Below are positions 1 to 64,000 of a stretch of 64,000 nucleotides of DNA, in pieces. Positions within the stretch are counted from its first letter, which is position 1. Each line of letters begins with the position of its first letter. Source of the DNA: Streptomyces capitiformicae (GTDB lineage Bacteria > Actinomycetota > Actinomycetes > Streptomycetales > Streptomycetaceae); NCBI RefSeq assembly GCF_002214185.1, contig NZ_CP022161.1, positions 5,959,486 through 6,023,485 on the forward strand, given 5' to 3'. Made by a program: the position numbers and the translations under genes. The notes below the pieces were generated by a model. It searched no databases and had not been told where the DNA came from. It worked only from the letters and a program-made list of their open reading frames with translations.

Positions 1-214
1 TGACGAGACAGCCGATGACGGCCGCCCACAGCAGGGTGTAGCCGAAGTTGCTGCCCGCGATCAGGGTCGCGACCAGATCGCCGGCGCCGACGCCGGTCGC
101 GGCGACGACGATGCCGGGGCCGATGTACTTCCAACTGGACTTGCGGGGCGCCGAAGTGGCCTTCCCGGAACCGGTGCCGGAGCCGGTGGCTGTGTTGTCC
201 GTGGTGTCCGCCAT
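1..214 (-). CDS. Nramp-type divalent metal transporter, N-terminal part (runs off the window)
   Basis: Only the first 71 or so codons lie in the window. The ATG is at 214-212. A Ser/Thr/Gly-rich tail of about 25 residues is followed by SSWKYIGPGIVVAATGVGAG and DLVATLIAGSNFGYTLLWA. The GPG...GAGD pattern in the first membrane segment is typical of Nramp proteins, which take up Mn2+, Fe2+ or related ions using protons. The family call rests on this one helix. A more distant Nramp-like branch (some actinobacterial members are not proven metal transporters) cannot be excluded without the rest of the gene. Confidence 0.6.
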   Translation of the reverse strand, partial: MADTTDNTATGSGTGSGKATSAPRKSSWKYIGPGIVVAATGVGAGDLVATLIAGSNFGYTLLWAAVIGCLV

Positions 215-360
215 GCGGATCAAGAAAGCGTAAAGACGGGGTGGGCACAAGAGGGCGTGCGGTGAAGGAAAACGGCGGTGATCTTGATGATTCCGGAACG
301 GTGCCCGCAATCGCCCCGCACGTGGTCGATGATGGCCGTACCACTGGTTCGGGACGGGTC

Positions 361-393
361 GGGCCCCGGCGGCTGGGCGTGCCGCCGGGGCCC
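361..393 (-). terminator. Strong GC hairpin, probable terminator
   Basis: Perfect 13-bp inverted repeat, GGGCCCCGGCGGC at 361-373 and its complement at 381-393, with a 7-base loop. It lies just beyond the stop of the ATPase gene (448) and before the transporter gene, both on the minus strand, so it most likely ends the ATPase transcript. There is no U-tract, as is usual for Streptomyces. Confidence 0.7.
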
Positions 394-447
394 TGGCTGT
401 TCGTTCCGGGGCGGCCAAGAGGAGTGCGGCTCTCCGGAACTCGCGGG

Positions 448-927
448 CTACTTCGGCTGTCGCCGACCACAGCCGTCGGACCCACACGTGCCGAGCTCGA
501 ACCACACGGTCTTGCCCGGCCCGTCCTGATGGCAGCCCCAGCGCCCGGCGAGCGCCTCCACCAGGAACATCCCCCTGCCGCTCTCCGATATCTCCGTGGC
601 CCGGCGCACCCGCGGTGGGCGGCCGTCGGCGTCCGACACCTCGCATCGCAGTACGCCGTGGGACGCCGACAGAGTCAGCTTCAGCCGACTCTCGGCGTGC
701 ACCAGGGCGTTGGTGACGAGTTCGCTCACCAAGAGTTCCGCCGTCTCGGTCTGGTCGAGGAGACCCCACCCCTCCAACTGCCTGCGTACCGCCGCACGCG
801 CTTCCGCGGCGGCGGTGGGACGGGGGTCGTACTCGACGCTCAAGTGGCCCGCACCCATGGGCGGTTGCGGGTACGAGGCGAAATGGGGGCCGGAATCCGG
901 AAGGAGTCCCCCGGAGAGTTGCAGCAT
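448..927 (-). CDS. ATP-binding anti-sigma-like protein (SpoIIAB/RsbW-type HATPase)
   Basis: A single GHKL ATPase domain of about 130 residues. The N box is in SELVTNALVHAES, the G1 box is DADGRPP, the G2 box is ESGRGMFLVEAL, and the C-terminal strand is KTVWFELG. Streptomycetes carry dozens of such proteins. They bind ATP and act as anti-sigma factors or kinases of anti-sigma antagonists, usually in the cytoplasm. No partner gene is adjacent, so the target is unknown. The reading frame opens at a GTG at 960. I placed the start at the ATG at 927, but neither start has a convincing ribosome site, and an ATG at 858 just before the domain is also possible. Confidence 0.7.
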   Translation of the reverse strand: MLQLSGGLLPDSGPHFASYPQPPMGAGHLSVEYDPRPTAAAEARAAVRRQLEGWGLLDQTETAELLVSELVTNALVHAESRLKLTLSASHGVLRCEVSDADGRPPRVRRATEISESGRGMFLVEALAGRWGCHQDGPGKTVWFELGTCGSDGCGRRQPK

Positions 928-1160
928 GCATCCAGAGTTGCCCGGCCGGGAGCACCGCACACGGGGAGGAATACCTGATTCCCGGGGTGCATATACCTGT
1001 TTTCCGCCCGGGTACGTCCGTAAATGGTGGAGTAAGAGGTTGATAGGAGGGGTTCACACCTGCGGGTGCACTTTCGCGGTGAGGCTTGCGGAGAGGGCCG
1101 AGGTGCGTACACGGCGCGGCTCGCCGCCATCGGACCCTCCGCTCTCAACCCCCACCGTTT

Positions 1161-1197
1161 TCCGGCCCGTTCCGGCCCGTTCCGGCCCGTTCCGGCC
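1161..1197. repeat. 10-bp tandem repeat
   Basis: The unit TCCGGCCCGT occurs three times (1161-1190) followed by TCCGGCC. It lies in the 435-base gap between the ATPase and carboxypeptidase genes. Apart from this repeat and a weak promoter-like stretch at 1228-1256, I see nothing recognisable in 961-1395. Confidence 0.8.
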
Positions 1198-1227
1198 ACG
1201 CGGACCCGGCATGAGCGATTCCCACTC

Positions 1228-1256
1228 TTGACCTGGTCATGCCAGAGCCGCACCAT
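1228..1256 (+). promoter_or_regulatory. Possible promoter of the carboxypeptidase gene
   Basis: TTGACC at 1228-1233 is a good -35 hexamer. The sequence 17 bases downstream, CACCAT, is a poor -10. It would give a 5' leader of about 130 bases ending in an AGGAG ribosome site at 1386-1390. Tentative. Confidence 0.3.
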
Positions 1257-1395
1257 GAGCGCCACACCCGCACCAGGGCCCGCCGGACACCCCACGGGTC
1301 ACCGGCAGGTCCGAGGCACGTCGCAAGGATCCACCCCCCGCTCCACTCCCCCACTTCCGGAGACCCCGGAATCCCTGGAGAAAATAGGAGACTTC

Positions 1396-2769
1396 ATGCG
1401 ACTCCGCATACGCGGCAGGGCGGCGACGCCCGGCGGCGCGAGCAAGAGATCAGGGCGCCGGGCGGCCGCCCTCGCCACACTGCTGGCGATGGCCCTGGCG
1501 GCCCCGATCGCCGCGACCACCACGGACGCGACGGCGACCAGCGCCGAACGACCGAAGGCCTCGGCGGACGACATCCGCCAGTACGAGGTCCACATGCACT
1601 CGGACAGCAAGTCCCGTACGGCGCTCCAGAAGTCCGGTGTGACGGTGGACGACGCCGACGACCACTCGGTCTTCATCTCCGGCCGCGCGGACCAGATCAA
1701 GAAGCTGAAGCAACAGGGCTACGAGGTCACGCCCCTCGGCGCGGTCCCCGACCGGTCGAACGGCGAGGACGACGTACGGCTCTTCGACTTCCCGTCCGCC
1801 GACTCCCGGTACCACAACTACGCGGAGATGACGAACGAGATCAACTCCGTTGTCGCGGCGAACAGTTCCATCGCCAGCCAGCGGGTCATCGGCACCTCGT
1901 ACCAGGGCCGGAACATCGTCGCCATCAAGATCAGCGACAACGTCGGCACCGACGAGGCCGAGCCCGAGGTGCTGTTCACCCACCACCAGCACGCCCGTGA
2001 GCACCTCACCGTCGAGATGGCGCTCTACCTGCTCAATGAGCTGACCTCCGACTACGGCACCGACTCCCGGGTCACCAACATGGTGAACAACCGCGAGATC
2101 TGGATCATCCCGGACCTCAACCCGGACGGCGGCGAGTACGACATCGCCACCGGCTCGTACCGCTCGTGGCGTAAGAACAGGCAGCCCAACAGCGGTTCGT
2201 CGGCCGTCGGTACGGACATGAACCGCAACTGGAACTACCGCTGGGGCTGCTGCGGCGGCTCCTCCGGTTCCACGTCCTCGGACACCTACCGCGGTACGGC
2301 CGCCGAGTCGGCCCCCGAGGTGAAGGTCGTCGCCAACTTCGTACGCAGCCGGGTCGTCGGCGGTGTCCAGCAGATCAAGACCGGCATCGACTTCCACACG
2401 TACAGCGAGCTGGTGCTGTGGCCGTTCGGGTACACGACCGCCGACACCACCACGGGGATGACGGCCGACGACCGCAACGCGTTCGCGACGGTCGGCGGGA
2501 AGATGGCCGCCAGCAACGGGTACACGCCCGAGCAGTCCAGTGACCTCTACATCACCGACGGGTCGATCGACGACTGGCTGTGGGGCAGCCAGAAGATCTT
2601 CGGCTACACGTTCGAGATGTATCCGTCGTCCGCGGGCGGTGGCGGGTTCTACCCGCCCGACGAGGTCATCGCGCGGGAGACGTCACGGAACCGGGACGCC
2701 GTGCTGCAACTGCTGGAGAACTCGGACTGCATGTACCGGTCGATCGGCAAGGAAGCGCAGTACTGCTGA
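1396..2769 (+). CDS. Secreted M14 zinc carboxypeptidase
   Basis: 457 residues. An [24 protein letters not shown] signal peptide precedes a propeptide-like stretch (about residues 50-130) and the catalytic domain. Zinc ligands appear as the HxxE motif in [10 protein letters not shown] and a later His in [20 protein letters not shown] supplies the usual substrate-binding Arg, and FEMYPS supplies the catalytic Glu. The enzyme should remove C-terminal residues from peptides outside the cell. The ATG at 1396 was chosen because AGGAG lies 5 bases upstream and a signal peptide follows at once; the longer upstream frame has no coding character. The gene stands alone, with a repeat-type hairpin directly after it. 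Confidence 0.92.
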
Positions 2770-2799
2770 GCCGGTGAGAGCACGGTCGCTTCCGTGAGT

Positions 2800-2840
2800 G
2801 GGGAACTGCGCATCCGTCGTGGCTGGTCGCGCAGTTCCCC
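2800..2840. terminator. Streptomyces-type inverted repeat, bidirectional terminator candidate
   Basis: GGGGAACTGCGC at 2800-2811 is complementary to 2829-2840, with a 17-base loop. It sits between convergent genes (ends 2769 and 2848). The same sequence family recurs at 14525-14589, so it is a dispersed element that probably also ends transcription. Confidence 0.65.
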
Positions 2841-2847
2841 GCGCTCC

Positions 2848-3342
2848 TTAAGGGGCGCTTTCCTCGGACTCGGCTGATACGGCTTCCTTGACCTCGCCGT
2901 CCTCGAAGTAGGCGTCCAGGACCTCGTCGATCCCGGTCTCCCACTCCTTGTGGTCCGACTTCGACTTCGCCTCGATCTCGATCGGGTACCAGCGGCGGTC
3001 GGGGGTGTGGACCGTGATGGTGAAACGCTTGCCGAAGCGCGGGGACTCCGTCTCGATCGCGCCGATCTCGTCCCAGCGGAACTCGCACTCCTGGTCGTCC
3101 AGCTTCAGCCGTACGCCCTTGCGGTCGGCGATGATCTTCGCGCGGCGGTCGGACGCCTCGAAGACGGGGCCGTCGGTCGCTTCGGCCTCCGTGGAGTCCG
3201 CGTCGTCCTCGTCTCCTTCTGCGGAGTCCTCCACGTCCTCGGCGGCGGCCTTCTCGTCGGCGGCCTCGGGGGCCTCCTCCCGCTCCGGGGCAGCCTCGTC
3301 CGGCTCTGCGGTCTCCGCCGGATCGGCGGATTCCGTCGGCAT
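2848..3342 (-). CDS. Acidic-tailed protein with a PH-like C-terminal domain, function unknown
   Basis: 164 residues. The first 70 or so are almost entirely Glu, Asp, Ala and Pro and probably disordered. The rest (VFEASDRRAKIIADRKGVRL ... FRWDEIGAIETESPRFGKRF ... RRWYPIEIEA) has the alternating strands and final helix of a small PH-like or bacterial-PH domain. No catalytic motif is visible. The start at 3342 was chosen because GGAGG lies 5 bases upstream; the frame stays open to 3543 without coding character. It resembles small cytoplasmic proteins widespread in Streptomyces, with no role I can name. Confidence 0.75.
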   Translation of the reverse strand: MPTESADPAETAEPDEAAPEREEAPEAADEKAAAEDVEDSAEGDEDDADSTEAEATDGPVFEASDRRAKIIADRKGVRLKLDDQECEFRWDEIGAIETESPRFGKRFTITVHTPDRRWYPIEIEAKSKSDHKEWETGIDEVLDAYFEDGEVKEAVSAESEESAP

Positions 3343-3564
3343 GATGTCCTCCGGCTCCTCCTGCTTCTCCTTCTTCACGGACACGGGTGCCGTGAGTCCG
3401 GGGATGTGCGACGGGTCGACCGCGGCGGCGGCCAGGGGCTGGTTGTTCGAACCGATGCGCTGCTCCACAGCGGGCAGTATGGTCGACGACCCTGTGCCGG
3501 GAACAGTCGGGCCCGGCATATGTCCACATCTGGGTTTGCACAACCTCGCCCCTGGCGCCCGGTT

Positions 3565-5016
3565 CTACACGAACACGCTGAGGACGGCCGCCATCGCGAA
3601 GCCCGCCACCGACAGGACCGTTTCCAGGACGGTCCAGGTCCTGAGGGTGTCGCGTTCGCTGATGCCGAAGTACTTGGCGACGATCCAGAAGCCGCCGTCG
3701 TTGACGTGCGAGGCGAAGATCGAGCCGGCCGAGATCGCCATGATGACGAGGGCGACGAAGGCCTGGGAGTGGTCGCCCTCGGAGAGGAGAGGGGCCACGA
3801 TGCCGGCCGTGGTCACGATCGCGACCGTCGCCGAGCCCTGGGCGACCCGCAGGACGACGGAGAGCAGGTAGGAGAGGACGATCACCGGCAGGCCGACGTC
3901 GTCGAAGGTGTCCGAGAGGGCCTGGGCCACGCCGCTCGCCTTCAGTACGGCGCCGAAGACACCGCCCGCGCCGACCACGAGGAGGATGTTGCCGACCGGC
4001 TTCAGGGACGAGGTCGAGACCGTCTCCAGGGATGTGCGGGACCAGCCGCGGCGGATGCCCAGCAGGTAGTACGCGAGGAGCAGGGCGATCGTCAGGGCCA
4101 CGAAGGGGTTGCCGAAGAACTCGATCACCGAGCGGAGAGCGGAGGGGTCCAGGGCGATCGAGGAGAAGGTCGCGGCGAGGATCAGGAGGAGCGGGGTGCC
4201 GATGATCAGGAAGACCGTGGGGAGCGGAACCGGCTTCTCCTGGGGGGTCACACCGGCCGCGCGCTGCTCGTTCAGGACCGCCTGACGGGACTCCTCGGCC
4301 GCCTCCACCATGTCCTGCGGTACGGGCACGAAGATACGGCGGCCGATCCAGGCGGAGTAGGCCCACGCCGCGAGTACGGCCGGTATGCCGCAGACGATGC
4401 CCATGAGGATGACCCAGCCGAGGTCCACGTGGAGGAGGCCGGCCGCCGCCACCGGGCCCGGGTGCGGGGGCAGGAAGGCGTGGGTCATCGACAGGCCGGC
4501 GAGGAGCGGGAGGCAGTAGAGGATGATCGACTTGCCCGAGCGTTTCGCTGCCGCGTAGACGATCGGGGCGAGGACGAAGATGCCGACGTCGAAGAAGACC
4601 GGGATGCCGAAGATCAGGCCGGTCAGGCCCATCGCGAGCGGCGCCCGCTTCTCGCCGAAGAGGTTGAGGAGGCGGGACGCCAACGTCTCGGCTCCGCCGC
4701 TGACTTCGAGGATCGCGCCGAGCATCGTGCCCAGGCCGATGATGATCGCTACGTGGCCGAGGATGCCGCCCATGCCGGATTCGATGGTCGAGACGGCGTC
4801 GCTTCGCTGGACTGTGCCGAAGAGTTCGGTGACCGAGAGTCCTGCGAGGGCGCCTACGGCTATGGAGACCGTCAAGAGGGCCACGAAGGGCTGGAGTCTC
4901 GCCTTGATGATCAGGAAGAGGAGGAGGGCTATGCCCAGGGCGGCGACGGTGAGGAGGCCTGCGGTGCCGTCTATGAGGAGGAGTAGGCCGCCGGTGTGGG
5001 GTGGGGTTTCGGACAT
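3565..5016 (-). CDS. GntP-family gluconate/sugar-acid permease
   Basis: 483 residues with about 12 hydrophobic segments. GntP signatures include GMGGILGHVAIIIGLGTMLG, GLIFGIPVFFDVGIFVLAP and HAFLPPHPGPVAAAG. Family members are inner-membrane proton symporters for gluconate and related acids. As the last gene of a kinase, IclR, RidA, permease series, it probably brings in the substrate that the locus degrades. The start at 5016 is preceded by AGAGGA; in-frame codons upstream lie in G-rich non-coding sequence. The gap to ridA (about 185 bases) is longer than elsewhere in the operon and holds a repeat hairpin, so it may also be transcribed separately. Confidence 0.9.
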   Translation of the reverse strand: MSETPPHTGGLLLLIDGTAGLLTVAALGIALLLFLIIKARLQPFVALLTVSIAVGALAGLSVTELFGTVQRSDAVSTIESGMGGILGHVAIIIGLGTMLGAILEVSGGAETLASRLLNLFGEKRAPLAMGLTGLIFGIPVFFDVGIFVLAPIVYAAAKRSGKSIILYCLPLLAGLSMTHAFLPPHPGPVAAAGLLHVDLGWVILMGIVCGIPAVLAAWAYSAWIGRRIFVPVPQDMVEAAEESRQAVLNEQRAAGVTPQEKPVPLPTVFLIIGTPLLLILAATFSSIALDPSALRSVIEFFGNPFVALTIALLLAYYLLGIRRGWSRTSLETVSTSSLKPVGNILLVVGAGGVFGAVLKASGVAQALSDTFDDVGLPVIVLSYLLSVVLRVAQGSATVAIVTTAGIVAPLLSEGDHSQAFVALVIMAISAGSIFASHVNDGGFWIVAKYFGISERDTLRTWTVLETVLSVAGFAMAAVLSVFV

Positions 5017-5144
5017 GGGGGGTCCTCTGGGTGGGGGGCATGGTGTTTTCGGGCAGGGGGGATCGCCGTACGGGGTGCGGGGTTTGTGGGGGGTGGTGCG
5101 GGATGGCGGCCGGGTGCGGGTGGGTGGGGGCTGATCGCGCACAC

Positions 5145-5157
5145 GCGGCGGAGCCGC
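5145..5157. repeat. Short hairpin of a dispersed Streptomyces repeat
   Basis: GCGGC-GGA-GCCGC, followed within 20 bases by GGGCCCCGCGCCCCT. Both parts are common in Streptomyces intergenic inverted repeats. It lies between ridA and the permease gene and could trim or stabilise the mRNA end. Confidence 0.5.
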
Positions 5158-5201
5158 ATGTCGACAGGGCCCCGCGCCCCTGACGGGCACGGGTTGCGTT
5201 G

Positions 5202-5612
5202 TCAGGCGTCCAGTACCGCCAGCGCGTCGATTTCGATCAGCAGGCCTGCCGGGAGGCCGACGTACACCGTCGTGCGGGCTGCCGGGGCTGCCGTCAGGTG
5301 TTCCTCGAAGTACTCGTTGTAGATCGCGTTCATCTCGGCGAAGTGGTCCACGTCCGTGAGGTAGACGCGGATCATCATCACGTCGTCCCAGGTGGCGCCG
5401 CCCTCTTCGAGGATCGCCTTGACGTTGGCGAGGGTCTGCAGGGTCTGGGCGCGCAGGGTGGGGCCGGCGGGGGTGGGGGGCCGGCCCTCTGTCGCGGGGA
5501 GGAAGCCGACCTGGCCGGCGACCTGGAGGATGTTGCCCTTCTTGACGCCGTGGGAGAACTTCGCGGGCGGGGCGGTGTGGGTCTTGGGGGTGAGGGCGAT
5601 CTTTTCGGTCAT
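5202..5612 (-). CDS. RidA-family enamine/imine deaminase
   Basis: 136 residues, the usual RidA length. AARTTVYVGLPAG carries the substrate-binding Arg and LLIEIDALAVL carries the conserved Glu. RidA proteins hydrolyse reactive enamine/imine intermediates released by PLP enzymes, which fits the PLP-dependent enzyme encoded on the opposite arm of this locus (7738-9009). Its ATG overlaps the stop codon of the IclR gene by 4 bp (TCAT at 5609-5612), so the two are translationally coupled. Confidence 0.9.
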   Translation of the reverse strand: MTEKIALTPKTHTAPPAKFSHGVKKGNILQVAGQVGFLPATEGRPPTPAGPTLRAQTLQTLANVKAILEEGGATWDDVMMIRVYLTDVDHFAEMNAIYNEYFEEHLTAAPAARTTVYVGLPAGLLIEIDALAVLDA

Positions 5613-6370
5613 ACGGATTCCTTACCTGTGGTTCTGCCTGAGTACTCGCCGCTGATCTCGTCCGCCGTACGGCGTACCAGCGGGAGCAGGGTGAGGAGTT
5701 CGTCGGCGGTGACGACGACGTTGGGGGCGGAGACCGACATCGCGGCGACGACCCGGCCGTCGGCGCCGCGGATGGGGGCCGCGACGCAGTTGATGGACTC
5801 CTCGTGGCCGCCGAGGTCGGTGGCCCAGCCCTGTTCGCGGACCTTCGCCAGCTCCTTGAGGAAGGCGGGGGCGTTGGGGGTCGAACGGGACGTGTACATG
5901 GGGTAGTCGAGCTTCTCCGCGAGGGCGCGGCGCTCGGGTTCGGGGAGGTCGGCGAGGCAGAGCTTGGCGACCGCGGCGACCGTGATGGCGACCGGCTTGC
6001 CGATCCGGGAGTACATGCGGACCGGGTAGCGGCTCTCCACCTTGTCGATGTAGAGGACCTCGTTCTCCTCGTAGACGGCGAGGTGGACGGTGTGGCCGCA
6101 CTGCTCGTTGAGGCGTACGAGGTGGGGGTGGGCGAGCTCGCGGATGTCGAGGTTCTCCACGGCCTCCTGGGCGAGGGCGAAGAGGCGGGCGCCGAGGCGG
6201 TAGCGCTGGTCGGACTGGCGGTAGACGAGGCCGTGTTCGTGGAGGGTGCGCAGGAGTCGGAGGGCCGTGGATTTGTGGACGCCCAGGCGGTCGGCCACCT
6301 GGCCGAGGTCGGCGGGGCCCTCGGCGAGCAACGGCAGGATGCTCAGCGCTCTGTCGACGGTCTGGCTCAT
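5609..6370 (-). CDS. IclR-family transcriptional regulator
   Basis: 253 residues. The N-terminal winged helix reads VDRALSILPLLAEGPADLGQ then HKSTALRLLRTLHEHGLVY. The C-terminal ligand-binding domain has GKPVAITVAAVAKLCLAD and a late SINCVAAPI segment. IclR proteins usually control nearby catabolic genes by binding palindromes and responding to a sugar acid or aromatic ligand. The best local target is the palindrome at 7699-7717. The ATG at 6370 follows GGAGGAGG and overlaps the kinase stop codon by 4 bp; the upstream extension to 6439 was rejected. Confidence 0.92.
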   Translation of the reverse strand: MSQTVDRALSILPLLAEGPADLGQVADRLGVHKSTALRLLRTLHEHGLVYRQSDQRYRLGARLFALAQEAVENLDIRELAHPHLVRLNEQCGHTVHLAVYEENEVLYIDKVESRYPVRMYSRIGKPVAITVAAVAKLCLADLPEPERRALAEKLDYPMYTSRSTPNAPAFLKELAKVREQGWATDLGGHEESINCVAAPIRGADGRVVAAMSVSAPNVVVTADELLTLLPLVRRTADEISGEYSGRTTGKESV

Positions 6371-7563
6371 CGGGTGCGTACCTCCTCCGGGGCCTGATCG
6401 GCTTGCGTCCAGCCGGGGCCGAGTCGAAGTCTCCCCCACGCGTCGTCGTCCAGGGCGGCGAGCCGGTCGGCGTGGTCGATCCAGGAGGTGCGCCGCGGTG
6501 GGGGTCCCCCCAGTCGTTCAGCCCTGGGGGAGGCTCCATGAGGGGCGGTGGTCGGGTGACGGGTGGGCGGTGGGGCGGCGAGGTCGCCGGGGGTGGTGAG
6601 GGTGGCGGCGGCCATGAGGTGGCCGTGGCGGAGACGGGCCCTGGCGGGGAGGGCGCGGAGGGTGGCGGAGAGGAAGCCGGCGGCGAAGGCGTCGCCGGCG
6701 CCGACCGCTGCGACCACGTCCACGTGGAGGGCGGGGGCGAACGTGGTGGTGTCCGTGGGGGCGCCTGGGGTGCGTTGCGGGGCGGGGCCGTGCCGGTGCG
6801 GCTGCGGCAGGTGTGGGGGCGTGCGTTCGAACAGGGTGGCTCCGCTCGCGCCCTGTTTCACGACCAGCGTGGCCGGTTCGGGGAGGAGGGCTCGGATGGC
6901 CGTCGGGCCGCCCTTGATGTTCCAGGCCTCCTCGGCCTCGTCCTCGCCGACGAACACGATGTCGGCGTTCCGTGCCAGTTCGAGGAGGACGTGGGGGCCG
7001 TCGGCGTCGGGCCACAGACCGGGGCGGTGGTTCACGTCGAAGGAGACCACCGGACGGTCCTCGCCGGGAGCGGTCAGCTCTCTCAGCAGGTCCAGGCAGC
7101 CCTCGGAGAGGGCGGCCGTGATTCCGGACAGGTGCAGGATCCGGCCCGTCCGCACCACCCCCAGGTCCACGTTCCCCACCGACATCACCGACGCCGCCGA
7201 CCCCGCCCGGTAGTAGGCGACCTCGTGCGCGTCCGTCGCCCGGTCCCCCGCCGTACGGAAGTAGACCCCCGTCGGACGCGCCGGATCACGGGTCACGGAC
7301 GAGACGTCGACGCCGTACCCCCCGATCGTCTCGATCAGGTGGTCGCCGAAGCCGTCGGCGCCCACCCTGCTGACCCACCGTGCCGAATGGCCTACGGCGG
7401 CCAGTACGCACGCCACATTGGACTCCGCGCCGCCGATCCCGCGGTAGAAGGAGGGGACGTCGGCGAGGCGGCCGGAGCGGGAGGGCAGGAACGTGACCAT
7501 GGACTCGCCGAGCGCGACGACGTCCACGACGTCGGGGGCGTTGCCGGGTCCGGTGACGGTCAC
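6367..7563 (-). CDS. PfkB-family sugar kinase (KDG-kinase-like)
   Basis: 398 residues. VVALGESMVTFLPSRSGRLA, FYRGIGGAESNVACVLAAVG and SRVGADGFGDHL are the N-terminal PfkB signatures, and VAAVGAGDAFAAGFLSATLR is the C-terminal signature with the catalytic Asp. 2-keto-3-deoxygluconate kinases are the closest familiar type, which would suit a GntP permease, but the substrate is unproven. I chose the GTG at 7563, with GAGGAG 11 bases upstream. Oddly, about 70 residues follow the signature and include a Pro/Arg-rich stretch encoded by a dispersed repeat (6500-6537), suggesting the repeat inserted into the 3' end of the gene. Confidence 0.85.
   Translation of the reverse strand: MTVTGPGNAPDVVDVVALGESMVTFLPSRSGRLADVPSFYRGIGGAESNVACVLAAVGHSARWVSRVGADGFGDHLIETIGGYGVDVSSVTRDPARPTGVYFRTAGDRATDAHEVAYYRAGSAASVMSVGNVDLGVVRTGRILHLSGITAALSEGCLDLLRELTAPGEDRPVVSFDVNHRPGLWPDADGPHVLLELARNADIVFVGEDEAEEAWNIKGGPTAIRALLPEPATLVVKQGASGATLFERTPPHLPQPHRHGPAPQRTPGAPTDTTTFAPALHVDVVAAVGAGDAFAAGFLSATLRALPARARLRHGHLMAAATLTTPGDLAAPPPTRHPTTAPHGASPRAERLGGPPPRRTSWIDHADRLAALDDDAWGRLRLGPGWTQADQAPEEVRTR
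6500..6537. repeat. Dispersed short inverted repeat, copy A, inside the kinase gene
   Basis: GGGGGTCCCCCC at the left and TGGGGGAGGCTCC at the right frame a variable centre. It is read through in frame as GASPRAERLGGPPP near the kinase C terminus. A second copy with the same ends lies at 7609-7643. Confidence 0.7.
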
Positions 7564-7608
7564 GATCGTCGTGGCTCCTCGGGTGGTGCGGTGCGAGCGC
7601 AGCGAGAT

Positions 7609-7643
7609 GGGGGTCCCCCCGGCCGAAGGCTGGGGGAGGCTCC
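7609..7643. repeat. Dispersed short inverted repeat, copy B, upstream of the kinase gene
   Basis: Same ends as copy A (GGGGGTCCCCCC and TGGGGGAGGCTCC) around the centre GGCCGAAGGC. It lies between the kinase start and the operator, in the 5' leader of the minus-strand operon. The ends can pair as a hairpin. Confidence 0.7.
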
Positions 7644-7698
7644 GTTGACCCCGCGTTGGCCGAGATGTTAGACAGCAGTGAGCGACATACGCAATGAA

Positions 7699-7717
7699 CG
7701 TTGCACCAGCTGCAACG
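7699..7717. promoter_or_regulatory. Palindromic operator, probable IclR site
   Basis: CGTTGCA-CCAGC-TGCAACG, a perfect 7-bp inverted repeat with a 5-base centre. It lies 21 bases before the 7738 start and between the two divergent arms of the catabolic locus. The only regulator gene in the locus is the IclR gene at 5609-6370, so I infer that protein binds here. Confidence 0.65.
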
Positions 7718-7737
7718 CTCGTGATCAGGGAGGCTAT

Positions 7738-9009
7738 ATGGCCGCTGAAGCGCTCGTCCGCCTGGCCGAGGAACGTGTGGACCACCGCTTCAAGGGCCTC
7801 CCGCCGGACGCCGACGGCCTGACGGTGGCCGAGCTCGCCGGTCAGCGGCGGAATCTGTTCACCGGTGGGTTCACCACGCCGGTGCTCGCGCTGTCCGCCG
7901 AGCGGCTGGAGCACAACCTGGCGCTGATGGAGACGTACGCGGTGCGTCACGGGCTGTCCTTCGCCCCGCACGGGAAGACGTCCATGGCGCCGCAGTTGTT
8001 CTGGCGGCAGATCGAGCGGGGGGCGTGGGGGATCACCCTCGCCGTGCCCCATCAGGTGCGTGTGGCGCGGGAGTTCGGCATTCAGCGGGTGTTCCTCGCC
8101 AATGAGGCCGTGGACGCGGTGGCGCTGCGCTGGATCGCCGGCGAGCTGGCCGCCGATCCGTCGTTCCGGTTCGTCTGTTACGTCGACTCCGTGCGGGGTG
8201 TGGAGTTGATGGACGCGGCGCTTCGGGGTTCCGCTCGTCCGGTGGATGTGGTGGTGGAGCTGGCGGCGGGTGAGGGCGCGCGGACCGGGGTTCGTACGGA
8301 GGCCGAGTGCGCGGCCGTCGCGGACGCGGTGGCGGGGGTCGGCACGCTGCGGCTCGTGGGGGTGGCCGGGTACGAGGGTGAGGTGCCGGACGCGGATCCG
8401 GCGCGTGTGCGGGCCTGGCTGCGGCGGCTCGTCGGTCTGGCCGTCGACTTCGACAAGGCGGGGCGGTTCGCTGGGCTGGAGGAGGTGGTGGTGAGTGCGG
8501 GCGGTAGTGCGTGGTTCGATGCCGTGGCCGAGGTGTTCGGTGAGATTCCCGAACTGTCCGTATCTGTACGGAAGTTGCTGCGGTCGGGGGCTTATGTCTC
8601 GCACGATGTCGGGCACTACCGGCGGGTGACCCCGTTCAACCGGGTTCCCGAGGAGGGTGCCCTGGAGTCCGCCTTCCGGCTCTGGGCCCAGGTGGTCTCC
8701 CGCCCGTCCGGCGAGCAGGCATTCGCCAACGCCGGCAAGCGCGACGCCGCGTACGACCTCGATCTGCCGGTGGTGGAGGTGGTGCGGGATGTCGGTACGG
8801 GTGCGGTTCGGCACGCGGAGGGGATCGCGGTGACCTCCCTCTCCGACCAGCACGCGTGGCTGCGTACGGCGGCGGGGGCCGAGCTGTCGGTCGGGGACTG
8901 GGTGGGGCTGGGGCTGTCGCATCCGTGCACGTCGTTCGACAAGTGGCAGCTGATTCCGGTGGTGGAGGGCGACGGGACGGTCGTGGAGTACGTCCGCACG
9001 TTCTTCTGA
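7738..9009 (+). CDS. PLP-dependent D-threonine aldolase/D-serine dehydratase-like enzyme (amino acid deaminase)
   Basis: 423 residues. The fold-type III (alanine racemase-like) start contains TPVLALSAERLEHNLALMET and SFAPHGKTSMAPQL, where the Lys of HGKT forms the PLP Schiff base. Late metal-binding residues are seen as the His of SDQHAWL and the His-x-Cys of GLSHPCTSFDKW, as in zinc-dependent D-serine dehydratases. Such enzymes cleave or deaminate D-3-hydroxy amino acids. The ATG at 7738 follows AGGGAGG. The next gene makes a D-amino-acid deacylase, so the two enzymes could act in series: free the D-amino acid, then deaminate it, with RidA clearing the imine. Confidence 0.82.
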   Translation: MAAEALVRLAEERVDHRFKGLPPDADGLTVAELAGQRRNLFTGGFTTPVLALSAERLEHNLALMETYAVRHGLSFAPHGKTSMAPQLFWRQIERGAWGITLAVPHQVRVAREFGIQRVFLANEAVDAVALRWIAGELAADPSFRFVCYVDSVRGVELMDAALRGSARPVDVVVELAAGEGARTGVRTEAECAAVADAVAGVGTLRLVGVAGYEGEVPDADPARVRAWLRRLVGLAVDFDKAGRFAGLEEVVVSAGGSAWFDAVAEVFGEIPELSVSVRKLLRSGAYVSHDVGHYRRVTPFNRVPEEGALESAFRLWAQVVSRPSGEQAFANAGKRDAAYDLDLPVVEVVRDVGTGAVRHAEGIAVTSLSDQHAWLRTAAGAELSVGDWVGLGLSHPCTSFDKWQLIPVVEGDGTVVEYVRTFF

Positions 9010-9050
9010 GAGGTCTCCGCGAGCGGGCGGAGCCCGGAAAGGTGGCAGCA

Positions 9051-10670
9051 GTGGACCTGGTCTTCCGTGACGCCGAGGTCGTCGACGGCTCCGGCGCCCC
9101 CTCCTACCGCGCCGATGTCGTCGTCAAGGACGGCAGGGTCGCCTGCATCGTCAAGGAGGCCGCCGCGGCGGGGTGTCAGCGGCCCGGCGCGGGGCGCGTG
9201 ATCGACGCCGAGGGGCTCGTCCTCGCCCCCGGGTTCATCGACATGCACGCGCACAGCGACCTCGCTCTGCTGCGCGACCCGGACCACAGTGCCAAGGTGG
9301 CGCAGGGGGTCACCCTGGAGATCATCGGGCAGGACGGGCTGTCGTACGCGCCGGTCGACGAGCGGACGCTCGGCGAGGTGCGGCGGGCGATCACCGGGTG
9401 GAACGGGTACGGGGAGGACATCGACTTCAGTTGGCGGTCGGTCGGCGAGTACCTGGACCGGCTCGACCACGGCTTCGACGGCGAGGGTATCGCCGTGAAC
9501 GCCGCGTACCTCGTCCCGCAGGGCACCGTACGGATGCTGGCGGTGGGGTGGGAGGACCGGGAGGCCACGCCTCAGGAGCTGGACCGTATGCGGGAGTTGG
9601 TGGCGACGGGGATGCGGGAGGGCGCCGTCGGCATGTCGTCGGGGCTGACCTACACGCCGGGCATGTACGCCAAGGACGCCGAACTCACCGAGCTGTGCCG
9701 GGTGGTCGCCGGATACGGCGGCTACTACTGCCCGCACCACCGCTCGTACGGGGCGGGCGCGCTCCAGGCATACGAGGAGATGGTCGCCCTGACGCGGGAG
9801 GCCGGCTGCGCCCTGCACCTGGCCCACGCCACCATGAACTTCGGCGTCAACAAGGGCCGGGCCCCGGAGCTGCTCACCCTCCTCGACGAGGCGCTGGACG
9901 CCGGAGCCGACATCACCCTCGACACGTATCCGTACACCCCGGGCTGCACCACCCTGGTGGCACTGCTGCCCAGCTGGGCGAGCGAGGGCGGGCCGGAGGC
10001 GATCCTGGCGCGGCTGGAGGACGCGGACACGGCCGTACGGATCCGGCACCACCTGGAGGTGGTGGGGGCCGACGGGTGTCACGGGGTGCCGGTCGAGTGG
10101 GACACCATCGAGATCTCGGGGGTCTCCGATCCGGCGCTGGCGTCGTACGTCGGGAAGACCGTGCGGCAGTCGGCCGACGCGCGGGGCGAGGAGCCCTGGG
10201 TCACCGCGCGTCGGCTGCTCGTCGAGGACCGGCTGGGGTCGACGATCCTCCAGCACGTCGGGCACGAGGAGAACGTACGGGCGATCATGCGCCACCGGGT
10301 GCACACCGGCGGCTCGGACGGCATCCTGCGCGGCGACAAGCCCCATCCCCGCGCGTACGGGACGTTCCCGCACTATCTCAGCCGGTACGTACGGGAGTTG
10401 GGCGTGCTGTCGCTGGAGGAGTGCGTCGCCCACCTCACGTCGCGGCCCGCCACCCGGCTGCGGCTGCCCGACCGGGGGCTCGTGCGGGAGGGGTACCGCG
10501 CGGACCTCGTTCTCTTCGACCCGGCGACGGTCGCCGCCGGGTCGACGTACGAGGCCCCGCGCACCCTGCCCACCGGCATTCCGTACGTCCTCGTCGACGG
10601 CCGTTTCGTCATCGAGGACGGGCGGCGGACGGACGTACTGGCGGGCCGGGCGATCCGCAGGGCGGGCTAG
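9051..10670 (+). CDS. N-acyl-D-amino-acid deacylase (D-aminoacylase)
   Basis: 539 residues of the amidohydrolase superfamily. A small N-terminal beta-sandwich (VDLVFRDAEVVDGSG) leads to the metal site GFIDMHAHSDLALL. Further ligands fit YYCPHHRSYG, LHLAHATMNF and HTGGSDGILRG (metal-binding/catalytic Asp). D-aminoacylases hydrolyse N-acyl-D-amino acids to the free D-amino acid. The GTG at 9051 has AGGTGG 5 bases upstream; a GTG at 9042 is an alternative. It lies 41 bases after the PLP enzyme and is surely co-transcribed with it. It ends 9 bases from the convergent protease gene. Confidence 0.88.
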   Translation: MDLVFRDAEVVDGSGAPSYRADVVVKDGRVACIVKEAAAAGCQRPGAGRVIDAEGLVLAPGFIDMHAHSDLALLRDPDHSAKVAQGVTLEIIGQDGLSYAPVDERTLGEVRRAITGWNGYGEDIDFSWRSVGEYLDRLDHGFDGEGIAVNAAYLVPQGTVRMLAVGWEDREATPQELDRMRELVATGMREGAVGMSSGLTYTPGMYAKDAELTELCRVVAGYGGYYCPHHRSYGAGALQAYEEMVALTREAGCALHLAHATMNFGVNKGRAPELLTLLDEALDAGADITLDTYPYTPGCTTLVALLPSWASEGGPEAILARLEDADTAVRIRHHLEVVGADGCHGVPVEWDTIEISGVSDPALASYVGKTVRQSADARGEEPWVTARRLLVEDRLGSTILQHVGHEENVRAIMRHRVHTGGSDGILRGDKPHPRAYGTFPHYLSRYVRELGVLSLEECVAHLTSRPATRLRLPDRGLVREGYRADLVLFDPATVAAGSTYEAPRTLPTGIPYVLVDGRFVIEDGRRTDVLAGRAIRRAG

Positions 10671-10679
10671 GAGTGCCGT

Positions 10680-11603
10680 CTACGGCTTGGGGAGTATGCA
10701 GCCGCTGCGGGTGAGGTCGAGCTTGTTGTCCACGCCGAAGCAGGCCGGGACGTGCCAGGTCTGCTGGGCGTAGTTGATGCCCCGGCGGACGGTCACGGTG
10801 CCGTTCGCGTCGACCTCGCAGGGGTTGTTGACGGTGCAGCGCGCGCCGTCCTCGTTGCCCGTGTTGTTGACGCCGACGACCTTGTTGGTGGCGGCGTCGA
10901 CGACCGGGGAACCCGAGGTGCCGCCGATGGTGTTGCAGGCGGAGGTGTAACGGATCGAGTCCTTCCAGGTCCAGTCACCCTCCTTCAGGCGGTACGCGAA
11001 CCCGTCGACGTCGCAGCTGTAGATCCGCTTCCAGTACCCGGAGACGACGCTGATGTCCGTGCCGGCGGCGGGGCGCGTGGTGTCGTACATCAGCGCGTCG
11101 ATGCCGTACGAGCTCTTGATCTGCGCGTACGTGGTGGTGAGCTGGTACAGCGCCATGTCCGTGTCGGTCATCGTGCCGTACGCGATCTTGCTGGCGCGGA
11201 GGGTGCCGACGCGGGTGCCCGCGGAGTTGAGCAGGCCGAAGGTGCGAGTGGAGGCCCGGTCGACGATGACCTGGCCGGGGGTCGGGAAGCCGGTCTCCAG
11301 ACAGTGGCCGTTGGTCATCACCAGGGCCGGGTCGTTGTCCTCGGAGGCGGGCATCCGGACGACGGAGCCGGAGCAGTTGCTGAGCGAGACGGTGCCGGCG
11401 AAGTTCACGGCCTGGACGCTGGGGCCGGCCAGGACGCCGTTCACCAGGGAGGTCGCGGTCTCGACCACACTGCCCGCCGCCATACTCCCGGCCTCGGCCG
11501 ACTTTCCCGGCGCGAACGCGGCATCCGGCGCCGCGAACGCGGGCGCCGCACCCGTCCCGGTGATCACCAGGGCCGACAGCGCGGCTACGAGAGGCTTTCT
11601 CAT
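10680..11603 (-). CDS. Secreted trypsin-like serine protease
   Basis: 307 residues with a signal peptide (MRKPLVAALSALVITGTGAA then PAFA). The chymotrypsin-fold triad is readable: His in ALVMTNGHCLETG, Asp in MTDTDMALYQL, Ser in GGTSGSPVVDA. Several Cys residues (SNCSGS, SCDVDG, ARCTVNNPC, ACFG, SGCILP) suggest disulfides, as expected outside the cell. The ATG at 11603 has GAGGGG 8 bases upstream. Three 9-bp direct repeats precede it (11623-11649). The longer upstream frame is rich in Pro/Arg and non-coding. Confidence 0.88.
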   Translation of the reverse strand: MRKPLVAALSALVITGTGAAPAFAAPDAAFAPGKSAEAGSMAAGSVVETATSLVNGVLAGPSVQAVNFAGTVSLSNCSGSVVRMPASEDNDPALVMTNGHCLETGFPTPGQVIVDRASTRTFGLLNSAGTRVGTLRASKIAYGTMTDTDMALYQLTTTYAQIKSSYGIDALMYDTTRPAAGTDISVVSGYWKRIYSCDVDGFAYRLKEGDWTWKDSIRYTSACNTIGGTSGSPVVDAATNKVVGVNNTGNEDGARCTVNNPCEVDANGTVTVRRGINYAQQTWHVPACFGVDNKLDLTRSGCILPKP

Positions 11604-11622
11604 GTGGGGGTCCCCTCTTGCG

Positions 11623-11649
11623 ACATGAGTGACGTGAGTGACATGAGTG
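11623..11649 (-). repeat. Three 9-bp direct repeats upstream of the protease gene
   Basis: ACATGAGTG, ACGTGAGTG and ACATGAGTG follow each other without a gap, 20 bases before the protease start codon (complement read: CACTCATGT). Tandem 9-mers this close to a start could be an operator. No regulator is linked. Confidence 0.55.
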
Positions 11650-11781
11650 ACGGAAGATCTTCCCGTCACGCAGTTTGTCATGCGCATTGTGAGGGCCCCG
11701 TGAGGGCGGAGCAAGGAGTTGGTTCCGGCCGGGGATCTTCGGCCACTGGGGGGGAGTTGAGGGACAGGGGGGCAGGTAGGG

Positions 11782-12513
11782 CTACTTGGGCCCCTTCGTC
11801 GCCCCTTGCCCCTGGCCCTGGTTGCCGCCGGAGTTGCCTCGGGTCGGGCCGGTCGCGGCGGTGGAGGAGGGTGAGGGGGACGGAGTCGCGGAGGGAGCCT
11901 CGGTCGAGGTCGAGGTCGAGGGGTTGGGGGCGGCGGCGGACGCGGTCGAGCCCTCGGAGGGGGCGCCCGAGGAAGCGGTGGGCGGTGTCGCGTCCGACGT
12001 ACCCGAGGAGTCGCCCGCGGACGGGGAGGCCGCGTCCGGGGCGCCGGAGCGGTCGCCGGCCGTGGCGGAGTTCCGGGGCGTGGGGGCACTCGGGTCCACC
12101 TGGTCCTCCGAGGAGCCGAGACCGGCGAGCCCCGCCACCGCCACACCCACGAGCACGGCCGCGCCGATGCCGCCCGCGACGAGGACGCCCCGCCGCCGCG
12201 CCCGACGCCGACCGAGCGTGGCGCGCCGACCGCCGGCCGGACGAGCACGCCGCCCTACCGCGTCCGGGCCGCCCTCCGCACCCCGGTCACTCGAGACAGA
12301 CGTATATGAGGCACCGCCCTCCCCTGCGGGATCCAGCCCGCCGCTCGGGATCTCGTCCAGTTGAACGGTGTCGTCGTAGGCGTTCTGCCAGCCGTGTGCG
12401 GCTGCCGGGTCTCTGAAGTGCTCGTAGGCGGGTGTCGAGGCGGCGTCGCCGTACGGGTAGTACACGTTCGGCGCCCCCTGGAGGTCGCCACCATCCGGGT
12501 CCACCCCACTCAT
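11782..12513 (-). CDS. Single-pass membrane protein with a long Ser/Pro/Thr-rich extracellular tail
   Basis: 243 residues. The N-terminal part is cytoplasmic and acidic (NVYYPYGDAA, DDTVQLDEIP). It is followed by an Arg-rich stop (RRATLGRRRARRRG) and one hydrophobic helix (VLVAGGIGAAVLVGVAVAGL), then about 110 residues made almost only of Ser, Ala, Pro, Thr and Gly. No enzymatic motif is visible. The start at 12513 was preferred to 12531 because GAGGTG lies 6 bases upstream. Function unknown; the layout suggests a cell-surface or stress-linked membrane protein. Confidence 0.7.
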   Translation of the reverse strand: MSGVDPDGGDLQGAPNVYYPYGDAASTPAYEHFRDPAAAHGWQNAYDDTVQLDEIPSGGLDPAGEGGASYTSVSSDRGAEGGPDAVGRRARPAGGRRATLGRRRARRRGVLVAGGIGAAVLVGVAVAGLAGLGSSEDQVDPSAPTPRNSATAGDRSGAPDAASPSAGDSSGTSDATPPTASSGAPSEGSTASAAAPNPSTSTSTEAPSATPSPSPSSTAATGPTRGNSGGNQGQGQGATKGPK

Positions 12514-12714
12514 CCGATTCACCTCATTCATCCCGCTTCGTCACCCTTGTGTCGTACGCCCTGTGGCCATGTGGGGGCAGGCCGGATCTGGAGGCGGATT
12601 CTAGAGAGGAGTGGGACTACGGGGACAGCGGGGGCGCATTTCGGCGCATAGCGAACGTCTCACGTGGTGGAAAACACGGCCCGGAAAGCGTTACCGGGCC
12701 GTAAGCTCACGGAC

Positions 12715-13926
12715 ATGCAGGTGATCCAGTCGACCAAGCTCGCCAACGTCTGTTACGAGATCCGGGGCCCGGTGCTCGAGGAGGCGATGCGGCTTGAGGC
12801 GGCGGGGCATCGCATCCTCAAGCTGAACACCGGCAATCCGGCCGCCTTCGGCTTCGAATGCCCGCCGGAGATCCTGGAGGACATCCTCCGCAACGTGTCG
12901 ACGTCGCACGGCTACGGCGACGCGAAGGGACTGCTGGCCGCGCGCCGGGCGGTCGTCATGCACAACCAGACCCTGGGCATCGAGACGGACGTCGAACACG
13001 TCTTCATCGGCAACGGCGCCTCCGAGCTGATCGTGATGGCGATGCAGGCTCTGCTCGACGACGGCGACGAGGTCCTCGTACCGTCACCGGACTATCCGCT
13101 GTGGACGGCGGCGGTCTCCCTCTCCGGCGGTACGGCCGTGCACTACCGCTGCGACGAGCAGTCCGACTGGATGCCGGACCTCGCGGACGTGGAGCGGAAG
13201 GTCACCGACCGCACCAAGGCGATCGTCATCATCAACCCGAACAACCCGACGGGTGCGGTGTACGACGAGGAGATGATCCGCGGCCTGACGGACATCGCTC
13301 GCCGCCACAACCTCCTTGTCTGCTCGGACGAGATCTACGACAAGATCCTCTACGACGGCGCCACGCACACCCCCACGGCGGCGGTCGCCCCGGATCTGCT
13401 GACGCTGACGTTCAACGGCATGTCGAAGGCGTACCGGGTGGCGGGCTACCGGGTCGGCTGGGTCGCGATCTCGGGCCCGCGCGCGCACGCGGATTCATAC
13501 ATCGAGGGCCTGACGATCCTGGCGAACATGCGGCTGTGCGCGAACATGCCAGGGCAGCACGGGGTGGTCGCCGCGCTCAGCGGGCGGCAGACGATCAACG
13601 ATCTGGTGTTGCCGGGCGGGCGTCTGAAGGAGCAGCGGGATGTCGCGTACGAGCTGCTGACGCAGATCCCGGGGGTGACGTGTGTGAAGCCGAAGGGGGC
13701 GCTGTATCTGTTCCCGCGGCTGGACCCGCAGGTCTTCAAGATCAAGGACGACCGGCAGATGGTCCTGGACCTGCTACGACAGGAGAAGATCATGGTCGTC
13801 CAGGGCACGGGCTTCAACTGGACCGAGCCCGACCACTTCCGGGTGGTGACCCTGCCGACGGTCGGGGACCTGCGCTCGGCGATCACACGGATCGGGAACT
13901 TCCTGGACGGGTACAGCCAGCCATAG
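12715..13926 (+). CDS. alaA: AlaA-type alanine aminotransferase (fold-type I PLP enzyme)
   Basis: 403 residues, the size of E. coli AlaA. The N terminus QVIQSTKLANVCYEIRGPVL and LNTGNPAAFGF match this subfamily. The PLP site has INPNNPTGAVYDEEM, CSDEIYDKILYD and FNGMSKAYRVAGYRVGW, where the Lys binds PLP and the late Arg is the phosphate ligand. It converts pyruvate and glutamate to alanine and 2-oxoglutarate in the cytoplasm. The start at 12715 has almost no ribosome site, so the message may be leaderless or weakly translated. No operon partner. Confidence 0.88.
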   Translation: MQVIQSTKLANVCYEIRGPVLEEAMRLEAAGHRILKLNTGNPAAFGFECPPEILEDILRNVSTSHGYGDAKGLLAARRAVVMHNQTLGIETDVEHVFIGNGASELIVMAMQALLDDGDEVLVPSPDYPLWTAAVSLSGGTAVHYRCDEQSDWMPDLADVERKVTDRTKAIVIINPNNPTGAVYDEEMIRGLTDIARRHNLLVCSDEIYDKILYDGATHTPTAAVAPDLLTLTFNGMSKAYRVAGYRVGWVAISGPRAHADSYIEGLTILANMRLCANMPGQHGVVAALSGRQTINDLVLPGGRLKEQRDVAYELLTQIPGVTCVKPKGALYLFPRLDPQVFKIKDDRQMVLDLLRQEKIMVVQGTGFNWTEPDHFRVVTLPTVGDLRSAITRIGNFLDGYSQP

Positions 13927-13989
13927 CGCTGCCCGACCTGGCCGAGGCCATGGTGCGGGGACTTCAAAGCTTTCGGACTTCACTCAACT

Positions 13990-14004
13990 TTAGACGGAAT
14001 CTAA
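13990..14004. promoter_or_regulatory. Small inverted repeat, possible operator
   Basis: TTAGA-CGGAA-TCTAA, a perfect 5-bp inverted repeat in an AT-richer patch 36 bases before the 14041 gene. TAGGCT follows directly. It loosely recalls Fur-type boxes but matches no consensus well enough to name a regulator. Confidence 0.4.
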
Positions 14005-14040
14005 GGTAGGCTGGTCTTCCGAGAGCTTGGAGGCCATCCC

Positions 14041-14472
14041 ATGTACGAACCGATCCGCACCAAGTCGGTCCACAACACGATGGCCGGCACCACCTCCTCC
14101 GACTTCCCTCACCGTTCGCGTGAGGAAGAGCTGGACATCCAGCTCGCGGGTCATCTGGCGGCGCTGCTGGCCGTGACCGACGAGCTTCGTGCGCTGACGC
14201 CCTCCGCCGACCTGGACACGGCCGCCGAGCGGCTGATCCAGCAGGTGACCCGGCTGCGGGACGGGCGCCGTCCCGCCCGGTCGTCGGGTGCCGCGGCCGT
14301 CCATGAGCCGGATGCGGCCGCCGCGCTGCACCGCCGCGCGCATGCCCTCGCTGGGCGAGCCCTCGTCGTCGCCGCGTCGCGTGCCGACACCGGGGCCGCG
14401 ATCCTGGCGGCGGAGCGCATGGACGCGCATTCCGCTGCGCTGGCTCCCGCTCCTGCTCCCGCTCCCGCCTGA
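14041..14472 (+). CDS. Small protein of unknown function, Ala-rich
   Basis: 143 residues beginning MYEPIRTKSVHNTMAG. The middle (REEELDIQLAGHLAALLAVT then DELRALTPSADLD) is predicted helical. The C-terminal third is Ala-rich (RRAHALAGRALVVAASRADT) and ends in a PAPAPAPA run. GGAGG lies 7 bases before the ATG. No signal peptide, membrane helix or catalytic motif. The well-formed upstream repeat suggests it is regulated. I do not recognise a function. Confidence 0.7.
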   Translation: MYEPIRTKSVHNTMAGTTSSDFPHRSREEELDIQLAGHLAALLAVTDELRALTPSADLDTAAERLIQQVTRLRDGRRPARSSGAAAVHEPDAAAALHRRAHALAGRALVVAASRADTGAAILAAERMDAHSAALAPAPAPAPA

Positions 14473-14524
14473 GAGCTCGGTCCCGTTCGTTCGTTGGCGC
14501 GTGCGGGTTGTGGTGGGCTGGTCG

Positions 14525-14589
14525 CGCAGTTCCCCGCGCCCCTAAGACATGGGGGCACCCCTGGCTTTTAAGGGGCGCGGGGAACTGCG
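14525..14589. terminator. Long Streptomyces inverted repeat, probable terminator
   Basis: A perfect 19-bp inverted repeat: CGCAGTTCCCCGCGCCCCT at 14525-14543 and its complement at 14571-14589, with a 27-base centre. It follows the 14041 gene and belongs to the same family as 2800-2840. Nothing else is recognisable between 14473 and 14771. Confidence 0.75.
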
Positions 14590-14771
14590 TGAGCAACCCC
14601 CTACAACCCGCACGTACGAACACACCGGCACCCCCCTCCCCCCCCACCCCCCACCCACCCCGCCGACCCAAGCGGAGCATCCCTTTCCGGTTGTGTTCCG
14701 GGACCGCCGCTTCACCCGGTGTTCATCGGCGACAGCCGGGAACGTTGGGTTCCGGGAGCACGCTCACCGAT

Positions 14772-15845
14772 GTGAGACGTATCGCTGGAATCGTCCTTGC
14801 TGTTCTGCTGATCGGCGGCGTGGTGGCAGCCGTCGTGGCGGGGCGCGAAACAGAGGACAAGGGCACGGCAACGAAGACCGTGCGTGGTGTGATCGGGTCG
14901 GAGAAGGCCGAGTTCTTCGCCGATCCCGAGGTGGTGAAGGCCCTGGCCGCCGAGGGCTACACCGTGAAGACGGAGACGTCGGGTTCCTGGGCCATGGAGG
15001 GGCTGGACCTGAAGGGGTACGACTTCGCGTTCCCCTCCAGCAAGGCGCCCGCCGATGAGCTGGCCGCCAAGTACGACGTACGCGAACCGTTGCCCCGCCC
15101 CTTCTACTCGCCCCTCGTCGTGGTCACCCACAAGAGGGCCGCGAAGGTGCTCCAGCTCAACGGGCTGGCCTCGCTCGACCAGAGCCGCGGCGTCCTCGAC
15201 ATGGCCGCGTATCTCAAGGCCGCCGAGGGCGAGAGGACGTGGCAGGACCTCAAGGGCGCGGAGAAGCACGGCGAGTTGAGCGGGCTGCTCTACATCTCCT
15301 CCACCGACCCGACCACCTCCAACTCCGGCGCGCTGTACCTCGCCGCCGCCTCCAACGTCGCCAACAAGGGGCGGGTGGTCGCGAGTGAGAAGGAGCTGAC
15401 GGACACCGCGCCCCTCATGCACGATCTGATCAGCGTCCAGGGCGCTCAGCAGACGAGCACGGACGCGGCGTTCCGCGACTTCGTCAGCGGCGTCGGCAAT
15501 CCGCTCGTCCTCGTCTACGAGTCGCAGGTCGCCTCCCTGCTGGCGCAGGGCCAGAGCGTCGACGACCTGGTCGTCCTCTACCCGGACACCACGGTCCACA
15601 GCGACCACACCGTCGTCCCGGTCACGGACGAGGGCCGGGCGCTCGGTGAACTGCTGGGCGCGGACCCGGAGTTGCGGAAGCTGGCCGCCAAGCACGGGTT
15701 CCGGCCGCAGGGGGCGGCCACCGAGTTCACGGCGGCGACGGCGAAGCACACCACCTATCTGATGCAGAAGCTGACCGTCCGGCAGGCGCCCGTGCCCACC
15801 TCCGAGGTGCTGCACGAGATGGCGCGCCGGGCCCGGGGCCAGTAG
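14772..15845 (+). CDS. Membrane-anchored substrate-binding-like protein
   Basis: 357 residues. One N-terminal hydrophobic helix (VLAVLLIGGVVAAVVAG) anchors an extracellular domain that looks like a type-II periplasmic binding protein: RGVIGSEKAEFFADPEV, YDFAFPSSKAPADEL, ISSTDPTTSNSGALYLAAAS. It is fused to no transporter and no permease gene is nearby. It starts the TelA/VWA locus, and the VWA lipoprotein at 17042 has the same binding-protein fold and the same S(N)SG phrase (RSNSGFSTL), so the two may sense the same ligand. The GTG at 14772 is a best guess; the ribosome site is poor. Confidence 0.72.
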   Translation: MRRIAGIVLAVLLIGGVVAAVVAGRETEDKGTATKTVRGVIGSEKAEFFADPEVVKALAAEGYTVKTETSGSWAMEGLDLKGYDFAFPSSKAPADELAAKYDVREPLPRPFYSPLVVVTHKRAAKVLQLNGLASLDQSRGVLDMAAYLKAAEGERTWQDLKGAEKHGELSGLLYISSTDPTTSNSGALYLAAASNVANKGRVVASEKELTDTAPLMHDLISVQGAQQTSTDAAFRDFVSGVGNPLVLVYESQVASLLAQGQSVDDLVVLYPDTTVHSDHTVVPVTDEGRALGELLGADPELRKLAAKHGFRPQGAATEFTAATAKHTTYLMQKLTVRQAPVPTSEVLHEMARRARGQ

Positions 15846-15866
15846 GACAACGGGGGATCACCACAT

Positions 15867-17045
15867 ATGAGCACCGAAGACAGCACCACCTTCACCCTCA
15901 CTCCGCCCGAGCCGGTCGCGGCCGTGCCGCGGGAGAAGGCCGGCGGTCTCGTGCCGGTCGAGGAGTCCGTACGGTCGGACATGGCCCGGAAGGCCACCGA
16001 GTACGTCCAGGGGCTCGCCGCCCTCGACGCCCGGTCGCCGGAGTTCGCGGGCCGGGTCGGGGAGATCACCGCCCTCGGCGCGGGCGAGATGCGTACGGCG
16101 GCCGCCCAGTCCAACCGCATGCTGGAGCGGACCGTGCGGAGCCTGCCGAGCAAGGGCGGGGACGCCCAGTCGCAGGTCGCGGGCTCGCTCGTCGAGCTCC
16201 GGCGCGTGGTCGAGGACCTCGACCCGCGTGATCTGCCCGCGAGCAAGGGCCGCAAGTTCCTGTCCCGGCTGCCGGGCGGCAACAAGCTGCGCGACCACGT
16301 CGCCAAGTACGCCTCCGCGCAGGGGACCCTCAACAAGATCGTGGGTTCGCTGCGCGGCGGACAGGACGAGCTGCGACGCGACAACGCGGCGCTGCAGACC
16401 GAGCGCGTGCGCCTGTGGGAGACCATGGGCAAGCTCCAGGAGTACGTGGTTCTGACCGAGGCCCTGGACACGGCCGTCGAGGAGCATGTCGCCGGCGTCG
16501 AGGCCACGGACCCGGCCGCCGCCGACACCCTGCGCGCGGACGTACTCTTCCCGGTCCGGCAGAAGCACCAGGACCTGCTCACCCAGCTCGCCGTCTGCGC
16601 CCAGGGCTATCTGGCCATGGACGTCGTACGGCGCAACAACGAGGAACTGATCAAGGGCGTCGACCGGGCCGCCACGACCACGGTCTCGGCGCTGCGCATC
16701 TCCGTGATGCTCGCCTCCGCCCTCGACAACCAGAAGAAGGTCGTCGACCAGGTCAACGCCCTGCGCGGCACCACCGAGGACCTCATCCGCGGCAACGCCG
16801 AGATGCTCTCCACCCAGAGCGGCGAGATCCAGCGCATCGCCGCCGACCCGGCCGTGGGCGCGGAGACGCTCCGCTCGGCCTTCCAACAGATCTACCGCAC
16901 CCTCGACGCCATCGACACCTACAAGGTCCAGGCGACAGAGACGATGGCCGCCACGGTGGAGTCCCTGACGTCGGAACTCCAGCACGCGTCGGCGTATTTG
17001 GAGCGGAGCAGGTCGCAGGGGGCGCTGGACGGGGGGCTCACATGA
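15867..17045 (+). CDS. TelA-family (toxic anion resistance) protein
   Basis: 392 residues, almost all helical, with family landmarks KFLSRLPGGNKLRDHVAKYA, LRRDNAALQTERVRLWETM, EKxx-type heptads and a final QIYRTLDAIDTYKVQATETM. TelA-family proteins accompany tellurite-resistance and phage-inhibition loci and are thought to act at the cell envelope, but their chemistry is unknown. It follows the binding-like protein by 21 bases, and its stop codon overlaps the next ATG by 4 bp (ATGA at 17042), so the three genes form one operon. Confidence 0.85.
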   Translation: MSTEDSTTFTLTPPEPVAAVPREKAGGLVPVEESVRSDMARKATEYVQGLAALDARSPEFAGRVGEITALGAGEMRTAAAQSNRMLERTVRSLPSKGGDAQSQVAGSLVELRRVVEDLDPRDLPASKGRKFLSRLPGGNKLRDHVAKYASAQGTLNKIVGSLRGGQDELRRDNAALQTERVRLWETMGKLQEYVVLTEALDTAVEEHVAGVEATDPAAADTLRADVLFPVRQKHQDLLTQLAVCAQGYLAMDVVRRNNEELIKGVDRAATTTVSALRISVMLASALDNQKKVVDQVNALRGTTEDLIRGNAEMLSTQSGEIQRIAADPAVGAETLRSAFQQIYRTLDAIDTYKVQATETMAATVESLTSELQHASAYLERSRSQGALDGGLT

Positions 17046-18613
17046 GAAAGGGCGCCTTTGCAACGCTGTCGAGGTGTGCCCCCCGGGCCGCGGCCGCCAT
17101 CGCACTCGCATTGGTGACGGCCGGATGCACCTCGGCCACCGAACCCCAGGCCGACCCGACCAAGTACATCCCCGGCACCCTCCGCGTCCTCGCCTCCAGC
17201 GAACTCTCCGACATGGACGAGGTGTTGGCGAAGGTCGAGAAGGACACCGGGATCAAGGTCCGCCCCACCTACATGGGCACCCTCGACGCGGTCGAACTGC
17301 TCGCCAGGGGCCGGGCGAAGGACACGTACGACGCGGTCTGGCTCTCCTCCAACGACTATCTGCGGCTGCGCCCGGACGCGGCGAAGCAGGTCGTGTCCGA
17401 GACGCCGGTGATGTCCAGCCCGGTGGCGATCGGTGTGAAGACCGAGACCGTACGGAAGCTGGGCTGGAAGCCGGAGGACGTCACCTGGGGGGACATCGAG
17501 CAGGCGGTGGCGGACGGCGATCTGACGTACGGCATGACCGACCCGTCCCGCTCCAACTCCGGCTTCTCCACCCTCGTCTCGGTGGCCTCGGGGCTCTCCG
17601 ACGCCCAGTCCGCGCTCACGGACGCGGATGTCACGCAGGCGACGCCCCGGCTGAAGAGGTTCTTCCGAGGGCAGAAGCTGACGTCGGGTTCGTCGGGCTG
17701 GCTGGCGGAGGCGTACGACCGGCGCGGCGACGTCGACGCGCTGCTCAACTACGAGTCGGTGCTGCAGGCCAGGAAGGACCTGACGGTGATCCGGCCGCGC
17801 GACGGCGTCGTCACCGCCGACTACCCGCTCTCCTCGCTGGCGTCCACAAGCCAGGACGTCCGGGAGGACGTACGGCGCCTCACCGACGCCCTGCGCACCC
17901 CTCGGACCCAGCGGCTGATCACCGAGGAGACCCTGCGCCGCCCGGTCGTCGCCTCCGTCCCGCCCGCGACCGGCCTGGACACCACCCGCCGGCGCGAACT
18001 GCCCTTCCCGGGCACCCGTTCCGTCGCCGACGGCCTCCTCGACGCGTACGAGAACGAGCTGCGCCGCCCCTCCCGGACCGTGTACGTCCTGGACACCTCG
18101 GGCTCGATGGAGGGTGACCGGCTCGAACGGCTGAAGACCGCGCTCACGGACCTGACCAGCGACTTCCGGGAGCGGGAGGAGGTCACCCTCATGCCCTTCG
18201 GGTCGGAGGTGAAGAGCGTACGAACCCATGTCATAGAGCCCGGGTTCCCGAAGCTGGGGCTCGACCGCATCCGCGCGGACACCCAGGAGCTGTCCGCCTC
18301 CGGCGACACCGCCATCTACACGTCTCTGGAGAAGGCGTACGAGCTTCTCAGCACCACCACCCTGGACACCTTCACCTCCATCGTGCTGATGACGGACGGC
18401 GAGAACACCACGGGCGCGAGCGCGTCCGACTTCGACGCCTTCTACCGCGGGCTGCCCACCGAACACCAGCACATACCCGTCTTCCCCATCCTCTTCGGCG
18501 ACTCCGACAGGAACGAACTGGAGCACATCGCCGACCTGACCGGCGGCCGCCTCTTCGACGCCCAGCATGGCTCACTGGACGGTGCCTTCAAGGAGATCCG
18601 TGGCTACCAATAA
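17042..18613 (+). CDS. Lipoprotein with binding-protein and von Willebrand A domains
   Basis: 523 residues. A signal peptide ends in the lipobox LVTAGC (Cys at about residue 28). Residues 40-310 resemble a type-II solute-binding protein (GTLRVLASSELSDMDEVLAK, MTDPSRSNSGFSTLVSVASG). Residues 340-520 form a VWA domain with the MIDAS loop VLDTSGSMEGDRL, the Thr of SGDTAIYTSLEKA and MTDGENTTG. It should sit on the outer face of the membrane and bind a metal-dependent protein partner. Fusion of the two modules suggests ligand sensing coupled to complex assembly. ATGA overlap with telA. Confidence 0.85.
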   Translation: MRKGAFATLSRCAPRAAAAIALALVTAGCTSATEPQADPTKYIPGTLRVLASSELSDMDEVLAKVEKDTGIKVRPTYMGTLDAVELLARGRAKDTYDAVWLSSNDYLRLRPDAAKQVVSETPVMSSPVAIGVKTETVRKLGWKPEDVTWGDIEQAVADGDLTYGMTDPSRSNSGFSTLVSVASGLSDAQSALTDADVTQATPRLKRFFRGQKLTSGSSGWLAEAYDRRGDVDALLNYESVLQARKDLTVIRPRDGVVTADYPLSSLASTSQDVREDVRRLTDALRTPRTQRLITEETLRRPVVASVPPATGLDTTRRRELPFPGTRSVADGLLDAYENELRRPSRTVYVLDTSGSMEGDRLERLKTALTDLTSDFREREEVTLMPFGSEVKSVRTHVIEPGFPKLGLDRIRADTQELSASGDTAIYTSLEKAYELLSTTTLDTFTSIVLMTDGENTTGASASDFDAFYRGLPTEHQHIPVFPILFGDSDRNELEHIADLTGGRLFDAQHGSLDGAFKEIRGYQ

Positions 18614-19202
18614 GGTGATGGCGTACGTCGAGTCCCGCAAGAACCTCACCGGCAGCGCCCTCGGAGTGGCCGGGCTCGGGCTGACCTTCGCCGGGGTCGC
18701 GGGCCCGTACTGGCCGGTCGTGGTCGTCGGCCTGTACGGGGCGGGCGCCCTGATCGCCCCGCCGGAGCGCCCGCCGCTGCCGGACTTCCCGGACCCCTCC
18801 GCCCAACTGGACGAACTGCGCGCCGACTTCGGCACCCTGCGCGAGTACCTGGCCGGCATCGACCTGCCGCCCGCGGCCGCCGGCCGCCTCGCGGAGCTGA
18901 CCGAACTGCTCACCGCCCTCCTCGACCCCGGCTGGGTCGCCGAGGTCCTCGCCCGGGATCCGGAAGGGGTGCACATCCTGTCGAGGGCGGTCCGGCAGGA
19001 CGTACCCGAGGCGGTCGACACCTTCGTACGCACCCGGTGGTGGACCCGGCTGACCCCGGGCACGGAACCCCCCGAGCGCCACCTGGAGCGACAACTCACC
19101 CTGCTCCAGGACGAGCTGGGGACCATCGCGGCGGCGCTGCGGGACGCGGAGGCCCGGCGGCAGGAGTCACACACGCGGTATCTGGAGGACCGGTCCAGCT
19201 GA
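18600..19202 (+). CDS. Small protein with two N-terminal membrane helices, fourth gene of the TelA locus
   Basis: 200 residues. Two adjacent hydrophobic segments (LGVAGLGLTFAGVAGPYWPV and VVVGLYGAGALIA) are followed by a soluble helical domain with a C-terminal coiled-coil-like stretch (LERQLTLLQDELGTIAAALR). No catalytic motif. I chose the GTG at 18600 because AAGGAG lies 4 bases upstream; it overlaps the end of the VWA gene by 14 bases. An ATG at 18618 is the alternative. It probably acts with its operon partners at the membrane. Its end is 3 bases from the convergent kinase-like gene. Confidence 0.7.
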   Translation: MATNKVMAYVESRKNLTGSALGVAGLGLTFAGVAGPYWPVVVVGLYGAGALIAPPERPPLPDFPDPSAQLDELRADFGTLREYLAGIDLPPAAAGRLAELTELLTALLDPGWVAEVLARDPEGVHILSRAVRQDVPEAVDTFVRTRWWTRLTPGTEPPERHLERQLTLLQDELGTIAAALRDAEARRQESHTRYLEDRSS

Positions 19203-19205
19203 GAA

Positions 19206-20363
19206 TCAAAGGTTGGTCAGCAGCACGATGAGCAGGACGACCCCCATCACCACGGCCAGCACCTTCAGGGCGGCGTACGGGGACGGGTCCTGGCCCGGCG
19301 GGGGCACCGGCGCCGGGATGTGGGCCGGCCGGGGCCCGTTGAACACGTCGTGGCCGGTGACCGCGGCCCGGGTGCACCAGGGGCAGGTCGGCAGATGGGA
19401 GCCGTAGGTGTGCAGGGGCCGTACCGTGCACGCCCGTACCTGGCCGCGCTCCTTGTCGAGGGCGCGCAGCCAGGCCTCGGCCGGGGGCCGGGCGGCCGGG
19501 GCCTGGACGCCGGGGCCGAAGGCGGCACGGGCGAGGGTGAGCAGTTCGGGCGGCAGGACGGAGGGGTCGACGGTGCCGCGCGGGATGACGACCATCTCCG
19601 GGCGGACCACGTAGGAGATGCTGGCGGCGATGTTGTCCTTGACCGTCGACTCCGAGGCGCTCTCGTGCGGGACGCCGCCGAAGGGGTGGTTCCCGGCGGT
19701 GAGCAGCTGGTAGATGAGGACCGCGAGGGCGAAGTTGTCGCTCTCCCGGGTCGCGGAGCCGCCCGCCTGGCGCTCGGGGGACGAGTAGTCGGTGGTGTGC
19801 ATCAGGCACGGGAACAGTTCGCCGGTCACCGGGTCGGTGAAGGCGATGGAGTCGCAGTCGAGGAACGTGACGAAGCCGTTGGCGTCGACGACGACATTGC
19901 TGCTGGAGAAGTCGCCGATGACGAGGTTGTCGTAGTGCATCCGGGCCGTCATGAAGGCGAGGTTCCAGGCGATGCCCAGCAGGAACCGCCAGTCGGCCCG
20001 GTCAGGGAAGAGCTTGAGCCGCTGGACACGGGTGAACAGGCCCACCAGCTGGACGTGTTGGGGTTCACCGAAGCGGCGCATCGCGTAGCCGAGGAACTCG
20101 CCGTTCGCGCCGCGGGCCATCGCGGTCGGCCAGGCCAGCTCGGGCGGCTGGTTGGCGTCGGTGGGGCGGGCGGCGAGCGGGGACATCGTGAGCATGCGGG
20201 TCAGCCGCCGCTCCTGGTCCGCGCCGGGTGTCTCGCGGTAGATCTTGACGACGATCCCCGCGTCGCCCTCCACCGGGAACACAGCCGCCTGCCCGCCACC
20301 CTTGAGGGGCTGCTCGGCCAGGGTGACCGCCTTGCCGTCGAGGAAGACCGTGCGGCCGCTCAT
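19206..20363 (-). CDS. Protein-kinase-like protein with C-terminal zinc knuckle and membrane anchor
   Basis: 385 residues. The fold is kinase-like: a Gly-rich start (LKGGGQAAVFPV), the Lys of GIVVKIYRETPG, a catalytic-loop-like segment VIGDFSSSNVVVDANGFVTF, the metal-binding Asp of FLDCDSIAF, and TTDYSSPERQ resembling the activation/APE region. The canonical HRD is replaced by IGD, so kinase activity is uncertain. CPWCTR is a one-sided zinc-ribbon motif and a hydrophobic tail (LKVLAVVMGVVLLIVLL) anchors the C terminus. CGGAGG precedes the ATG. It is convergent to the TelA operon but of the type usually found with VWA/TelA stress genes. Confidence 0.75.
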   Translation of the reverse strand: MSGRTVFLDGKAVTLAEQPLKGGGQAAVFPVEGDAGIVVKIYRETPGADQERRLTRMLTMSPLAARPTDANQPPELAWPTAMARGANGEFLGYAMRRFGEPQHVQLVGLFTRVQRLKLFPDRADWRFLLGIAWNLAFMTARMHYDNLVIGDFSSSNVVVDANGFVTFLDCDSIAFTDPVTGELFPCLMHTTDYSSPERQAGGSATRESDNFALAVLIYQLLTAGNHPFGGVPHESASESTVKDNIAASISYVVRPEMVVIPRGTVDPSVLPPELLTLARAAFGPGVQAPAARPPAEAWLRALDKERGQVRACTVRPLHTYGSHLPTCPWCTRAAVTGHDVFNGPRPAHIPAPVPPPGQDPSPYAALKVLAVVMGVVLLIVLLTNL

Positions 20364-20461
20364 GGCCGTACCTCCGAGTGTTCGCCGGGCCGATGCCGGT
20401 CGTCACGGGTCGTCACAAGTCGTCGGTCGCGGCCGGTGCCGGGCCGGGGTGGTGGCGGGCC

Positions 20462-20788
20462 GTCACCGGTCGCATCCCGCCGTCGCCCCCCGTCACCGGG
20501 CCAGACCTGCCGTCGCCACCCGCCGGCGCGAGCCATTACCGGTCGCATCCCGCCGCCCCCGCCCGTCACCGGGCCAGACCCGCCGCCCCCGCCCGTCACC
20601 GGGCCAGACCCGCCGTCGCCACCCGTCACCGGGCCAGACCCGCCGCCCCCGCCCGTCACCGGGCCAGACCCGCCGTCGCCACCCGTCACCGGACCGGACC
20701 TGCCGTCGCCACCCGTCACCGGACCCGAGCCGCCTTCGCCACCCGTCACCGGACCCGAGCCGCCTTCGCCACCCGTCACCGGACTCGT
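20462..20788. repeat. 30-bp tandem repeat array encoding decapeptides
   Basis: About ten degenerate 30-bp units built on CCGTCGCCACCCGTCACCGG, with GCCCCCGCC variants. On the minus strand most are translated as SGDGWRRRLG, SGDGWRRRVW or PGDGRGRRVW at the end of the truncated sdaA frame. There are no unique spacers, so this is not a CRISPR. The array begins exactly where the sdaA similarity stops. Confidence 0.85.
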
Positions 20789-21185
20789 ACGCCCACACGG
20801 TCATCCCGTTGGCGTGGTACGGCAGGGTCTTGCGGCGGTGCAGGACCAGATCCTTGTCGAAGTCGAAGGGGATCTCATGGGCGTCGAGGAGGCGGATGCG
20901 GCGCGATTCCTTGATCGCCTCCACCCGTTCGTCGGCCGACTCCACGTCCACCGTGCGCGGGGAGGCGCCCTCCAGGCCCAGGAGTACGGCCTTGGGGGTG
21001 CCGTGGCCGTGGCCGGTCGCGCCCAGGGAGCCGTACAGCTCGGCGTGGACCGTGGCGGTCCGGGCGAGTACGCCGTCCTCCTTCATCCGGACGACGAACA
21101 TGCGGGCGGCGCGCATGGGGCCGACCGTGTGGGAGCTGGACGGGCCGATGCCGATCGAGAACAGGTCGAAGACCGAGATGGCCAC
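20493..21185 (-). pseudogene. sdaA: L-serine ammonia-lyase sdaA, truncated and fused to repeats
   Basis: The GTG at 21185 (GAGGAG 5 bases upstream) begins a normal iron-sulfur L-serine dehydratase: AISVFDLFSIGIGPSSSHTV, GPMRAARMF, YGSLGATGHGHGTPKAVLLG, LPYHANGMTVWAYE. After about 134 residues the similarity ends, and the frame runs into decapeptide repeats to a stop at 20493. Full-length enzymes are about 455 residues, so the catalytic C-terminal domain with its 4Fe-4S cysteines is missing. The start and ribosome site are intact, so a fragment could still be made, but it cannot deaminate serine. Confidence 0.85.
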
Positions 21186-21244
21186 GGTGACTCCTCAGGA
21201 GGGGGTTGGCGGGGCACTCGGCTCTCGGGCGCCCCACCACGGAC

Positions 21245-21307
21245 TTACTGGTTGAGGCCGGGACAGAGCGGGTGCTTGTCGGCCAGGTCGACCAGGATCA
21301 GGTACAG
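21245..21307 (-). pseudogene. Possible 3' remnant of glyA (serine hydroxymethyltransferase)
   Basis: Between purU and the sdaA remnant, the minus strand reads LYLILVDLADKHPLCPGLNQ then a TAA stop, with no start codon or ribosome site. A Lys-x-Pro-Leu-x-Pro-Gly-Leu ending is reminiscent of actinobacterial serine hydroxymethyltransferases. A glyA gene would fit functionally between purU and sdaA. Only about 20 codons remain, so the identity is a guess. Confidence 0.35.
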
Positions 21308-21320
21308 GGGGGACGGGCCC

Positions 21321-22193
21321 TCAGCGGAAGACCACGGTGTGGTGGCCGTTGAGCAGGATGCGGCTCTCGCTGTGCCACTGCACGGCCCGCGCCAGTACCC
21401 GGGCCTCGACGTCCCTGCCCATCGTGACCAGCTCGTCGGGGTCGTGGGAGTGGTCCACGCGGAGAACGTCCTGCTCGATGATGGGCCCCTCGTCCAGGTC
21501 GGGGGTGACGTAGTGGGCCGTGGCCCCGACCAGCTTGACTCCTCGCTGGTGGGCCTGGAGGTAGGGGCGGGCTCCCTTGAAGCTGGGGAGGAAGGAGTGG
21601 TGGATGTTGATGGCCCGGCCCTCCAGGCGTTTGCACAGGTCGTCCGAGAGGATCTGCATATAGCGGGCGAGGACCACGAGGTCGATCTCGAACCGCTCGA
21701 CCAGCTCCAGGAGTTCCGCCTCGGCCTCCGCCTTGGACTGCGGTGTGACCGGGATGTGGTGGAAGGGGATGCCGTGGCTCCGGGCGAGCGGCTCGAAGTC
21801 CCGGTGGTTGGAGACGATCAGCGGGACGTCGATGTTGAGGGCGCCGGTGCTCCTGCGGAACAACAGGTCGTTCAGGCAGTGGCCGTACTTGGAGACCATG
21901 ATCAGCGTGCGGGTGGGGGCGGACGCGTCATGGAGTCGCCAAGTGATGCGGTACGCCTCGGCGACCGGCGTGAAATCGGCGCTCAGCCGCTCCAGTGAGG
22001 CGTCCGGGTCGGAGACGTCGAAGTGCACGCGCATGAAGAAGCGGTCCTGCAGCCGGTCGTCGAACTGCTGGCTCTCCAGGATGTTCCCGGAGTGCTCCAC
22101 GAGGAAGCCGCTGACGGCGTGGACGAGGCCGGCCTGGTCGGGGCAGGAGAGCGTGAGGACGAACTCGCGGCCGGGACGGGGGCGGAGCGGCAT
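21321..22193 (-). CDS. purU: Formyltetrahydrofolate deformylase PurU
   Basis: 290 residues. The N-terminal ACT domain (FVLTLSCPDQAGLVHAVSGF) is followed by the formyltransferase fold. Active-site residues are the Asn of LIVSNHRDFEPLA, the His of INIHHSFLPSFKGARPY and the Asp of HYVTPDLDEGPIIEQD. PurU hydrolyses 10-formyl-THF to formate and THF, balancing one-carbon and purine pools in the cytoplasm. The ATG at 22193 follows GGAGG; the extension to 22325 was rejected. Its divergent neighbour resembles a formate dehydrogenase, so the formate made here could be its substrate. Confidence 0.93.
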   Translation of the reverse strand: MPLRPRPGREFVLTLSCPDQAGLVHAVSGFLVEHSGNILESQQFDDRLQDRFFMRVHFDVSDPDASLERLSADFTPVAEAYRITWRLHDASAPTRTLIMVSKYGHCLNDLLFRRSTGALNIDVPLIVSNHRDFEPLARSHGIPFHHIPVTPQSKAEAEAELLELVERFEIDLVVLARYMQILSDDLCKRLEGRAINIHHSFLPSFKGARPYLQAHQRGVKLVGATAHYVTPDLDEGPIIEQDVLRVDHSHDPDELVTMGRDVEARVLARAVQWHSESRILLNGHHTVVFR

Positions 22194-22218
22194 GACATCC
22201 TCCAGTGGTGCGTATTGA

Positions 22219-22326
22219 GCAACATTGCGAGCGATACGCAACATGGTCCAAGCGGGAGAGGGTCCGGTCAAGAGGGCTGCCTTGACAGAAAGCCGTCCGG
22301 CGGGCTTGCTTGTCATGTTGCGCAAT
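22219..22326. promoter_or_regulatory. Repeated GCAACAT elements between purU and the fdhF-like gene
   Basis: GCAACAT occurs at 22219-22225 and 22238-22244, and inverted as ATGTTGC at 22315-22321, where it extends to the palindrome TTGCGCAA (22318-22325). The copies flank the divergent start region (starts at 22193 and 22402). They look like sites for one dimeric regulator controlling both genes; the regulator is not in the window. Confidence 0.5.
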
Positions 22327-22401
22327 AAGAGATGAGCGGCGTAATGAGCAACTCACCTGGTTCGGCATCCATCGATTCCCCTACACCGCGGAGCGCCATC
22401 G

Positions 22402-24714
22402 ATGACCCGCAAGGCACCTGCTGAGGATCCCGGCGACGCCCGACTGCGGGTGGGCCCACCGAAGGACTACGCCGCCGGAATCCCGGCGGTCACCTCCTCG
22501 CTGCGCCACGGAAACGCCCAGATGGGCGCACGCCGTACGCTGCTCACCCTGCTCCGGGTCAATCAGAAGGACGGCTTCGACTGCCCGGGTTGCGCCTGGC
22601 CCGAGCCGGAACACCGGCACCGTGCGGAGTTCTGCGAGAACGGGGCCAAGGCCGTGGCGGAGGAAGCCACGCTGCGACGGGTGACCCCCGACTTCTTCGC
22701 CGAGCACGCCATGGAGGAACTCGCCGGTCGCAGCGACTACTGGCTCGGACAGCAGGGACGCCTCACCCACCCCATGTACCGTCCGGCGGGCGGTGACCAC
22801 TACCGGGCGATCTCGTGGGAGGACGCGTTCGCGATCGTCGCCCGGGAACTCGCCGCCCTCGACCACCCCGACCAGGCCGCCTTCTACACCTCCGGCCGGG
22901 CGAGCAACGAGGCCGCCTTCGTCTATCAGCTGTTCGTCCGGCTGCTGGGCACCAACAACCTGCCGGACTGCTCCAACATGTGCCACGAGTCCAGCGGTTC
23001 GGCCCTGGTCGAGACGATCGGCATCGGCAAGGGCAGCGTCAGCCTGGAGGACCTCTACGAGGCCGACCTGATCCTCGTCGTCGGCCAGAACCCCGGAACC
23101 AACCATCCGCGTATGCTCTCCGCCCTGGAGCGGGCCAAGGGGCGCGGCGCCCGCGTCATCGCGGTCAACCCGCTCCCCGAGGCCGGCCTGCTCCGGTTCA
23201 AGAACCCTCAGCGGCCGGCCGGTATCGTCGGCGCCGGCACCCAACTGGCCGATCTCTTCCTGCAGATCAGGCTGGGCGGCGACCAGGCGCTGTTCCAGGC
23301 CTTCAACCGGTTGCTGCTGGAAGCGGAGGACGAGGCCCCCGGCACCGTCCTCGACACGTCCTTCATCACCGCGCACACGCATGGCTTCGAGGAGTTCGCC
23401 GAGCACGCCCGCAAGACGTCCTGGGAGGACGTCCTGGAGGCCACCGGGCTGACCGAGGAAGAGATCAGGGTCGCGTTCCGGGAGGTGCTCGCCGCCGAGA
23501 AGATCGTCGTCTGCTGGGCGATGGGCCTCACCCAGCACCGCCATTCCGTTCCCACCATCCGGGAGGTCGTCGACTTCCTCCTCCTGCGCGGCAACATCGG
23601 CCGTCCCGGCGCCGGCCTGTGCCCGGTCCGTGGCCACTCCAACGTGCAGGGCGACAGGACGATGGGCATCCACGAGAAGCCGAGCGAGGCCTTCCTCGAC
23701 GCCTTGGGCGCCGAGTTCGGCTTCGAACCGCCGCGTCACCATGGCCACGACGCGGTCGACACCATTCGCGCCATGCGCGACGGCCGGGTGAAGGTCTTCG
23801 TCGGGCTGGGCGGCAACTTCGTCTCGGCCGCGCCCGACAGCGAGGTGACGGAGCAGGCCCTGCGCGGCTGCCGACTCACCGTGCAGATCTCCACCAAGCT
23901 CAACCGGTCACACGCGGTCACCGGGGAACAGGCGCTCATCCTGCCCTGCCTGGGCCGCACCGAAGCCGATCTCCGGCCCTGTGGACCCCAACTGGTGACG
24001 GTGGAGGACTCCATGAGCATGGTCCACCTCTCGCGCGGACGACTCGCCCCCGCCTCCGAGCACCTCCTCAGCGAGGTGGCGATCATCTGCAGGATGGCCC
24101 GGGCAGCCCTCGGGGCCCAGGACCCCCAGGTGCCCTGGGAGGACTTCGAGACCGACTACGACCGCATCCGCGACCGCATCGCACGGGTCATCCCCGGCTT
24201 CGAGCGGTTCAATGACCGCGTGCGGCAACCGGGCGGCTTCGCGCTGCCCCACCCGCCCCGCGACGAACGCCGCTTCACCACGGCCACCGGCCGGGCCAAC
24301 TTCACCGTGAATCCGCTGACCGTCCTGCGTGTACCGGAAGGCCGGCTCCTGCTGCAGACGCTGCGCTCGCACGACCAGTACAACACCACCATCTACGGAC
24401 TGGACGACCGCTATCGGGGCGTCCACCAGGGGCGCCGGGTCCTGTTCGCGCACCGGGACGACCTCGCCGCCCGCGGTCTCGCCGACGGTGACCTCGTCGA
24501 CATCGTCAGCGAGTACGAGGACGGCGTGGAACGCCGGGCACCCGGCTTCCGCGCGGTCGCCTTCCCGACGCCCCGCGGCTGCTGCGCGGCGTACTTCCCG
24601 GAGACCAACGTCCTGGTGCCGTTGGACTCCACGGCGGCCATCAGCAACACCCCCACGTCGAAGTCCATCGTCGTCAGACTCGAACCGGCTGTCGGGGTGC
24701 CCGCGGGCCACTGA
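22402..24714 (+). CDS. FdhF/YdeP-family molybdopterin oxidoreductase
   Basis: 770 residues. Cys61, Cys64 and Cys78 in DCPGCAWP...EFCENGAKA give the N-terminal iron-sulfur site of the YdeP branch. SNMCHESSGSALVETIG (Cys about residue 194) supplies the usual molybdenum ligand position. QNPGTNHPRM and ARVIAVNPLPEA match the bis-MGD-binding domains, and the C-terminal beta-barrel domain starts near FTTATGRANF. There is no Tat signal, so it is cytoplasmic. Family members are called formate dehydrogenase-like, and E. coli YdeP is linked to acid resistance. Divergence from purU supports a formate-related role but does not prove it. GGAG lies 8 bases before the ATG. Confidence 0.85.
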   Translation: MTRKAPAEDPGDARLRVGPPKDYAAGIPAVTSSLRHGNAQMGARRTLLTLLRVNQKDGFDCPGCAWPEPEHRHRAEFCENGAKAVAEEATLRRVTPDFFAEHAMEELAGRSDYWLGQQGRLTHPMYRPAGGDHYRAISWEDAFAIVARELAALDHPDQAAFYTSGRASNEAAFVYQLFVRLLGTNNLPDCSNMCHESSGSALVETIGIGKGSVSLEDLYEADLILVVGQNPGTNHPRMLSALERAKGRGARVIAVNPLPEAGLLRFKNPQRPAGIVGAGTQLADLFLQIRLGGDQALFQAFNRLLLEAEDEAPGTVLDTSFITAHTHGFEEFAEHARKTSWEDVLEATGLTEEEIRVAFREVLAAEKIVVCWAMGLTQHRHSVPTIREVVDFLLLRGNIGRPGAGLCPVRGHSNVQGDRTMGIHEKPSEAFLDALGAEFGFEPPRHHGHDAVDTIRAMRDGRVKVFVGLGGNFVSAAPDSEVTEQALRGCRLTVQISTKLNRSHAVTGEQALILPCLGRTEADLRPCGPQLVTVEDSMSMVHLSRGRLAPASEHLLSEVAIICRMARAALGAQDPQVPWEDFETDYDRIRDRIARVIPGFERFNDRVRQPGGFALPHPPRDERRFTTATGRANFTVNPLTVLRVPEGRLLLQTLRSHDQYNTTIYGLDDRYRGVHQGRRVLFAHRDDLAARGLADGDLVDIVSEYEDGVERRAPGFRAVAFPTPRGCCAAYFPETNVLVPLDSTAAISNTPTSKSIVVRLEPAVGVPAGH

Positions 24715-24749
24715 GTGTCCATCGCCGCCGAACCGACCGACGGCCGGTG

Positions 24750-26942
24750 TCAGGGGCTCGTGAGGACGACGAGCTGCTGGGTCGCCCGGGTCATCGCGAC
24801 ATAGCGGTCGACCGCTCCCTCGATGCCCGTGCCGAAGTTGTCCGGGTCGACCAGGACGACCAGGTCGAATTCGAGCCCCTTCGACAGTTCCGGGGTCAGT
24901 GACCGGACGCGGGGCGTCGTCGGCCGGAAGTCGGGATCGCCGATGACGCAGGCGATTCCGTCGGCGTGTGCGGTGAGCCAGCCGTCGAGGATCGAGTGCA
25001 GGTCCGAGGCGGGTCCGTGGGCGACGGGGACGCCGCCGCTGCGGATGGAGGTGGGGACGTTGGCGTCCGGGAGCGCGGCCCGGATGACCGGCTCGGCCGC
25101 CGCCATGATCTCTTCCGGCGTCCGGTAGTTGATGCTCAGAGAGGCCAGGTCGATCCGGTCGAGCCCGATGCGTTCGAGCCGTTCCCGCCACGACTCGGTG
25201 AACCCGTGCCGGGCCTGGGCGCGGTCCCCGACGATGGTGAAGCTCCGGGACGGGCAGCGCAGCAGCAGCATCTGCCACTCCGCGTCGGTCAGTTCCTGAG
25301 CCTCGTCGACGACGATGTGCGCGAACGGGCCGGCCAGCAGGTCCGGGTCGGCGGTGGGCAGTTCGGCCTCGTTGACCAGACTGACCTGGGCGTCCTCGCC
25401 GCGCAGCATCGTCACCAGACCTTCGCCGTCGTCACCGTCGGCGCCGGAGTCGGCCGCGGCCGCGATCAGGTTGTCGACGACCTGGGCCATGTGCTCACGC
25501 TGGGCGGCGAGTGCGGCTTCCTGTCGACGCTTGCGACGTGATGCCTCCGGGTCGCCGAGCCGTTGCCGGGCCGCGTCCAGGAGTGGCAGGTCGGACACCG
25601 TCCAGGCCTGGGCGTCCGCGCGTTGCAGCCGCTGAACGTCGTCACGGCCGAGCCAGGGAGCGCACATCCGCAGGTAGGCGGGTACCGACCACAGGTCGGA
25701 GACGAGGTCGGCCGCTTCGAGCAGTGGCCACGCGCGGTTGAAGGCCGTGAGCAGCTCCCTGTTCTGCCGCAGCGACTTGCGGAGCAGGTCGGCCGAGACC
25801 TCACCGCCATCCGCCGAGGTGTCGCCCTCGTGCTTGTCCACCAGGATCGTGAGCAGTTCCTCCCAGACCTGGTCGCGTGCCTCGTTGTGCGGGGTGCCGG
25901 GTTCTGCCGCCTCGAACGCCGCGGCCCAGTCGTCGGCGCCCAGCCAGACGTCGGACCAGTGGGTCGTGACCGTCATGCCCTCGGTGGGCGGCTCCTCGTA
26001 GAACCTGACGGCCTTTTCGATCGCCTTCACCATCTCCGCGGACGACTTCAGACGGGCCACCTCGGGGTCGGCCTCGATCGCGGCCCCGGCTCCCTCCGCG
26101 ACCAGGTCCCGCAGGGTGCAGGTCTGTACGCCCTCCTCGCCGAGGCTGGGGAGGACGTCGGCGACGTAGTCCAGGTACGGCCGGTGCGGGCCGACGAACA
26201 GCACGCCACCCCGGCGGTGCCCGAGACGGGGGTCGGAGTAGAGGAGGTAGGCGGAGCGGTGCAGGGCGACGACGGTCTTGCCCGTACCCGGGCCGCCGTC
26301 GACGACGAGGGCACCGCGCGATCCCGCGCGGATGATGGCGTCCTGGTCGGCCTGGATGGTGCCGAGCACGTCCCGCATCCGGGCCGACCGATCGCCGCCC
26401 AGGCTGGCGATGAAGGCGGACTGGTCGTCGAGCGCGGCGTGCCCGACGAATCCGTCCGAGGTGAACACCTCGTCCCAGTAGTCGCCGATCCGGCCGCCGG
26501 TCCAGCGGTACCTGCGGCGGCTCGCCAGTCCCATCGGGTCGGCGTGGGTGGCCCCGAAGAACGGCTCGGCCGCAGGGGAGCGCCAGTCGACCAGCAGCTG
26601 ACGGCCCGTGCTGTCCTTGAGGCCGAGCCGTCCGACGTACACGGGCTCGGGGGCGTCCGCACCGACCATCCGCCCGAGACACAGGTCCAGGCCGAAGCGA
26701 CGCAGTGCGCGCAGGCGAGCGGTCAGCCGGTGGATCTCCGCGTCCCGGTCCATCGCCGCCCTGCCGATGCCACCCGGCGCCCTGCGCGTGGCGTCGAGGA
26801 GGCCGGACACCTCGGCGATCGTCTGCTCCAGGCACTCGGCGACGGCCGCGAAGTGCTCCTCGTCACCGGCGATCAGAGCCGGGTCCGCCTTGGCGGCGAG
26901 GCGGTCGGGAAGGGCGAACACGCTGGTGGTCAGCGAGGTCAC
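24750..26942 (-). CDS. helR: HelR, HelD-like RNA polymerase-recycling ATPase (rifamycin resistance type)
   Basis: 730 residues of helicase superfamily 1. The N-terminal coiled coil (residues 25-95) would enter an RNA polymerase channel. Walker A is GGPGTGKTVVAL (about residue 219), Walker B is FAHIVVDEAQELTD, and later motifs are GDRAQARHGF, SINYRTPEEIM and KGLEFDLVVLVD. HelD proteins push RNA polymerase off DNA; the HelR subgroup also dislodges rifamycins and gives resistance in Streptomyces. The assignment to HelR rather than ordinary HelD rests largely on the perfect RAE upstream (27019-27038). The GTG at 26942 has GGAG 8 bases before it. It is convergent with the fdhF-like gene. Confidence 0.8.
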   Translation of the reverse strand: MTSLTTSVFALPDRLAAKADPALIAGDEEHFAAVAECLEQTIAEVSGLLDATRRAPGGIGRAAMDRDAEIHRLTARLRALRRFGLDLCLGRMVGADAPEPVYVGRLGLKDSTGRQLLVDWRSPAAEPFFGATHADPMGLASRRRYRWTGGRIGDYWDEVFTSDGFVGHAALDDQSAFIASLGGDRSARMRDVLGTIQADQDAIIRAGSRGALVVDGGPGTGKTVVALHRSAYLLYSDPRLGHRRGGVLFVGPHRPYLDYVADVLPSLGEEGVQTCTLRDLVAEGAGAAIEADPEVARLKSSAEMVKAIEKAVRFYEEPPTEGMTVTTHWSDVWLGADDWAAAFEAAEPGTPHNEARDQVWEELLTILVDKHEGDTSADGGEVSADLLRKSLRQNRELLTAFNRAWPLLEAADLVSDLWSVPAYLRMCAPWLGRDDVQRLQRADAQAWTVSDLPLLDAARQRLGDPEASRRKRRQEAALAAQREHMAQVVDNLIAAAADSGADGDDGEGLVTMLRGEDAQVSLVNEAELPTADPDLLAGPFAHIVVDEAQELTDAEWQMLLLRCPSRSFTIVGDRAQARHGFTESWRERLERIGLDRIDLASLSINYRTPEEIMAAAEPVIRAALPDANVPTSIRSGGVPVAHGPASDLHSILDGWLTAHADGIACVIGDPDFRPTTPRVRSLTPELSKGLEFDLVVLVDPDNFGTGIEGAVDRYVAMTRATQQLVVLTSP

Positions 26943-27018
26943 GTCAAGAGCTCCGTTCTGAGGTCGCCTGCGACATTTCCGCAGGTCCTGGCTAGGCCGG
27001 CAATTCTGCGGTACGACC

Positions 27019-27038
27019 GGGGCCTTGCCGCAAGCCCC
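27019..27038 (-). promoter_or_regulatory. Rifamycin-associated element (RAE)
   Basis: Read on the helR strand this is GGGGCTTGCGGCAAGGCCCC, a near-perfect inverted repeat identical to the RAE consensus reported upstream of rifamycin-inactivating enzymes and helR in actinomycetes. It lies 77 bases before the helR start. Its TTGCGG core can serve as a -35 toward helR (a weak CAGAAT lies about 19 bases on), and on the other strand TTGCCG does the same toward the right. Confidence 0.85.
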
Positions 27039-27053
27039 CCTGTGTGTTATAAG
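27025..27053 (+). promoter_or_regulatory. Rightward promoter embedded in the RAE
   Basis: TTGCCG (27025-27030, inside the RAE), 17 bases, TATAAG (27048-27053). This is a better-spaced promoter than the one facing helR. It would start RNA near 27060, directly before the terminator at 27062-27099. Confidence 0.5.
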
Positions 27054-27061
27054 TTGAGAGT

Positions 27062-27099
27062 GGCAAGGAGAGAGCGATCTCCTTGCCCTTTCTTTTTTG
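27062..27099 (+). terminator. Canonical intrinsic terminator
   Basis: GGCAAGGAGA (27062-27071) pairs perfectly with TCTCCTTGCC (27078-27087) around a 6-base loop and is followed by CTTTCTTTTTTG. Hairpins with a true U-tract are uncommon in Streptomyces. It reads rightward, just after the RAE promoter and before the 27204 gene. No gene ends here, so it looks like an attenuator or the end of a very short RNA. Confidence 0.8.
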
Positions 27100-27152
27100 T
27101 TCGGCCACCCGCCCTTTTTTGTCGTTCACTCCCTTCGAACCTCGAAAATGGC

Positions 27153-27170
27153 CCCCTCAGATGGGGGTAG
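27153..27170 (+). promoter_or_regulatory. Cluster border motif, copy 1
   Basis: CCCCTCA-GAT-GGGGGTAG, 34 bases before the ethylene-forming-enzyme-like gene. The same sequence with a different 3-base centre occurs at 48609-48626 on the other strand. Its inverted-repeat form suits a dimeric LuxR-type regulator; two such genes lie in the cluster. Confidence 0.65.
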
Positions 27171-27203
27171 TGGATTCTCCACGCTCAGTTCATGGTTATG
27201 GGC

Positions 27204-28246
27204 ATGGCAGAGCTGAAAACCTTCGTACTGCCTTCCACCGTTGAAGGCAGCGACACGGACAAAGCGTTGGGGCAGGCGCTCATCGCCGCCTGGCAAGTCG
27301 ACGGAATCTTCCAGATTCAGGCCACTCCTGAACAGGAATCCGTCACCGGGCGGGCTCTCGAAGCGTCCCGGGACTTCTTCAGCCGTCCGCTCAAGGACAA
27401 GGCCAGAACGTATCCGACCTCACCTACAGCGGATATGTCGCGTCCGGAGAGGAGGAGACGGCCGGGGAGAAGGACGGCTCGGAGGTATTCACCGTCTGCC
27501 CCGACATTCCGGAGGACGATCCCCGCGTCCAAGCCGCATGGCCGTGCCACGGCCCCGCCCCCTGGCCGTCGGACCGGTACGCCGCGGCCATGAAGGGCTA
27601 CATGGGCGCCGTCGGCGACATCGGCCAACGCCTGCTCCGACTGACCGCTCTGGGCCTCGGCCTGGACGACATGGAGCACTTCACGCGGCTCACCGACGAC
27701 GGCTGGCACCACATGCGGGTGCTGCGCTTCCCGCCGGCGGACGCCACCTCGGAGCGCGGCATCGGCTCCCACACCGACTACGGTCTGCTCGTCATCGCGG
27801 TCCAGGACGACGTCGGCGGCCTCTACATCCGGCCGCCCGTCCCGGGTGAGGAACGCGGACGCAACTGGCTGCCCGACGAGTCCATGGCCGGGCGGTACGA
27901 GAACGACGAGCCCTGGACCTTCGTCACCCCGGTTCCCTCGGTGTTCACCGTCTTCCCGGGGGACATCATGCAGTTCATCACCGGTGGACACCTTCTCTCC
28001 ACCCCGCACAAGGTGCGCCTGGCCGACCGTGAGCGCTACACCCTCGCGTACTTCCACGAGCCCGCGTTCCAGGCAGTCGCCCGCCCCCTGGACGCGACCG
28101 GGGCGGACGAGTTCATCCACTACGGCACCCACTTCACCAACATGTTCATGCGGTGCTACCCCGAGCGCGCCGCCACCGCGCGCATCGAGAAGGAGGAGCG
28201 GCTGGCCGTACTCGAGCGGCTGCGCAAAGAGGCCCTCAACCTCTGA
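27204..28246 (+). pseudogene. Ethylene-forming enzyme (2-oxoglutarate oxygenase) homologue with a frameshift
   Basis: Two frames together read as one protein of about 348 residues that follows Pseudomonas EFE end to end: MAELKTFVLPSTVEGSD, then (after the shift) VSDLTYSGYVASGEE, WPCHGPAPWP, DGWHHMRVLRFPP, GIGSHTDYGLLVIAVQDD, GGLYIRPPVPGEERGRNWLP, LSTPHKVRLADRER, HYGTHFTNMFMRCYPER. Iron ligands His190, Asp192 and His269 and the 2-oxoglutarate Arg of DRER are present (numbering after correcting the shift). One base is missing near 27409: AGAAC runs straight into GTATCCGAC. EFE makes ethylene from 2-oxoglutarate with arginine as co-substrate. The start at 27204 is by homology; no clear ribosome site. 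It may be decayed, or a sequence error. Confidence 0.82.
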
Positions 28247-29060
28247 CTCGAGCCGTGGTCACGAAAAATGTGGTGGCCGCCGTGAACGCGGCCCGACGGG
28301 AGAGGTCATGGAGGTCGCTTGTCCACTCGGCGGCGGCCTCCTGACTGATTTCCCCCTGTGCCAGTGCCGCGGTGAGAGCCGGTTCCACCATGAGGTGGAA
28401 TGCCGAGGCGTAATCGCTCATGGTCACCATGACAGGTGTCACCTCTATATCGGTGAATCCGGAATGCGTGAGGTGGGCGGCATTCCGGGTGCCCGCGTGC
28501 GGATTCGGAATCGCCGAGCAGAATGCGTCCTTGACCGCCTTCGTGGTCTTCGGGAAACGGGAACTCAGCACCATCGAGTCGAGGTCGGGATCGGCCATGA
28601 CGATCGTCCCGCGCGGTTTCAGAACTCTGCTCGCCTCCGAAAGTGCCTGCGTGGGATCGTGGAAATGGACGAAGACCCGCTCGGCGCGATACCACGACAG
28701 TTCGGCATCTCCGAATTCGAGGGCGAGGGCATCGCCCTTGACGAAGCGACAGTGCGGGAACCGGGTCACCGCGGCATCGACCATGGCCTGACTGCTGTCG
28801 ACACCGACCACGTCCTTGCCGAGTCGGCCGAGGTCCGCGACGGTACGCCCCGTACCGCAGCCGATGTCCGCGCCCTTGCCGGAAACTCCCTCCAGGGGGC
28901 GGTACGTGGCCTCACGCACGACCCTTCCGCTCTCGCTCTGCTCCGCCTTCCGCAGATAGGCGATGAAGTCCCTGGCCGTACCCGTCGAGTCGACGTCATG
29001 GAAACCATCGGCGAGGTCTGCCGTGGCCCCCTCCACCGGGCGGACCGTTCTCTCGTCCAT
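28236..29060 (-). CDS. SAM-dependent methyltransferase
   Basis: 274 residues of class I. Motif I is GADIGCGTGRTVADL, motif II DVVGVDSSQAMVD, motif III FVKGDALALEF, and the post-I region HDPTQALSEASRVLKPRGTI matches the UbiE/ubiquinone-type family. The substrate is not predictable. GGAGGAC precedes the ATG. It lies 35 bases after the LuxR gene (same strand), so it is probably co-transcribed with it. Its 3' end overlaps the end of the EFE-like gene by 11 bases in convergent orientation. Confidence 0.85.
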   Translation of the reverse strand: MDERTVRPVEGATADLADGFHDVDSTGTARDFIAYLRKAEQSESGRVVREATYRPLEGVSGKGADIGCGTGRTVADLGRLGKDVVGVDSSQAMVDAAVTRFPHCRFVKGDALALEFGDAELSWYRAERVFVHFHDPTQALSEASRVLKPRGTIVMADPDLDSMVLSSRFPKTTKAVKDAFCSAIPNPHAGTRNAAHLTHSGFTDIEVTPVMVTMSDYASAFHLMVEPALTAALAQGEISQEAAAEWTSDLHDLSRRAAFTAATTFFVTTARVRG

Positions 29061-29095
29061 CGTCCGTCCTCCTCGATGCGCGGTGACGCCCGATC

Positions 29096-29974
29096 TCAGG
29101 GCAGCAGACCCAGTTGACGGGCCGTCACGACGGTCTCCATACGTGAGTGGCATCCCAGCCTGCGCATCGCGCTGCGCAGATAGCTCTTCACCGTTTCGGC
29201 CCGAAGCCCGAGTTCGTCCGCCACGTCGGCGTTGGTGCGCCCGAGCGCGACGCACGACAGCACGTCGAGCTCCCGCGAGGAGAGGGCGCCGAGGCGGGGG
29301 GAGGCAGGGGCTCCGGCGCCGGCCAGCTTGTCGCACACCGCGACGACCCGGTCCCGCAGTTCGGTGTCCGTGAGTTGGTGGGCGAGCACCCGCAGCTCCG
29401 CGTATGCCTCGCGGATCGTCTCCCACTGGGGGGACGTCTGTCGGCGGGGCATCCGTCCCTCCGTCCGGCCGGAGGTCTCCGCGGGCTCGTTGAGAGCGTC
29501 GAGCCGACGCCTCACCTCGTCACGCACGGCCAGGTTCTGTTCCAGACCGCGGGCGGCGTGCATGACGGCGTCGATGGTCCGGTCACCCAGCCCGACGGAC
29601 TGGCGGACCGCGCCGTACATGACGGCCCGCACCGTCCGGTTCACCACCACGGGCGCCGCCACGACGGCGTGGAGGCCCTCCGCGGCGACCATCAGGTCGT
29701 AGTGGTGGCTGATCTGCTTGGAGTTCGCGTAGTCGTTGACGGCGATGGGGCGGTGCAGCGCCACGACCTTGCCGCCGAGTCCCATGCCGAACCCGAGGGT
29801 CAGCCCGAACAGGGCTCCTGTGGTGTTGCCGGCGAACTCGGTGAGTTGTGCGTGCCGGCCTCTGGCCACGACACCGCCGAAGGCCAGATCCACACCGGTG
29901 GTGTCACGTAACGCCGTGATGCCACGTTTGACTTGGCGGTCGTCGTCCGAAACGGGGGGTGTTTTCTCTGTCAT
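29096..29974 (-). CDS. GAF-LuxR transcriptional regulator with a TTA codon, cluster regulator 1
   Basis: 292 residues. A GAF-like domain (GVDLAFGGVVARG to AARGLEQNLAVRDE, residues 27-170) is followed by a linker and a C-terminal LuxR helix-turn-helix: LSSRELDVLSCVALGRTNAD, VADELGLRAETVKSYLRSAM, RRLGCHSRMETVVTARQLGL. It is a close paralogue of the 48890 gene. Leu22 is encoded by TTA (29909-29911), so translation should depend on the bldA tRNA, as for many pathway regulators in Streptomyces. AAGGA precedes the ATG. It probably controls the cluster, perhaps through the border motif. Confidence 0.88.
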   Translation of the reverse strand: MTEKTPPVSDDDRQVKRGITALRDTTGVDLAFGGVVARGRHAQLTEFAGNTTGALFGLTLGFGMGLGGKVVALHRPIAVNDYANSKQISHHYDLMVAAEGLHAVVAAPVVVNRTVRAVMYGAVRQSVGLGDRTIDAVMHAARGLEQNLAVRDEVRRRLDALNEPAETSGRTEGRMPRRQTSPQWETIREAYAELRVLAHQLTDTELRDRVVAVCDKLAGAGAPASPRLGALSSRELDVLSCVALGRTNADVADELGLRAETVKSYLRSAMRRLGCHSRMETVVTARQLGLLP

Positions 29975-30022
29975 GCGACTTCCTTGTTCTGCCCGGGGAC
30001 CCAGTCTGCTCCCTGGGGACGT

Positions 30023-31276
30023 TCACGGCTGTCGTTCGTCGATGAGCCGGAGCAGTTTCCCCGTGCGGGGATTGACGGCGAGCCGGGACGCGGGGACGCA
30101 TTCCACGCTCAGCGGGTTGATGAGTCCGGCTTCGACGTGCTCGGCGAACATCGGGCGGACCTCGTCGAGCCGCGCCGCGATGGCCTTCCCCACGGTCGCG
30201 GGGTCGCCGAGGTCACCGGCGACCCGGAGCACCAGCTCGTCCTTCCCGGCCTTGCGGCGTTGCACGACCTGCATGCCGACGAGCAGTCGGCCGTCGGCCA
30301 CATGCCGTACGACGGCGCGCAGGTCCTCCAGATACAGGGTGATCGGGCCCACCCGCGCGCCCTCGTCGGAGCGGCCCAGCAGCCGGAACCGGCCGTCCTC
30401 GCGGTCCACCCACTCGCCCCGGTCCCCGGTGGGGTACCGGATCATCGGCATCAGACGCCGGGCCAGATCGGTGACGACCAGTCTGCCGGGCCTGCCCGGT
30501 TCGGTGACCGGGTCGTCCGTGTCGTCGTCGAGGATCTCCATCACGGTCGCCGGGCGATGGGCGCGGTGGACCCGTGGGTCGGGGTCGTCCGCGACGGGCG
30601 CGCCCAGCATGCCGCCGTCCACGCTGCCGTACCCCATGGAACGGATCGCGGCGTTCGGGAACGCGGCCCCGAGAAGCGGGCGTTGGTCCTCGTAGAGCGA
30701 CTCGCCGCCGAACATCACGAGGTGGACGTCGGTGGCCGGGCAGCTGGAGTCGGTGAGGCGGGCGGCCAGTTGACAGATGGTGGTCGGGGGACCCATGAGC
30801 GCGGTCGCGGAGAACTCGTGGATCACGTGTGCCGTGTAGTCCAGCGGGGCGGAGGCCAGGGGCAGGTGCACGTTCGGCACCGACGACTCCTGCAGGCACA
30901 GCACGTTGAACAGGAAACTGGCGTAGAGCTCACCGGCGTAGAAGAGATTGGCGACGCGGTCGCCGGGGCGCAGTCCGGCCTGGGCGAAGCCGTTGCCCTG
31001 CAGTCGACTCATGGCCAAGAGTTCCCGCCGGGTGTAGACGGAGAGCTTGGGCTCGGTGGTGGTTCCGCCGGACTTGAAGACGATGCCGTCGGTGAGCGGG
31101 CCGGTGAGTACCTGGCTGTCGTGGGCGGTGTTCGCCGCCCAGAAGTCGGAGTGGTCGAGGACGGGCAGGTCCTCGACAGGGACCGGCCCGTGCGGGAGGG
31201 CTGCGTACAGGTCGCGGTAGAAGGGCGAGTGCCGACGGGCGAAATCGACGAGGTCGGTGAGGCTGTACTCGACCAT
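30023..31276 (-). CDS. PaaK/LuxE-like adenylate-forming enzyme
   Basis: 417 residues. FKSGGTTTEPKLSVYTRREL is the phosphate-binding A3-type motif, SMGYGSVDGGMLG the A5 region, and RYPTGDRGEWVDREDGRF with LLGRSDEG the A7/A8 region. These are the landmarks of phenylacetate-CoA-ligase-like and acyl-protein-synthetase-like enzymes, which activate a carboxylic acid as acyl-AMP and pass it to CoA or a protein thiol. It is the last gene of the PUFA-type operon (89 bases after the PfaC-like gene), so it may prime the synthase or unload its product. GAGGAGG precedes the ATG. There is no thioesterase gene in the cluster. Confidence 0.82.
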   Translation of the reverse strand: MVEYSLTDLVDFARRHSPFYRDLYAALPHGPVPVEDLPVLDHSDFWAANTAHDSQVLTGPLTDGIVFKSGGTTTEPKLSVYTRRELLAMSRLQGNGFAQAGLRPGDRVANLFYAGELYASFLFNVLCLQESSVPNVHLPLASAPLDYTAHVIHEFSATALMGPPTTICQLAARLTDSSCPATDVHLVMFGGESLYEDQRPLLGAAFPNAAIRSMGYGSVDGGMLGAPVADDPDPRVHRAHRPATVMEILDDDTDDPVTEPGRPGRLVVTDLARRLMPMIRYPTGDRGEWVDREDGRFRLLGRSDEGARVGPITLYLEDLRAVVRHVADGRLLVGMQVVQRRKAGKDELVLRVAGDLGDPATVGKAIAARLDEVRPMFAEHVEAGLINPLSVECVPASRLAVNPRTGKLLRLIDERQP

Positions 31277-31365
31277 GGCGGGGAACCTCCTCGGGTGTGC
31301 GGCGGGTCGTCGGCGCGGCTGGCTTCGGTGAGGCCGGTCTTCGGTGGGGGAACGAACAGGTCGGG

Positions 31366-34300
31366 TCAGGGCCGGTCGTCCTCGGTCAGCCCCAGGCCCA
31401 GGTTCGTCACGTGGTAGATGCGGGTGCCGTCCGCCCACAACCATCCGTCGGCGACGGCGTGGCGACCGTGTTCGGTCTCGCCCATCTCCGTGATCTCCAG
31501 CTCGATGGTGATCTTCTTGGTGCGCGGGGTCACCTGGCCGCGGTACTTCCAGGTGATCGGCCGGCCCGGGAGCACCGGTTCGAAGCGGGGCCGCCGCAGT
31601 CCGGCACCGAGGCCGCTCTCGATGGCGTAGAACTGCAGGAGTTGGTACATCGCCTGCACACCGAGCGAGCCGGGCTGGACCGGGTCCTGGAAGAAGTGGG
31701 CCTTGAAGAACCACTCGTCGGTGTCCACGTCCTTCTCCGCCCGCAGGCGGCCGAGCCCGGCGCGTCCGCCGTCCGGCCACCAGCCGGTGACCCGGTCGAG
31801 CATCAGCAGCATGGGGCCCGGCAGACCGGGCGTGCCGTCGAAGTACCGCGCGGGACGGGTGGAGAGGTCGACGGAGAAGTCGCACGGCCGCGTCAGAGCG
31901 CGCCGTTCGGCTTCGGACGGCGACAGCCCGACCTGGTCCTCGAACGCCGCCGGCGGGAAGAAACCGAACACCGTCGTGAGGGTGAACACCGGCTCGTCGT
32001 CGGCGAAGCACTCCACACCGAACGTCTCGATGATCATGTCGCCGCTGTGCGCGATGTCGAGCAGCCGGGTCCGGGTGCGCAGCACCCGCGTTCCGGGGCG
32101 GACCTCGCCCAGTACCGTGCCCGTGCCGTCGAGGTTGCGGAACAGCAGATCGGCGTCGTGGTCCAGCGCGCTGCCGACATACGAGGCCAGCCAGCCGCCT
32201 GCCTGCAGGACGACCTCCATGAGCACCGCGAGCGGCATCGCGGGGAAGCCGTTCTGCTCGAAGTACCAGACCTCGTCGGGCACGTCGTACTCGACCTCGA
32301 CGGCGCTCCCGGCGCGGGGGACCCAGGGCGGGCCCTCCACGGCGACGACCCGGCTCATGAAGTGGAACGGCGGCCCCGGCAGCCGGGCCAGCCTGCGGGC
32401 GCTGTCGAAGGGGGTGTACGCGGCGCCGAACGCCTCACTCGGCTTGCCCCAGGCGCAGGCGAGCATGGCGGCGTAGTCGTAGCGGAAGCCGTCGACCTCG
32501 GCGACCTCGGTGGGCTCATGGTGGCCGTTCAGCCCGGCGAGCGCCCGGGGCGGCACCGGTCGTCCGGTGGGCTGGACCGCCGGGGGCCCGAGGTGCCGCC
32601 AGTGGGTCAGCGGCCAGTCGGGGACCAGGCGCAGCCGGACACCTCGGGCGTGGAAGGCCTTCACCCCGTCGACCGTGCAGAGCACGTCCGCCACGAGTTC
32701 CGGCTCGGGGCCCGTGGACAGACCCGACACGAAGACCTCGTACGTCAGCCGCTCGCTGTCGGGGGTGACCTGGCCTCGGCACACCATCGCCACCGAGCTG
32801 TCCCGGCCCGGTTCGAAGCGCCAGCCGTCGCGGTCGACCGTGCATCCGGCGGCGGCGAGGTGGAAGGCCATGGCCTGCAGACAGCCCTCGAACATGAGGG
32901 TGCCCGGCATACAGGGGTCGTCGGGGAAGTGGCCCTCGAAGAACCAGTCGTCGGGTGAGACGGGGGTCTCGGCGCGGAGGTAACCGCGGCCCCAGGGGCC
33001 GCCGAAGAGGTCGAGGACCGGTATCTCGTGCAGGAGCCGCATCCGGTCGTCGCCGGTGCGGGGTGTGCGGATGTGGGCGCGGGTGAGTTCCCAGCCGGGG
33101 CCGAAGCAGTCGGCCGGGCGCCCCTCGGCGAAGGCCCGCACGGCGTCGGGCCCGAAGGACCGGGGAGTGGACGTGGTGGAGGAGGACGCGGGCGGTGGAT
33201 CGAACGGCAGTGTCGGGTCGGGGGCTTCGTTCTCCGGCGTCCACAACACCCCGCCGGTACGGGCGAGTTCGGCGTCGGTGAAGAAGCCCGCCTGGCCGCC
33301 CCGCATGCTCAGCCGGAGTTCGTCCCCGACGTAGCAGTCGTAGTGGAAGAAGAAGAGCCGTACGCCGCCGTGCTCACCGTGACCGTCGATGTGGATCTCG
33401 TAGCGGAGAGTCTCGCCCGGGAGGGGCGGGCTGCCGTGGTACGTCAACTCGCAGCCCAGGAGGCGGTACACGCGCTCACCCCGGTTCAGCAGGTCGACGC
33501 CCAGCCAGCTGATCAGCAGCAGATCGGCCTGCCCCGCCTCGACCATGATGCCGGCGGGCATGCGTCCGCAGGGGTCGAGGTACCAGCTGTCGACGTGGAC
33601 ATCGGTCTCGGTCCAGATGGTGCCGGTCCCCATGGAACCCGGCTCGGCGTCGATGCCCGTGACACGGTCCGCCAGCAGCATCGGCGGGGCGGGCATACGG
33701 GTCTGCCGGAGGTACTGGTCCTGAGGGGCGAAGCGGGGGCCGAACACGGCGGACACGGGGCCGGTGGCCAGGCGCTCCAGGTCGGCTCGGGTGAAGGAGG
33801 GGCCGGTGGGCTTCTCGGCGGCGGGAGGCGGGTTCGGGTTCGCGCGAGTCGGATTCGGTTTCGGTGGGGCGGACGGTGGGGTGCGTGGTGGGGCGGGCGG
33901 TGGGGCGGTCATGTGCTCGGCGGTGCCGCGGCGTGCCGCCAGGGCTGCCGCCGCACGGTGGCGGGACGCCAGGAACTCCTTGTGGACCCGGGCCTGGACG
34001 GTGAGGAAGTGCCGGTGGGCCGATGCCACGGGGTGATGTCCTTCCCCCACCGCCGCCCGGTCCGGACCGGTGACCGCCGGAGCGGAGACGGTACGGACGG
34101 TACGCGCCAGGTGTCGCTCCGGGGGCGCGGGGGCGGGCGGCCTGGCCGGGCCGGGCAGCCGGGGCGCGCGGGGCATGACCTCGGGGGACGATGTGGTGTC
34201 GGGGCGGGGCAGGCTCACCTCGGCCGGGTGGGCGGGCAGAGTGATCAGGCGGGTGCCGGTGGGGTGCCGTTCGGGCCGGGCGGCGGCCAGACGGTCGTAC

Positions 34301-37300
34301 AGCGCATCGGTGTCCGCCGGGACTCCCGCCGCCACGAGTTCGACGGTGGCGCGCAGCAGTTGGGTGATTCCCCGCCCGGCGGGCGCGTCCAGGGACACCA
34401 CGATGTGCTCGCGGTCGCCCAGGACCCGGCGGATCCAGTCGGCGCAGTGACCGCGAGGGCCGTGTTCCACGAAGAGCCGGACACCGTCCGTCCACGCCTG
34501 TTCGACGGTCCGCGCGAAGTCGATGGGCCCGAGGGCCTGTTCCGTCACGGCGTCGGCGGCCGCGTCGTCGCTCGCGCGGTACCAGCGGGAGGTGGCGCAG
34601 GTGTAGAAGCGGACGCCCACGTCCGTCGTGGGCAGATGGTGCATACGCCGCCAGGTGGCGCGGATCTCCTCCAACTCCGGTACGTGAGCGGCGACTTGGT
34701 AGGGGATGTGGAGCGCATGGGTGGTGTTCAGCCGTTCCAGGACCCGCCGGCAGCCGGTCGCCTCGCCGCCGAACACACACGAGTCAGGGGCGTTGACCAC
34801 CATGAGGTGCACGCACGGCTCGTCACCGATGGCGGCCCGTACCTTCTCCACCGGTTCCTCGACCTGGTAACTCGCCCACTCGGTCCCGTGTACACCCTGT
34901 CGGCGCCAGGCACGGCGCGGCACCTGCAGCTCGCCGACGACACCGTCCGCGAACAGCTCCGAGCGCCGGGCCTGGGCCGACAGACCGGTGACGTCCTGCC
35001 AGGCGCCCAGTGCGGCCAGCGCGCTGGACTCGCCGGAGGAGTAGCCCAGCGATGCCTGCGGCTCGATGCCCAGCACCGTACGGGTGATACGGGCGTGCAG
35101 TTGGCCCAGTACGGAGGCACCCCAGATCTGGTCCAGCGCGTGCCGGGGCCGTGAGCTCGTGCCCTCGTGGGCCCAGCCCACCAGGGGGTCCAGCGGGCCG
35201 CTGCGTTCCGCCACGGCGGCGAGCAGCTCCGGGAAGGCCAGCATGACGTCCGTCCCCATGCCCGGGTACGCCATCGAACCCCCGGCGAAGACGAAGGCCA
35301 GCTCCCCTTCCACGGGCCGGTCGTGGAAGGCCGTGAGGTCCGGCCGAACGCCGTCGCCCGCGAGCCACTTCCGGGCCGCCTCGGCACGGGCCGCGAGGTC
35401 GTCGGGGCCGGCGGCGGCCAGCGCGAGCCTGGCCGGTCCGTGCCGTGACTCCCGGCCGTCCACCAGCGCCTTGAGGACATCGGCGCGGCTGTCTCCGGAG
35501 AACACATGGATCCTCCGGGGGAGTTCGGCGACGTACGGGGCCGGGTCGCCGGCGTGTACCCGTATCCGCTTGCCCGGCCCGCCCAGTGGCGTGACCCCGG
35601 CCGAGGCCGTCCGCGTGCCCAGGGCCGGCCGGGCCGGGGCGCCGGGGCGGGGAACGGCCCGGTGGTGCAGAGCCAACGCGGCGGCCACGACGGCGAGGAG
35701 TCCGGTGGCGGCGTGGGGGCGCCCGAACAGCTCGGTCGGGTCGAGGTGGTCCGGGGCGGCGCCCCCGCCCGGCACATCCCCCACCGTCCACTGCCGGGCC
35801 GTGCCTTCGGGCTCGTCCGCCGCCTCCAAGTCCAGGACGGCGATCACGGTGTCGCCGTCCGCGCGGGCGCCGGTGAGCCGCTTGAGTACGACGACGAGTG
35901 CCGCGTCCCCGGCCGGGGCGTCCTGGCCGAGCGCGGCCAGCGCCGCCCGGTGGACGGGCTCGTGGGAGAGGTCGACCGCGCCGACCACCACGGCGTCGGT
36001 GTCGGGACCCCGCAGAGCCTGGACGCCGAGTTCGAGTGCCATCAGGCCGGAGGCCTCCTCGGCGCTCACCGTGAAACCGGGGCCGCTGAGGTCGAGCTGG
36101 GCGCTGATCCGGTTGGCGACCACGTTGGGCATGGTTCCGACGACGGCAGACGCGGACTGGGGGGCCTGAATCGCGTCCCGAAGGGTTCGTACACGATCGG
36201 GGTCCGGGCTCCGGTCCATCAGGTCCGGGCTCCGGTCCATCAGCTCGGGGATACGCCAGCGGGCGAGGTACCGGGCCACTTCGGGATCGCAGCCCATGCC
36301 GACGAGCACCATGGTCCGCTCCTTGGGCAGGGTGGTCCGGGCGGCGGCCTCGCGTGCCGCTTCGAGTACCAGGAGCTGCTGAGCGAGGGTCTGTTCCAGA
36401 TCCAGTGGGGGGAACCGCAGTCCGTCCAGGGCCACTTCGACGGTGGAGCGGGGACCGTCGTCGCGGTCACCGCCGAGCAGCGTCTGCCTCAGGTCGTGCA
36501 CGTCCTTGCCGTTGCCCACCCGTGCGCCGATCGCGACGAGGGCGATGGGATCCGGCTTCGGCTCCGCTCGGGTGGCCGCCGAGGCTCGCGGCGGGGGCGG
36601 GAGGGCCGGGGTGCCCGAGTCGTCGCCGGTCCAGGCGTCGACGATCAGGTGGGCGTTGTTGCCGCCGAAGCCGAAGGCGCTGATGGCCGCGCGGCGCGGT
36701 CCGGTCCACTCCTCGGGCTCGTGGAGCAGCCGGAGCGGGGTTCCCGAGAGCGCGTCGAGGGGTTCCTCGGCGCCGAGCGTGGGGGGACGGATCCCGGCGC
36801 GGAGCGCGCCGAGGGCCTTGAGCAGCCCGGCCGCGCCGGCGGCGGTGATCAGGTGGCCGACGTTGGACTTGACCGACCCGGCCGGCAGGTCACGCGACCC
36901 CGCGAACACACGGGCCGTGCTCCGCACCTCCACCGTGTCGCCGACGGGCGTGCCCGTGGCGTGGCATTCGAGCAGGCCGACGCTGTCGGGAGCCACGCCC
37001 GCGGCTTCGTACGCCATCCGCATGGCCCGCTGCTGGCCGTCCTCCGAGGGTACGAGCAGGCCGCCGCCCCGGCCGTCGTTGGACAGACCCACGCCGCGGA
37101 TCACCCCGAACACCCGGGCGTCGGCGGCGAGCGCGTCGTCCAGGCGCATCAGGGCCACGAAGCCCGCGCCCTCGGCGGGCACCAGCCCGTCGGCGTGCCG
37201 GTGGAAGGGGCGGCTCCGCCCGCTGCGGCTCATCGCCGACAGGCTGCAGAAGCTGATGTGGAGGAAGAGGTCGTCGGCGGCGTTGACCCCGCCGGCCACC

Positions 37301-37914
37301 ATCAGATCGGCCTGGCCCTGGTACAGCTTTCGGCAGGCGAGTCCCACCGCGTAGAGCGAGGAGGCGCAGGCCGCGTCGAGGGCGAAGCCACCGAGGCCGA
37401 GGCCGAGTCCGGCGGCGGTGAGATGGGCGGGGAGGCCGGACATGAAGCGGTTGCGGGGGTCGGGACTCGAGGCGGTCGCCTTCAGCTCACGTGGTTCACG
37501 CAGCCAGATGTGCTCGGCGTGGGCCGCCATGCCGGTCGTGGGGAACGACAGGTTGCCCAGTATCAGTCCGGCGCGGGGCAGGAGGCGCTCCTGGCCCGCC
37601 TCGCGCAGCGCGGCGGCGGCGCCGCGTGACGTCCAGTGGAAGACCTTGTCGAGGGTGGGGTCGGGCACGTGCGAGAGGGCGTGGGCTTCGGCTTCGGAGC
37701 GTTCCCTGACGTAGCCGCCGGCCCGGGTCCAGGTCCGGTCGGTGCAGTCGGCCGGGTCGCCGACCGCCCAGGTGTCGGACAGCCGCCAGCGGCCCTCCGG
37801 TGCCTCGGTCAGGCTCATCCGGCCGGTCAGGACGTTGTTCCAGAAGGTGTCGGGGTCCGGGGCGTCCGGGAGGACGCAGCCCCGCCCGACGACGGCGATC
37901 GGTGCGAAACGCAT
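31366..37914 (-). CDS. PfaC-like PUFA-type synthase subunit: KS-CLF-AT-hotdog x4
   Basis: 2182 residues. KS with Cys in DAACASSLYAV (about 182), His in ECHATGTPVGD (317) and KSNVGHL (353). CLF follows, with the Cys position Glu (SAEEASGLMALELG, about 618). AT nucleophile in LGYSSGESS (about 959). Then four hotdog segments. Segment 2 (FEGHFPDDP, His about 1660) and segment 4 (FKAHFFQDP, about 2072) keep the FabA His. Segments 1 (CGRMPAGIMVE) and 3 (FEQNGFPAMPLAV) do not, so they form two double-hotdog dehydratases. The ATG lies 8 bases after the PfaA-like stop. MDRSPD is tandemly duplicated near residue 560. KS-CLF-FabA order is diagnostic of PUFA/secondary-lipid synthases. Confidence 0.88.
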   Translation of the reverse strand: MRFAPIAVVGRGCVLPDAPDPDTFWNNVLTGRMSLTEAPEGRWRLSDTWAVGDPADCTDRTWTRAGGYVRERSEAEAHALSHVPDPTLDKVFHWTSRGAAAALREAGQERLLPRAGLILGNLSFPTTGMAAHAEHIWLREPRELKATASSPDPRNRFMSGLPAHLTAAGLGLGLGGFALDAACASSLYAVGLACRKLYQGQADLMVAGGVNAADDLFLHISFCSLSAMSRSGRSRPFHRHADGLVPAEGAGFVALMRLDDALAADARVFGVIRGVGLSNDGRGGGLLVPSEDGQQRAMRMAYEAAGVAPDSVGLLECHATGTPVGDTVEVRSTARVFAGSRDLPAGSVKSNVGHLITAAGAAGLLKALGALRAGIRPPTLGAEEPLDALSGTPLRLLHEPEEWTGPRRAAISAFGFGGNNAHLIVDAWTGDDSGTPALPPPPRASAATRAEPKPDPIALVAIGARVGNGKDVHDLRQTLLGGDRDDGPRSTVEVALDGLRFPPLDLEQTLAQQLLVLEAAREAAARTTLPKERTMVLVGMGCDPEVARYLARWRIPELMDRSPDLMDRSPDPDRVRTLRDAIQAPQSASAVVGTMPNVVANRISAQLDLSGPGFTVSAEEASGLMALELGVQALRGPDTDAVVVGAVDLSHEPVHRAALAALGQDAPAGDAALVVVLKRLTGARADGDTVIAVLDLEAADEPEGTARQWTVGDVPGGGAAPDHLDPTELFGRPHAATGLLAVVAAALALHHRAVPRPGAPARPALGTRTASAGVTPLGGPGKRIRVHAGDPAPYVAELPRRIHVFSGDSRADVLKALVDGRESRHGPARLALAAAGPDDLAARAEAARKWLAGDGVRPDLTAFHDRPVEGELAFVFAGGSMAYPGMGTDVMLAFPELLAAVAERSGPLDPLVGWAHEGTSSRPRHALDQIWGASVLGQLHARITRTVLGIEPQASLGYSSGESSALAALGAWQDVTGLSAQARRSELFADGVVGELQVPRRAWRRQGVHGTEWASYQVEEPVEKVRAAIGDEPCVHLMVVNAPDSCVFGGEATGCRRVLERLNTTHALHIPYQVAAHVPELEEIRATWRRMHHLPTTDVGVRFYTCATSRWYRASDDAAADAVTEQALGPIDFARTVEQAWTDGVRLFVEHGPRGHCADWIRRVLGDREHIVVSLDAPAGRGITQLLRATVELVAAGVPADTDALYDRLAAARPERHPTGTRLITLPAHPAEVSLPRPDTTSSPEVMPRAPRLPGPARPPAPAPPERHLARTVRTVSAPAVTGPDRAAVGEGHHPVASAHRHFLTVQARVHKEFLASRHRAAAALAARRGTAEHMTAPPPAPPRTPPSAPPKPNPTRANPNPPPAAEKPTGPSFTRADLERLATGPVSAVFGPRFAPQDQYLRQTRMPAPPMLLADRVTGIDAEPGSMGTGTIWTETDVHVDSWYLDPCGRMPAGIMVEAGQADLLLISWLGVDLLNRGERVYRLLGCELTYHGSPPLPGETLRYEIHIDGHGEHGGVRLFFFHYDCYVGDELRLSMRGGQAGFFTDAELARTGGVLWTPENEAPDPTLPFDPPPASSSTTSTPRSFGPDAVRAFAEGRPADCFGPGWELTRAHIRTPRTGDDRMRLLHEIPVLDLFGGPWGRGYLRAETPVSPDDWFFEGHFPDDPCMPGTLMFEGCLQAMAFHLAAAGCTVDRDGWRFEPGRDSSVAMVCRGQVTPDSERLTYEVFVSGLSTGPEPELVADVLCTVDGVKAFHARGVRLRLVPDWPLTHWRHLGPPAVQPTGRPVPPRALAGLNGHHEPTEVAEVDGFRYDYAAMLACAWGKPSEAFGAAYTPFDSARRLARLPGPPFHFMSRVVAVEGPPWVPRAGSAVEVEYDVPDEVWYFEQNGFPAMPLAVLMEVVLQAGGWLASYVGSALDHDADLLFRNLDGTGTVLGEVRPGTRVLRTRTRLLDIAHSGDMIIETFGVECFADDEPVFTLTTVFGFFPPAAFEDQVGLSPSEAERRALTRPCDFSVDLSTRPARYFDGTPGLPGPMLLMLDRVTGWWPDGGRAGLGRLRAEKDVDTDEWFFKAHFFQDPVQPGSLGVQAMYQLLQFYAIESGLGAGLRRPRFEPVLPGRPITWKYRGQVTPRTKKITIELEITEMGETEHGRHAVADGWLWADGTRIYHVTNLGLGLTEDDRP

Positions 37915-37922
37915 GGCCCGGC

Positions 37923-40900
37923 TCACTTCCTGTCCGACGTGCCGGTGGGAGAGACGAGCGGCCCGGGCGTGTCGGGGCGACGGACGAGGGTCACGTCCAG
38001 CAGTTCCGAGTGCACGGTTCCGTCCTGTTCCACCAGGGCGATGTCGCAGGTGACGTCGAGTTCGCCCGAGCCGTCCCGGGCCACCACGACGCACCTCGCC
38101 CCGTCGCCGACCGGCCCGCGTCCCGCCGTACGGATTTCGGCGGCGCCCATCGGCAGGAAGGCGGCACCGTGTGCGTGTTCGGCCCACTTCAGGGCCACTT
38201 GGAGTCCGGCGTCGACCGCGGCCGGGTCGCTGTGCCAGCCGCCGCCCGGCCAGTCCAGGGCGCGTACACCGCGTACCCGGGCTTCGGCCCCCGCGGCGGA
38301 GATCCCTTCGACCGAGGTGATCGACTGGAAGGCGGGCCCGTGGAACAGCACCTTGCCGTCGTAGATCTCCTGCGTCGGAGGCGTTTCCAGATATGCGGGG
38401 GCGTGTCGAGCGCGGCCGGTGACGGGCCGGCCGTCCGTCACGGCTTCGACCGTCGCACGGTAGTTGGGCCGTGGGGAACCGTTGGTGAGTTCGAGGAGAA
38501 GCCCGGATGCTCCGTCGGGCTTCGCCGAGCCGCGGACGGCGAGCCGGTGACCCCGGCCCGCGCGCTCGTCGAAGTCGACGAGGTCGATACGGCTGAGCAC
38601 TTCGAGATCGCGCAGGACGAACCCGGCGGCGTCGGGGCGCCAGGCGCGGGCGGCGCCGAGGAACCATTCCATGACCAGGGCCATCGGCACCACCGGGGTC
38701 GTGGCGACGGAGTGGTCCGCCAGGTGGGGGTGGGAGCGGGCGGCGAGCCGTACGTCTCCCGCCACGGCCGGCGCGGGGGCCGTACCCAGGGAGGCGGACG
38801 CGTCACCGGCGGTCAGAGTGACCCTCACCTGGCCCGGCTCGCTGTGGAGTTCGCGGAGGAACGCCCGGGCGCCCGCGTCCGGCGGGATGAGGGCCACGCC
38901 GCGCGCGACGAAGTGATCCCGGAGCTCCGGTCCCACCATGCCGCCGTCCCAGGGACCCCAGGCGAGGGACTTCACCAGGCACTCCGGGCGGGACGCGGCC
39001 ACGGTGGACGCGACCTGCGCCAGTACCTCGTTCGCCATGGCGTAGTCGCCCTGACCGGTGTTGCCGAACCGCCCGGCGACCGAGGAGAACACACAGACGA
39101 GGTCCAGCGGATCGTCCGCCGTCGCGGCGAGCAGCGCCCGCAGTCCCTCCACCTTCGTGTCGAAGACGTCGGCGAACTGGGCGTCGGACTTGTCGGCCAG
39201 ACGGCTGTCAGCGAGTACGCCGGCGCCGTGGACGATGCCGCTGATGGGGCCGTACTCCTCGCGTGCTGTGTCGAGCGCCCTGCTCAGCGCTCGCGCGTCG
39301 CGGGTGTCCACGGACAGGTAGCGCACGCGGGAGCCGGTCGCCTCGATGGCCTCCATGGTCGCGCGTATCTCACGGACGGCCAGGACGCGGGCGGCGTCGG
39401 CGGCGATCTCCGCCGGTCCGGGCGTCTTCCCGCCCTCTTGGCGAGCCCGGGCGACGAGCAGATTCTTGAGCTCGGTGCCGGTCGTGGCCTCGGTCAGTCC
39501 GGGCGGCTCGGCGGTCAGTTCGGTGCGGCCGAGCAGGACGATGGAGGGCAGGTGGGCCTCGGCGAGAGCGCGTAGCGCCAGGGCCGTGACTCCTCGGGCG
39601 CCGCCGGTCGCGACGATCACGGAGTCCGGGCCCAGTCGGTCGGAGGGCTCCACGTCGATCTCCGCCGGGGAGGGCGTGTCCAGCAGGGTCCGGCGGCTGC
39701 CATCGGCGCACAGTCCGATGTCGGTGGACGACCCGCCCCGGAGCAACTCGTCGGCGAGGGCTTCGGCAAGGGCATCGGCGTCGCGGTCGCCGCGCTCACA
39801 GTCGACGGCCTTGACCCGGGCCTCGGGCCACTCCTTCGCGGCGGTCCTGGCGAGACCGGCCGGCCCGCCGAGCCAGGCTCGGTGCCCATGCGTCCCGCCG
39901 AGGCCGAAGTCGCCCCCGGTGTCCTGGACCGTGACGAACACGCCGTCTCGCTCGGCGATGAGCCGCGCGAGGGAACGGGCGGCGGCGAAGGCCTCGCGGT
40001 TGACTTCGGTCGCCTCTTCCGCCGTGGGGGCCGGGCGCAGGCCGGCGAGCAGTACGACGCCGCAGATGTTCTCGTCGGCCGAGTCGGCCAGGTCGGTATC
40101 CGTGGTGACGGTGGCGTGGACGCCGGATTCGCTCAGTCGGTCGACGAGGTGGTGGGCCACGCCCGTCCCCTCGTCGGTGATGAGGAGCCGCCCTCCCCGT
40201 AGACCCGGCAGTTCCAACCCTGGCAGGGGCGCGGGCACCATCGTGGTGACGGCCCGGGCGAGTGGCGGCGGAGGGGGCAGCGGCGGGGACGGGGACGGGG
40301 ACGGGGACGGGGACGGGGCGAGCGTGGTGGCGGGCTCGGCGGTGGGGTTGGCGCCGCCATCCGCTTCGCGAAGCTTGTCGGCGATCTGGCGGAGGGTGCG
40401 CAGGGGTGCGAGTGCGTGGGGGTCCACCGTGGCCAGGCCGGGCACCTTGTCGCGCAGCGCGGACAGGATCTGCACGCGCTTGATGGAGTCGATGCCGAGA
40501 TCGGTCTCCAGTTCCATGGAGAACTCGAGGATGTCGGCCGGGAAGCCGGTCTTCTCCGCGACGACTTCCAGGAGGAGGGTGTCGACGTCCGTGGGGTCAC
40601 CGGTCTCCGCGGGGACGTCAGGCACCTCGGGTACGACGAGGGGAGCGGTGGGCGGTTCCGGGAGTGCCTGCGCCACAGGCACAGGCACAGGCACAGGCCC
40701 AGGCACAGGCCCAGGCACAGGCATAGGCCCAGGCATGAGGTCGGGCGACGGCGTCTCGAAGGTCCGCAGGAAGTGCAGATGGGTTTCGGCCATGGTCCGC
40801 TGGAACTCCGCGTGGGCTTCCGCCGCCTGACGCTGTGTTTCCTGGAAGGCCTCCAGCCAGGGGTCGGCCGCGGCGACGGGAACGGTGTCCTGTGCCACCT

Positions 40901-43820
40901 CGGCGGCCACGGGACCCGGCAGCGCCTCGACTCCGCCAGGAGGCGGATAGAGGGCACCGTGGTTGGCACCGGAGATCGGCACGGCCATCCGGGGGCGGGG
41001 TCGTGGTACGGGGTCCTCCTGGGCGGGAGCAGCCTCGTAGGCTCCGCACAGCGTCTCCAGGTCCAGGGCGATTCCGGACACCGCCAAGAGCCCGAGCGCC
41101 TGTTGGAGAGCCGTGAGCCCATGCACTCCCCGGCGGTCCAGGCTGACGGCCAGATGACCGCGGTCCCCCAGGATCTCCCCGGTCAGCCCGGTCAGGACGG
41201 TGCCCGCCCCGACCTCCACGAACGTGCGCACACCCGCCTTGTACATCGCCTCGATTCCGTCGACGAAGCGCACCGGGGCCAGCAGGTGCTCGGCGAGGCG
41301 GTCCCTGATCTGCGCGGCGGATTCCGGGTAGGGCTGTGCGTCGGCGTTGCCGTACACGTCGATCCGCGGCGGGCGTAGGGCGAGTCCGCCGAGGAAGTCC
41401 GTGAACGGTTCGGCGGCCCCCGCCATGAGAGGGCTGTGGAACGCCCCCGAGGCCCGCAGCCGTCGGACCGTGACGCTCATCTCCCCGAGCCGACGCTCCA
41501 GTTGGGAGACGGCGTCGGCCCGCCCGGACAGGACGACCTGGTCGGGGGCGTTGTCGTTGGCGATCCATACGGCGCCGTCGACGCCGTCGACGCCGTCGGC
41601 GTCGTCGAAACCGTCCAGCAGTCTGGCGACGTCCTCGCGCGGGACACCGACCACCGCGAGCATGGCGCCCGGCTCCGAGGAGGCGTCGCGCATCAGTTCC
41701 CCGCGCCTGCGGGCCAGACCTATCAGGGAGTCCTCGTCCATGACACCGGCGGCGTGCAGGGCGACCAGTTCCCCGAAACTGTGCCCGGCGACGCAGTCGG
41801 GCTCGATGCCCGCCGCGCGCAGTACGGCCAGCAGTGCCGCGCTCTGCACGGCCAGCGCGGGCTGGGCCCACTCGGTCCGGGTGAGCAGGTCCTGCTGGGC
41901 CGTGCGCTCCTCGTCGGTGAAGGCCGGGACCGGGAACACCACCCTGTGCAGGGGGAGTTCGCCGGCGAAGGTGAGTCCGGCCGCCCGGTCCCACGCCTCC
42001 CTGACCGCGGGGAGGTGCAGGGCGAGATCGGCGCCCATGCCGGTGTACTGGCTGCCCTGTCCGGAGAAGAGCAGCGCCAGCTTTCCCGGCACGGCGGGCC
42101 CGGTGCGGTAGGCGGTGCCGTCCGGTGTGGTGAGCGGGAGCTCGGGGTTGCCACGGATCTGCGCGGCGACCCGCGTCACCTTGTTCGCCAGATCCGCCGG
42201 GTCCGACGCGGTCAGCGCGAGCCGGTAGGGATCTGAGGGGCGGAAGGCACGCTGAGCCTCCCTGGCCGTGTCCGCCGGCCCTCGCTCACCGCCACCCTTC
42301 GCCGCCGCCTCCGCCCGCGACAGCAGTTCGTCCGGCGAGGAGCCACTGAAGAGCAGCAGTTCCGTGGGCGCCGTCCGCACCGGCGCGGCCGGGCGTGCTC
42401 GCGACCCCGGCGTGGGCACGTACTCCTCCAGCGTCACGTGGAAGTTGGTCCCGCCGAACCCGAAACTCGACACCGAGGCGCGACGGGGCCGGCCGGGGGC
42501 CTTGACCCATGGACGTGCCCGCGTGTTCAGGTACAGCGGACTGCGGTCCAACTCCAGTGCGCGGTTGGGGCGTTCCACCTTGATGGTCGGAGGCAGGACC
42601 TTGTGCCGGAGCGCCAGTACCGCCTTCAGCAGTCCGGCGGCACCCGCGGCGGACTTGGTGTGCCCGATCTGCGACTTCACCGAGCCGAGCGCGCACCACC
42701 GGCCGTCCTGACGGCCGGACTCCGCGAACACCGTACGCAGCGCGGTGAACTCGGCCGCGTCACCCGCCGTGGTCCCGGTGCCGTGCGCCTCGACCAGCTC
42801 GACGGAGTCGGGCCCGTACCCGGCGGCCGCGTAGGCCCGCCGCAGCGCGCGGGCCTGTCCCTCGGGTACGGGGCTGTAGATGGCGCTGCCCCTGCCGTCG
42901 GAGGAGGTGCCGATGCCGCGCAGTACGGCGTGGATCCGGTCGCCGTCGCGTTCCGCGTCGTCCAGGCGTTTCAGCGCGAACATCACCAGCGCCTCGCCCA
43001 GCATCGTGCCGTCGGCGGCATCGGAGAACGGGCGGCAGTCGCCGGTACGCGACAGCGCCGGCGTCTTGCTGAAGCACATGTACATGAGGATGTCGTTGAG
43101 GGTGTCGACACCCCCGGTGATCATCAGGTCGGCGGTGCCGACCGCGAGTTCGTTGGCGGCGGCGGTGACGGCGGCGAGGGAGCTGCCACAGGCCGCGTCG
43201 GTGGTGAAGTTGGTGCCGTGCAGGTCGAACCGGCTGGCGATGCGGCCGGCCACGACGTTGCTGAGCACCCCGGGGAAGGACTCCTCCTGCCAGGGCACGT
43301 AGTGGGCGGCGATCCGGTCGCAGATCTCCTGGGCCCGCTCCTCGGGGACACCGCTCTCCCGCAGCGACTTCAACCACACCGGCCGCTGCATCCGGTTGCT
43401 CATGGTGTGCAGCAGTTCCAGGGCCGCCGTGCCGAGGATGACGCCGGTCCGTTCCCCGTCGAACGCGGCCCGGTCGCCCAGCCCCGCGTCCGCCAGCACC
43501 TGTTCGGCGACCGCCAGGGCGAGCAGCTGGGTGGTGTCGATGGCGGACAGCGCGTTGGGCGGGATCCCGTACGCCGACGGGTCGAAGTCGATCGTGGGGA
43601 GGAACGCCCCGCGCCGGGCATACGTCCGGTCGGGGGCGGACGGGTCGGGATCGTAGTAGTCGTCGATCAGCCAGTGGTCGTCGGGCACATCGGTGATCAG
43701 GTCCTGGCCGGTGAGAACATTCCGCCAGAAACCCTCGGTCGTGGAGGAGCCCGGGGTCAGTGCGGCGGTCCCGATGACGGCGATGGGGACCTGAGAGGGA
43801 CGTTCGGGGGATGCGGTCAT
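37923..43820 (-). CDS. PfaA-like PUFA-type synthase subunit: KS-AT-ACP-KR-DH
   Basis: 1965 residues. KS Cys in TDAACGSSLAAV (about 210), His in EAHGTGTTAGD (345) and QIGHTKSA (386). Malonyl-type AT: AGHSFGELVAL (about 680) and SGAFHSPLM. One ACP only: DLGIDSIKRVQIL (Ser about 1111), flanked by Pro/Val/Ala-rich linkers with hexanucleotide repeats. KR: VATGGARGVTALALR (about 1405) with YAMANEVLAQ. PKS-type DH at the end: HPHLADHSVATTPVVPMALV (about 1697) and DPAAVDAGLQVALK. PUFA synthases normally have several tandem ACPs. The start at 43820 has GGAG 7 bases upstream. Confidence 0.88.
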   Translation of the reverse strand: MTASPERPSQVPIAVIGTAALTPGSSTTEGFWRNVLTGQDLITDVPDDHWLIDDYYDPDPSAPDRTYARRGAFLPTIDFDPSAYGIPPNALSAIDTTQLLALAVAEQVLADAGLGDRAAFDGERTGVILGTAALELLHTMSNRMQRPVWLKSLRESGVPEERAQEICDRIAAHYVPWQEESFPGVLSNVVAGRIASRFDLHGTNFTTDAACGSSLAAVTAAANELAVGTADLMITGGVDTLNDILMYMCFSKTPALSRTGDCRPFSDAADGTMLGEALVMFALKRLDDAERDGDRIHAVLRGIGTSSDGRGSAIYSPVPEGQARALRRAYAAAGYGPDSVELVEAHGTGTTAGDAAEFTALRTVFAESGRQDGRWCALGSVKSQIGHTKSAAGAAGLLKAVLALRHKVLPPTIKVERPNRALELDRSPLYLNTRARPWVKAPGRPRRASVSSFGFGGTNFHVTLEEYVPTPGSRARPAAPVRTAPTELLLFSGSSPDELLSRAEAAAKGGGERGPADTAREAQRAFRPSDPYRLALTASDPADLANKVTRVAAQIRGNPELPLTTPDGTAYRTGPAVPGKLALLFSGQGSQYTGMGADLALHLPAVREAWDRAAGLTFAGELPLHRVVFPVPAFTDEERTAQQDLLTRTEWAQPALAVQSAALLAVLRAAGIEPDCVAGHSFGELVALHAAGVMDEDSLIGLARRRGELMRDASSEPGAMLAVVGVPREDVARLLDGFDDADGVDGVDGAVWIANDNAPDQVVLSGRADAVSQLERRLGEMSVTVRRLRASGAFHSPLMAGAAEPFTDFLGGLALRPPRIDVYGNADAQPYPESAAQIRDRLAEHLLAPVRFVDGIEAMYKAGVRTFVEVGAGTVLTGLTGEILGDRGHLAVSLDRRGVHGLTALQQALGLLAVSGIALDLETLCGAYEAAPAQEDPVPRPRPRMAVPISGANHGALYPPPGGVEALPGPVAAEVAQDTVPVAAADPWLEAFQETQRQAAEAHAEFQRTMAETHLHFLRTFETPSPDLMPGPMPVPGPVPGPVPVPVPVAQALPEPPTAPLVVPEVPDVPAETGDPTDVDTLLLEVVAEKTGFPADILEFSMELETDLGIDSIKRVQILSALRDKVPGLATVDPHALAPLRTLRQIADKLREADGGANPTAEPATTLAPSPSPSPSPSPPLPPPPPLARAVTTMVPAPLPGLELPGLRGGRLLITDEGTGVAHHLVDRLSESGVHATVTTDTDLADSADENICGVVLLAGLRPAPTAEEATEVNREAFAAARSLARLIAERDGVFVTVQDTGGDFGLGGTHGHRAWLGGPAGLARTAAKEWPEARVKAVDCERGDRDADALAEALADELLRGGSSTDIGLCADGSRRTLLDTPSPAEIDVEPSDRLGPDSVIVATGGARGVTALALRALAEAHLPSIVLLGRTELTAEPPGLTEATTGTELKNLLVARARQEGGKTPGPAEIAADAARVLAVREIRATMEAIEATGSRVRYLSVDTRDARALSRALDTAREEYGPISGIVHGAGVLADSRLADKSDAQFADVFDTKVEGLRALLAATADDPLDLVCVFSSVAGRFGNTGQGDYAMANEVLAQVASTVAASRPECLVKSLAWGPWDGGMVGPELRDHFVARGVALIPPDAGARAFLRELHSEPGQVRVTLTAGDASASLGTAPAPAVAGDVRLAARSHPHLADHSVATTPVVPMALVMEWFLGAARAWRPDAAGFVLRDLEVLSRIDLVDFDERAGRGHRLAVRGSAKPDGASGLLLELTNGSPRPNYRATVEAVTDGRPVTGRARHAPAYLETPPTQEIYDGKVLFHGPAFQSITSVEGISAAGAEARVRGVRALDWPGGGWHSDPAAVDAGLQVALKWAEHAHGAAFLPMGAAEIRTAGRGPVGDGARCVVVARDGSGELDVTCDIALVEQDGTVHSELLDVTLVRRPDTPGPLVSPTGTSDRK

Positions 43821-43900
43821 GGCGGTTCTCCGTCTGCAGCACGTTCGGGGATGCCGGGCGGTTCGGTGCCCAGGGGAGGCACAGGGGGGATCCGGGAGGT

Positions 43901-45553
43901 TCAGGCCAGCCGTCGCGGGCGGTAGGCGAAGGCGGCGGCGGGCAGCGGGACGCCGTGGCTGCGCAGCTGCTGCGCCCGGGTGACGACGGCCGCGCCTTCG
44001 AGAAGGTTCAGGGCGATCTGGACGGCGGAGCGGTTCTCGGGGCGGCCGAGGAAACCGTCCCTCGTCCAGCGGTTGAAGGCGCCCATCGCGGGGCCGCACC
44101 AGATCTGGTAGTCGGTGCGCCGGTCCCGCTCGCCGGTCATGGCCCAGCGGCTGGACCGGCCGAGGTAGGAACGGAAGAGCAGCGCCATACGGTGCTTGGG
44201 GTCCCGTTCCGCGCGGTCGAGCTGCCCGGGGTCGCGGTCCTGCCAGTACCGGTGGGTGCCGGCCCACACTTCGTCGAGCGTGCCCCGCAGCACGTTCCGC
44301 TCCAGCCGGGTCCGTACCTCCTCGGGGATCGCCTCCAGGGAGTCGTACGAGCGGTACACGTCGTAGAGCTGCTGGGCGCGGGCGGCGAACATCGTGCCCC
44401 GGCGCAGCACTTGGAGCTGGACGCCGAGTTCGAACATGTCGGAGGCGGGTGCCATGGTGACGTCCGCGACATCGGCCGCGCCGAGCAGCCTCTTGCCCTC
44501 GTCGGACAGTCCCGCCTCGACGGACACCTGGTTGACCGAGCCGGTGACCACGTAGGCAGCGCCCATGGCGAACGCCGAGGCCACCGCCTGCGGGGTGCCC
44601 AGTCCGCCGGCTGCTCCCACCCGCGGCGGAGTGCGGTAGCCGTGGCGGGCGGTGAGCTCGGCGCGCAGGGCGAGCACCACGGGCAGCAGGACACCGAGCG
44701 GACGGTTGTCGGTGTGGCCGCCGCTGTCGGCCTCGACGGTGATGTCGTCGGCGACCGGGACGAGCGCGGCGAGATCCGCCTCCCGCTCGGTGACGTCGCC
44801 GCGTTCGACGAGGGCGCGCAGGAGTTCCGGTGGGGCGGGGGACAGGAACTGCTCGGCCACCTCCGGTCGCGACACCTTCGCGAGGATCCGGGTACGCCGG
44901 ACGACATGGCCCGACGGGTCGGTGGTGAGTCCCGCGACGGCGCATCGCACCACCGCGGGGGTGAGGGCCATGTAGGCGGAGGCGGACACGGCGGGGACGC
45001 GGCGGTTGATCAGCAGGGCGGCCACTCGCTCTTCCAACTCCGGCTCCTGCGGGGAGTGGATGAGGTTGACGCCCCAGTTGCGTCGGCCGTCGAGCCGGGC
45101 CCCGAGTTCCGCGACGGCCTGCTCGACGGCCCGGTGGTCGAGTCCGCCGGCGCCGAAGAACCCCAGCAGATCGGCCCCCGCCAGTGCGGTGACCATGCGG
45201 GTGGTCGCGATGCCATTGGCCATCTCGCCGCCGACGTACGGGAAGCGCACGGTGTGGTCGGCGCAGAAGGAGTGGTCGCCGAGCCACTCGGGGTACAGCG
45301 GCGGCAGCGTGCCCAGCACGTGATGCCGACCGTCGGCGCACAGCCGGTCCCGCGCGGCTTCGCTGCCCGGTGACAGCCCTACGCGCCCGGTGGACCGTTC
45401 CTGGACTATGTGCACCGGTTCCCTCACGCGGTGCGCGTGGCGGACGAGTGCGTCTTCGGAGAAGTCCGGCGCCCAGGGGGTGACGCTGTGTCCGTGTTCG
45501 TTTGCGGGTCCGTCTTCGGTTTCGGTTTCGGTGAACATGTTCTCTGTCACCAT
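43901..45553 (-). CDS. PfaD-like flavin enoyl reductase
   Basis: 550 residues of the PfaD/2-nitropropane-dioxygenase-like TIM barrel. GADLLGFFGAGGLDHRAVEQ, WGVNLIHSPQEPELEE, DITVEADSGGHTDNRPLGVL, RVGAAGGLGTPQAVASAFAM and GAAYVVTGSVNQVSVEAG are the family landmarks; the glycine-rich segments bind FMN and the His of SGGHTDN lies at the active site. PfaD acts in trans to reduce enoyl intermediates on the synthase. AAGGA precedes the ATG at 45553. The gap to the PfaA-like gene is 80 bases and has nothing notable. Confidence 0.9.
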   Translation of the reverse strand: MVTENMFTETETEDGPANEHGHSVTPWAPDFSEDALVRHAHRVREPVHIVQERSTGRVGLSPGSEAARDRLCADGRHHVLGTLPPLYPEWLGDHSFCADHTVRFPYVGGEMANGIATTRMVTALAGADLLGFFGAGGLDHRAVEQAVAELGARLDGRRNWGVNLIHSPQEPELEERVAALLINRRVPAVSASAYMALTPAVVRCAVAGLTTDPSGHVVRRTRILAKVSRPEVAEQFLSPAPPELLRALVERGDVTEREADLAALVPVADDITVEADSGGHTDNRPLGVLLPVVLALRAELTARHGYRTPPRVGAAGGLGTPQAVASAFAMGAAYVVTGSVNQVSVEAGLSDEGKRLLGAADVADVTMAPASDMFELGVQLQVLRRGTMFAARAQQLYDVYRSYDSLEAIPEEVRTRLERNVLRGTLDEVWAGTHRYWQDRDPGQLDRAERDPKHRMALLFRSYLGRSSRWAMTGERDRRTDYQIWCGPAMGAFNRWTRDGFLGRPENRSAVQIALNLLEGAAVVTRAQQLRSHGVPLPAAAFAYRPRRLA

Positions 45554-45582
45554 GTTCCGTTCCTTGTCCGGCGCTTGTGGGC

Positions 45583-46104
45583 CTAGGGGCCGGTGGGGGA
45601 GGCGAGGACGCGGTCCTCGGTCCAGTCGACGGTCAGTTCCCGGCGGGCGAAGCGCCAGCCGTCCGTCGTACGCCGGTAGGAGTCGTCGTAGCGGATGGAC
45701 CGCAGGCGCAGTCTGGGCGCTTCCTCGGCCGGGTAGATCTCGTGCGCCAGGCAGTACGTCTCTCCCGTGGCCCTGTCCCCGGACAGCCGGACCGTGTGGT
45801 TGCCGACGAAGTGCGTGGTGACGATGCACGGCGCCAGTACGGACAGGGCGCTCGTCCAGCCGTCGCGTCCGTCGAAGACGCGGGGTGGCCGGTCGGTGCG
45901 GGACGTGCGCCTCAGGACCAGTTCGCCGTCCTCGTCGAAGAGCGACGCGAACAGGTCTGTCATCCGCCGGTCCAGGGCGCAGGCGTACGTGTCGACGAGT
46001 CGGCGCAGGTCGAGCCGGTCCCGTACGTCCTGCCAACTGTCGCTCGGGGAGGTGGAGTCGGTGCTGTGGGTTGGTGGGTCGTTCAGGTGGTTCGGAGGGG
46101 TCAC
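45583..46104 (-). CDS. NTF2-like (SnoaL-type) protein
   Basis: 173 residues. The Asp/Arg-rich helix (DLRRLVDTYACALDRRMTDL), FDEDGELVLR, TTHFVGNHTVRL and the final TTDGWRFARRELTVDW are typical of NTF2-like cone folds. In biosynthetic clusters such proteins act as cyclases, isomerases or dehydratases, or have no catalysis. The GTG at 46104 is the first plausible start and the first 25 residues are a loose Pro/Ser/Thr tail. It lies between the SCO6745-like gene and pfaD in the same operon. Confidence 0.75.
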   Translation of the reverse strand: MTPPNHLNDPPTHSTDSTSPSDSWQDVRDRLDLRRLVDTYACALDRRMTDLFASLFDEDGELVLRRTSRTDRPPRVFDGRDGWTSALSVLAPCIVTTHFVGNHTVRLSGDRATGETYCLAHEIYPAEEAPRLRLRSIRYDDSYRRTTDGWRFARRELTVDWTEDRVLASPTGP

Positions 46105-46136
46105 GTGGTCCGTCCGGTGGGTGTGGGGGGTTGCGT

Positions 46137-46178
46137 GGCGCGGGACAGGCGGCGCGGGACAGGCGGCGCGGGACAGGC
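46137..46178. repeat. Three perfect 14-bp tandem repeats
   Basis: GGCGCGGGACAGGC three times in a row, between the stop of the SCO6745-like gene (46180) and the start of the NTF2-like gene. It lies in the transcribed spacer of the operon. Confidence 0.85.
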
Positions 46179-46179
46179 C

Positions 46180-47058
46180 CTAACCGCCGAAGGTCTTCGG
46201 GGCCACGGGCAGGGGCAGTCCGAGCCCGTGGACGATGCGTTCGCCGATCGGCTGGAGCAGCGCGTACAGGCGGTGCGCGCGGTCGTCGCCGAGGGAGTTC
46301 CAGGGCACGGCGGCGAAGCGGTCGGTGAGTTCCTCCACCGTGTCCCGGGCCGAACGGCCCTCGGTGGTGAGAGCGCCGGCCGGGTCCAGCAGGCCGCGGT
46401 CGCGCAGTCGTCGCTCGCCGTCGGCCCATTCCTCGTCGGTCCAGCCGCGGCGTGCCTGAATGCTCTCGCGGATCTCGCCCCCGGCCGCGGTGATCGTCAC
46501 GAGTGCCTCGACCCCGTCGAACCCGGCATGCGTGAGGGCGGCGACGTGCCCGTCGCCCCGGTGCTCGCGCAGGGTGGTCGCCGCCTGCCACAGCGCCAGG
46601 TGGGGTGGCTCGGGGAGTTCGAGAGCGGCGTTCGCGGCGCCGAGCGGACGGCCGGGCGCGTCGCCGGCGGCAGCGGCCGCCGCTGCCGCCAGCGACGCGG
46701 CCTCGGCGATGTCCGGACCGTCGACCTCGTCGCCCAGCAGCGCGCGCAGCGCCGCGTCCACGCCGGCCAGCCGGGCGGTCAGCACGTCGTCAGGGAGCGC
46801 CATTTCCCACACGGAGGGGATCGCCCGGGCGACCAGGCTCGGTTTGAAGTGGTGGAAGAGCGCGGTGACCACGGCCGCAGGCACGGGGCCGAGAGGGGCC
46901 GCGCGTCCGCCGAAGTAGCCGCGCCAGGTGCCCTTCAGACCGATCTCCCGGAACGCCTCCTGAACCTGGGGCGCGTAGTAGAGCACGGCATGGTAGGGCT
47001 CGAGGACGTCGTGCAGGGCCCGGACGTGGCTCCGCGGCGCCACGGTCGGCGCGCTCAC
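46180..47058 (-). CDS. SCO6745-like family protein
   Basis: 292 residues. LEPYHAVLYYAPQVQEAFRE, GTWRGYFGGRAAPLGPV, HHFKPSLVARAIPSVWEMA and a C-terminal winged-helix-like part (RRGWTDEEWADGERRLRDRG, LTDRFAAVPWNSLGDD) match the actinobacterial family named after SCO6745, which combines a helical bundle with a degenerate helix-turn-helix. No reaction is known for it. The GTG at 47058 overlaps the acyl-CoA dehydrogenase stop by 4 bp (GTGA), so expression is coupled. Confidence 0.7.
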   Translation of the reverse strand: MSAPTVAPRSHVRALHDVLEPYHAVLYYAPQVQEAFREIGLKGTWRGYFGGRAAPLGPVPAAVVTALFHHFKPSLVARAIPSVWEMALPDDVLTARLAGVDAALRALLGDEVDGPDIAEAASLAAAAAAAAGDAPGRPLGAANAALELPEPPHLALWQAATTLREHRGDGHVAALTHAGFDGVEALVTITAAGGEIRESIQARRGWTDEEWADGERRLRDRGLLDPAGALTTEGRSARDTVEELTDRFAAVPWNSLGDDRAHRLYALLQPIGERIVHGLGLPLPVAPKTFGG

Positions 47059-48311
47059 CGGACAGCCCCTTCCACGAGTGTCTCGTTCGTCTTGTCCGTG
47101 TCGTTCGTCCCGGACGGCTCTGCCGCTCCGCCGGGGCCGGACGCCGTGGGGAAGTGCAGCAGTCCCGGCAGGCCCCGCTTGTCGATCTCGTTGGCGATCA
47201 TGAGGCGTTGGACCTCGGAGGTGCCCATCCAGATCCGGTCGACGCGGACATCGCGATAGAGGCGCTCGACGGGGTTGTTCCGCATGTAGCCGCGTCCGCC
47301 GAAGATCTGCACCGCGCGGTCGACGACCCGGCCGGCGGCCTCCGTGGCGGACACCTTGGCCATGGCCACCTTGGCGTTGAGGGTCTTCGGGTCGCCGCCC
47401 CGGTCGATCTCCCACGCGGTGCGGTACACCAGCATGCGGTTGACGGCGATGTCGGTCGCGGAGTCCGCCAACATGGCCTGGATCAACTGGTGCTTGATGA
47501 TGGGCTTTCCGCCCTGCACCCGCTCGCGCGCCCAGTCCGAGGCCAGCCGCAGGGCACGCTCGGCGGCGCCCACGGCGTGCGCCGCGACCAGGACCCGTTC
47601 CTCGAAGAAGGTGGCCTGGACGAGCGCGAGCCCGTCGCCCACCGCCCCGAGGACGGCATCGTGACCGACCTCCACGCCGTCGAAGGCGAAATGCGGGTGC
47701 TCGTAGGCGAAGTTGTGGGTGTAGTGAGGTGTGTCGACCAGCCGTACGCCGGGCGCGTCCTTGTCGACGAGGAACATCGTCGGTGCTCCGTCGGGCTGGA
47801 CGACCGCCAGAACGATCAGATAGTCCGCCAGATCGCCCAAGGTGACGAACCATTTCTCTCCGGTGATGCGATACCCGTCGGGCGAGCGCTCCGCGACGGT
47901 CGCGATGCGCCGGGGGTCGGAACCGGCGTCGGGTTCGGTGACGGCTCTGGCACCGAAGCGCTCACCGCGGTTCTCCGGGATGAGATAGCGCTCGCGCTGT
48001 TCGGGGGTGGATGCGATCAGGGCGGCGGCGGTCGGCCTCCACACCGCGGCCCACAGTCCGTTGGTGAGGGTTCCCAGTTGCTCTTCCACGGTCACCTGCT
48101 CGATCCAGCTCAGGCCCGCGCCTCCCCACTCGACCGGCGCGTTCATCGCCTGGAGGCCGCTGGCCAGTACCGTCCGGCGGAGGGCGGCCCGGCTCTGCGG
48201 GCTCAGACCGTTGTCGGCCTCGCATTCGTCCTCGTAGACCGCGATTCTCCGGGTGAGGTCGACAGCGCTTTCCCTGAGTTGGGCGAGACGGGGAGAGTAG
48301 GAGAAATCCAT
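47055..48311 (-). CDS. Acyl-CoA dehydrogenase family protein lacking the usual catalytic Glu
   Basis: 418 residues with the normal three-domain fold: ARAVTEPDAGSDPRRI and ITGEKWFVTLGDLADY (FAD/substrate binding), QIFGGRGYMRNNPVERLYRD, and the C-terminal WMGTSEVQRLMIANEI. In short- and medium-chain enzymes this motif is YEGTSEIQR, with Glu as the base. Here it is Met, so either another residue is the base or the protein does different chemistry, for example on an acyl-ACP. It is the first gene of the PUFA-type operon. GAGAGGA precedes the ATG at 48311. A 290-base leader separates it from the border motif. Confidence 0.85.
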   Translation of the reverse strand: MDFSYSPRLAQLRESAVDLTRRIAVYEDECEADNGLSPQSRAALRRTVLASGLQAMNAPVEWGGAGLSWIEQVTVEEQLGTLTNGLWAAVWRPTAAALIASTPEQRERYLIPENRGERFGARAVTEPDAGSDPRRIATVAERSPDGYRITGEKWFVTLGDLADYLIVLAVVQPDGAPTMFLVDKDAPGVRLVDTPHYTHNFAYEHPHFAFDGVEVGHDAVLGAVGDGLALVQATFFEERVLVAAHAVGAAERALRLASDWARERVQGGKPIIKHQLIQAMLADSATDIAVNRMLVYRTAWEIDRGGDPKTLNAKVAMAKVSATEAAGRVVDRAVQIFGGRGYMRNNPVERLYRDVRVDRIWMGTSEVQRLMIANEIDKRGLPGLLHFPTASGPGGAAEPSGTNDTDKTNETLVEGAVR

Positions 48312-48321
48312 GGGGGTCCTC

Positions 48322-48351
48322 TCGGGGTGCCTCTTGTCGGGGCGCCTCTTG
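48322..48351. repeat. Tandem 15-bp repeat in the operon leader
   Basis: TCGGGGTGCCTCTTG followed by TCGGGGCGCCTCTTG, starting 11 bases upstream of the acyl-CoA dehydrogenase start codon and partly covering the ribosome-site region. The rest of 48312-48889 shows only the border motif and no credible gene. Confidence 0.7.
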
Positions 48352-48608
48352 GGCCGTGCGAGCGTGAAGCTGCTGGGTACACACCACGGCTCCGCGTCCG
48401 GCGGGCCTTGAGTCGGAGGGATGGCGCGGGGCTCGTACCCCGTGCTTGGGCGACATCGAGGGGTCCGGGTCGGCCGGCCCCACCCTGGGCGGAGTTCCCG
48501 GCGGAATTCTTCACGCTGGGAACGACGGGTCGTGCGGGCGGCGCGTCCCGGCCGGAGCCGGAGACGGCTTCTCGCTGGCACCACCATGAGGGAAACCGGG
48601 GCGCCGAG

Positions 48609-48626
48609 CTACCCCCGTATGAGGGG
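48609..48626 (-). promoter_or_regulatory. Cluster border motif, copy 2
   Basis: On the minus strand CCCCTCA-TAC-GGGGGTAG, matching copy 1 (27153-27170) at all 15 bases outside the 3-base centre. It lies between the divergent acyl-CoA dehydrogenase operon (start 48311) and the LuxR gene (start 48890), about 300 and 265 bases from them, so it may control either or both. Confidence 0.65.
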
Positions 48627-48889
48627 TAAGCGGAGGGGATCACTCCCTGAGAATCCGGTCAAGCGGTGACGGGCGGCGTGATGTGGTGCCAGGCTCGATC
48701 GGCCGGCTGCGACTCTACGCGCATCGCCCATCAACGGTGACTCGGCAGTAACTGATAAGCCGTCAACTATGTGGCCGGTGTGGACTATTGACGCGGAAGA
48801 GGCGCTTGCAGAACTGTTCTCCCGACGACGGGGGCAGCCGCAGCGACGTGTTCTGCACACTGCCGCCCAGGTAAGGAGTCGACCCGGTC

Positions 48890-49747
48890 ATGCTTCCGGC
48901 GGAGGACAGCGAAGAGGCCGCGGCCACCCGCGCCGCGGTCCTGACGCTGCGCAGGGAAAGCGGTATGCCCGTCGCCGGCGCGGCCTGGGTCGTCGGACCG
49001 CGGCAGCTGCGGATCAGCGAGACGAGCGGGGTGAAGTCGCGGTACCGCCGAGGGTCTCCCGTGGCGGCCGGGACCGGACTGATCGGCAAGGTGCTCACGA
49101 CGAATCGGCTGGCGGCGGTGAGCGACTACCAGGCGGCACCCCAGATCAGCCAGGAGTGCGACTCCTTCGTCGCGGCGGAGGGCGTCAGAGCGATGGCGGC
49201 GGCCCCCGTGATCGTGGGGACCACCGTACGAGCGGTCCTCTTCGTGGGATCGCGCGACGCCGTACGACTGGGCGACCGCGTACTGACAGCGGTGACGGCG
49301 GCGGCGCGCGACCTGGAGCAGTTCCTCGCCTCCCACGAGCAGGTCCACCGGCTGCTCTCGGAGGCCCGGGCCGCACGCGACAGCGCCGCGCCCCGTGACG
49401 GCGCGGCCCTGGCATGCGTCCACGAAGCCTACGCCGAACTGCTGGACCTGACCGCGACACTCGACGACGGTCACCTCAAGGCACGCTTCGACGAGGTGTG
49501 TTGCCTACTGGAACAGGGCTGCTGTTCCGAGCGGACACCAGCGGGGGAGCCGACCCGTCTGTCGCCCCGCGAACTCGACGTCCTCGCCGCGGTCGCCGCC
49601 GGCTGCACCAACCTCGACATCTCCGACCGGCTCGACATCGGCCTGGAGACCGTCAAGGGCTACCTGCGCTCGGTGATGCGCAAGCTCGGCACCAGCACCC
49701 GCTTCGAGGCGGTCACCGCGGCCCGCCGGGCGGGGCTGCTGCCGTGA
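48890..49747 (+). CDS. GAF-LuxR transcriptional regulator, cluster regulator 2
   Basis: 285 residues. The GAF-like part (GMPVAGAAWVVGPRQLRISE, AAGTGLIGKVLTTNRLAAVS, AARDLEQFLASHEQ) and LuxR end (LSPRELDVLAAVAAGCTNLD, ISDRLDIGLETVKGYLRSVM, RKLGTSTRFEAVTAARRAGL) parallel the 29096 gene along their whole length. It has no TTA codon, so unlike its paralogue it can be made without bldA tRNA. AAGGAG lies about 11 bases before the ATG. It is divergent from the PUFA-type operon, the usual place for its regulator. Confidence 0.87.
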   Translation: MLPAEDSEEAAATRAAVLTLRRESGMPVAGAAWVVGPRQLRISETSGVKSRYRRGSPVAAGTGLIGKVLTTNRLAAVSDYQAAPQISQECDSFVAAEGVRAMAAAPVIVGTTVRAVLFVGSRDAVRLGDRVLTAVTAAARDLEQFLASHEQVHRLLSEARAARDSAAPRDGAALACVHEAYAELLDLTATLDDGHLKARFDEVCCLLEQGCCSERTPAGEPTRLSPRELDVLAAVAAGCTNLDISDRLDIGLETVKGYLRSVMRKLGTSTRFEAVTAARRAGLLP

Positions 49748-49780
49748 GCTGTCATGGAGACCCGGTGGTCGTCCTGGTGG

Positions 49781-51742
49781 TCAGGTGTCGGAGGCCGGTG
49801 GCTGCCAGGTGGCACGGACCAGGGCCCGCTCGGTGGCGGAGAGGTAGACGGCCGCGGCGAGCCAGGCCCGTGCGTAGCGGTCCGGGTCTGGCTCGTCGAT
49901 GCGGCCGAAGACGTCACGGGTACGGCGGTCGGCCTCGGCGGTGAGGGTGGTCGCCAGGTCGGCGGCCGCCTGGAACCCGCTGCGCCGCAGGGCCGCCCGG
50001 CCGCCGCCACGATCGCCGTCGCGGGCGGGTTCGGCGACGGCCCGGCGGCCTCCGGACACGGCGACCTCGACCAGTCGGCGCAACCGCCACAGCGGGGCCT
50101 CCGCGAGCGGGTCGACCGGGACGCCGTCGAGGCCGGTCGGGGCGGGCAGGGCGTCCGGCGGCGGGAAGTGCGTGCCCTGGAGACGGTCGTAGCCCAGGTC
50201 GGCGTGGCCCTGCCAGTCGGTCGGCAGCCGCAGCGTCGCCTCGGCGTCCGACACCGGGCCCACCGCGAGCGGGCGCAGCGTGGCGGCGCGGTCGGCGTCC
50301 AGGCGGCCGATCACACGCAGCCGCAGACCGGGCCGGGAGGCGAGCTGACGGAAGTTGGCGGTGTGGGCGAGATCGGGATGGCCGTTGGCCGGTGCCAGCC
50401 GCACCAGCGGGCCGTCCACGACCGGTTGCCCGGCAGGTCCCAGCTCGCGGGCGAGCAACTGGTCCCCTGCCGCCCCCACGAGGACCACGTCACAGCCGAT
50501 CGGCTCACGCAGCGCCTGCTCACCGCGCTCCGGGTCGGCCCCGGGGCTCCCCGTGAGCCGTTCGGCGACGGCCTCGGCCAGGGGGCGGGCGAAGAGGGCG
50601 GCGAGCGGGCCCGCCGTCCAGGGCAGACCGGTGACCGGAGTGGCCCGTACGCTCTTGCCGGAGCCGAGACGGCCGTCCGGGGAGAGCGTGGCACCCGTGA
50701 TCAGCAGCCCGCCACGGGCGAGTTGGGCATGGTTGAGACTGCCCGAGCCGAGCGCGACCGTGGCCGTGGCGGCGCCCCGGGCGCGGGCCGGACCGCCGGG
50801 CTTGACGTCGGCGAGGGAGAACCAGCGTCCGTCGTCGGAGACGACATGGGTGACGACACCGCCATAGCCGGTGGCCGCGATCACCGGCTCCCGGAACACC
50901 CCGTGGACCCGCAGGCCCCCGCCCGGCCGGTAACCGCGGCGGGCGGTGCCGACGAGACCCGGATCGGGGTCCGCCGCTGCCAACAGGCCAGTGGTGAGGA
51001 GCAGTTCGCGCAGGCTCGCGACCAGATCGGCGAGCCGGTGGCCGTCGTGGCGGGCCCGCGCGCCGCGCAGTCCGCGGACGACCCGTAGGGCTGCCGCCTC
51101 GGCGCGGTGCAGCCCGGCGAGCCGGGCCGTGTGCGCCGCCCGCAGCAACTCCGCCTGCGGCACGGCGCCGGCGGCCGGCACCCCGGCGGCGAGCACGGCC
51201 GCGGTGGCGGTCCAGAGGCCGGTGGCGGCGGTTACCTGGGCCTTGGTGGGGCCGGTGGCCCCGGCGGCTCCGGTGGGTCCAGTGCGTTCGGCGGAGTCGG
51301 TGGCTCCGGGAGTGGCGGCCTTCGTAGCACTACTGTTCTCGCGGGCCTTGGAGGCTGGTTCGCCCGCTGATACGGCGTCACCCTCGACGTCATGCGCGAC
51401 GGTCGCCGTTTCCGCGTCGTCCGTGGCCTCCGGTGCGGGCATGGCCTCCGCGTCGGCCACCGGGCAGGCGCCCAGGACCGCGGCCCGGTGCAGGCATCGG
51501 GGGGCGAGCAGGCAACTGCACACCGCCTGCCCGGCGTCCGTGACCGCGCCCGAGGGACCCGGCGTGAGGGTGACCTCGGCGTCCTCGCCGCACCGGATGC
51601 GCAGGACACCGCCGTCGGCCGTGACGGGCACGGCCGCGTACGACTCGATCGCGGCGTCCAGCTTCTTGCGCAGCCGGGAGGTCAGGCTCTCGACGGCGGT
51701 GGCGACCACCTCGGGTGCCACCGGGGGCAGTTCGGCGTTCAT
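49781..51742 (-). CDS. SWIM zinc-finger protein of a MoxR-VWA locus (YehQ-like)
   Basis: 653 residues. The SWIM motif CSCLLAPRCLHRAAVLGAC (CxC...CxH, near residue 75) binds zinc and often DNA or protein. A low-complexity linker of about 90 residues follows (Ala/Thr/Gly-rich), then a large domain of unknown fold (GYRPGGGLRVHGVFREPVIA; ALGSGSLNHAQLARGGLLIT; RPGLRLRVIGRLD). Its ATG overlaps the upstream stop by 4 bp (ATGA). In E. coli the SWIM protein YehQ likewise follows the VWA protein YehP, so it is the probable adaptor of this system. It is the last gene of the operon. Confidence 0.8.
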   Translation of the reverse strand: MNAELPPVAPEVVATAVESLTSRLRKKLDAAIESYAAVPVTADGGVLRIRCGEDAEVTLTPGPSGAVTDAGQAVCSCLLAPRCLHRAAVLGACPVADAEAMPAPEATDDAETATVAHDVEGDAVSAGEPASKARENSSATKAATPGATDSAERTGPTGAAGATGPTKAQVTAATGLWTATAAVLAAGVPAAGAVPQAELLRAAHTARLAGLHRAEAAALRVVRGLRGARARHDGHRLADLVASLRELLLTTGLLAAADPDPGLVGTARRGYRPGGGLRVHGVFREPVIAATGYGGVVTHVVSDDGRWFSLADVKPGGPARARGAATATVALGSGSLNHAQLARGGLLITGATLSPDGRLGSGKSVRATPVTGLPWTAGPLAALFARPLAEAVAERLTGSPGADPERGEQALREPIGCDVVLVGAAGDQLLARELGPAGQPVVDGPLVRLAPANGHPDLAHTANFRQLASRPGLRLRVIGRLDADRAATLRPLAVGPVSDAEATLRLPTDWQGHADLGYDRLQGTHFPPPDALPAPTGLDGVPVDPLAEAPLWRLRRLVEVAVSGGRRAVAEPARDGDRGGGRAALRRSGFQAAADLATTLTAEADRRTRDVFGRIDEPDPDRYARAWLAAAVYLSATERALVRATWQPPASDT

Positions 51743-54700
51743 CGGGTCTCTCCGCGGAGGCGATCGCCCACCCAGCGGGCGAGGGCGAGGGGACTGAGGG
51801 CGGCAACGGGCATGCCGGCCGCGACGAGCTGCTGGGCGACCGGCACGGAGTAGCGCGGCGTACCGGTGTGGTCCAGGGCGGCACAGCCCATCAGGTGCAC
51901 CCCGGAGCTCGCGAGGGCCCGTACTTCGCCGAGGAGCCCGCCCAGCGGGTAGCCCTCCTCGAAGTCGCTCACGACGACCACGAGGGTCCGGCTGGGCACG
52001 GTCACCAGGGAGCGGGCGTGCGCGAGCCCGGCCGCGATGTGCGTGCCGCCGCCCACCCGTACCTCCAGGAGCAGCGACAGCGGGTCGTCCACCCGGTCCG
52101 TCAGGTCGATCACATCGGTCGAGAACGCGAGGAAGTGGGTGGACAGGGTGGGCACTCCGCCCAGGACGGCCGCGGTCAGCGCCGACCAGATGACGGACGC
52201 CTCCATCGACCCCGACACGTCGACCACCAGGATCAACCGCCAGTCCGCCTCCTTGCGGGAGCGGGTGCTGAACACCGGCCGCTCCGGTACGACCACGGTC
52301 CTGCCGTCGGCCGTGCGGCGCGTGTGCGCCAGGTTGGCGCGCAGCGTGCGCGGCAGGTCGAGCCGACCACCGGGACGGCGGGTCGGGCGCGGTGTGGCCA
52401 GACCCGTGAGGGCCGGGCGCATACGGGTGGCGAGTTCCTTCGCCAACTCGTCGACGAGGCGGCGGACGAGCGGGCGCAGCTTGGCCAGTTGCTGTTCGGG
52501 CATCCCTCCGGCCAGGGACAGCACCGAGGTCAGCAGGTCGACCGACGGACGGACCGCCCTGGGGTCGAGCTCGGCCAGTACGTCCGTACGGCCTTGATCG
52601 GCGGCCCGCGCCAGTACCTCCTCGCGGACCTCCGCGCCGAACAACGCGTCCAACTCCTCGGCCCACTCGCGGGCCGTGGGGAACGAAGCCTCCTGACCGC
52701 CGCCCTGGCCCTGCCCGCCACCCCCGCCGAGATCCGAGGAACCCTCGCCCCGGCCGGTGCCGTACAGCTCGTCGAGGGCGTGCGCGTAACGGCGGGCGTC
52801 CGGAGGGAGCTTCTCGCTCTCCCGCCCGAGCAGCAGCCGCCAGCGGTCGGTGGGGGAGAGGTGGAGGACGGAGGGGGCTCCGGCCGCGGCCACCTCATCG
52901 ACGGCCTCTTCGGCCTCGGCGCACCCTGGGACCGCGGGGATCTCCACCCCGGTGCTCTCGGCCTGCCCCGTCGTGTCGTTCATCCGCACCGGCAGCCGCA
53001 GGGAGTCGACCGCCGCGAGGCCCGCCGTGTCGGCGGCCGTCCACAGGGCGAGGAGTGCCGGTGAGGCGGTGAGTGACAGGTCGAGGCGGTCGCCGAGGCG
53101 TTCGCTGACGGTGCTCAGAAGGCGGTCGCGGCCGGCCGGGCTGAGCGTGTCGAAGCCGCCGCGCAGCGCGGGCAGCCGATCCAGGAACCCCTGGTCGGTG
53201 AGCGTGTCGACCCGGTCGAGCAGTGGGGCCAGCGCGTTCGGCGCCGACTGGAGCAGCGGGGCGGCACCGCTGAGCAGCCCGGTGAGCCGGCGGGACAGTG
53301 CCCGGCGCCCGTCGGGGCCGGTGGCGGTGTCGACCCAGCCGGCGGCACGCGCGCCGAGGGTGTCGGAGTCGTCGAGGTCGAGCAGGACCCGGGCGGCCAG
53401 GGCGGCACCCTGGACGAGCGGGGAGCCGGTACGGGCGAGGGCGGCCAGGGCGTCGTCCAATCGCAGCCCCAGGCGGTGTTCACCGGCCCGCGAGGCCAGC
53501 GCGATGAGCGCGGCCGCGTCCTCCGGCTCGTCGCTGCCCGCCAGGCCGGGCAGCGCCCGGACCGCCGCCTCCAGCAGGTCGGCGGCCAGTGCGGTGGCCG
53601 CCTGCCTGCCCTCGGGCGTGGTGCCGGGGAGGTGCCCCCGGCGCAGCGCCTCCATCAAGTCGAGCGCTTCGAGGAGTTCGGGGAGCGTGGCGGCGGCCGG
53701 GAGCACGGCCGCGGCGTCGGTCAGGCGCTCGGCGACCAGCGCGGGCAGGTCGCAGCGGGCGGCCGCCCGAAGTCCGGCGAGGACGAGCGCACAGGTGGGC
53801 CCGCCGTCCGCCGACTCCCGGCGGAAGGCCTCCCGCAGGGTGCCCTCGGCGGCCAGGGCGGCCGTCACACCCCGTATCCCGGCCAGGTCGAGCCGTACGG
53901 GAACGGCCGGTGTCCACGACAGCCGCCACCGGGTGGTGAGCGCGGTCCCGTCGCCCGTGCCGGCCACCGCCACGGCCTCGCCGTAGCCCGCGCCGCACAC
54001 CTCGAGTCGCTGGAGCAGGATCTCGCGGCGGCCGTCGAGGGCGGAGCGGAGCGGGTCGAGCCGGACCTCGCGGGAACCGGAGTCGTCCGGGCCCGGCAGC
54101 CGCAGCGCGGCCAGCTCCGCCTCCACGGACGGGCCCAGCCCCGAACGCGGTGTGCCCGGCGCGATCCGGCCGCGGTCCGTGCCGACCAGGACCACCTCGA
54201 GCGCCCGCGCGAGGGCCCGGCCACGGCCGAGCGGCTCGCCCTGCCCCAGCACCGTCGTCAGCGCCTCCAGCACTTCGCCCCGTCCCGGGGCGGGGAGCCC
54301 CCGAATCCGGGCCAGGTCGCACGCCATCCGCAGGGTCTCGGTGGCCTCGCCTGTCCCCGCGGTGTGCCCGGCCGCGCGCAGCTCCCGGCACACATCGGTG
54401 ATGGCCCGCGCGGCGGCGCCGTGCAGCGACTCGGGGTCACCACCGGCCGCGAACACCGCCTGCTGCCAGCGAGGGTCCCGGATGCCCGCCGGGTAGCCGG
54501 ACCGGGAGTCCAGCAGATCGAAGGCGTACGGCACGAGCGAGGTGACCACCGGCGGCGACCCCTCGACGACGGATTCCCCGACCGTCGATGCCGATGCCGA
54601 TGCCGATGCCGATGCCGATGCCGAGTCCGAGGCCGAGTCCGATGCCTCGCCACCCGCACGCGGCCCCGGAACCACATCCTCCGGCCCGGCGCCGTCCGTT

Positions 54701-55482
54701 CCGGCAGTGTGTGTCCCGGCATCCTCCGCTCCGGCCCTGTCCGTCAACGCCGGGGCGTGGAACGCTCCGATGACGGCCGCGACCTTGCGCCCGCACGCCG
54801 CGGCACGGGCGACCGTGTCGCGCATATGGGCCTCGCGGGCCAGGTCCACCGGCGGCACGCCGCCCGCCGACTCCGCGTCGCGACGCAGCGCCCACCCCAC
54901 GCCGAGCGCGGCGCGGCGGACCGCCTCGGGGGCGCAGCCGGGAGCGAGAACCTCCACGCAGCGGTCCCACAAGTCGTCACCGTCACGGCCACTCCCGGCG
55001 ACGGAGAGCGCGTCCGCGAAGGCGGGGGACGGGGCAACGGCGGTGGCGTCGGCCACCGCGTTCCGCGTGTCGTCCACCGGTGCGGGGCCATTTCCCGGAG
55101 CAGCCATCAGCACCTGCGCGTTCCACCGAGGGTCGCCCATCGGCAGGTCGCAGCACACGACTTCCGCACCCCGCTCCCGCGCCCAGCGGATCGCGGCGAG
55201 TTCGGGGGAGAAGTCGGCGAAGGGGTAGAAGCCGAGCCGCCCGTTCTCACCGGCCCCGGCCAGCGCGACCGGGGCGAGCGTGCCCGGGTCGGCCACATGC
55301 GGGAGCCACGGCTGGAAGTCGGCCGGCAGCTCCACGCAGACGACTTCCGCGCCGGAGGCGTCCAGCAGGGCGGGCACGGCCGCGGCGAGGGCCGGGCTGT
55401 GGTGCCGTACGCCCAGCAGATACGGCACCGTGGAGTCGGCGAGGGCCATGACGGCCGCCCGCGGGTCCTGAACGAGCGTCAC
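51739..55482 (-). CDS. DUF5682-VWA fusion protein (YehM-YehP-like)
   Basis: 1247 residues in one open frame. Residues 1 to about 790 match DUF5682/YehM: YLLGVRHHSPALAAAVPALL, FYPFADFSPELAAIRWARER, VAAVIGAFHAPAL, VPYAFDLLDSRSGYPAGIRD. Residues from about 840 match the YehP type, with a Gly/Gln-rich linker and a C-terminal VWA domain (MIDAS LILVVDVSGSMEASVIWSAL near residue 1087, the Thr of VGGGTHIAAGL, and VVSDFEEGYPLGG). In E. coli these are two genes; no stop separates them here, although MNDTTG near residue 830 could be an internal start. A (SA)n run near residue 285 comes from GATGCC repeats. The GTG at 55482 overlaps the moxR stop. Confidence 0.82.
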   Translation of the reverse strand: MTLVQDPRAAVMALADSTVPYLLGVRHHSPALAAAVPALLDASGAEVVCVELPADFQPWLPHVADPGTLAPVALAGAGENGRLGFYPFADFSPELAAIRWARERGAEVVCCDLPMGDPRWNAQVLMAAPGNGPAPVDDTRNAVADATAVAPSPAFADALSVAGSGRDGDDLWDRCVEVLAPGCAPEAVRRAALGVGWALRRDAESAGGVPPVDLAREAHMRDTVARAAACGRKVAAVIGAFHAPALTDRAGAEDAGTHTAGTDGAGPEDVVPGPRAGGEASDSASDSASASASASASASTVGESVVEGSPPVVTSLVPYAFDLLDSRSGYPAGIRDPRWQQAVFAAGGDPESLHGAAARAITDVCRELRAAGHTAGTGEATETLRMACDLARIRGLPAPGRGEVLEALTTVLGQGEPLGRGRALARALEVVLVGTDRGRIAPGTPRSGLGPSVEAELAALRLPGPDDSGSREVRLDPLRSALDGRREILLQRLEVCGAGYGEAVAVAGTGDGTALTTRWRLSWTPAVPVRLDLAGIRGVTAALAAEGTLREAFRRESADGGPTCALVLAGLRAAARCDLPALVAERLTDAAAVLPAAATLPELLEALDLMEALRRGHLPGTTPEGRQAATALAADLLEAAVRALPGLAGSDEPEDAAALIALASRAGEHRLGLRLDDALAALARTGSPLVQGAALAARVLLDLDDSDTLGARAAGWVDTATGPDGRRALSRRLTGLLSGAAPLLQSAPNALAPLLDRVDTLTDQGFLDRLPALRGGFDTLSPAGRDRLLSTVSERLGDRLDLSLTASPALLALWTAADTAGLAAVDSLRLPVRMNDTTGQAESTGVEIPAVPGCAEAEEAVDEVAAAGAPSVLHLSPTDRWRLLLGRESEKLPPDARRYAHALDELYGTGRGEGSSDLGGGGGQGQGGGQEASFPTAREWAEELDALFGAEVREEVLARAADQGRTDVLAELDPRAVRPSVDLLTSVLSLAGGMPEQQLAKLRPLVRRLVDELAKELATRMRPALTGLATPRPTRRPGGRLDLPRTLRANLAHTRRTADGRTVVVPERPVFSTRSRKEADWRLILVVDVSGSMEASVIWSALTAAVLGGVPTLSTHFLAFSTDVIDLTDRVDDPLSLLLEVRVGGGTHIAAGLAHARSLVTVPSRTLVVVVSDFEEGYPLGGLLGEVRALASSGVHLMGCAALDHTGTPRYSVPVAQQLVAAGMPVAALSPLALARWVGDRLRGETR

Positions 55483-56648
55483 CGGAGGTTCTCCCGCAGG
55501 TCCCAGAGGCGGCGCCACATCGCCGAGCCGTCCTCGGCGCGACGGCGGACCGGGCCGTCCCAGTAGCCGAGCAGACGGGCATGGTCGGCCGGGTCGTCCT
55601 TGCGGACCACGCCCAGGAGGTGGCCGGGGACGAGGTCGAGGGCGTCCCCGCCGGGCAGGTAGGCGGCGGCGACCCCGAGGGACGCGGCGACCTGGACGGC
55701 TTCGGCGGTGGACATGACGGTGCCGGGCCGCTCCACGTCCCACCCCTCGGCGGACCGTCCGGCGCGCAGATCGCGGAAGACGGTGACCAACACGTCGAGC
55801 ACGGCGTCGTCGACGCCGAACGCCGCACCCGCCCGCTCGACGGCCGCCGTGGCCTGCCGCTTGACGAGCACGGTCTCGGCGTCGACGTCCGCGATGGGGT
55901 GCACCGTCTCGAAGTTGAAGCGGCGCTTGAGCGCGGCGGACATCTCCGAGACGCCCCGGTCCCGCAGGTTGGCCGTGGCGATGACGGTGAACCCGGGCGC
56001 CGCCGCGACCTGGGCGTCGTCCGTGCCGGACAGCTCGGGCACGCTCACCCGCCGGTCGGACAGGATCGACACCAGGGCGTCCTGCACCTCGGGCAGACAG
56101 CGGGTGATCTCCTCGACCCGCGCCACCCGGCCGGTTCGCATGGCCCCGAGCACCGGGGAGTCGACCAGCGCCTGCGGGGTCGGGCCCTGGGCGAGCAGCA
56201 GGGCGTAGTTCCAGCCGTAGCGGAAGGCGTCCTCGGTCGTACCGGCGGTGCCCTGCACGGTGAGCGCGCTGGTGCCGCACACGGCGGCCGACAGCAGCTC
56301 GGAGAGCATCGACTTGGCCGTGCCGGGCTCGCCGACGAGCAGCAGGCCACGCTCACCGGCGAGGGTGACCACGCACCGCTCCACCAGGGCGCGTTCCCCG
56401 ACGAACTTGGGGGTGATCACCAGCTTGTCGGGCAGTGTCTCGTGCGGCTTGGGCAGCTTCAGGGCGTCGCCTCCGCTGCCGCAGACGAAGGTGACCACGG
56501 CGCGCGGCGTCAGTCGCCAGCCCGGCGGCCGGGGGCCCTCGTCGTGGGCGGCGAGGAAGGCGAGTTCGGTCGCGTGGCGCTCCTCGGCGGGCAGGGTCTG
56601 CCGGGCCGGACGGTCAGTCGCCGTCGTCGCCATGTCGGTCGAGGTCAT
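55479..56648 (-). CDS. MoxR-type AAA+ ATPase (YehL-like)
   Basis: 389 residues. Walker A is LLLVGEPGTAKSMLSELLSA, Walker B VARVEEITRCLPEVQDALVS, sensor 1 TVIATANLRDRG, and the arginine-finger region SAALKRRFNFETVHPIAD. MoxR ATPases work with VWA proteins to insert metals or remodel target proteins. AAGGA lies 5 bases before the ATG at 56648. A 23-bp tandem repeat array fills the spacer to the previous gene. The next gene begins inside its stop codon (GTGA). Confidence 0.9.
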   Translation of the reverse strand: MTSTDMATTATDRPARQTLPAEERHATELAFLAAHDEGPRPPGWRLTPRAVVTFVCGSGGDALKLPKPHETLPDKLVITPKFVGERALVERCVVTLAGERGLLLVGEPGTAKSMLSELLSAAVCGTSALTVQGTAGTTEDAFRYGWNYALLLAQGPTPQALVDSPVLGAMRTGRVARVEEITRCLPEVQDALVSILSDRRVSVPELSGTDDAQVAAAPGFTVIATANLRDRGVSEMSAALKRRFNFETVHPIADVDAETVLVKRQATAAVERAGAAFGVDDAVLDVLVTVFRDLRAGRSAEGWDVERPGTVMSTAEAVQVAASLGVAAAYLPGGDALDLVPGHLLGVVRKDDPADHARLLGYWDGPVRRRAEDGSAMWRRLWDLRENLR

Positions 56649-56690
56649 GGATGTCCTTGCTCAGTGGGTCGATGGATCGTCTGGATCAAC

Positions 56691-56773
56691 GGTGTGATCG
56701 GGCGTGGACCAGTGGTGTGATCGGGCGTGGACCAGTGGTGTGATCGGGCGTGGACCAGTGGTGTGATCGGGCG
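56691..56773. repeat. 23-bp tandem repeat, 3.6 copies, upstream of moxR
   Basis: The unit GGTGTGATCGGGCGTGGACC plus AGT occurs at 56691, 56714 and 56737, with a partial fourth copy to 56773. It lies in the 203-base spacer between the giant gene and moxR, starting 43 bases upstream of the moxR start codon. Copy number probably varies between strains. Confidence 0.9.
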
Positions 56774-56851
56774 CCGTTCATGACCGGCGCCCCACCACTG
56801 CCCCCAGCGGAGGCCCCGCCCGCCGTCAGCCGGCGGCAGCCCCGCCTGCTC

Positions 56852-59800
56852 TCAGCGGCGGCGGCCCCGCTTGCGCACTTGCAGCTCCTCGAAGCGGGGA
56901 GCGTCGCCGTCCTGGACGCGCTGCCATGCCCTTCGGTACAACTCGGCGTGCGGCTCGGTCGGGACGACCACGCTGAACGTCGGGGTCTCGCCGTGCATCA
57001 CCTCGGCGTACAGCGGGAGCTTCCACCGCTCCAGCGGAACGCGCGGTGACGTCAGCTCGACCCAGCCGCCGGGCAGGAAGAGCGAACGCGACGCCCTGGT
57101 CCGGGTGGCCTCGACGACCAGGTCGGTGGCCGCCAGCTCGGCGCGGGCCGCCTTGATGCGGGCCGGCTTCCACCCGGTCCACCGGGCCGTGAGACGGTCG
57201 GTGGGGTCGGGCATGGCGAGCAGCATCAGATAGACCGTGGCGGCGTCCTCACCGATGCCGTACTCCTTGGCCACCTCGGTCACCAACTCGGGAACCGAGC
57301 GGCTCGGGTCCTGCGGCCACCAGACGCCGTCCTTGTCGCGCTCACCGGCCAAGGGATCGCCCGGGTCGGCGAGCAGCGCCGCGAACCGGGGGGAGCGGGC
57401 CAGGCGCAGTGCCACCTCGGCGGTGAAGGGCCGCTGGTCGTCGATGCGCAGCGCGGGCAGATACGGGTCCTGGCCCGCCTCGTCGAGCAGGGCGACCCTC
57501 AGGCCCGGCGCCGGCTGGTCGTCATGAGTGGCCAGGACGACGGCGCCGTACCGCTCGAAGCCCTTGCCGGTCTCGGCCGGGGCACCCGCGGTCTTCCGGA
57601 ACTTCGGGAGGTTGATGTACCGCCCGAGGTCGAGCACCAGGCCGGGGTGGGCGAGGCGTCGGCGTACGGCGCTGAGCGCGGGCGGCAGCGCGGCCCGGAT
57701 CGGGTCGCCGGCCGGCAGCCGGTGGGCGAGCCAGGCGGCCAGGGCGACCGTGCCGACCAGAGTCTCCGCCGTGAACCCGACCATGTCCCCGCCGACGGGC
57801 TTGACCCGGTCGCCGCTGACGGCCCAATCCAGGTCCTGGGTGAACCGGGGCTCGGCGGCCGGGTCCAGCAGCGCGGGCAGCGCCTCCCGTACCTCCCACT
57901 GGGAGTGCTTGACCGCGCGTACCGCTTCGCCGAACAGGGCCTCGGGGACGGGCGTCCGCTTGCCCACCCTGCTGTTCCAGACCTCGGCTGCCGCCGCCGC
58001 GTCCGGACCCTCGGTCCACAGCCGGGCGGGGTCGGCGGGCAGCAGCGCGGCGACCACGGCGACCCTGATGTCGCCGTCGACACGGGCGAGTTCGCTCTTG
58101 GCGTCGGCGGCGGCCGCCGCCTTCACCCCGATGAAGCCGCGTGCCTCCGCCGTCAGGAACGTCCGCTCGTAGACATCGACCTGCGGCAGACCGGCCACGA
58201 TCAGCCGGGCCATCGTCTCGGTGACACCGGTGAGCCGGGCGAACTCTTCGGCGGCCTCCGGGAACCAGGGCGCAGGCCCCCGCGTGTCCAACTCGGCCAG
58301 GAACGCGCCGAGTCGGCCCGCCTCCGTGTCCTCGCCCAGCGGCGACGACTTGCGCAGCGTGTAGGGCTCGGGGATCTCGAACCGCCCGGTCGGGTCGTGG
58401 AAGAAGCCGGTGAAGAGGTAACCCTCGTCGGACTCGTGCGTGGACTCGCGCTCCACGAAGACGATGAAGGCACCGCCGCCCAGCGGCAGCAGCCCCCGCC
58501 ACGCGCCCTCTCGCCAGTCACCCGATGCTGAGCGCAACAGGTCGGCCGCCAGGCTCAGTTCCACCTTGCGCCACCGCTGGGGCGTGGCGGTCGCGCCCAG
58601 CCCCAGGGCGTCGAACTCGCCGAGCAGCGTGCGCAGTGCCTCGCGGTGCTTCCCGGAGGTCGTGCCGGCCGCGGCCCGGAACGACAGAGCCCTGACGCGG
58701 TCGACCAGCGTCTCCATCTCCGGCTGCCCCGAATGCAGTCCCGGGCCGTCGAGGTGGAGGCGAGCCGTCCGCTCCTCCGGTACGGCGGTGTCGGTGAGCC
58801 CGGCGGCCCGGGCCATCACCCGCAGGGCGCGGAAGACGGTGGTGACCTCCTTGTCGCGGTTCCACCAGTAGCCGTTGACCACTCCGAGGCCGTTGAGTGC
58901 CTCGAGGAGCACGACATCCGGGACCCCGACCGGACCCTCGTCCTCCAAGTCGCCGTCGAGGGCCCGGGTGAGCCGGGTCGCCGCCGCGTCGAGGACGGCC
59001 TGCTGACCGGCGGCGTGCCGGACGACTCCGGCGATGCCCGCGACGAGCGCGTCATGGGTGACCGGCAGCAGTGCGCGGATCGCGTCGGGCAGCGCCTTCT
59101 CGTCGGGCTGCGCGGCGGCCTTCAGCAGGGCCGCCGAGGTGTCCCGGTCGATGCGCCGCAGCGCCTCGGAGCCCTCCGGGTCACGAGGCGTCATGCACTC
59201 CCAGTACTGCACCGGCGGCAGCAGCAGTGTGCCCTCGCCGAAGACACCGGGCGTACGGTCCGTCTTGGTCACCGCGGTGACGACGCCTTCGGAGTCGACC
59301 AGGTCGAGCTGCCAGCTACCGCGGACGACGGCGACGGCCCGGTCGGCGCCGGGGAACACCACGAGCGCGGACGGCCAGGGCATATCGGCGGGAAGGGTCA
59401 CGGTGTGACCCGCGAGGTCCTCGGTGCGCCGGGAACCGTCGGGCAGTCGCACTTGGCGCAGACCGATCAGCCCGTCCACGGGCGCCGATGCCGGGGTGGC
59501 GCCGGGTGTCGGGGACGGGCCAAGCCAGCCGCCCTGGAAGGTGCTGCCCTCGGGAGCGTCGCGCAGCGCGTCGGTGAAGAACGCGGGCATGCTCCTGCGT
59601 CCGAGCTCACCCGTGACCGGGTCGTACTCGAAGAAACCGCTCGTCTCCCCGTCCTCGGCGGGGGTGTGCCACAGCCAGTACGAGACGCCGTCGGAGACCA
59701 TCGGGCGCTCCTCGGGGACGGTGGTGTCCCCGGCGTGCAGCACACCGCTGCCGGTGGCCCGGCCGCCACCGGGCAGGGGAAGGGTGATCGGGAAGTCACC

Positions 59801-61765
59801 CCGATACCAGTCCATCTGGGTGCCCCGGGTACTGTCCGGGCCCTTCAGGCTCAGCTCCCGGTCGGCGCGCGTGTGCCAGTAGCCGCGCAGGCCGTCGTTG
59901 CGGGTGCGCCAGTGGACGAGCAACTCGCCGTCCACGTGGTGGAAGCCCGGGTCGCCCCAGCTGTCCTTCACCGCGGCGCGCAGATCGTGGGTGAGGACCG
60001 TGCCCTCGGCGCCGATCACCCGGGCCTGGGCGGCGCCCGCCACGATGAGGTGGGGCCAGGCGTCGGCGACGACGATGTCCTCGACGTCGTTCTTGGGGAC
60101 GAGGTCGGCGGTCGCCTCCTCCCAGGCGGGCCAGCCCAGTTCGTCGACGATGCCGGTCCTCAGGGTGCGGGCCAGCACCGGGGCGAGGTCGGTGGCGACG
60201 GCCTCGCGCACCTCCTCCTCGGCCAGCGCCAGCGCCTTGGCGGGCAGCCACTTCAGCCGGGTCAGCGCGTCGGGCAGCTGGGGCAGACCGACGACGGTGA
60301 ACCGCCGGACCACCGCACGTACCCACTCCGCGAGCATCGGGCGCCCGCCCGGGGACGCCGCCAGCAGCCGGATCGCCCGCAGACCGTGCACGTTGTCGCC
60401 GAGGTGGTCGGCACCCTTCCGGAATGCCTCGTGGAAGCGGGAATCGGCGGCCAGCGACAGCAGTTCGCGCTGCCCCTCGCCCTTGGCCCACGCGGCGAGC
60501 AGCAGCATGGAGTTCTTCCCGGGGGCCGCCACGGGCACGTCCAGCGACAGCAGCTGATCGAGCAGGTCGAGGTCCTCGGTGGCCCGCAACTCGCCACCCG
60601 ACGCGGTGAGTTCGGCCCGCAGCACCTCGGCGGTCCGGTCCACCAGCGCGTACAGCTCCGCCAGCCGCTCGGTGGCACAGCGCGACTCCTGGCGGAACTT
60701 CAGGAACCGCTGGAGCCAGCCCGCCGTACCGTCGCTCGACCGCTCCTCCGCGGGCAGCGACGTGTCCCACAGCCCCGCTAGAGCACCGGACGCCTCCAGC
60801 ACCCCCAGCCACAGCGCGGGCATCTCGTCGTCCTCCACCGACGGGACGATGTCCAGCAGAGCGCCACGCACCCGGGGCTCACGCCCGGCGAGCGCCACCA
60901 GAGCCGTACGGTGGCCCTTCCACCAGCCCGCCGCCGCCCGCAGCGTGGCGGGCAGACCCAACAGCTCCGCCAGATACTCCTGCTCGGTGAGATCCGCGTC
61001 CCGCCCGGCGGCGCGGGCCAGCTTGCGCAGGTCGTTCGCCATCTGCGCCGACGGCGGCAGACCGCCCGCCGTGCGGCGCAGGCACAGCCGGGTGAAGCGC
61101 CGCAGCGCCTCCTCGGCCGGCACCCGCGCGGCCAGCTCCTTCGCATACGCCGACAGCACCTTCACCGGCAGCGCCCCGGCCAGGGCGAACTCCAGGAACA
61201 CGGCGTCCAGCCGCTCCTCGTCCACCACCAGCCCGTGCTCGGCCTCGGCCTTGCGGGCGCGGGTGAACAACTGGGCCGCGTATGCGGCGTTCTCCTCGGC
61301 GAGGAACACCCGTCCGGCCTGCTCGTAGAACGTCGGCAGGAAGTGCGGCACCGAGGCCGCCAGCCGGGTGCCCAACTCCAGACAGGCGTCCATGGCCGCC
61401 TTCGGCTTGGACTTCGCCTGCCGGGCCACCTTCTCCAGATCCGGCACGACACCCAGCGCGCGGTGACCGTCCTCCGGGTGGTGCACCAGCACCCACTCCG
61501 GGAACCCCAGCGACTGGCGCAGCCCGAGGCCCACCACGGCCGGCTCCGCGTCCCGCTCCAGACCGAGGAACCCGGTGGCCAGGTCCTCCGCCGCGCCCAG
61601 CTCCCCGGCCACCAGCCGTACCACCACCCGGTCGTCCAGGCCCGGATGACGGTACGTCCGCGCGGTCAGTGGCACCGCCCGCTCCCCGGCTCCCTCGGTG
61701 TCCGGCGGCAGCACCCCGCCCGCCGCCAGCAGTTCCTCGTACGACACCCGCGTCCCCCCGCTCAT
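56852..61765 (-). CDS. Giant protein of the MoxR-VWA locus, function unknown
   Basis: 1637 residues. The N-terminal 500 are mostly helical, with repeat-like character (LYALVDRTAEVLRAELTASG; LLDQLLSLDVPVAAPGKNSM). The centre has Trp- and Gly-rich beta segments (HVDGELLVHWRTRNDGLRGY; MVSDGVSYWLWHTPAEDGET), and the C-terminal 300 residues end in LYAEVMHGETPTFSVVVPTE. I see no nucleotide-binding or catalytic motif. Streptomyces homologues are often labelled DNA-binding, which the sequence does not show. It occupies the place of the large DUF4132 protein YehI of the E. coli locus. Its ATG overlaps the DUF4132 gene stop by 4 bp. Confidence 0.75.
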   Translation of the reverse strand: MSGGTRVSYEELLAAGGVLPPDTEGAGERAVPLTARTYRHPGLDDRVVVRLVAGELGAAEDLATGFLGLERDAEPAVVGLGLRQSLGFPEWVLVHHPEDGHRALGVVPDLEKVARQAKSKPKAAMDACLELGTRLAASVPHFLPTFYEQAGRVFLAEENAAYAAQLFTRARKAEAEHGLVVDEERLDAVFLEFALAGALPVKVLSAYAKELAARVPAEEALRRFTRLCLRRTAGGLPPSAQMANDLRKLARAAGRDADLTEQEYLAELLGLPATLRAAAGWWKGHRTALVALAGREPRVRGALLDIVPSVEDDEMPALWLGVLEASGALAGLWDTSLPAEERSSDGTAGWLQRFLKFRQESRCATERLAELYALVDRTAEVLRAELTASGGELRATEDLDLLDQLLSLDVPVAAPGKNSMLLLAAWAKGEGQRELLSLAADSRFHEAFRKGADHLGDNVHGLRAIRLLAASPGGRPMLAEWVRAVVRRFTVVGLPQLPDALTRLKWLPAKALALAEEEVREAVATDLAPVLARTLRTGIVDELGWPAWEEATADLVPKNDVEDIVVADAWPHLIVAGAAQARVIGAEGTVLTHDLRAAVKDSWGDPGFHHVDGELLVHWRTRNDGLRGYWHTRADRELSLKGPDSTRGTQMDWYRGDFPITLPLPGGGRATGSGVLHAGDTTVPEERPMVSDGVSYWLWHTPAEDGETSGFFEYDPVTGELGRRSMPAFFTDALRDAPEGSTFQGGWLGPSPTPGATPASAPVDGLIGLRQVRLPDGSRRTEDLAGHTVTLPADMPWPSALVVFPGADRAVAVVRGSWQLDLVDSEGVVTAVTKTDRTPGVFGEGTLLLPPVQYWECMTPRDPEGSEALRRIDRDTSAALLKAAAQPDEKALPDAIRALLPVTHDALVAGIAGVVRHAAGQQAVLDAAATRLTRALDGDLEDEGPVGVPDVVLLEALNGLGVVNGYWWNRDKEVTTVFRALRVMARAAGLTDTAVPEERTARLHLDGPGLHSGQPEMETLVDRVRALSFRAAAGTTSGKHREALRTLLGEFDALGLGATATPQRWRKVELSLAADLLRSASGDWREGAWRGLLPLGGGAFIVFVERESTHESDEGYLFTGFFHDPTGRFEIPEPYTLRKSSPLGEDTEAGRLGAFLAELDTRGPAPWFPEAAEEFARLTGVTETMARLIVAGLPQVDVYERTFLTAEARGFIGVKAAAAADAKSELARVDGDIRVAVVAALLPADPARLWTEGPDAAAAAEVWNSRVGKRTPVPEALFGEAVRAVKHSQWEVREALPALLDPAAEPRFTQDLDWAVSGDRVKPVGGDMVGFTAETLVGTVALAAWLAHRLPAGDPIRAALPPALSAVRRRLAHPGLVLDLGRYINLPKFRKTAGAPAETGKGFERYGAVVLATHDDQPAPGLRVALLDEAGQDPYLPALRIDDQRPFTAEVALRLARSPRFAALLADPGDPLAGERDKDGVWWPQDPSRSVPELVTEVAKEYGIGEDAATVYLMLLAMPDPTDRLTARWTGWKPARIKAARAELAATDLVVEATRTRASRSLFLPGGWVELTSPRVPLERWKLPLYAEVMHGETPTFSVVVPTEPHAELYRRAWQRVQDGDAPRFEELQVRKRGRRR

Positions 61766-62658
61766 GCGTCCTTGCCCCCCTCGATCTCGCGTCCCGCGTA
61801 CAGGGCCGCGGCCATCCGCATCCCCTCCGACCAGGCCACCGGGCCCACCTCTCGCAGCGGCAGGGCGCGGCCGTCCGGGTCGTGCCAGGTGAGGTTGCCG
61901 AGCTCCACATCGCCGTCCCAGTACGGCTCCCCGATCCACACGGAGGCCTCCACCGTGTGCCCGCCGTCCCGTACCCGGGCCGTGGCGTAACCACCGGACA
62001 CCCGGTATCCGAGTGACGAGGCGCGCGCGGCGAGGGCGAAGCGGGAGCGGAACGAGCCCCCGGTGAACTCCCGGACCTGGGTGGCCTTGGCGGCGAGGTC
62101 GTCCGGCCGCCGCCAGATCGCCCGGTGTATCTGCTCGACGCGCTGCACGATGCCCAACTCGGCCGCGAACTCCCGCAGGTCGTCCAGGTCCGGCAGCAGC
62201 ACCGGATGCGGCAGTGTCACCGTGCGCGGGGACAGCCGGACGGTCTCACCGTCGAGGTTGACGATCCGCAGCTCGCCGGAGTCGGTGGCACCCCGCAGGA
62301 AACCGACCTCGTCCGGGTCGTCACCGACCACCGCCAGGTCGCGCAGCGCGGACTGCCACGCCTCGTCCGGCCACACCCGGGCCAGCAGGCCGGTGGGTAC
62401 GGGCAGTGACGACACCATCCAGGCGTCGACCTGCGCGACGCACGCCGCGGCATGCCGATCCAGCCACTCGGCGAACCTCCGCAGCCGGTCCACCTCCGGG
62501 TGGTCCTTGAGCGCGCGCGGCAGCGACTTCAACTGCCGCCCCGCCGACCGGCCCGAGGTGGCCCGTGCCGCCACCCGCCCCTCCACAAGGGCGACTTCAT
62601 ACCCGTCACCCGCCGACAGCCAACCCACGACCCCCGCCTTCCGCGTCCAGAGCACCAT
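61762..62658 (-). CDS. DUF4132 (YehI/MolR-like C-terminal) protein, first gene of the operon
   Basis: 298 residues. ARVWPDEAWQSALRDLAVVG, GELRIVNLDGETVRLSPRTV, VTLPHPVLLPDLDDLREFAA and ELGIVQRVEQIHRAIWRRPD are the pattern of DUF4132, the C-terminal domain of E. coli YehI. No Cys/His metal site or ATPase motif is visible. The ATG at 62658 has no ribosome site; instead the leader has a GCCGGG/CCCGGC hairpin and a 10-codon upstream frame. A PafBC-type promoter lies 55-77 bases upstream. It opens the five-gene operon ending at 49781. Confidence 0.75.
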   Translation of the reverse strand: MVLWTRKAGVVGWLSAGDGYEVALVEGRVAARATSGRSAGRQLKSLPRALKDHPEVDRLRRFAEWLDRHAAACVAQVDAWMVSSLPVPTGLLARVWPDEAWQSALRDLAVVGDDPDEVGFLRGATDSGELRIVNLDGETVRLSPRTVTLPHPVLLPDLDDLREFAAELGIVQRVEQIHRAIWRRPDDLAAKATQVREFTGGSFRSRFALAARASSLGYRVSGGYATARVRDGGHTVEASVWIGEPYWDGDVELGNLTWHDPDGRALPLREVGPVAWSEGMRMAAALYAGREIEGGKDA

Positions 62659-62672
62659 GAAGAAAGCACAGT

Positions 62673-62705
62673 TCAGCCGGGGAAATCCCGGCCCAGTGCG
62701 ACCAT
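62673..62705 (-). other. Ten-codon leader frame, possibly leaderless
   Basis: ATG at 62705-62703 begins MVALGRDFPG and ends with TGA at 62675-62673, 14 bases before the DUF4132 start. The ATG lies 7 bases after the -10 hexamer, where transcription should start, so it could be translated from a leaderless mRNA end. Not in frame with the next gene. Confidence 0.35.
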
Positions 62706-62712
62706 GTGCGGA

Positions 62713-62735
62713 ACGCTAGCGGCGACCACTGACAA
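62713..62735 (-). promoter_or_regulatory. PafBC (RecA-NDp/ClpR) type DNA-damage promoter
   Basis: On the minus strand: TTGTCAGTG (62735-62727), 8 bases, TAGCGT (62718-62713). This is an exact match to the motif TTGTCRGTG-N8-TANNNT, recognised by the PafBC activator that runs the LexA-independent DNA-damage response of actinobacteria. It faces the DUF4132-MoxR operon, with the expected start about 47 bases before the first gene. Confidence 0.8.
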
Positions 62736-63002
62736 TCGGCCCGGGGCCCTCTCGCGACAGGACCCGCCCGGTGGGCCGTTCGGCCCCGGCGACGAGCGGA
62801 GACGCGAGGCGATCTTTCCGGCGTCCGGCAAGCCAAGCGGAGGAAGATCGCCGCCGCATCCGTAGAGCTACGTAAAGGGACTACGTACAACTGGCTAGTT
62901 ACCGCCGATGCCGCGCCGATACACGGGCTCACGCTCGGTACGCGCCGACAAGCCGGGTCACCCTCCGTGCGCGCTGTTCGCGTGAACCTGGGGGCGGTCC
63001 CG
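62736..63002. other. Intergenic region, no gene seen
   Basis: Between the PafBC-type promoter and the stop of the lyase-like gene. It holds an AT-richer patch at 62865-62905 with two TACGTA palindromes (CTACGTAAAGGGACTACGTA) and AACTGGCTAGTT. I cannot assign a function; no credible frame crosses it. Confidence 0.5.
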
Positions 63003-63656
63003 TCACCGCGTCCAGTAGCGGATGTCGCGGAAGCGTGCCTCGACGCGGCCCGAACCGTGGTTGTACACGCCGTTCTTGAAGTAGCGGGTCGCGGGGCCCC
63101 GGTCGGCGACCGTCAGGACGAGCGAGTCGTCGAAGTACACCTTGATGGTCCCGGTCCCGCTGCTCGCCGAGTGGGCGATCTTCACATTGAACCAGGTGTC
63201 GTACGCCCCGGTCTTGAGCACCGTGCCGTCATAGCGCCGCACGGTGCCGCCGTTGGTGTCGTAGACGTTGAGCATGATGTCGGTGGCGGGGGTGCCCGAG
63301 GGGCGGACGCTGCGCAGGATCTGGACGAAGGAGGCGCCGTCGGAGCCGGACGGCAGATAGACGTCGGCGTCCCACATGCGGTCACCTGTCCTGTAGTCGT
63401 TCTTCCACCGCATCTCGGTGCGCGGGTCGGTGGAGCTGCCCTCCTCGAACGGCTCGTCGGCGGCGTACACCCACATGCGGTGGACGCCACCGCTGTAGCT
63501 GTGCCGGTCGCCGAGATCGAGGTTCCAGGGCTTCTGCCAGCTGTACGTGAACGAGGTCCGCGTCCAGCCGTCGGTCGGGTCGGCGAGGCGCGCCGCCGTC
63601 GTGGCGCCGGTGGCCAGCAGCACGGCCCCGGCCCGTAAGACCGATCTCCTGTTCAT
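63003..63656 (-). CDS. Secreted polysaccharide-lyase-like protein (jelly-roll fold)
   Basis: 217 residues. A Tat- or Sec-type signal (MNRRSVLRAGAVLLATGATT) leads to a concanavalin-like jelly roll. DPRTEMRWKNDYRTGDRMWD, ASFVQILRS and RYFKNGVYNHGSGRVEARF follow the three strand motifs (RTE.., Q.., YFKxGxY) of alginate-lyase-2/PL7- and PL20-type enzymes, which cleave uronate polymers by beta-elimination. The central QxH is QIL here, so activity or substrate may differ. Leu7 is a TTA codon (63636-63638), implying bldA control. AAGGA precedes the ATG. Divergent from 63850. Confidence 0.72.
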   Translation of the reverse strand: MNRRSVLRAGAVLLATGATTAARLADPTDGWTRTSFTYSWQKPWNLDLGDRHSYSGGVHRMWVYAADEPFEEGSSTDPRTEMRWKNDYRTGDRMWDADVYLPSGSDGASFVQILRSVRPSGTPATDIMLNVYDTNGGTVRRYDGTVLKTGAYDTWFNVKIAHSASSGTGTIKVYFDDSLVLTVADRGPATRYFKNGVYNHGSGRVEARFRDIRYWTR

Positions 63657-63710
63657 CGTGTGTCCTTCCGGCGAGTGTGGGGAGGGGAAGTTCCTCGCAG
63701 GCAACCCCAA

Positions 63711-63721
63711 GACATCGGATG
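63711..63721. promoter_or_regulatory. Operator-like sequence in the promoter of the lyase-like gene
   Basis: GACATCGGATG lies between a minus-strand -35 (TTGACT, complement of 63722-63727) and a weak -10 (TTGCCT, complement of 63699-63704). It resembles the complement of the repeat at 63807-63821 (ATACATCGGGTGTAT), so one regulator could bind both. ACATCNGATG-like sites are typical of GntR-family regulators. Confidence 0.5.
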
Positions 63722-63772
63722 AGTCAAGAGTCTGGACCTTTCTTCGTTCCTGCTCTCTCGCCACATGCGTCA

Positions 63773-63801
63773 TTGACAGGCACACCACCTGTCCCTACGT
63801 T
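63773..63801 (+). promoter_or_regulatory. Vegetative-type promoter of the 63850 gene
   Basis: TTGACA (63773-63778), exactly 17 bases, TACGTT (63796-63801). An excellent match to the main sigma factor (HrdB) consensus, 49 bases before the start codon. Confidence 0.7.
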
Positions 63802-63806
63802 CGGCG

Positions 63807-63821
63807 ATACACCCGATGTAT
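63807..63821. promoter_or_regulatory. Inverted-repeat operator at the transcription start of the 63850 gene
   Basis: ATACA-CCCGA-TGTAT, a perfect 5-bp inverted repeat directly after the -10 hexamer, where a repressor would block initiation. Related to the site at 63711-63721. Confidence 0.6.
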
Positions 63822-63849
63822 TGAGGACCGTCAGGTCTGGAGGACGAAG

Positions 63850-64000
63850 ATGACCTCACAGCCGGGGAAACACTCACCGATGCCCCGCAGAGCGGTGATC
63901 GGCACCGCGCTGGGCGGCGCGGCAGCCGTGACCCTGTCCGGGACATCCCACGCCGCACCGCCCTTATCGGCGGAGCGGTCCGCCGAAGCCGCCCCAGTGA
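63850..64000 (+). CDS. Secreted protein with Tat-like signal, partial (runs off the window)
   Basis: The first 50 codons. MPRRAVIGTALGGAAAVTLS with a twin Arg and an AHA/A-type end (SHAAPPL) is a Tat-like signal peptide of an exported enzyme. GGAGGA precedes the ATG. Codon 39 is TTA (63964-63966), so translation should depend on the bldA tRNA. The mature protein is not in the window. Shared operator sequences with the divergent lyase-like gene suggest a second polysaccharide-degrading enzyme. Confidence 0.7.
   Translation, partial: MTSQPGKHSPMPRRAVIGTALGGAAAVTLSGTSHAAPPLSAERSAEAAPV

Follow-up and report, generated by a model that had tools for sequence, protein, structure and literature searches.

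A predicted PafBC-type DNA-damage promoter in front of a Yeh-type MoxR operon of Streptomyces

Five genes on the minus strand of the window, the whole 64,000-nucleotide stretch of the Streptomyces capitiformicae chromosome analyzed here, lie in the order A (a short DUF4132 protein), B (1637 aa), C (MoxR), D (DUF5682-VWA) and E (SWIM). As an earlier note on this DNA had described, the genes are joined by 4-bp overlaps (A/B, C/D and D/E) except at moxR, which is preceded by a gap of 203 nt that is variable among relatives. The note placed the start of the operon at 62658, but an alignment of 98 upstream regions shows no conservation of this ATG. All of them keep the TG of codon 11 (GTG 62628), behind a conserved GG, and translation of gene A probably starts there instead. 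Its description of a MoxR-VWA-SWIM-DUF4132 system holds for the families present, with the corrections that VWA is fused to DUF5682, that the DUF4132 protein is short, and that the SWIM match of gene E falls below the Pfam cut-off (15.9 against 19.6 bits) with its CxC-x5-CxH motif intact.

Table 1. Features of the operon and its upstream region (window coordinates)
Feature	Position	Strand	Remarks
PafBC-type (RecA-NDp) promoter, predicted	62713..62735	-	9-mer 62727-62735, spacer 62719-62726, -10 TAGCGT 62713-62718
Possible stem-loop, 5' leader	62666..62699	-	single-sequence folds
Gene A, short DUF4132 protein	61762..62628, probable start (listed ORF to 62658)	-	Pfam PF13569, 102.7 bits
Gene B, 1637-aa protein	56852..61765	-	no Pfam match
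23-bp tandem repeat, perfect, 3.6 copies	56691..56773		within B-moxR gap
Gene C, MoxR-type AAA+ ATPase	55479..56648	-	Pfam AAA_5
Gene D, DUF5682 fused to VWA_CoxE	51739..55482	-	hydrolase-like N-terminal part; DVSGS metal-site motif
Gene E, SWIM zinc-finger-like protein, 653 aa	49781..51742	-	CxC-x5-CxH intact

Named relatives of gene B are mostly called DNA-binding protein, and Pfam gave no WGR domain match in genes A to E. The His/Glu motifs of DUF5682 in gene D (GxRHH, E and GxxH), which we take to be those of the EreA/ChaN/TraB (Tiki) hydrolase superfamily, are invariant in 24 aligned rows and common to E. coli YehM, and part of D resembles EreA/HopBA1/RRSP-type enzymes. On moderate evidence, DUF5682 appears to resemble EreA/TraB-fold hydrolases.

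Upstream of gene A the minus strand reads TTGTCAGTG-GTCGCCGC-TAGCGT, a 23-bp PafBC-type motif that fits exactly the M. tuberculosis consensus tTGTCRgtg-8nt-TannnT quoted in PMC5656591, bearing out the earlier claim that every fixed position is matched on the correct strand. The distance to the first gene, which had been called sensible, would be 84 nt from motif end to start codon with the probable start at GTG 62628, not 54. The site is the sole match within the 64-kb window, whether exact or with up to two mismatches; none of 100 shuffled windows contained an exact motif, and 13 contained at least one match with two mismatches or fewer. With the first T of the 9-mer 17 nt ahead of the -10 hexamer, TTGTCA is too close to serve as a -35 element at normal spacing, and PMC11804915 describes a PafBC-specific -26 promoter motif that replaces the -35. 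We found no LexA-type box (GAAC-N4-GTTC) within 300 bp upstream at any of 91 loci, nor in the upstream stretch of the window.

Absence of the motif from orthologous loci had been named as grounds for abandoning the promoter, and it proved to be present. Gene A has matches in 61 of 150 Streptomyces genomes, the host's own counted, and we sought the pattern TTGTCRGTG-N8-TANNNT in a stretch that begins 200 nt before the gene and ends 40 nt inside it. Across 66 other Streptomyces loci the best site was exact in 33 and carried one mismatch in 24, two in six, three in one and four in two, so that 64 of 66 had a motif with up to three mismatches; the reversed pattern never scored fewer than three. 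All 80 named loci, spanning Streptomyces, Kitasatospora, Nonomuraea, Streptosporangium, Acrocarpospora, Catenulispora and others, carried a site with at most two mismatches (55 exact, 20 with one and five with two), against a control minimum of three; the nearest to gene A is from S. tailanensis (96% identity). The 66- and 80-locus sets overlap. The 98 upstream regions, duplicates included, were aligned without using the motif as an anchor; mean conservation was 0.95 at the twelve fixed positions, compared with 0.69 for the spacer and 0.53 for other upstream positions.

MoxR and VWA relatives accompany gene A in 50 of the 66 stretches; two more lack only a recognizable MoxR, nine are cut by contig ends, and five have neither. 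(One member of the set, L125, enters with its own gene, at 34% identity, and takes its complete-operon label from its neighbor.) Among the loci without MoxR or VWA, the motif is missing from L123 and L126 (four mismatches), and L124 has a poor, displaced one (two mismatches). L079 and L080 still have a good motif (one mismatch), and the motif therefore tracks the partner genes imperfectly. In a second family (by sequence, the one that includes Nonomuraea and Streptosporangium), a match to TTGTCAGTG-N8-TANNNT with up to two mismatches was present at 11 of 14 close orthologues and one with up to three at all 14; among 16 distant DUF4132 loci the counts were none and two, respectively. The reversed control got down to three mismatches in 3 of 30 loci and never below.

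A paralogous cluster at about 1.67 Mb on the same chromosome (L172, 1659000-1678900) appears to share the switch. Its MoxR and DUF5682 genes diverge from a SWIM-DUF5691 pair, it includes a VWA-like stretch (39% identity by tblastn, with no Pfam match), and it bears PafBC-type motifs at 1670903 and 1670964, one for each direction. The cluster is near-core, with a gene in 95 of 101 Streptomyces genomes, and among the best-scoring 30 of these 95 the intergenic 9-mer occurs in both directions at every locus. Measured against the TAG form of the motif, the SWIM side of these 30 loci gave two exact and 28 one-mismatch sites and the MoxR side five with one and 25 with two mismatches, and the reversed control had at least four. 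In the second family the SWIM-side site, mostly TTGTCGG, was found with up to two mismatches at 18 of 30 loci and with up to three at 23; no MoxR-side site was seen at these 30 loci.

In the host chromosome (11 Mb, a single contig) the motif occurs 15 times exactly and 49 times with one mismatch; the reversed pattern has no such sites. Five exact sites precede repair genes, namely those for a DEAD helicase, uracil-DNA glycosylase, RuvC, a RecD2-HHH protein and RecA (the last 64 bp upstream); one precedes the DUF4132-MoxR operon, one a MoaA-like gene, four others genes for an ECF sigma factor, a DUF7691 protein, a TPR-like protein and an ABC transporter, and four have no assigned gene. Next-gene assignment was heuristic and left 13 of the 64 sites without a gene; by the same heuristic gene calls, 38 of 64 have a candidate gene start within -60 to +100 nt, and 11 of 64 have one 5–11 nt past the -10. 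Pfam scans of 20 downstream genes matched RuvC, UvrA, UvrB, uracil-DNA glycosylase, two UvrD-type helicases, an IMS (dinB-type) polymerase, DnaG, DnaE and MgsA/RarA, among others; ten of these genes were the first in list order and ten were chosen partly for a repair-like look, which biases the tally of 14 of 20 with repair or replication functions. The genome also encodes a PafC-type protein (HTH_PafC, WYL and WCX) and a PafB-like protein (WYL and WCX) near the Pup ligase gene pafA, and a neighboring DSHCT helicase gene has a one-mismatch site at its 5' end. With 64 sites in the host genome, a putative PafBC regulon in Streptomyces now seems open to experiment.

The promoter type is already known. 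S. coelicolor was reported to have 67 genes with recA-type motifs (PMC2375139), and SCO6735 is described as UV-inducible from a RecA-NDp promoter (PMC5087735). PMC9380542 mentions a preliminary search that pointed to a lack of conservation of the M. smegmatis PafBC motif in S. venezuelae, and states that a LexA-independent PafBC response in Streptomyces is still to be shown; the remark on S. venezuelae conflicts with the 64 sites of the host genome and with the two reports above, and our finding bears on the broader statement. An M. smegmatis strain without pafBC is reported to contain 1.6–1.7-fold less of MoxR1, MoxR2 and a von Willebrand factor protein in standard growth (PMC5656591), whatever their kinship to the operon genes. 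Within open-licence PubMed Central articles, taken as main texts, we found no paper linking the MoxR-DUF5682-VWA-SWIM-DUF4132 system to PafBC or to actinobacterial DNA damage; the supplementary gene table of PMC2375139, which lies outside that scope, could list some of the operon genes. The site thus resembles the PafBC/RecA-NDp regulon in motif, spacing, strand, the company of recA and other repair genes and the presence of the regulator genes, and differs from the regulon as described in that open-licence text by the nature of its target.

Outside the actinobacteria, DUF4132 or molR genes have been tied to other damage regulators. The D. radiodurans drA0165-drA0166 operon carries a DdrO motif and is reported to be strongly upregulated on DdrO depletion, and mitomycin C raises the level of DRA0166, its DUF4132 protein, in the wild type, whereas an irrE mutant shows no such rise (PMC8533742); it too is a DUF4132 gene under a damage regulator, differing in that control lies with DdrO/IrrE. 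For E. coli, molR is listed among SOS/LexA-regulated genes (PMC3978071, PMC11039860), and our own look for a LexA box upstream of yehF yielded nothing decisive either way. Three unrelated damage regulators may thus control Yeh-type/DUF4132 systems.

The actinobacterial operon corresponds to E. coli yehI-yehLMPQ, which in K-12 runs yehI (DUF4132), yehL (MoxR AAA_5), yehM (DUF5682), yehP (VWA_CoxE) and yehQ (SWIM), with the WGR protein gene yehF upstream. The two share the DUF4132, MoxR AAA_5, DUF5682 and VWA_CoxE families in the same order, with the SWIM-like gene E last here. They differ in that DUF5682 and VWA are fused here, DUF4132 is a short separate protein, the 1637-aa gene B is extra, no WGR gene was recognized, and the regulator is a different one; neither A nor B aligns directly to YehI. 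NorQD and RavA-ViaA likewise combine a MoxR AAA+ protein with a VWA partner; they have other targets and are not known to have SWIM, DUF5682 or DUF4132 partners.

We conclude that the site is very probably a genuine PafBC-type (RecA-NDp) damage promoter driving the five-gene operon, the regulatory core of our proposal. Damage control of the operon is well supported by sequence, and comparative evidence, conservation across orthologous loci included, strongly supports both the promoter identity and the damage induction predicted in the earlier note. The motif, its conservation, the regulon and the gene content are read from the sequence itself; we infer induction, PafBC dependence, complex formation and hydrolase activity. 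In the proposed mechanism, DNA damage would generate single-stranded DNA, which PafBC would bind, adapting the housekeeping RNA polymerase to the promoter, a step reported for mycobacteria and predicted here from the motif and the pafB/pafC-type genes. The operon would then be expressed alongside recA, ruvC, uvrA and uvrB, and its products would assemble the actinobacterial Yeh-type machine, in which the MoxR AAA+ ring (C) would act via the VWA adaptor fused to the EreA/TraB-like hydrolase domain (D), with the SWIM (E), DNA-binding-like (B) and DUF4132 (A) partners probably selecting the substrate. Its likely job would be the ATP-driven remodeling or cleavage of a substrate on damaged DNA. The machine is best read as a damage-inducible, AAA+-driven hydrolase or remodeling machine; that it acts on protein complexes at damaged DNA we advance tentatively, at a little short of an even chance, and the earlier suggestion that it repairs, remodels or guards DNA-bound proteins is a guess.

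The same damage-responsive promoter could instead serve an anti-invader machine directed at phages or plasmids, in which single-stranded DNA from infection triggers PafBC and MoxR-VWA arms a hydrolase-like effector. We regard this as somewhat unlikely. The patchy distribution of the DUF4132 version and the EreA/HopBA1/RRSP-like part of D are in keeping with it, as is the description in PMC7159879 of MoxR-vWA systems with VWA-fused effectors as conflict systems; those ternary systems share with the operon a MoxR and VWA core and an enzyme-like domain in the VWA protein. However, nothing in PADLOC matched better than E 0.046, the near-core distribution of the paralogous cluster is unlike that of most defense systems, and SWIM, DUF4132, DUF5682 and YehL are all absent from the main text of PMC7159879. 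Unlike in the ternary systems, Pfam found no VMAP, iSTAND or other third component in the operon, and the bpMoxR match (21.2 bits) is below the cut-off of 27. A more doubtful alternative is a damage-induced maturation chaperone, in which MoxR-VWA would supply a metal or cofactor to an enzyme that the damaged cell needs, as NorQD does for nitric oxide reductase. MoxR-VWA pairs such as NorQD have been described as inserting metal, E. coli MolR has been linked to molybdate (PMC8533742), and a MoaA-like gene lies behind another exact site in the host genome; against this, the operon contains no dedicated enzyme gene, D has a hydrolase-like part, and molybdate genes, moeA and moeB among them, are reported as not differentially expressed on DdrO depletion (PMC8533742). 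A fortuitous match, or a plain housekeeping promoter that damage does not control, is very improbable: the -10 is ordinary and shuffled windows do produce loose matches, but the 9-mer sits too near the -10 to be a -35 hexamer, conservation at the 66 and 80 loci has clean controls, and sites are enriched genome-wide.

One Yeh-type version occurs in nearly all Streptomyces genomes surveyed, yet open-licence PubMed Central yielded no function for Yeh-type MoxR-DUF5682-VWA-SWIM-DUF4132 systems. Two separate versions tied to a damage promoter, and reports from Deinococcus and E. coli that DUF4132 or molR genes are under damage control, make this orphan machine a candidate repair or defense factor, and action upon DNA damage would be the first clear and testable role for a little-understood ATP-driven machine of Streptomyces and relatives. 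A DUF5682 hydrolase driven by a MoxR ring would, if true, be a new use of MoxR-VWA chemistry. A more speculative extension, which we think unlikely, is that Yeh-type MoxR systems form an overlooked, widespread damage-response arm recruited independently by PafBC in actinobacteria, DdrO in Deinococcus and LexA in E. coli, in which the AAA+ ring would feed VWA-held substrates to an EreA/TraB-fold hydrolase as a functional analogue of p97-SPRTN-type DNA-protein crosslink processing.

Several minor observations accompany these results. Single-sequence folds of 38 non-redundant leaders had a mean z of -1.4 against mononucleotide shuffles, and RNAalifold gave no consensus structure. Directly behind the promoter, where this leader can form its stem-loop, relatives have differing stems, which the single-sequence z-scores alone quantify. 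Another DUF4132 match in the host genome (L183, 1599269-1599787) is not close to any exact or one-mismatch site of the genome-wide list. The exact motif in front of the MoaA-like molybdenum-cofactor gene (L010, genome 5845218-5845240) lies 45 nt before it, which is curious given the old link between MolR and molybdate. Finally, two neighboring DUF7691 genes (L004 and L129, genome 2588859 and 2591424) each start 6 nt past a PafBC-type motif, and this family of unknown function may belong to the damage regulon.
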